From Desulfobacterales bacterium (lineage in GTDB: Bacteria; Desulfobacterota; Desulfobacteria; Desulfobacterales; JAFDCJ01): a stretch of 8,001 bases of DNA. A program made the translations under genes and the position numbers. The stretch is taken from the NCBI GenBank assembly GCA_020345785.1, contig CP070771.1:3699582-3707582 (forward strand). Reading direction: 5' to 3'. This document shows, piece by piece, positions 1-8,001 of the stretch. The notes beneath the pieces are model-generated. The model saw only the letters and a list, made by a program, of their open reading frames with translations, ran no database searches and was not told the origin of the DNA. The stretch's first letter is position 1. Every line of letters begins with the position of its first letter.

Positions 1-85
1 AATCTTAGAGCAGATATTTTCAGCCGGGCGGTTGCGCCGGGAGCCAACGACCATCCAGAGCACAACACGGGATCGCGCGGATTAT

Positions 86-101
86 CCCGCCTAAAGGCGG
101 G
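86..101. repeat. CCCGCCT/AGGCGGG hairpin, copy 1
   Basis: A perfect inverted repeat: CCCGCCT at 86-92, two A, then AGGCGGG at 95-101. It shares its core (CCCGCC..GGCGGG) with the hairpin at 143-162, so the two look like copies of one short dispersed palindrome. It lies downstream of the ATPase stop and could help stop transcription or protect the 3' end of the transporter mRNA. No clear T-run follows it. The stretch 1-85 beside it contains another GC stem (24-30 with 35-41, one mismatch) but no gene that I can assign. Confidence 0.6.
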
Positions 102-142
102 CAAAGGCAGGAGGACGTCGTTACGCTTATCGTTGAGCTTGC

Positions 143-162
143 AATCCCGCCAAGGCGGGATT
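143..162. terminator. 20-base palindrome downstream of the ATPase gene; candidate terminator
   Basis: AATCCCGCC at 143-151 and GGCGGGATT at 154-162 form a perfect 9-bp stem around AA. On the minus strand the stem begins 13 bases after the ATPase stop codon (176-178), the right place for the end of the transporter operon. However, the bases after it on that strand are GCAAGC rather than a U-tract, so an intrinsic terminator is not fully supported. An mRNA-stabilising hairpin or a dispersed repeat (compare 86-101) is equally possible. Confidence 0.5.
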
Positions 163-175
163 TGTTTAGCAAGAA

Positions 176-1258
176 TCAGAAAAGGATCATGCATTTTTGC
201 GGATTCAAATGCAGATAGAGATCATGCCCTTCTTCCTGAGGCACATAGTGCGGCACCTGCACCCGGATCATGGTGTCATTCACGTTCACGAAAAAATATA
301 GAAAATTACCCAGATACGCTTTGTGGGCAATGGCACCTTTGACCAAGTTTTCAGTGGTTTGAGGTGGTTCCGTAAAAATTGCCACATCCTCGGGGCGTAT
401 TGATGCATAGACTTTTTCGCCGGCCTTGACCGTCTTAGTGTCGGGCATCGTACACCGCATCTTCTCGCTGAATTCGGTACGCACGTAGACCTCGTTCGTG
501 TTCGCCAGAACCTCAATGACTTCCCCGGACATAAAATTCATGGTGCCGATGAAATCGGCCACAAATCTGTTGGCCGGCTTTTGGTAGATTTGCTCGGGCG
601 GACCGATTTGCACCACATGGCCCGCTTCCATGACGGCGATGCGATCTGAGATAACCATCGCTTCGGCCTGATCGTGGGTGACGTAAACCGATGTGATGCC
701 CATGCGTCTGACCAGACTTTTGATTTCAAATCTCAATTCTTCCCTGAGCTTGGCATCGAGGTTGCTCAGGGGTTCATCCAGCAGCAACACTTTAGGGTTG
801 CCGACCAGCGCCCGCGCCAGCGCCACCCGTTGCTGCTGTCCCCCGCTCAATTGGGCCGGGTACCTGTCTTCCAAGCCATCTAAACCCACCATTTCCAGGA
901 CCTTTTGCGCCTTTTCCTTGATCCGCTGTCTGGATAACCGCTGCAGTTTCAGGCCGTAGACAACATTATTGTATACCTTCATATGCGGCCAAACGGCATA
1001 GTTTTGAAACACCATGCCGATCCCCCTTTTGGACGGCTGAACAAACCCCTGTGACAGCATCGGTTTGCCGTCGATGACGATATCCCCCTCATCGGGCTTT
1101 TCCAGGCCGGCGATGCAGCGCAGGGTTGTTGTTTTGCCGCAGCCGCTGGGCCCGAGCAGCGTCAACATTTCACCCTTGTTCACCTCCAGCTGGATGTGAT
1201 TAATCGCCACGACGTTTTTAAAGCGCTTAAACAGGTTGTGGATCTCGATGAATGCCAT
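176..1258 (-). CDS. ABC transporter ATP-binding protein, Fbp/Pot type with TOBE domain
   Basis: This is the cytoplasmic ATPase that powers the importer encoded with it. All ABC landmarks are visible in the 360 residues: Walker A GPSGCGKT at 36-43, Q-loop Q85, signature LSGGQ at 137-141, Walker B LLLDEP ending near 163, D-loop SNLDA at 165-169 and H-loop H195. The C-terminal part, from about 240, reads as a TOBE-type beta domain (SIRPEDV near 287-292), as in PotA, FbpC, MalK and UgpC relatives. A GGAG motif lies 9 bases before the ATG, supporting this start. It is the last gene of the binding protein-permease-ATPase group but is separated from the permease by 387 bases of repeats. The length is normal and no key residue is missing. 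The family is certain; the substrate (iron, 2-aminoethylphosphonate, polyamine or other) is not. Confidence 0.95.
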   Translation of the reverse strand: MAFIEIHNLFKRFKNVVAINHIQLEVNKGEMLTLLGPSGCGKTTTLRCIAGLEKPDEGDIVIDGKPMLSQGFVQPSKRGIGMVFQNYAVWPHMKVYNNVVYGLKLQRLSRQRIKEKAQKVLEMVGLDGLEDRYPAQLSGGQQQRVALARALVGNPKVLLLDEPLSNLDAKLREELRFEIKSLVRRMGITSVYVTHDQAEAMVISDRIAVMEAGHVVQIGPPEQIYQKPANRFVADFIGTMNFMSGEVIEVLANTNEVYVRTEFSEKMRCTMPDTKTVKAGEKVYASIRPEDVAIFTEPPQTTENLVKGAIAHKAYLGNFLYFFVNVNDTMIRVQVPHYVPQEEGHDLYLHLNPQKCMILF

Positions 1259-1280
1259 TAAAATCTTCTCCCATAATGAT

Positions 1281-1321
1281 GGTTCAAAGGTTCAGCGTTC
1301 CGGGTTCAGGGTTCAAGGTTA
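1281..1321. repeat. 7-bp-period array, GTTCAGG words
   Basis: The word GTTCA or a one- or two-base variant starts at 1282, 1290, 1297, 1304, 1311 and 1318, giving spacings of 8, 7, 7, 7 and 7. It lies just upstream of the ATPase ribosome-binding region. Its reverse complement family (CTGAACC words) occurs at 1614-1641 on the far side of the gap, so the two can pair as arms of an imperfect hairpin; 1302-1321 matches the reverse complement of 1614-1634 with one gap and few mismatches. Confidence 0.75.
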
Positions 1322-1366
1322 TCATGACCCTAAACTCTTGTATGCGACTCATCAAAACCGATAAAA

Positions 1367-1396
1367 GGTTTCAGGTTTCGGGTGTCAGGTGTCAGG
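1367..1396. repeat. 7-bp-period array, GTTTCAG/GTGTCAG words
   Basis: Four consecutive heptamers: GTTTCAG (1368-1374), GTTTCGG (1375-1381), GTGTCAG (1382-1388) and GTGTCAG (1389-1395). The complementary words CCTGACA and CCTGAAA occur at 1591-1604, so this is the inner arm of a nested inverted arrangement in the ATPase-permease gap. No coding function is evident. Confidence 0.8.
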
Positions 1397-1459
1397 ATTT
1401 TCGCCGCGAGCCGCCTAATCCTCCAAAGGCATAAAAGTTTCGAAGATTGGGTTCACTCA

Positions 1460-1494
1460 TTCGACGTTCGATGTTCGATGTTCGACGTTCATCA
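1460..1494. repeat. 7-bp-period array, TTCGAYG words
   Basis: Four exact-phase heptamers: TTCGACG (1460-1466), TTCGATG (1467-1473), TTCGATG (1474-1480) and TTCGACG (1481-1487), followed by a decayed TTCATCA (1488-1494). Each unit carries a TCGA palindrome. The block sits near the middle of the gap, between the two inverted pairs of arrays. On the minus strand it reads in one frame as RRTSNIERR, a phrase I recognise as typical of spurious repeat-derived predicted proteins rather than of a gene. Confidence 0.85.
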
Positions 1495-1512
1495 GTTTCT
1501 TTTTCGATTCGA

Positions 1513-1579
1513 CTGGCTGCTCCTCGGCCAGCAGCAGCGCTGACATCCGCCTGCGCGGACGAAGCCGCAACGTCGCGGC
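1513..1579. repeat. Cluster of three short GC stem-loops
   Basis: Three small inverted repeats follow one another: GCTGCT (1516-1521) with AGCAGC (1530-1535); TCCGC (1546-1550) with GCGGA (1555-1559) around CTGC; and GCCGC (1564-1568) with GCGGC (1575-1579) around AACGTC. They fill the space between the TTCGAYG array and the C-rich arrays next to the permease stop. They could be structured RNA in the transcript or a small dispersed repeat. There is no gene evidence here. Confidence 0.45.
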
Positions 1580-1584
1580 GAAGG

Positions 1585-1641
1585 CCCGAAACCTGACACC
1601 TGAAACCATCTTCTAACCCTGAACCTCTGAACCCCCAAACC
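1585..1641. repeat. C-rich 7-bp-period arrays, CCTGAAA and CTGAACC words
   Basis: The block begins with the heptamers CCCGAAA (1585-1591), CCTGACA (1592-1598) and CCTGAAA (1599-1605), then passes into TGAACCT and CTGAACC words around 1620-1633. These are the reverse complements of the word families at 1367-1396 and 1281-1321, in mirrored order, so the two sides of the gap form a nested inverted arrangement. The block ends four bases short of the permease stop codon on the minus strand, so the repeat fills the gap right up to the coding edge. Confidence 0.75.
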
Positions 1642-1645
1642 TTTC

Positions 1646-3343
1646 TCACCCCTCGGCCCCCCAAGCGGCTTTGAGGACGCTTCCCCCGATCCTTGATATG
1701 ATCAGCAGCAGAATGAAGGTAATCACAATCATAAGAAACGCCATGGCGGAGGCAATGCCGAACTCCATGCCGCGGTGCCAGTTCAGATAGATTCCAATGG
1801 GCAGGGTCTCCCATCCGCCGCGATAAAGGAAGATCGCCGTAGAGATTTCCTGAAATGCCATAATGAAAAACATCACAACACCGACGAGCACCCCTTTCAG
1901 CAGCAGCGGCAGCGATATTTTAAAAAAAGTTCTGAATTTACCGGCGCCCGATACTTCGGAGGCTTCTTCGAGCGAAGGGTCCAGTTGCAAATAGGAGGAA
2001 TGTGCCATGCGTAAAAAATACGGCAACCGCCTTGCAAACAGCGCCAGCGGCATGATGATCCAATGCGTGGCCAAGGGTATGTCCTGCCAGAAAGCCAGCA
2101 GGTAACTCACACCGATCGCAATGCCCGGAAACGCCAGCATCAGGGTGATCACGAAATCAAGCGCATCTTTGCCCGGCACCCGGGTGCGGACCACAAGATA
2201 GGCCACCGGGAGCCCGAAGGCGATCCCGAAAATAAGGGCGATCCCGCTGAAGAGAAAAGAGTTTTTTATCAGCCCCGGAGTTTCCAGAAGGATGACCCTG
2301 AAATTTTCGAGGGTCCAATATGTCGGAAACGGTTCTAAGGTCCATCTGCGGGAGAAAGCACCCAGGCCGAGCACGATTGGGATCAGCAGGACGAGAATGG
2401 CGATGATAATCATGTACAAATACGCGCCTGATTTCACCGGCAGGCTGGGCTCGATGACTCTGCCTTCAGAAGTTGTTCCTTTAGAGAGGCCGGTATACTT
2501 TTTCTTCTCGACCCACCAGCGTGCCAGCAAAAAAAGGGAAATGCAAATGACGGAGGAAACGACCACCGCCACGATCCCCATGTACTTGCGGTGCACATCC
2601 GTAAAATGGTAGGCGATGTTGATGTACGAAACCGAGGGCAAAAAGTCCACTTGGCCCAGAATCTGAGGCGTGAGCCAGTCCGTAAAGGGCCACAGGAAGA
2701 CGAGTACGGCGCCCGCCAGATAACTTGGTGTGCAAAGCGGCAGGGTGACGGTGATGAATCTCCAGAAGCCGGATGCGCCTTCGACTTCGGCCGCCTCCTC
2801 GAAGGAAGGATCTATGTTGGTGAAACCGGCCGATAGACCGAGGACGATAAACGGCAGCATGTGCAGGGATTGAATGAATACCAACCCGTGTAAACCGTAT
2901 ATGAAATTGATGGGCTTCTCGGTCAGCCCCATATCCATCAAAAGCAGATTCAGGGTACCCCACTTGCCGAAAAAGATGATGAAAGCAAAAACGCCGGCAA
3001 AGGCCGGCAAAACAATCGGCAGCAGAATCAGGGCGGTGAAAACGGTCTTGCCCCGATGGCGGTAGCGCGCCAGAATATAAGCCAGGGGAACTCCAAAGAC
3101 AGTGGTCGTCAAAAGAACCAGCGTGCTTAAGAGCAGGGTATTGCCGAAAGTTTTAAGATAATACGTGTCCCTGAAAAACTCCAGATAATTGCCCAGGCCC
3201 CACCCGCCGGTGTCGGCAATTTTAAAGCTTTCCAGCACCAGAATGGACAGCGGAAAAATCACCAGGAAAGCAATGACCAGCCACAGGAGTGCTGCCAGAG
3301 AGATACTGCCGTCAGATCTTTTTTTGCTATATTGCATTTTCAA
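1646..3343 (-). CDS. ABC transporter permease with two fused membrane domains (FbpB/SfuB-like)
   Basis: This is the inner-membrane channel of the importer. Two homologous BPD_transp_1 halves are fused in one chain of about 565 residues, so a single protein can supply both permease domains. The ATPase-docking EAA loops are clear in each half: EEAAEVEGASGFWRF and EEASEVSGAGKFRTF, about 275 residues apart. Many hydrophobic helices surround them, and a hydrophilic linker lies midway (around WVEKKKYTGLSKG). This fused layout is typical of ferric-iron (FbpB/SfuB) and some phosphonate-type systems. The start is uncertain. A GAGG motif lies 8 bases before TTG at 3343, chosen here, and 14 before ATG at 3337, which would drop two residues. 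The longer reading frame from 3373 runs into repeat DNA and is unlikely. The family is secure; the substrate is unknown. Confidence 0.94.
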   Translation of the reverse strand: MKMQYSKKRSDGSISLAALLWLVIAFLVIFPLSILVLESFKIADTGGWGLGNYLEFFRDTYYLKTFGNTLLLSTLVLLTTTVFGVPLAYILARYRHRGKTVFTALILLPIVLPAFAGVFAFIIFFGKWGTLNLLLMDMGLTEKPINFIYGLHGLVFIQSLHMLPFIVLGLSAGFTNIDPSFEEAAEVEGASGFWRFITVTLPLCTPSYLAGAVLVFLWPFTDWLTPQILGQVDFLPSVSYINIAYHFTDVHRKYMGIVAVVVSSVICISLFLLARWWVEKKKYTGLSKGTTSEGRVIEPSLPVKSGAYLYMIIIAILVLLIPIVLGLGAFSRRWTLEPFPTYWTLENFRVILLETPGLIKNSFLFSGIALIFGIAFGLPVAYLVVRTRVPGKDALDFVITLMLAFPGIAIGVSYLLAFWQDIPLATHWIIMPLALFARRLPYFLRMAHSSYLQLDPSLEEASEVSGAGKFRTFFKISLPLLLKGVLVGVVMFFIMAFQEISTAIFLYRGGWETLPIGIYLNWHRGMEFGIASAMAFLMIVITFILLLIISRIGGSVLKAAWGAEG

Positions 3344-3360
3344 AGGCACGTCCTCTAAAA

Positions 3361-3404
3361 TCCTAAATACCAAGCACCAAATTCCAATAATCTAATGACC
3401 AAAA
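3361..3404. repeat. 7-bp-period array, CCAAAT words
   Basis: Six in-phase heptamers on the plus strand, including TACCAAG (3368-3374), CACCAAA (3375-3381), TTCCAAT (3382-3388) and TGACCAA (3396-3402). On the coding (minus) strand this reads as TTGG words just before the permease ribosome-binding site at about 3351-3356. The array may have been able to donate or displace translation signals for the permease. Confidence 0.75.
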
Positions 3405-3426
3405 CCTTATGGCAGCAGCAGCTGCC

Positions 3427-3522
3427 AGGCCGGTAAGTCGAAATGCTTAGAAGCTAAAAGGCCGGAAGGCTTGGAAAACAGGAGGTTTTGAAGCCGGTAA
3501 ACCGGTAAGCTTAAAAATTAGA
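3427..3522. repeat. 8-bp-period degenerate array, ARGCYGGT words
   Basis: Twelve consecutive octamers can be laid in phase, among them AGGCCGGT (3427-3434), AAGCTAAA (3451-3458), AGGCCGGA (3459-3466), AGGCTTGG (3467-3474), AAGCCGGT (3491-3498), AAACCGGT (3499-3506) and AAGCTTAA (3507-3514). The words are degenerate but nearly all begin AAG, AGG or AAA. The block at 3543-3622 is built from the reverse complement of the same word family, with a 20-base spacer between them. Confidence 0.65.
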
Positions 3523-3542
3523 CCAAATTAGCCCTCTATATT

Positions 3543-3622
3543 CCCAGCTTTGTAACCTCCCAGCCTAATAGCTTCCCAGCCTCATAGCCTCCCAGCTTTC
3601 CAGCCTCCCAGCCTTAAGCGTA
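3543..3622. repeat. 16-bp (2 x 8) tandem array, CCCAGCCT words
   Basis: Five 16-base units start at 3543, 3559, 3575, 3591 and 3607, each opening with CCCAGC; a typical unit is CCCAGCCTCATAGCCT (3575-3590). Each unit splits into two related octamers (CCCAGCCT, CATAGCCT). In reverse complement these are AGGCTGGG and AGGCTATG, the same family as the octamers at 3427-3522. The two blocks therefore face each other and could form a long imperfect hairpin in the binding protein-permease transcript. Confidence 0.85.
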
Positions 3623-3685
3623 GTAACCCTCCAACTCCAGATTGGTATTTAACCCGCTCGATTGGAGATTTTCTTGAGATTCCCG

Positions 3686-4978
3686 TTACGGCGCCACCAG
3701 CAGCGCACGCGCCTTGGATGCAGCCAGACGGGCAGCCGCATAGTTGCCATCATAGGCGAAGAGATTTCGCGCTTCTTTTATTTTGGCCTCGGCCTTGCTC
3801 ACATCCATGTTCTGACCTTTGGCTGCCTGGACTTCGCCCTCGACTTCCTCGATCAGGTACAGGCTGCTCTTCAATTCGCCCCATTTGCGGTAAATCTCGT
3901 ACTCATAGTAGCGGTTGACCTCGTCCCATCGCTTGGTGGCCAGATCCAGATCGTACTCGATGAATCCGACATCCAAATCCCAGAAAGAATCGACACCCAG
4001 CGCCTTCTGGGCATGCTCGGCCATTTCAACGCCTTCTTTCTCCCAAGCCGAGAATTTAATGTCTGTCCGGGCAGCAAAGTAGCGGCCCTCCAGCACGTAT
4101 TTCTGGCCGTCCATGCTGAACAGCCAGTCCAGAAAGATCTTGCCGACGGCTTCATTGGGTGCGCCCTTCAGCAAGGCCACCGCCTCCGGAACCAGGATCG
4201 TTTTTTCCGGCAGCAAATCTTTTACGGGATAGCCGTCTTTGCGCGCCGCCATGGCGTTCATCTGCGGCTGCGCAACCCCGATGGGGATTTCGCCGCGGCC
4301 CGTTAATTGGGTGGTATCGGTGCTGCCGGTGGAGAAGCGGGCCAGCTGGGCCGCCAGCGATCTCAGATACGCCCAGGCTTCCTTTTCGCCATAGGCCTGC
4401 ATTAGGATTTCGACGACTTCATGCATAGTGCCGGAGGCATACGGCAATGTATGCACGATAGAACCCCGGTAAATGGGATTGAGCAGATCGTTCCAGGTTT
4501 TGGGCGGCGGCAGCCTCAATCTTTTCAGAATCTTTTCGTTGTAAAGATTGGTGACGATCCAGGGCGCAAAACAGGTCCAATAATCATCTGCGTCCTTTAC
4601 CTTCATACCGTGCCATTCGGCGGGAATTTTGTCCCAGTCCTTCGGCCGGTAGGGGATTATCAGCCCCTCTTGCTTCAGGACTTGATGGGCCGGAGCGCCC
4701 GCCCCCAGGAAGACGTCGGCATCCGGCTTGCCCCCCCATGCTTTCACCTTGTCCACGCAAACCGGCCACCCTCCAGGCCGCACGAACGTGATTTCCACGT
4801 CCTTGCCATAGGTCTTCTTGTAATACTCCGTGAAACCCTTTCTCAGGCTGTCGGACAGCTCCTTGTAAACCGGACCGACCCAGCCGACTTTGTCGGCGGC
4901 CTGCGCCCCTGGATTCGGCAGCAGCAGGGCCATTGCAAGGGCCGCGCAGATGGTTGTGGTCAGGATTCTTTTTGTCAT
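3686..4978 (-). CDS. Secreted ABC transporter solute-binding protein with C-terminal helical extension
   Basis: This is the periplasmic receptor that captures the substrate for the permease/ATPase encoded downstream. The 430-residue chain starts with a Sec signal peptide: KR at 3-4, a hydrophobic core at about 8-20, and AQA ending at 27 as a likely cleavage site. The body resembles family 1 (FbpA/FutA/AEP-type) binding proteins: DADVFLGAGAPAH at 87-99, GLIIPY at 105-110, TWNDLLNPIYRG at 161-172, and IFLDWLFSMDGQKYV at 281-295. I do not see the paired tyrosines expected for FbpA-type iron binding, so iron is not supported. C74 and C136 could form a disulfide. From about 366 to 430 a charged, alanine-rich segment forms a predicted helical hairpin beyond the usual fold. 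AAGGAGG five bases before ATG 4978 fixes the start; the open frame continues upstream to GTG 5038 without such support. Confidence 0.93.
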   Translation of the reverse strand: MTKRILTTTICAALAMALLLPNPGAQAADKVGWVGPVYKELSDSLRKGFTEYYKKTYGKDVEITFVRPGGWPVCVDKVKAWGGKPDADVFLGAGAPAHQVLKQEGLIIPYRPKDWDKIPAEWHGMKVKDADDYWTCFAPWIVTNLYNEKILKRLRLPPPKTWNDLLNPIYRGSIVHTLPYASGTMHEVVEILMQAYGEKEAWAYLRSLAAQLARFSTGSTDTTQLTGRGEIPIGVAQPQMNAMAARKDGYPVKDLLPEKTILVPEAVALLKGAPNEAVGKIFLDWLFSMDGQKYVLEGRYFAARTDIKFSAWEKEGVEMAEHAQKALGVDSFWDLDVGFIEYDLDLATKRWDEVNRYYEYEIYRKWGELKSSLYLIEEVEGEVQAAKGQNMDVSKAEAKIKEARNLFAYDGNYAAARLAASKARALLVAP

Positions 4979-5174
4979 TTTGTCCTCCTTTCTGGTAAGG
5001 TGGTCGTATTTTAAAAAGGCGTTCTGGACTTCCGACACATGGTTAAAAAAACCCTATAATATTATTTGCAAATCTCCTCCTTTCAGATGGTTTGGGTGTT
5101 TAAATTGAACAGGCAAATTTCTTGAAAAGCGATATCGGCGCTATAAAGAATCGATCGTCGTTGGCGCAAATGCA
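4979..5174 (-). promoter_or_regulatory. Leader and probable promoter region of the transporter operon
   Basis: This untranslated stretch precedes the binding-protein gene on the minus strand. It holds two strong Shine-Dalgarno matches: AAGGAGG at 4984-4990, which serves the binding protein, and a second AAGGAGG at 5076-5082 about 90 bases upstream. The second is followed by TTG and only five sense codons before TAG, so at most a tiny leader peptide. The AT-rich run near 5055-5068 (AATAATATTATAG on the minus strand) could supply a -10 element, but no convincing -35 was found, so the promoter position is a guess. Confidence 0.4.
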
Positions 5175-5235
5175 TACCTATTATCCGAGTGGCGGATTCA
5201 TCTAGAGGCTTGTGTTGATGACCGGATAATAGGTA
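5175..5235. repeat. Perfect 13-bp inverted repeat with 35-base spacer
   Basis: TACCTATTATCCG at 5175-5187 is matched exactly in reverse complement by CGGATAATAGGTA at 5223-5235. The spacer contains a smaller pair, TCATC (5198-5202) and GATGA (5217-5221), so a two-tier cruciform or RNA hairpin is possible. It lies 37 bases upstream of the ycaQ remnant and about 200 upstream of the binding-protein start, between divergent genes. It could be an operator for a dimeric regulator, a recombination site, or the trace of a small mobile element; nothing in the sequence decides. Confidence 0.75.
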
Positions 5236-5272
5236 AATAATGGAAATTTAGTACTGAGTCAAGGAAGATGTC

Positions 5273-5717
5273 ATGGAAACCATAGCGATTCACACGGCCC
5301 GCCGGCTTGCCCTGGCCCGCGCCGGTCTGCTCAAGCCCGAATTGACCGGCTTTCCGAAACGCGCCGCGGGTCGTTCGCTCCGCGCACGCAAAGCAGCCCA
5401 TCGTGTCATCCAGCGATTTGGGTACCTGCAGCTCGACACGGTTTCGATTGCCGGGGCCCGCAGCCATACGATCGTGCTTCTATCACGCCTCGAAGGTTTC
5501 GATCGGCTACTATTGCCTGCCGGTGCTTGCAGGGGACAGACTGGTGGCGCGAGTCGACCTCAAGGCCGACTGGAAGGGCCAAAAGTTGCAAGTGCTGTCG
5601 CAGCGGTTCGAGGCCGCAAATTCCGCCGGCGCAGTTGCTTCGGAAGATAGTGAGGCTGTGCGGACGGCACTCGCACGCTATGCAGGCGCCCTCGGGCTGC
5701 AGCCTTCGCAAAGATGA
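5273..5717 (+). pseudogene. ycaQ: Remnant of a ycaQ-family (HTH_42) DNA crosslink glycosylase gene, internally deleted
   Basis: Both ends of a YcaQ/AlkZ-type protein are readable but its middle is gone. From ATG 5273, 77 residues match the family N-terminus: ARRLALARAGL at 9-19, then RFGYLQLDTV at 48-57 carrying the Q-x-D signature (Q53, D55), and SHTIVLLSRLEGFD at 64-77. At about 5503-5505 the homology jumps to another frame, which continues GYYCLPVLAGDRLVARVDLK and ends ALGLQPSQR with TGA at 5715-5717; this is the family C-terminus. Compared with the roughly 400-residue family, about 250 central residues are missing and the frame shifts at the junction, so translation from 5273 would read into nonsense and end at 5650. 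Related enzymes unhook alkylated or crosslinked bases. AAGGAA before the ATG remains. The gene looks more GC-rich than its neighbours and is the only plus-strand gene, which fits a foreign or independently inherited origin. An assembly collapse is the alternative. Confidence 0.85.
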
Positions 5718-5750
5718 TGCATCAGGGGTCTGGTCTTCAGATTAGCCGCA

Positions 5751-5809
5751 GGCCGCCGAAGTTTACCCCCCAGCGCGGGCGGCCAGTTTGATCGAAGAAG
5801 GGACTTCGG
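5751..5809. terminator. Nested inverted repeats between convergent genes; possible terminator
   Basis: This lies between the ycaQ remnant and the convergent creatininase-family gene. GGCCGCC (5751-5757) pairs with GGCGGCC (5778-5784); CCGAAGT (5756-5762) can instead pair with ACTTCGG (5803-5809); and a short CGAAG/CTTCG hairpin sits at 5793-5808. The last is followed on the plus strand only by GTTTAAT, so it is a weak intrinsic terminator at best. A 10-base perfect palindrome (TGATGCATCA, 5715-5724) covers the remnant's stop codon. Confidence 0.35.
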
Positions 5810-5810
5810 T

Positions 5811-6599
5811 TTAATGATGATCAATGTCCGTCTTAATCTCCCGATACTTGAATTCTTCAATCAGCTCCGCCATCCGGTCGACAATCACCTTGAACAGTCG
5901 TTCACCTTTTTCCTTTGACGCCACGGTCGCATCGCCGACCACACCGGTCTCGGAAATGCGCGACCAGCGGTCGACGAAACTGAGCGGAGGCGGATCGATC
6001 AGGCTGCGCCAGTGAAACTTCGAGATTGGAAAGCCAATTTCTTTTACCCGCTTGCTCATATCAACCAACGTTTCATCCAAATAAAGAACCAATGACGTTT
6101 CGAGCTCTTCGGCGTGAGAAAGAAATTTGGATTCGCAGATGTCCTTGATCTCATTTCTGGCTAACGAGTAGGGAGTGACGCAACCGATGATGGCATCCGT
6201 TTCATCCATCGTCATTCGAGCAGCCACATCCATAAACGGCCGATTGGAGCCATGCCCGTTTGCGACGAGCAATCGCCGGAATCCATGACGGGCCAGGCTT
6301 TTCAATGCACCCGCCAAATACTCGACCAGATGATGCCCGGCAATAGAGATCGGGCCCGGGAAATCCATGTGATGTTCGACGTAGCCGTACGGTATGAGCG
6401 GCATCAGGAGAACATTTTTTTCAACCTTTCTCACCGCAGCCAACGATATCGCATTAATGAGCAAACAATCCGTCTCCACCGGCAGATGCGGTCCGTGATC
6501 TTCAATGGCACCGAACGGTTGGACCACAACGATATTGTCTTTCTTCAAATCTCGTATTTCCGGCCAACTCAAATGAGCATAAAGTATTGCTTCTTTCAT
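5811..6599 (-). CDS. Creatininase-family metal-dependent amidohydrolase
   Basis: This is probably a cytoplasmic metal-dependent enzyme that opens or hydrolyses an amide-type bond. The family includes creatininase, the formamide hydrolase ArfB and the mycofactocin peptidase MftE. The 262-residue length is normal. The metal-binding signatures are present: GAIEDHGPHLPVETD at 30-44, giving E33, H35 and D44; NGHG at 114-117 with H116; and HAEELETS at 162-169. Where creatininase itself has NGHYEN this protein has NGHGSN, so the glutamate ligand at that position is absent, and true creatinine hydrolysis is not implied. It overlaps the stop of the upstream aminotransferase by ATGA (6596-6599), with AAGGAA five bases before the ATG, which supports the start and translational coupling. 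The likely role is to process an amide-containing metabolite together with that aminotransferase; the exact substrate is unknown. Confidence 0.92.
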   Translation of the reverse strand: MKEAILYAHLSWPEIRDLKKDNIVVVQPFGAIEDHGPHLPVETDCLLINAISLAAVRKVEKNVLLMPLIPYGYVEHHMDFPGPISIAGHHLVEYLAGALKSLARHGFRRLLVANGHGSNRPFMDVAARMTMDETDAIIGCVTPYSLARNEIKDICESKFLSHAEELETSLVLYLDETLVDMSKRVKEIGFPISKFHWRSLIDPPPLSFVDRWSRISETGVVGDATVASKEKGERLFKVIVDRMAELIEEFKYREIKTDIDHH

Positions 6600-7894
6600 A
6601 CCGATTCCTTTCGTGTGGCGAAAAAGCTTTGATCCAGAACATCTATTACCTGGTTCAAAACATCTGTTTCAACATTGAGGGGCGGCATGAACCTGAGGAT
6701 ATTGCCACGCACGCCGCATGTATAAACCAAAATTTTTTGTGAAAACATGTGGGAGACAATTGCAGCCGCCTTTTCAGCATCGGGCGATCCGCCGGGTTCG
6801 ATCAGTTCAATGGCATTCATCAGTCCGATACCGCGGACATCTCCTATTTCGCGGTGCTTTTTTTGCAGGTCGATCAGTTGCCGTTTGAAATAGTCCCCTT
6901 TAGCAGCCACTGATTCCAGAAAACCGCCTGCGCCGATATGTTCCAGCTGAACGGATCCGGCTGCACAGGCGACGGGATGTCCGCCGAAGGTTGAACCGTG
7001 GGAACCGGGGGGCCATTGATCCATAAGCTGCCTGTTGGCCGCCACCACTGCCAGCGGATAGCCCCCGCCGACCGCTTTGCCTAAAATCAGGATATCAGGT
7101 TCGATTCCGAAATGCTGATAGGCAAACATGTGCCCGGTTCGTCCAATGCCGCTTTGAACTTCGTCGAACATCAGCAGAATTTTATTATCGCTGCAAAAGC
7201 GGGCCAGCACTTCCACGTATTTTTTCGGCGGCACGACGTAACCGCCTTCTCCCATGACCGGCTCGAACAGAACCGCACTGACATCTTCCAGGGGAATAAA
7301 GTGCTCAAAATCATCCAGCAGATACGCCAGACAATCCAGACTGCAGGCTTCGGCCTCTTGATGAAAAGGACACCGAAAACAGTACGGATAGGGGGCAAAA
7401 TATACCTGCGGAAGAAAAGGCGCATAGTGTTTCCGAAACTTCGCACTGGAAGCGGTGACCGAAGCCGCCCCCATGGTCCGTCCATGAAAAGCGCCCCGAA
7501 AAGCAATAATGGTGCTTTTGGCGCTGACGTACCTTGCGAGCTTGAGTGCGCTTTCCACCCCTTCGGCGCCGCTGTTCGTAAAAAAAAATTTGTCCAGCCG
7601 GCCGGTCCATTTCCGAAGTTCGGCGGCCAGGATCAGGGCACTGGGATAGCTGACCAGATTGAAAGAGGCATGGCCCAGTTGTTGAAGCTGACTCGCGGCA
7701 GCGGCCGTCAGAGCCGGATGGCAATGCCCCAGTGCGTTTACCGCCACACCCTGGACAAAATCCAAGTAGCGCTCTCCGTCTATCGTATAAAGATAGACGC
7801 CCGCACCCCGCTCCACCACCAAGTCGGTGACTTTCTTGGGAGCAGTCGTAAAATGTTCGGAATAAGCGTTTTTCAGCCACTCTTTTTTCATCAT
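6596..7894 (-). CDS. Class III PLP-dependent aminotransferase (GABA/ornithine-type)
   Basis: A fold-type I enzyme that transfers an amino group, usually from an omega-amine or amino acid to a keto acid, using pyridoxal phosphate. The 432-residue chain is full length. Landmarks are NSGAE at 107-111 (phosphate loop), FHGRT at 136-140, EPVMGEGG at 211-218, DEVQSGIGRTG at 244-254 (D244 contacts the cofactor ring), Schiff-base lysine K273 in LGKAVGGGYP, and STFGGHP at 301-307. Four cysteines cluster at 172, 175, 184 and 188 (YCFRCPF then CSLDC). A CxxC at this place also occurs in mammalian GABA aminotransferase, where it binds a [2Fe-2S] cluster. Some archaeal amino acid racemases share this subfamily, so racemase activity is possible. 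The start has GAGG upstream, with a second ATG directly following. It is the first gene visible in the pair and ends inside the next gene's ATG. Confidence 0.94.
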   Translation of the reverse strand: MMKKEWLKNAYSEHFTTAPKKVTDLVVERGAGVYLYTIDGERYLDFVQGVAVNALGHCHPALTAAAASQLQQLGHASFNLVSYPSALILAAELRKWTGRLDKFFFTNSGAEGVESALKLARYVSAKSTIIAFRGAFHGRTMGAASVTASSAKFRKHYAPFLPQVYFAPYPYCFRCPFHQEAEACSLDCLAYLLDDFEHFIPLEDVSAVLFEPVMGEGGYVVPPKKYVEVLARFCSDNKILLMFDEVQSGIGRTGHMFAYQHFGIEPDILILGKAVGGGYPLAVVAANRQLMDQWPPGSHGSTFGGHPVACAAGSVQLEHIGAGGFLESVAAKGDYFKRQLIDLQKKHREIGDVRGIGLMNAIELIEPGGSPDAEKAAAIVSHMFSQKILVYTCGVRGNILRFMPPLNVETDVLNQVIDVLDQSFFATRKESV

Positions 7895-8001
7895 CCTACC
7901 TCATTAAATTATGCTGTCTATAAATTTGCCTTTTTTTTAAACGAATCATCAAAACCCATCGTATCTCCATTCATATGCCACCGGCATCGCTTAAGTTTGG
8001 A

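Follow-up and report, generated by a model that had tools for sequence, protein, structure and literature searches.

The 387-nt spacer between the permease and ATPase genes of an ABC importer operon in a Desulfobacterales bacterium is probably a stack of foldback-like dispersed repeat elements. Arrays like those of the spacer are dispersed in related genomes, with arms in a one-way order, hairpins that nest without crossing and repeat units that follow an outer-to-inner order, and the operon differs between species. The structure belongs to these genomes and is not special to the transporter operon.

Nested hairpins in the transporter operon

The window, the whole stretch of DNA that was analysed (8,001 nt; assembly GCA_020345785.1, CP070771.1, positions 3,699,582-3,707,582 of the forward strand), carries on its minus strand, according to open reading frames and Pfam matches, the genes of the importer: a solute-binding protein (SBP; 3686-5038), a two-domain permease (1646-3343) and an ATPase (176-1258). 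The permease-ATPase spacer (1259-1645, minus strand) contains a nested hairpin, of which the outer part (family F1) has one arm of GGTTCAG words (1281-1321, core pairing 1281-1299; period 7/14) and a second arm of CTGAACC words (1614-1641, core pairing 1615-1633), and the inner part (family F2) has an arm of GGTTTCAG/GGTGTCAG words (1366-1396, period 7; inverted pairs I1-I4) and a second arm of CCTGAAACC/CCTGACACC words (1585-1607). Along the transcript the order is F1, F2, a GC-rich stretch, a third array (family F3, TTCGACG/TTCGATG; 1460-1490, 91% matches at period 7), another stretch, the reverse complement of F2, the reverse complement of F1 and the ATPase leader (1259-1274, minus strand), which includes the ribosome-binding-like stretch GGGAGAAG and lies outside the predicted hairpin as the unpaired 3' tail of the minimum-energy structure. 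The original prediction had placed a third array and GC stem-loops in the loop of the hairpin; the array and the GC-rich stretch are present, the F3 array as a single unpaired arm in the innermost loop that has no partner inside the gap. F3-like words were found in four pieces (L086, L089, L107, L169) of two complete chromosomes.

In the gap, lag-7 identity is 0.403; dinucleotide shuffles have 0.251 (z 6.8), and none of the 500 reached the observed value. Lag 8 is raised too (0.346, z 4.2; 0/500 shuffles), as are lag 14 (z 3.2) and lag 15 (z 2.0); lags 3, 5, 6 and 9-13 have no excess over shuffles, and lag 4 is low. Tandem Repeats Finder gave rows of period 7 at 1289-1320, 1366-1396, 1460-1490 and 1588-1607, of period 14 at 1281-1320 and of period 8 at 1615-1634. 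These rows and the lag-7 excess bear out the heptamer arrays that the original prediction had located in the gap, but not the strict 7-bp period ascribed to them: steps of 7 and 8 nt are mixed in the outer blocks. The units in the window are GGTTCAG, GGTKTCAG and TTCGAYG.

The arms had been described as mirrored. Their complementarity holds, with 1374-1396 pairing with 1585-1607 (87% complementary) and 1281-1299 with 1615-1633; the mirror order does not, the two F2 arms having equal words in another order. The minus strand of the gap folds at -162.9 kcal/mol, 42 kcal/mol better than the mean of 100 shuffles (-120.8 kcal/mol; z -7.9), and the plus strand has a z of -6.0, which supports the proposed long imperfect hairpin; folding and lag autocorrelation, both put forward as checks, exceeded their shuffled controls. 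There were no Rfam matches above the gathering score within the window, and no intrinsic terminator (GC stem plus T run) in 1259-1645, with two such sites across 1100-3800.

A mirrored array recurs in the SBP-permease spacer (3344-3685, minus strand), here with period 8 (family F4, GGCTGGGAGG/GGGAAGCT; z of 6.0 at lag 8 and 6.8 at lag 16, fold z -5.1). The original prediction had not included this structure, of which one octamer arm (CCTCCCAGCCT and following; period 8/16/24 by Tandem Repeats Finder) occupies 3542-3616. The same spacer has a single TTTGGAATTTGG-type arm at 3344-3400 (GGTCATT..TTGGAATTTGGTGCTTGG, minus strand); in the corresponding spacer of locus L010, similar words are paired in inverted orientation. 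Elsewhere in the window, the stretch 60-175, downstream of the ATPase gene, has short palindromes (CCCGCC/GGCGGG) that make a small hairpin of a different type. Beside the operon, at 5273-5717, what seems to be a DNA glycosylase gene in decay is left as two overlapping plus-strand frames, of which the second has a weak AlkZ-like match (PF06224) that stays below the cut-off.

The same spacers in related genomes

A permease scan of public genomes yielded 70 loci, of which the best matches are Desulfobacterales and Deltaproteobacteria MAGs. Gaps were read for 29 of 60 relatives and for L194; 19 of the 60 gaps are no longer than 23 nt. The original prediction had looked to orthologous gaps, and these are divided. 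Some nine of the orthologous permease-ATPase spacers retain the F1 hairpin (window, L001, L003, L009, L010, L026, L027, L061, L194), a count that rests on reading of sequences and folds, with the degenerate L049 left out and with L191 and L192 being duplicates of L003 and L001. The spacers of L001, L003, L009, L061 and L194 are compact. Arrays of this kind are absent from the gaps, 13-110 nt long, of several near relatives (L002, L004, L005, L006, L020, L064, L066), among which those of L004, L005, L064 and L066 are 13-71 nt and array-free; L017, high by lag-7 identity, has no array on reading. An automatic array scan flagged 4/61 permease-ATPase and 5/61 SBP-permease spacers (the window included in each), and an F1 word test flagged 5/61 (window, L009, L026, L027, L061); these counts are low because short or worn arrays fall below the thresholds. 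In other species (L010, L027, L028, L039), the arrays of the SBP-permease spacer belong to families different from that of the window.

A segment of 28-32 nt of the window's loop is common to the long gaps of L010 and L026 (scores reached by 0/500 base shuffles), and a 22-nt part of this segment occurs in the compact spacer of L061 (0/500 base shuffles). L026 also shares part of the window's GC-rich stretch (0/300 shuffles). The loop is thus partly old; the F2 hairpin may have entered here, or loop DNA may have been lost in the compact relatives. The right arm of F1 is well conserved in an alignment of five orthologues, a conservation that could reflect selection on the hairpin.

Dispersal of arrays with periods of seven and eight

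Array words turned out to be widely dispersed when related genomes were searched, as the original prediction had suggested doing. The F2 word GGTKTCAGGTKTCAG is present in 132/389 genomes of the class, in up to 486 copies, and 32 of the 132 have at least 20 matches; the backward-read control of the word is non-zero in 5/389. The word was absent from all 60 genomes counted in the phylum to which an Acetothermia-titled locus belongs. Counted by lag with runs of N excluded, 1.2 Mb of the complete chromosome CP070694.1 (G003) has 63 intergenic arrays of lag 7 and 17 of lag 8; lags 9 and 10 give 3 and 2, and lags 4-6 and 11-13 none. Its called ORFs contain 9 arrays at lag 7 and 1 at lag 8, and no other lag below 14 has more than one there. 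In 0.8 Mb of CP070746.1 (G001) there are 15 intergenic arrays at lag 7, 3 at lag 8 and 2 at lag 6, and 200 kb from each of two further genomes (G004 and G005) has a single intergenic lag-7 array, with one lag-9 array in G004. Block-shuffled spacers of CP070694.1 yielded no array at any lag, nor did a 50-kb sample of E. coli K-12. Other 7/8-mer arrays are present in L012 and L024; those near the orthologous operon of L012 (CP070698.1) are 7-mer arrays of 70-110 nt with other units (GAGCTGA, GGGATAA).

The units are diverse. Across CP070694.1 and CP070746.1, the 127 period-7 arrays yield 75 different consensus heptamers, and 27 octamer arrays yield 20 consensus sequences. One-base steps join 108 of the 127 period-7 arrays in one single-linkage group, and the units are thus a continuum and not sharp families. 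Placement was counted in N-free spacers of at least 100 bp between genes called by a longest-ORF rule, which makes the spacer limits approximate. On this basis, arrays of CP070694.1 occur in 54/296 codirectional, 17/76 convergent and 7/101 divergent spacers, the divergent ones being poorer in arrays than the rest (7/101 versus 71/372, p 0.0024). No such rarity was found in CP070746.1 (4/61 divergent versus 17/259 others; codirectional 14/218, convergent 3/41).

Arm order and nesting

An inverted partner (score at least 14, within 400 bp) was found for 65 of 125 arrays of CP070694.1 and a direct partner for 12, compared with inverted partners in 61/625 control comparisons against the flanks of other arrays. 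The arms have a fixed direction. In 30 genomes selected as rich in F2 words, the convergent order GGTGTCAG-N10-40-CTGACACC occurs at 664 sites in 27/30 genomes and the reverse order at 9 sites in 4/30; these are pattern sites, of which a multi-unit hairpin can score several, and 3 of the 9 reverse sites are one repeated stretch. Neighbouring F2 arrays of CP070694.1 have the one-way order in 12/12 pairs, and GG-rich words form the 5' arm in both F1 and F2. Within arms, the TTT-type unit is outermost and the GTG-type unit innermost in 27 of 41 F2 runs, versus 2 with the opposite arrangement.

The array spacers of CP070694.1 contain 51 inverted pairs, versus 2 in shuffles, and where a spacer has at least two inverted pairs (8/91 array spacers) the arrangement is nested in 9 cases, sequential in 1 and crossed in 0; CP070746.1 has no spacer with at least two inverted pairs. 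The order found in the window, F1 outside and F2 inside, recurs in an unrelated spacer of CP070694.1 (115268-115541), and another (187642-188177) has F2 outside F1, so the stacking order is not fixed. Stretches of 29-83 nt, by eye other array families, are shared with another F2 loop by 7/12 F2 loops of CP070694.1, and no loop among these 12 is common to two loci as a whole. Local origin as a palindrome, by fold-back priming that copies one arm from the other, was set aside because an arm is no more similar to its own partner (0.546) than to the arms of other loci (0.575; 12 pairs, CP070694.1).

F2 arrays inside transposed elements of other genomes

Forty regions around F2 hairpins with recurring loops, chosen and not random, were compared from G257, G212, G199, G163 and G173. 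In the first four of these genomes, F2 arrays are carried within inverted-ended elements. The end test covered three of four element types, A, B and C (the other 6 regions being of type D), and in 19/34 copies the two ends are on the same strand and enclose F2 words in both orientations: 10/15 copies of type A (GGGTGTAAATCA/TGATTTACACC), 3/10 of type B and 6/9 of type C (GGCATCCTTCATT/AATGAAGGATGCC). Exact target duplications of 8-10 bp flank 11 of the 19 two-ended copies, and 0/342 mismatched flank pairs reach 8 bp. The inverted ends and target duplications indicate that heptamer arrays travel inside transposed elements in those genomes. The MITE-like elements with 8-10-bp duplications that carry arrays are at L221-L230 and L243-L248. 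In L226, L232, L233 and L245, a small palindromic insert (CCCGCCCTGG..CGGTCTGGGCC) splits heptamer arrays; in sister copies such as L230 they are unbroken.

For the F1/F2 hairpins of the window, no element of this sort was found among the loci compared. Two of the three non-array parts of its gap have no match among the loci compared, and the third has none at E 0.01. In CP070694.1, array spacers share masked sequence with another spacer more often than the remainder (24/94 versus 87/550, p 0.026), an excess that is gone under a stricter array mask (14/94 versus 71/550, p 0.62), and thus no mobile core is shown for that chromosome. The window's own hairpins may nevertheless have arrived by the same route as the transposed F2 arrays elsewhere, or by a like one.

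Origin of the nested hairpins

If the gap is a stack of foldback-like elements, each element would be a hairpin with a variable loop and with arms, fixed in their order, that consist of short runs of 7- or 8-nt units. The outer F1 hairpin, common to the window and near relatives, would be one such element, downstream of the permease stop and ahead of the ATPase leader, with the F2 hairpin and the F3 arm inside its loop. Elements would gather in spacers, also within one another, and the arrays would afterwards lengthen, shorten and mutate. The hairpins of the window would be mostly neutral, the RNA hairpin being a side effect. The target duplications of 8-10 bp make this foldback-like reading slightly likelier, and slightly lower the standing of the two explanations that invoke a function in the RNA or the DNA.

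The first of these, that the intercistronic hairpin sets the processing, stability or translation of the mRNA and thereby the ATPase:permease ratio, is unlikely, even with a fold z of -7.9, a ribosome-binding-like stretch that stays unpaired, an F1 hairpin kept in about nine orthologous gaps and, in CP070694.1, arrays that are rare between divergent genes. It can also point to the second hairpin after the SBP gene, a position at which stem-loops set ABC transporter stoichiometry in Clostridia, according to the available text of one report (PMC9045158). Near relatives with the same operon, however, have short array-free gaps, the families in the SBP-permease spacer vary between species, 1259-1645 has no terminator-like site, and like arrays lie in many unrelated spacers. 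The tuning of ATPase level offered in the original prediction accordingly finds no support in the array-free orthologous gaps, the changing families of the SBP-permease spacer and the dispersal of the array words; the RNA hairpin could still act on the ATPase. Less probable again is a DNA-level role, in which the arrays paired on opposite strands would be binding platforms for a nucleoid protein, by analogy with a proposal for Geobacter metallireducens. There, as far as the available text of the genome paper extends, strand-switching pairs of MTYCTGA are annotated as predicted sites of a global regulator, possibly IHF/HU (PMC2700814), and the F2 unit, written CTGAMAC, comes within one position of that consensus in arms of fixed order. 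A spectrum of 75 consensus heptamers in 127 period-7 arrays is nonetheless wide for one protein, and a 7-nt step is out of register with the helical repeat of DNA.

Plain slippage, by which microsatellites would have arisen independently at each place, suits the variation of units within arrays and of lengths between loci. Slippage alone fails to predict inverted partners (65 inverted versus 12 direct), one-way order (664 versus 9) or the outer-to-inner order of units (27 versus 2), and these features make it a very improbable account. REPINs, which are inverted pairs of REP sequences mobilized by REP-associated Y1 transposases, resemble the hairpins in their inverted pairs, fixed polarity and variable spacer, and Y1_Tnp matches are present in 15/15 F2-rich versus 12/15 F2-free genomes (131 versus 68 matches in total). 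The arrays do not keep company with these transposases, however: an F2 array lies within 600 bp of 0/40 Y1_Tnp genes, versus 18/300 random genes of CP070694.1, and any 7/8 array is near 4/40 versus 66/300, the 40 genes being from seven F2-rich genomes, some with flanks cut by contig ends, and the control from one genome. The lack of arrays beside these 40 genes weakens the REP/REPIN reading, inverted pairs of fixed polarity being present all the same, and an origin of this kind is highly doubtful.

Comparison with known repeats

Cyanobacterial STRR are tandem repeats of heptanucleotides with sequences other than those of the window, and to our knowledge inverted pairing is not a defining feature of them. 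The original prediction had taken them as the nearest analogy; the class of repeat was right, but there are closer counterparts in Xanthomonas and Geobacter metallireducens. The available text of a 2015 study reports heptameric repeats as over-represented in many bacterial genomes, with no detailed literature at that time, and describes GGGAATC repeats in convergent pairs in Xanthomonas and GGGGAYT in Nostoc, with mention of heptanucleotides in Calothrix (PMC4692102). The array-rich relatives of the window share with Xanthomonas the many intergenic tandem heptamers (63 lag-7 arrays in 1.2 Mb of CP070694.1) and the convergent pairs on opposite strands (664 versus 9 sites in the 30 genomes selected). 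In contrast, GGGAATC, with its three-G tracts, is absent from the units of the window, and in Xanthomonas there is one G4-type unit, with no nested multi-family structures or octamer families described in the available text (PMC4692102).

In Geobacter metallireducens, the genome paper, as available, lists paired heptanucleotide sites, among them class 3 with the consensus MTYCTGA, and a 49-copy GGGACCG family (PMC2700814). Class 3 likewise consists of deltaproteobacterial tandem heptanucleotides paired on opposite strands. The F2 unit does not fit the class 3 consensus (CTGAMAC versus CTGAMTY, one position off), and the class has 16 sites, five units long in all but one case, that are read as regulator sites, with nesting of families unmentioned in the available text (PMC2700814). 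Marine Beggiatoaceae also have abundant intergenic heptamer arrays, TAACTGA repeats that are patchy across distant phyla, but according to the available text these are direct repeats (169 sets, one indirect), most of them just upstream of start codons (PMC4679880).

Bacterial MITEs are a further point of comparison: the F2 arrays of G257, G212 and G163 are within inverted-ended elements with 8-10-bp duplications; for the hairpins of the window, none was found among the loci compared. Foldback and Galileo of Drosophila are eukaryotic elements of the P-element superfamily, of kilobase size, with long, internally repetitive inverted arms and a variable middle; their likeness to the hairpins of the window is one of structure only.

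Significance

Repeats of this kind have been described in Xanthomonas (PMC4692102) and in Geobacter metallireducens (PMC2700814). Nesting, the one-way order of units, the spectrum of many units and the location in MITEs are not among the descriptions in the available text of these two papers. No description of nested heptamer hairpins in Desulfobacterota was found in the literature searched, which lay outside most subscription journals and is no proof of absence.

Tentatively, and with more doubt than confidence, the arrays could represent a prokaryotic class of foldback elements in Desulfobacterota and some other bacteria, in which arms have a one-way order and a process sets the 7/8-nt period and not the sequence, and which would build onion-like stacks by entry into one another's loops and ride in MITEs. 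The array step of such a class would need an enzyme or a replication step with a 7/8-nt ruler. In this clade there are dozens of heptamer units, one-way inverted pairs, nesting and, in some genomes, carriage by transposed elements, with almost no other short period. Strong fold scores in array-bearing spacers need not signal regulatory RNA, and the old question of why the number is seven, and what makes heptamer repeats, becomes testable.
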